Position numbers and translations under genes: made by a program. The notes below the pieces were generated by a model. The model did no database searches. It worked only from the letters and a program-made list of their open reading frames with translations, and had not been told where the DNA came from. Positions 1 to 6,703 of a stretch of DNA of 6,703 nt are shown piece after piece (positions within the stretch are counted from its first letter, which is position 1; each line of letters opens with the position of its first letter). The stretch comes from Kiritimatiellia bacterium (GTDB taxonomy: Bacteria; Verrucomicrobiota; Kiritimatiellia; RFP12; UBA1067). The DNA lies in NCBI GenBank assembly GCA_017629455.1, contig JAGBXE010000045.1, positions 1 to 6,703 on the forward strand, written 5' to 3'.

Positions 1-398
1 AACCTACTAAAATCGCGAAGCTCGGGCTTATATCGGGATTTGCCGCGGCGATGTCGATGGCAGCATCGGCGTTTTTGTCGGCAAGCGCCGATGATCAGGC
101 GGGATCCGAGAAGAATGATGAAAGTTCCAGCGCGCTCAAGACGGCCTCGTATACGGGGTTTGCGTATGTTCTAACGGTCTTTATTCTTGTAGCGCCCTAT
201 GCGTTTTTGCCGAGCGCGACGTTGGCGTTGGTCGCTATGCTTCTATGCGCATTGGGCATTATCGCATTCTTTAATTTTTACCTCAGTGTTGCTAGAGGAA
301 CATCGTTTTGTAAGGGCTTTTTCGTAATGGCTGGTATATCGACGGCTGTTGCGCTTATCTCGTACGCGTTTGGCTATTTCTTGCGACCTGCTTTATAA
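1..398 (+). CDS. VIT1/CCC1-family metal transporter, C-terminal part (5' end outside window)
   Basis: This is the C-terminal part of an integral membrane protein of the VIT1/CCC1 family, which moves ferrous iron or manganese across membranes. The frame is open from base 3 to the TAA at 396-398, so the gene begins upstream; the ATG at 51 lies inside a conserved membrane segment and is not the real start. The diagnostic part is the small-residue helix reading GLISGFAAAMSMAASAFLS, which matches the family's 'G-x-x-x-A-(L/M)-S-M-A-A' helix. A short polar loop (DDQAGSEKNDESS) follows, then three hydrophobic helices starting at TGFAYVLTVFILVAP, ATLALVAMLLCALG and GFFVMAGISTAVALIS. The short loop and the pattern 'YTGFAYVLTV...AFFNFYLSVA...F' resemble, from memory, the bacterial and archaeal subgroup fused to an N-terminal ferritin-like (rubrerythrin) domain. 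Whether that domain exists here cannot be seen. The family call is strong; the substrate is inferred. Confidence 0.85.
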   Translation, partial: PTKIAKLGLISGFAAAMSMAASAFLSASADDQAGSEKNDESSSALKTASYTGFAYVLTVFILVAPYAFLPSATLALVAMLLCALGIIAFFNFYLSVARGTSFCKGFFVMAGISTAVALISYAFGYFLRPAL

Positions 399-399
399 A
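370..399 (+). promoter_or_regulatory. Candidate sigma70-like promoter for the giant gene
   Basis: TTGGCT (370-375, 4 of 6 to the -35 consensus) and TATAAA (394-399, 5 of 6 to the -10 consensus) are separated by 18 bases. A start of transcription near 406 would leave a leader of about 20 bases before the ATG at 426. The -10 box overlaps the stop codon of the transporter gene. A separate promoter would fit the unrelated roles of the two genes. Such matches also occur by chance in A/T-rich gene ends, so this is only a candidate. Confidence 0.3.
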
Positions 400-410
400 T
401 TGTAATTAAA

Positions 411-415
411 AGGGG
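411..415 (+). promoter_or_regulatory. Weak ribosome binding site for the giant gene
   Basis: AGGGG at 411-415 lies 10 bases before the ATG at 426. It is the only purine-rich stretch in the 27-base gap and supports 426 as the start. No ATG, GTG or TTG occurs in frame between the previous stop (396-398) and 426. Confidence 0.5.
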
Positions 416-425
416 CGCGAATATT

Positions 426-3400
426 ATGACAACTCTACTTGGCCTTATCTTTGCCGCAGTCGCTGCGGCTACGCCGACGCCGCAGTCGTCTGATCCATCA
501 AGTTCGTGGCAGAAGCTCCACGCTCAAAAGTTAGAGTTTTTATCTTCAATAACCGAAGCTAACGTAGTTTTTATCGGCGATAGCTTAATAAAGGCTTTCG
601 AAGAAAGCTACGGCGCGAAAGACGTTTGGGATTCAAACTGGGCGGCAGCGCCGTATGAAGCAATCAACCTTGGCTTTGCAAACGACTATACAGAAAATGT
701 CCTTTGGCGAATTACCGAAGGCGGCGAACTTGATGGCTATACGGCAAAAGTGATTGTGTTAGCCGTCGGCCACACTAATTTTAAATCGCGCGGCGATTCG
801 GTAGAAAACGCTACGCTCGGAATTAGGGCGATCTTAGATGCCATAAAAGCAAAGCAGCCAACGGCAAAGATTATTCTTTCTGCAGTTGTTCCCCAGTACG
901 CAACTCGCGACACGGCATATCTTAATAAGGTGGCCGCTGCGAATATCGAGTTTGCCAAACTAGCCGACGGTAATGTCGTAAGGTGGTGCGGATATGATAA
1001 GGCCTTCAACCGTTTGCCGCCTGGGTACATCCGCTGGACGGGCGCGCTTATGCCGCTAGTAAACGCGGCGCTTCGTAATGATGTGCCGCCATCCGCAGGC
1101 GCGGCAGAAGTAATTTCGTATCGTCCGCAAATGCCGGCAGGCGCGGTTAATGCCGATATAATTATCGACGCAAAGTCGTTCGTTGCAACGAATGCCGGTA
1201 AACGCGTTGTTCTGCGCGCAACAGGTATAGATGTTGTAGATCTTGAACTTGCCAAATATACCGATGGCCGCACAGCAATTTGGTGCGGCGTTGATAGCGA
1301 CGAAGCCGTAGCAAATCTTCTTGCCGAAGCCGCCGCCGCCGATGGGTTGCCGGTCGGGCCTTATTATCCCGAAGGAGAAGGCGAAGAGATTGTGTACGAT
1401 CGCATTGCCGCCGTTACTCCCATTACGCGAATCCGTGAGTCGAGCTGGCGCGGAGCTGACTGGTGGGGCGATAGGCTTGAGCGCAATAGAAACGTCATTA
1501 AAGCGTCGGGCGGCAAGATCGACTTTGTTTTCGCGGGCGATTCAATTACGCATTTCTGGGAGGATTACGGCCCGCAGAATTACGCCGCGCTTCAAAGCGT
1601 TTACTCAATTTTAAATTGCGGTTACGGCGGCGACCAGACGCAGAATGTTCTCTGGCGTTTCCAAAATGGCGAACTTGATGGCTACGAAGCAAAAGCCGTT
1701 ATGCTGATGATCGGCACAAACAACAACGGCATTAATGGAAATAATCCTACGAATACGGCCCGCGGTGTCGAAGCGTGCGTAGCGGAAATTAAAAGCCGTC
1801 AGCCTAAGGCAAAAATTATTCTTATGTCGTATCTTCCGAGGGCGGTCGGCACGTCCGACGGAAATCCGCTGGCCGATGGCGGCGCCCATGCGCGCAACCT
1901 GGCGACGATGGAAGTGCTCAGAGAATCGTTCGCGGGCGATGACGCAATCAAAATAGTCGATATCGCTTCGGAGTTCCTCGATGGCGAGGGCAAGATACCG
2001 AAGTCCCTGATGAGCGATTACATCCACCCGACAGAGGCGGGGTACGCCATCTGGTCGGCTGCGGTCGTGCCGATTTTCGCGGAGCTGACAGGCGTCGAGC
2101 CCGGGCACGTCAACGGCGATTATTCATGGGTCAGCGTAGGGGGCTCATACGACGGGCGCTTTGATGACCCTGCGCATTGGAATCTGAACGGGAATCACGC
2201 GGTTCCAAATCTCGATGACCGCGCATTCATCGGGTTGAACATTTATAAAAATTTTGCGATTGAGTTCCCGGATAAACTTTATGAAAATTATGCAAGGTTT
2301 TATTTAACTGTAGAATCGGGTTATTCAAGGACGCTTGATCTTTCATCGTGCGTGCTGCGTCATCCGCAAAGAACGAAGGGGACGTACAACTCGTATGGTC
2401 AGTTCGCCTTTTACTATGACGATCAGGCGCGCGACATATTGGCGCTCAACATGGCCAATGCGACGCCAGATGGCGGCATCGCACCGCATCTGGAAGTGTC
2501 GAACACGGTAATAACGGCAAGTTCGTCGGAAAGTAAAAAAATGTTTTTGAACTTCCATGGCGGCGGAGCGAATTTCAAGAGCGTTCAGGGCCATCAATGG
2601 ACCGAGGGCAATTATCCGCGTCTTTACCTTTTTAGTTTTAACAATAATAGTGGTTCTAGCGCCGAGCCGATAATGGATGAAGCCTTTATTACATTTTCGG
2701 GCGGGGCATCGTTAAGCGCTCACAATCTTTGCGTGCAGGGTAATGCTGAAACTAACGTTATTGTTTTTTCGGGTGGCAAGCACCGAGCGCTAAATGTAAA
2801 CGTTCCTGCGCGATACGACGGGCAGGCATATTCGGAGGAACGTACAGTAACTGATTTTGTCATAGAAAATGGCGCCTCTTTCGTCGTTGACGATTTAATT
2901 AACATGATGACGCATGAGCGCGCTACAAACAGGGTTGCACGCTTTATCGTAAAGAAAGGCTCGTTTTTAGGGTTAGAGCGCATGATCCAGTATTATGGCG
3001 AAAATGCGCTTATAGCTGATGGAGGTAAGATTGAATTTTCGAACAATCAGAACCTTAGCGGTAAAAAGATGAAGCAAGTGAGCTTGATAGCTCGTAACGG
3101 CGGCGAATTTGCCGTAAACCACACAGCGCCAGGTGGCGTTGGGTTGTATCTGGGGCATGATCAAGAGGTCGGAGGTACAAGCGGATGCGCTAATGTCAAT
3201 ATAGAAGGCGCATCGATGAGGGTATATTCACCTCTGGGCAAAATAGTCCTATATAGGGGCGAGGCAAAATTTGGTGAAGGGGCCTTGCTTGATAATCATT
3301 CCACTTTCAATCTGGCCGGCAAACCTGAAACTATAACGACGCTTTCATTTAACGGTGCGACGATAACAAATCATTCACGTTTCGCGATAGGCAATATTGG

Positions 3401-6335
3401 TAAGGTGAATGTGGGTATTACGAATACCGTTTTTTATTGCGATAGTTCGCTTGCTAGCGGAATTGAGACAGGCGAAGCTACCGTAGACATATCGAATATT
3501 ACAGCTACTTTTAAATCGAACGCCGGTTGGAAACTAGGTTACACCGGTGGCACGAGTTCGACGCTTAATTTCCGTTCGGGTTTTGTAGAAGCGATAGACG
3601 GCGACTCATCCGTTCAGTTCGAAGTTGGCTGTAAGGGTACGGCGCGAATGAATGTGCATGGCGGCACGCTTAACCTTGGGCGCATTCGTCTCGGAACCGA
3701 TACCGACAGCAATACGGATACGTCAGTAGAAAATGTCCTTGATATCGAAGGCGGTGTTGTGAACCTTAAAGGCGCTTTAGATGGTGACGGCCTTTGCGTT
3801 AATGCCAACCAAAGCCGCGTGTCGCGTGTAATTCTTAACGGCGGCGTTCTTAGTTGCTATCGAATTTTCAAATCAGCGGGTACGGCGCACCTTGAGGCGG
3901 ACGGTGGCACAGTTAGGTTTATTGCAAATCAGCCTTCTGCTATCGAAGGTATGGAAACGGTCGAGCTAGGTTCGCGCGGGCTTACGATTGATAATGGAGG
4001 ATTCACAGTTGGCCTTAATGCAGATTTCGCCGACAAGGTGGGCGCAAGCAGCTGTCTTACTTTGACCGGTTCTGGTGCTACGCGGCTTTTTGGTGATCTT
4101 TCAAATCTCTCGCGCGTTGCAGTTGACGGCGCAAGCGTAGATTTCTCTGCAATGACAAGTACCGGGATTGGTGCTCTTTCATTGAACAACGCTCCATTTA
4201 TAGTTCTTGATCCTAGTAAGACTATCAAGCTTTCGGGGGATTTAAATTTCAATGTTCTTAAGGTAAAGTTTACGCGCGAACTTAATGTTGGTGATGAGTG
4301 CGAATTAATGTCGTATTCAACTGTTCTAACTGAAGAAGCACGTGCGGCGTTGGCAAAAGCGCGCATTATTGAAGGTGCCGCGAAGGGCGTAGTAGTTGAA
4401 CTGTCTCAAGTAGAAAAGGGCGATGGATACGTCCTGAAGGCAACGGCACGCACGCAAGTTAATACTGTTGTTAATATAAATAATTCAAGTGTTCTTACGA
4501 GTGACATTTCATATAACATTGGCGACACCTATACAATGAACGTTGGTAGCGACGTTTCAGTTGAGCTAGCTGGCAGTGTAGACGGCGGCGAGTTTATAAA
4601 GTCGGGCGAGGGTACGCTCGCACTTACGTGCAATGACAACAGTTTTGCCGGTGGAGTTAAACTCGTTGAGGGCAGGCTTAAGGTAAATAATCCTGCAAGC
4701 CTTGGTGTCGGGAAAGATGACAATGGTAAGACACAGCTTAAAAACGGCGTTATTTATTTCGTCGGCGACGAGTGTGATTATGGCGACACATTTACGTTTG
4801 CACAAGAGACAACGAACGATCACGTAATCGTTCAAGCCGACGTTAACGTTACAGCAGGTATTCCTCATTCGCTCAATCGTACTGGCGGCTTTACGAAACG
4901 CGGGCCGGGGCGCCTTACGTTTGAAGTGTCGGGAACGGAACTTTCAATTGGCGGTCACGGCACTCACAATACATCGAAGGGCTTCTGGGCTGAGCGAGCA
5001 TCGCTAGTCTATCCGCAGCTCTTTAACGCGTTGAACGGGCTTATGACGAATGGAACATACGGCGCTTTTAACGTAACAGAAGGCGAATTGAAATTTGTTG
5101 GAAAGGGCGAAGGCGCAAAGGTTGTTTCAGAAGGAACGTTCAGCCTGTCGCTTCCTTCGGCGGGCGGAACGGCGATGCCGGGGCTGGTGCTCGACAACGT
5201 ACGATTCGACAACGGCAACAAATACATGATGTTTGCCGCGTGCACGAAATATTCGACTCCGATTGTTGACGACTTTGCCCATGAGCCGTATCTAGTTCTC
5301 ACGAACGGCGCCGTGCTCGCTGTTGGCCATTTGCAGGTCAATCGCCTTAACAACAACAAGATACAGAATACGAAAATAGACGTTGTCGATTCGACGATGC
5401 AGGTCTACTATGGCGTGGCCGCCAACCGCGCACAGGCGGGCGAGGTGCGTTCGACCTGGAACTTCCGCAATTCGGCGTTTTATCTTCCCGGCCAGAATGC
5501 AGCCATCACGCTTTTCCGCGACTTCACGATGACGTTCGACAATTCTGTTCTGGCGCGTGACGCATCGCTTTTGCCGACAGCGATTTCGACGGAGGCTGCA
5601 GTTAAGGATATTTCAAGCGGAACGTGCACGATGAATTTTGTAAACGGATCTAAATTCTGCTGCTCAAAGATTGTGCCGCCGACAGCTGATATGTCGCGAT
5701 ACCATCCAATTACGCTTAACTTCAATGGGGCAGAGTGGATTCCGACAACAACAGACGATTATACGTTTGAATGGGCTGAGCCTCAAAAGGTTGCGATAGT
5801 TGCCGACGGCGCAGGATTAAAACTTCCTGTACCTGAAGGCAAAACGTGGGTCCTGGGCCATCCGGTTGGAGGCAGCGGCGATATAGTTAACGCAGGTAAG
5901 GGTACGCTTCAATTAACTGAAGGCGTCTTGGGTGTAAGGCGTGCCGTTCGTTGCTATGAGGGCTGTATCGATCTAAATGGTCTTACTATAAGCGCGATAA
6001 CCTCTGGCGCAGGTGATATTGCAAATGGCACGATCACTAAAAGTGTAATTGAAATGAGCATCGACGATGCGTATGAAAGTGATGGCGTTCAGACTTTCAA
6101 AAATGTTTCTGTTCAAGGAGGGCTGACAGTAAATCTCGGACGCACAACGGAAAATCCGATTGCGCGCCCCTTCAAGAGTTTTGTTGTCTGCCGTTACGAT
6201 GGACAAAAACCGAACACTGCCAACGTAAGGCTTAAAGGTACGGGGGTCAGATGTTTGGGCGGTCGCTTTGAAGCCAAGGACGGCGTCGTAACGTGCACGC
6301 CAGAATATATCGGCGCTAGTATCGTAGTGAGATAA
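426..6335 (+). CDS. Giant secreted protein: tandem SGNH/GDSL hydrolase domains plus autotransporter-like beta-solenoid
   Basis: This gene encodes a 1969-residue exported protein. Residues 1-15 (MTTLLGLIFAAVAAA) form a short signal peptide, unusual in having no Lys or Arg in its n-region. Residues about 27-217 are a degenerate SGNH/GDSL domain, 218-335 an unassigned linker, and about 336-555 an intact SGNH domain resembling the alpha subunits of PAF-acetylhydrolase 1b (S373, G402, N432, D531, H534). From about 564 a module starting 'DGRFDDPAHWN' leads into about 1400 residues of Gly/Asn-rich beta-solenoid, with a clear PATR motif at 1387-1428. I see no C-terminal beta-barrel, LPxTG, PEP-CTERM or transmembrane anchor; the chain ends in a hydrophobic strand and Arg. 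The predicted role is hydrolysis of an ester, probably deacetylation of a carbohydrate or lipid, outside the cytoplasm, with the solenoid as stalk or binding surface. Architecture is well supported; substrate is unknown. Composition is patchy, with G+C-rich stretches around 1981-2160 and 5161-5220. Confidence 0.9.
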   Translation: MTTLLGLIFAAVAAATPTPQSSDPSSSWQKLHAQKLEFLSSITEANVVFIGDSLIKAFEESYGAKDVWDSNWAAAPYEAINLGFANDYTENVLWRITEGGELDGYTAKVIVLAVGHTNFKSRGDSVENATLGIRAILDAIKAKQPTAKIILSAVVPQYATRDTAYLNKVAAANIEFAKLADGNVVRWCGYDKAFNRLPPGYIRWTGALMPLVNAALRNDVPPSAGAAEVISYRPQMPAGAVNADIIIDAKSFVATNAGKRVVLRATGIDVVDLELAKYTDGRTAIWCGVDSDEAVANLLAEAAAADGLPVGPYYPEGEGEEIVYDRIAAVTPITRIRESSWRGADWWGDRLERNRNVIKASGGKIDFVFAGDSITHFWEDYGPQNYAALQSVYSILNCGYGGDQTQNVLWRFQNGELDGYEAKAVMLMIGTNNNGINGNNPTNTARGVEACVAEIKSRQPKAKIILMSYLPRAVGTSDGNPLADGGAHARNLATMEVLRESFAGDDAIKIVDIASEFLDGEGKIPKSLMSDYIHPTEAGYAIWSAAVVPIFAELTGVEPGHVNGDYSWVSVGGSYDGRFDDPAHWNLNGNHAVPNLDDRAFIGLNIYKNFAIEFPDKLYENYARFYLTVESGYSRTLDLSSCVLRHPQRTKGTYNSYGQFAFYYDDQARDILALNMANATPDGGIAPHLEVSNTVITASSSESKKMFLNFHGGGANFKSVQGHQWTEGNYPRLYLFSFNNNSGSSAEPIMDEAFITFSGGASLSAHNLCVQGNAETNVIVFSGGKHRALNVNVPARYDGQAYSEERTVTDFVIENGASFVVDDLINMMTHERATNRVARFIVKKGSFLGLERMIQYYGENALIADGGKIEFSNNQNLSGKKMKQVSLIARNGGEFAVNHTAPGGVGLYLGHDQEVGGTSGCANVNIEGASMRVYSPLGKIVLYRGEAKFGEGALLDNHSTFNLAGKPETITTLSFNGATITNHSRFAIGNIGKVNVGITNTVFYCDSSLASGIETGEATVDISNITATFKSNAGWKLGYTGGTSSTLNFRSGFVEAIDGDSSVQFEVGCKGTARMNVHGGTLNLGRIRLGTDTDSNTDTSVENVLDIEGGVVNLKGALDGDGLCVNANQSRVSRVILNGGVLSCYRIFKSAGTAHLEADGGTVRFIANQPSAIEGMETVELGSRGLTIDNGGFTVGLNADFADKVGASSCLTLTGSGATRLFGDLSNLSRVAVDGASVDFSAMTSTGIGALSLNNAPFIVLDPSKTIKLSGDLNFNVLKVKFTRELNVGDECELMSYSTVLTEEARAALAKARIIEGAAKGVVVELSQVEKGDGYVLKATARTQVNTVVNINNSSVLTSDISYNIGDTYTMNVGSDVSVELAGSVDGGEFIKSGEGTLALTCNDNSFAGGVKLVEGRLKVNNPASLGVGKDDNGKTQLKNGVIYFVGDECDYGDTFTFAQETTNDHVIVQADVNVTAGIPHSLNRTGGFTKRGPGRLTFEVSGTELSIGGHGTHNTSKGFWAERASLVYPQLFNALNGLMTNGTYGAFNVTEGELKFVGKGEGAKVVSEGTFSLSLPSAGGTAMPGLVLDNVRFDNGNKYMMFAACTKYSTPIVDDFAHEPYLVLTNGAVLAVGHLQVNRLNNNKIQNTKIDVVDSTMQVYYGVAANRAQAGEVRSTWNFRNSAFYLPGQNAAITLFRDFTMTFDNSVLARDASLLPTAISTEAAVKDISSGTCTMNFVNGSKFCCSKIVPPTADMSRYHPITLNFNGAEWIPTTTDDYTFEWAEPQKVAIVADGAGLKLPVPEGKTWVLGHPVGGSGDIVNAGKGTLQLTEGVLGVRRAVRCYEGCIDLNGLTISAITSGAGDIANGTITKSVIEMSIDDAYESDGVQTFKNVSVQGGLTVNLGRTTENPIARPFKSFVVCRYDGQKPNTANVRLKGTGVRCLGGRFEAKDGVVTCTPEYIGASIVVR
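504..1076 (+). other. SGNH/GDSL domain 1, predicted catalytically dead
   Basis: Residues 27-217 of the giant protein form a hydrolase fold related to domain 2. Shared landmarks are 'VVFIGDS' (S53), 'NVLWR' (91-95), 'ELDGY' (101-105) and 'AKIIL' (147-151). Aligned by these landmarks, the oxyanion Gly (G402 in domain 2) is N86, the block III Asn (N432) is T117 in 'GHTN', the catalytic Asp (D531) is G200 and the catalytic His (H534) is R203 in 'GYIR'. Only the nucleophile Ser survives. The fold assignment is firm; loss of activity is inferred from these substitutions. A binding or structural role is the simplest alternative to hydrolysis. Confidence 0.8.
1077..1430 (+). other. Unassigned inter-domain segment
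   Basis: Residues 218-335 lie between the two SGNH domains and match no family I recognise. The first part (about 225-290) alternates hydrophobic and polar residues (for example 'ADIIID', 'KRVVLRA', 'VVDLELAKY'), suggesting a small beta-rich domain. It is followed by an Ala-rich helix (about 292-306) and an acidic, Gly/Pro-containing linker ('YYPEGEGEE', 314-322). A 'WCG' tripeptide occurs here (286-288) and near the end of domain 1 (187-189). Confidence 0.45.
1431..2090 (+). other. SGNH/GDSL domain 2, PAF-acetylhydrolase-like, intact active site
   Basis: Residues 336-555 carry all SGNH blocks. Block I is 'FAGDSITHFW' with nucleophile S373, block II 'GYGGD' with oxyanion G402, block III 'GTNN' with N432, and block V 'DYIHP' with D531 and H534. 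'NVLWRFQNGELDGY', 'RQPKAKIIL' and 'LPR' closely follow the mammalian PAF-acetylhydrolase 1b alpha subunits ('HVLWRLxNGEL', 'RQPQA', 'LLPRG'). An N-terminal 'WWGDRLERN' helix is typical of bacterial members. Known reactions of the family are removal of acetyl or short acyl esters. In an exported protein, an O-acetylated polysaccharide or glycan is a plausible substrate, but this is inference. Confidence 0.9.
3636..4025 (+). repeat. Gly-Gly rung repeats, about 30 residues apart
   Basis: Residues 1071-1200 contain five strand-turn units of the form hydrophobic-x-(H/E/N/D)-G-G-(T/V/F)-hydrophobic: 'VHGGTLNL', 'IEGGVVNL', 'LNGGVLSC', 'ADGGTVRF' and 'DNGGFTVG'. The Gly pairs end at 1080, 1110, 1140, 1161 and 1192, giving spacings of 30, 30, 21 and 31 residues. 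This is the most regular part of the solenoid. The repeat is at protein level; no long exact DNA repeat was seen. Confidence 0.6.
4584..4709 (+). repeat. Passenger-associated transport repeat (autotransporter-associated beta strand)
   Basis: Residues 1387-1428 fit the PATR pattern G-x-x-x-K-x-G-x-G-T-L-x-L ... F-x-G-G-(V)-x-(L)-x-E-G-x-L-x-V: 'KSGEGTLAL' followed by 'SFAGGVKLVEGRLKV' and 'ASLGVG'. This repeat is known from autotransporter passengers and from large secreted proteins of Verrucomicrobiota-type bacteria. Degenerate half-copies are seen at 1491-1499 ('KRGPGRLTF', with a partner 'VTEGELKF' at 1550-1557) and at 1823-1830 ('AGKGTLQL'). Confidence 0.8.
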
Positions 6336-6340
6336 GAAAG
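6335..6340 (+). promoter_or_regulatory. Ribosome binding site favouring the ATG at 6349
   Basis: AGAAAG at 6335-6340 overlaps the last base of the upstream stop codon. It lies 8 bases before the ATG at 6349 but only 2 bases before the in-frame ATG at 6343. Spacing therefore favours 6349. Confidence 0.45.
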
Positions 6341-6348
6341 ACATGGAT

Positions 6349-6703
6349 ATGAAAACATTCAGAGTTGTAGGATTGTTAGTAGGAGCATTCTTAGCGTCAA
6401 ATGCGATTTCTGAAGAGGCGCTTGTCGGGGATCAGCTTTCAATTCGTTTTGCTGATGCATCTGAAGGCTTTGGTATACGTGGTTTTGAAAATAAGATCGA
6501 AGGAGAAAAGACATCATTTGTAAATGGTGCATCTTCAGGGGCTGATTTCTGGGCGCTTATTTTTCATTCACGCAAGGCCGACGGGAGTATCGACAAGGTA
6601 AGAGTCGATAATCGCTCACCAGCTCGCAACAGGCGGATAGAAAAAACCGATAAGGTCTGGAAGTTTATTTGGGAAGGATTGGATGTCGGCACAGAAAAGG
6701 GCG
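6349..6703 (+). CDS. Secreted protein of unknown function, N-terminal part (3' end outside window)
   Basis: The frame stays open to the end of the window, giving 118 codons. Residues 1-18 (MKTFRVVGLLVGAFLASN) form a good signal peptide with a basic n-region, a hydrophobic core and likely cleavage near 'SNA-IS'. The mature part starts with 'GDQLSIRFADASEGFGIRG' and continues with alternating beta strands, 'DFWALIF', 'PARNRR' and 'WKFIWEGLDV'. Opening strands of the type 'L-x-(I/V)-x-F-x-x-x-x-x-G-x-x-I' resemble the galactose-mutarotase-like beta-sandwich that begins some large secreted glycoside hydrolases in Verrucomicrobiota and Planctomycetes. This is a weak resemblance, not an identification. 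The gene starts 13 bases after the stop of the giant gene with no terminator between, so the two are probably co-transcribed. An alternative start at 6343 would add Met-Asp. The gene is certain; its function is not. Confidence 0.8.
   Translation, partial: MKTFRVVGLLVGAFLASNAISEEALVGDQLSIRFADASEGFGIRGFENKIEGEKTSFVNGASSGADFWALIFHSRKADGSIDKVRVDNRSPARNRRIEKTDKVWKFIWEGLDVGTEKG

Follow-up and report, generated by a model that had tools for sequence, protein, structure and literature searches.

The window, a stretch of 6,703 nucleotides from a Kiritimatiellia bacterium, encodes a long protein in which an SGNH domain that appears catalytically dead (D1) precedes a complete SGNH domain (D2). D1 lost the segment that would hold its catalytic Asp and His by deletion, and outside its former catalytic columns it has been conserved. 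With moderate confidence, we read the protein as a secreted carbohydrate O-acetylesterase in which D2 is live and D1 is kept as a folded, non-catalytic partner or scaffold. D1 would descend from a twin that was probably live, would have lost its Asp/His loop by deletion, and would have been retained as a folded partner of D2 in one chain, forming an intramolecular pseudo-dimer or scaffold. The features on which this reading draws are collected in Table 1.

Table 1. Features of the window protein and of one related gene row (nucleotide positions in the window unless another locus is named)
Feature	Position	Strand	Description
Whole ORF, 1969 aa	426..6335	+	signal-peptide-like start, D1, half module, D2, long C-terminal part
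D1, residues 27-222	504..1091	+	SGNH fold without block V; predicted non-catalytic
S53, former nucleophile position	582..584	+	Glu in P0123 and P0124
N86 replacing block II Gly	681..683	+	Ser in P0123, Gly in P0124
T117 replacing block III Asn	774..776	+	Cys in P0123, Asn in P0124
Residues 189-199, shortened loop	990..1022	+	block V segment (Asp/His, about 16 residues) missing here
GYIRW (200-204), start of last D1 helix	1023..1037	+	equivalent to D2 GYAIW (539-543), not DYIH
Third, half SGNH module, residues 242-302	1149..1331	+	predicted alpha-beta-alpha-beta-alpha; profile-profile match at residues 242-291
D2, residues 335-556	1428..2093	+	complete PAF-AH-like SGNH domain; S373, G402, N432, D531, H534
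C-terminal part, residues 557-1969	2094..6332	+	about 1400 residues after D2
Autotransporter-type beta-strand repeat, residues 1390-1421	4593-4688	+	one copy; TIGR02601 25.7 bits, cut-off 19.85
Operon-like SGNH row	L036 4692-13015		PF00756 esterase gene upstream with one gene between; GT4 glycosyltransferase gene directly downstream

A dead and an intact SGNH domain in one chain

The preliminary description of this DNA had placed both domains in one open frame, with S53, N86, T117, G200, and R203 of D1 set against S373, G402, N432, D531, and H534 of D2. All ten residues and the open frame were as described, and the likeness of the two domains reflects real homology rather than chance (blastp 82 bits, E 3e-24). 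Residues 27-250 alone matched PF13472 at 36.2 bits against a cut-off of 32.9, and D1 has both the homology and the predicted fold of an SGNH domain. D2 alone matched the same family at 88.0 bits and carries blocks I, II, III, and V with their Ser, Gly, Asn, Asp, and His, on a predicted PAF-AH Ib-alpha fold. We infer that D2 works as an esterase, belonging to the PAF-AH Ib-alpha class of SGNH hydrolases. In D1, S53 alone remains of the catalytic Ser, Gly, Asn, Asp, and His; N86 and T117 stand in for Gly and Asn, block V is gone, and judged by these residues the domain is catalytically dead. A Pfam GDSL match in a gut metagenome need not denote an esterase, given that the dead D1 passes the PF13472 cut-off.

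Loss of block V by deletion

The codons GGG-TAC-ATC-CGC in D1 and GAT-TAC-ATC-CAC in D2 are present as reported, and from them block V had been described as differing by two substituted codons, with G200 and R203 opposite D531 and H534. That pairing was wrong, as G200 corresponds to G539. In homolog alignments (including 31 proteins), the D1 sequence GYIRWTGALMPLVN paired with GYxxW..A..P.VN downstream of block V. In the predicted structure, the last helix of D1 starts at residue 201 and that of D2 at residue 537 (182 and 518 in the model, whose numbering begins at residue 20 of the protein); G200-Y201 opens the former as G539-Y540 lies at the start of the latter. Counted from the Asp column at the strand end to this GY, live D1s have a spacer of 26-27 residues and the window protein has one of 27 in D2 and 11 in D1, from which we conclude that about 16 residues holding Asp and His were deleted. 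Alignments, model, and spacer together rule out substitution: the segment was deleted, not mutated, and the two codon strings resemble each other by chance.

Other Asp and His residues of D1 forming a working triad had been named as evidence that would overturn the idea of a gutted site. Such a hidden triad is ruled out because D1 has no suitable His. A His after block III is missing in 13 of the 15 collected D1s that share the block V deletion, hereafter deleted-type D1s.

A half SGNH module in the linker

Between D1 and D2 lies a half SGNH module that the earlier reading overlooked. The linkers of the window protein (residues 221-312), P0123, P0124, and P0002, together with stretches of P0126 and P0108, matched the C-terminal half of D1 at 15.3 to 44.7 bits, scores reached by 0 of 300 shuffles of each row. 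Against a model of 137 live D1s only, the same six rows scored 11.3 to 37.4 bits, the window linker being the row at 11.3 bits, and again none of the shuffles (1000 for each row) reached these values. As a control, 84 pieces of C-terminal parts scored at most 0.7 bits against the live-D1 model. Comparing a four-row linker alignment with the 137 live D1s in hhalign gave a probability of 97.2 and E 4.4e-11. The module is thus homologous to the C-terminal half of an SGNH domain, and the AlphaFold2 model of the tandem predicts residues 242-302 as alpha-beta-alpha-beta-alpha.

All six rows scored lower against the D2 model than against the D1 model, and the window linker did not rise above its own shuffles with the D2 model (5 of 300 reached its score), which argues that the module is kin to D1. 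It may be the remnant of a further D1-type copy. An alignment placing it against D2 (A5) was set aside and not used for folding. The same element order is found in the ZfL2-1 ORF1p esterase, whose SGNH domain, in the relevant passages of PMC3905857, can split into an N-terminal half and an alpha-beta-alpha-beta-alpha C-terminal half; there the halves are described as part of one complete, active esterase, unlike the half module of the window.

Intact, altered, and deleted first domains across the family

The protein collection comprised 189 proteins, including the window's own, from overlapping searches (all 33 matches of one, the best 120 of 680, and the best 120 of 984); its rows are clusters at 90% identity and are not mutually independent. 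Two SGNH matches were present in 163 proteins, three in 3, and one in 23. Among the 163 tandem proteins, D1 carried S-(G/A/S)-N-D-H in 138, was altered in 24, and was truncated in one (P0032). D2 carried S-(G/A)-N-(D/E)-H in 160 and was altered or incomplete in 3, an asymmetry that is partly a sampling effect, since the queries had a live D2. Block V was deleted in 15 of the 24 altered D1s, and in 11 of these the nucleophile had become Glu. P0003, P0005, P0017, P0019, P0022, and P0023 had point losses in D1. In P0126 D1 was reduced to a remnant, which implies that D1 can be dispensable. Wherever the nucleophile Ser of D1 was replaced in the 163 proteins, the new residue was mostly acidic (11 Glu and 1 Asp versus 5 other letters). 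In P0012, P0016, P0018, and P0030, D2 has GSS for GDS and GSNN for GTNN, with all five catalytic residues kept.

A search of genome contigs with alignment A1 retained 80 loci of 406, in which 44 of 68 tandem ORFs were live in both halves. Taken with the 138 intact D1s of the collection, this makes the tandem with two live sites the common state, and on that ground a live D1 is probably ancestral to a dead one. Titles of the tandem-pair loci named Kiritimatiellota, Verrucomicrobiota, Lentisphaerota, Bacteroidota, Pseudomonadota, or no phylum. Tandem proteins of Kiritimatiellota and relatives (L001, L004, L012, L016) share the two-domain layout of the window but have both sites intact. None of the 80 loci examined contained a first domain with block V deleted, and deleted-type D1 queries reached best identities of 42-47% against 110 loci. 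Close relatives of the window protein were not listed in searches of 345 and 387 genomes (overlapping sets), and none were confirmed in viral contigs or, using a single-protein query, in genome contigs. In tandem proteins of four loci from Xanthomonas and Bacteroidota (L002, L003, L067, L080), the second domain has Trp where block II would have its Gly, a placement that depends on the alignment.

In a D1 tree of 62 proteins with catalytic and block V columns omitted, 14 of the 15 deleted-type D1s fell together with P0003 in one starred set and P0012 fell elsewhere. A single origin of the deletion was rejected on this tree (p-AU 0.006), implying at least two origins. The D2 tree of the same 62 proteins needed five changes, partly owing to the chimera P0011, and both trees were quick, midpoint-rooted estimates with one support measure. 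The D1 of P0011 was 89% identical to that of P0024 and its D2 89% identical to that of P0013, from which SGNH domains seem to have been exchanged between paralogs.

Altered halves in operon-like rows of ruminant-gut genomes

Seven loci whose titles name rumen, omasum, or jejunum (L022, L027, L028, L036, L055, L066, L075) contained rows of 3 to 6 SGNH genes on one strand, with conserved order wherever a locus end does not interrupt the row. Their proteins lie outside the clade of the window. A rule that only D1 dies was rejected, since three of the gene types in these rows have an altered D2: types A and E changed Asn to Ala and lost His, and type B changed its nucleophile to Asp or Glu and lost Asn. 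Type F, the last gene of the row, has Asp or Glu at the D1 nucleophile and Asp at the D2 nucleophile, with the Asn of D2 also missing. Acidic replacement of the nucleophile affected 18 of the 67 domains in the seven loci, many of which are mutual orthologs.

To quantify constraint, dN/dS was calculated by NG86 with our own script on ortholog groups defined by state and order. Each group comprised 3 to 21 pairs with a median dS of 0.44-1.10, and individual pairs reached dN/dS values of up to 0.444. Median dN/dS of the altered D2 was 0.156 in type A, 0.264 in B, and 0.155 in E, about twice that of the live D1 in the same proteins (0.079, 0.130, and 0.083). Type F, altered in both halves, had medians of 0.101 for D1 and 0.151 for D2, and the live halves had medians of 0.174 and 0.118 in type C and 0.121 and 0.178 in type D. 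With medians of 0.10-0.26, against 0.08-0.18 for live halves, the altered halves are evidently kept by selection.

Tentatively, and with some doubt, we generalize that tandem SGNH proteins of the ruminant gut repeatedly turn one or both halves into conserved non-catalytic modules, often acidic at the nucleophile, which would serve as pseudo-esterase partners of live twins and would include the doubly dead member of these rows. Pseudo-esterase partners beside live twins are comparable in logic to pseudokinase-kinase pairs, and pseudoenzymes are well studied for kinases but much less so for carbohydrate esterases. This single family includes intact pairs and several losses, along with a half module and a paralog that is dead in both halves and under purifying selection. 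Comparison of its natural live/live, dead/live, and dead/dead pairs offers a way to test what a live SGNH domain gains from a dead one.

Pseudo-SGNH domains are already known. The C-terminal domain of Oskar (PMC2848206), Arabidopsis ERMO3/MVP1/GOLD36 (PMC3498303), and plant GELP pseudoenzymes (PMC8490726) are called inactive or pseudoenzymes, and the passages of these sources that concern the domain describe no live twin in the same chain. Among the titles and opening lines of abstracts listed from the open-access literature, none concerned a family whose members pair a live with a dead SGNH domain in a single chain. The "two SGNH" of PMC13123978 refers, in the passage concerned, to two proteins rather than two domains and is no tandem precedent.

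Constraint on the dead domain and its possible role

Compared with its full-length relatives P0123 and P0124, the window protein was 70% identical in D1, 70-71% in D2, 59% in the linker, and 42-56% in four C-terminal pieces. P0123 and P0124 were themselves 95% identical in D1, 92% in D2, 94% in the linker, and 72-94% in the C-terminal pieces, with the middle C-terminal parts (93-94%) close to D1, so only the window comparison sets D1 apart. The former catalytic columns changed faster than the rest of D1. The preliminary description had singled out columns 53, 86, and 117, and in all of them the window protein differs from both relatives (P = 0.026 and 0.027; the two tests are not independent). 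P0123 and P0124 themselves differ at just 10 of 194 D1 positions, two of which belong to these three columns (P = 0.007). In D2, the five catalytic columns were unchanged in all three pairs. This pattern would fit selection on the fold or on a surface and not on a pocket.

Within the same subfamily, mean pairwise identity of D1 was 0.62 among 12 deleted-type proteins versus 0.78 among 11 live ones, and that of D2 was 0.66 versus 0.70. Deleted-type D1 thus appears looser than live D1, yet not free. Its N-terminal helix was among the most relaxed parts (0.50 versus 0.64), whereas that of D2 was not relaxed (0.72 versus 0.69). The preliminary description had proposed selection on D1 for a non-catalytic role and had held that random variation or absence of D1 in homologs would speak against it. 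Part of this survives: D1 is as conserved as D2 relative to P0123 and P0124, but it is looser than live D1s and in P0126 it is largely missing. The substitutions themselves are not conserved, as columns 53, 86, and 117 differ between the window and its close relatives.

AlphaFold2 modeled the tandem with pLDDT 92.3 and pTM 0.90 and D1 alone with pLDDT 92.2 and pTM 0.91. The analysis used Foldseek and VIA-align, and the best structural matches of both models were PAF-AH Ib alpha chains. The pTM of the tandem suggests a fixed D1-D2 arrangement. In PAF-AH Ib alpha1/alpha2 (1WAB, 1FXW), two separate subunits dimerize, and the Phocaeicola vulgatus sialic acid acetylesterase PvSAE (7PZG) is a homodimer with both sites live; in contrast, the window protein is a single chain that adds a half module and some 1400 more residues to its two domains, one of them dead. 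Passages of PMC9063846 describe the N-terminal helix of one subunit contacting the Asp/His loop of its partner in PvSAE and PAF-AH dimers, and by analogy a dead in-chain D1 could contact the Asp/His loop of D2. Conservation leans against a scaffold in which the D1 N-terminal helix braces this loop, given the relaxation of that helix. Because the helix is among the less conserved parts of D1, our confidence in the scaffold role is no more than moderate. Nor does the SGNH fold generally need a partner: passages of PMC3905857 and PMC9063846 describe both E. coli NanS and the ZfL2-1 esterase as monomeric.

Instead of supporting D2 structurally, D1 might have been repurposed as a binding module, its former pocket gripping a glycan or an acetylated sugar and presenting substrate to D2, an alternative we consider fairly unlikely. 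Replacement of the nucleophile by Glu in most deleted-type D1s suggests that the pocket was altered non-randomly, and in 12 of these D1s position 117 is Asn in 10, 118 is Asn in all, 122 is Arg in all, and 56 is His in 10. Acidic replacement in the operon-like rows would also suit a binding role. However, pocket columns vary among the window protein, P0123, and P0124, in that order: 53 (S/E/E), 56 (K/Q/Q), 86 (N/S/G), and 117 (T/C/N); H116 and N118 are common to all three.

It is unlikely that D1 is simply on its way out, a slowly decaying dead duplicate of little use with the half module and P0126 as later stages. The family does offer a graded series from intact D1 through point losses and deletion to a remnant, and the looser D1 of deleted types accords with decay. 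On the other hand, D1 of the window is conserved like D2, its predicted fold is intact, and altered halves in the operon-like rows are under purifying selection. That D1 is still an enzyme of another chemistry, with S53 (or the Glu of relatives) in a new catalytic role, is highly improbable, as the recurrent Asp/Glu at the nucleophile is outweighed by the unconserved former catalytic columns, the missing Asp/His loop, and the general lack of a His after block III.

Probable substrate, secretion, and surroundings

Clues to the likely substrate of D2 come from distant homologs. We Pfam-scanned 8 of 32 long relatives (the window's own excluded), picked for carbohydrate-looking Pfam accessions. 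Beside SGNH, they carried GH106, GH28, GH3, GH43, GH115, GH10 with a glucuronyl esterase, AXE1, or WbsX with BD-FAE. These fusions point to a plant polysaccharide target and hence to deacetylation, and D2 most likely removes acetyl groups from polysaccharide. The hydrophobic N-terminal stretch resembles a signal peptide, and the protein is presumably a secreted or surface enzyme.

PF12951 scored 19.5 bits on the autotransporter-type repeat, under its cut-off of 27, and the remainder of the C-terminal part is probably beta-rich and extracellular. When the whole ORF was scanned against Pfam at E values up to 1, four families were listed, none of them a beta-barrel translocator. With no C-terminal barrel in that scan and a single beta-strand repeat, the protein is not a classical autotransporter. 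The C-terminal part is common to the window protein, P0123, and P0124, whereas P0002, at 557 aa, lacks it, which places its gain or loss inside a small clade. P0122, on a contig of 37,578 bases, is the same protein as the window ORF with 3 differences, and the organism-named rows among the protein relatives (n = 3) are all Kiritimatiellae. Upstream, an ORF cut by the window edge (3-398) had a VIT-family match under the cut-off. Downstream, a second ORF cut by the edge (6343-6702), for which no family was found, starts 7 bases past the stop of the main ORF and looks secreted.
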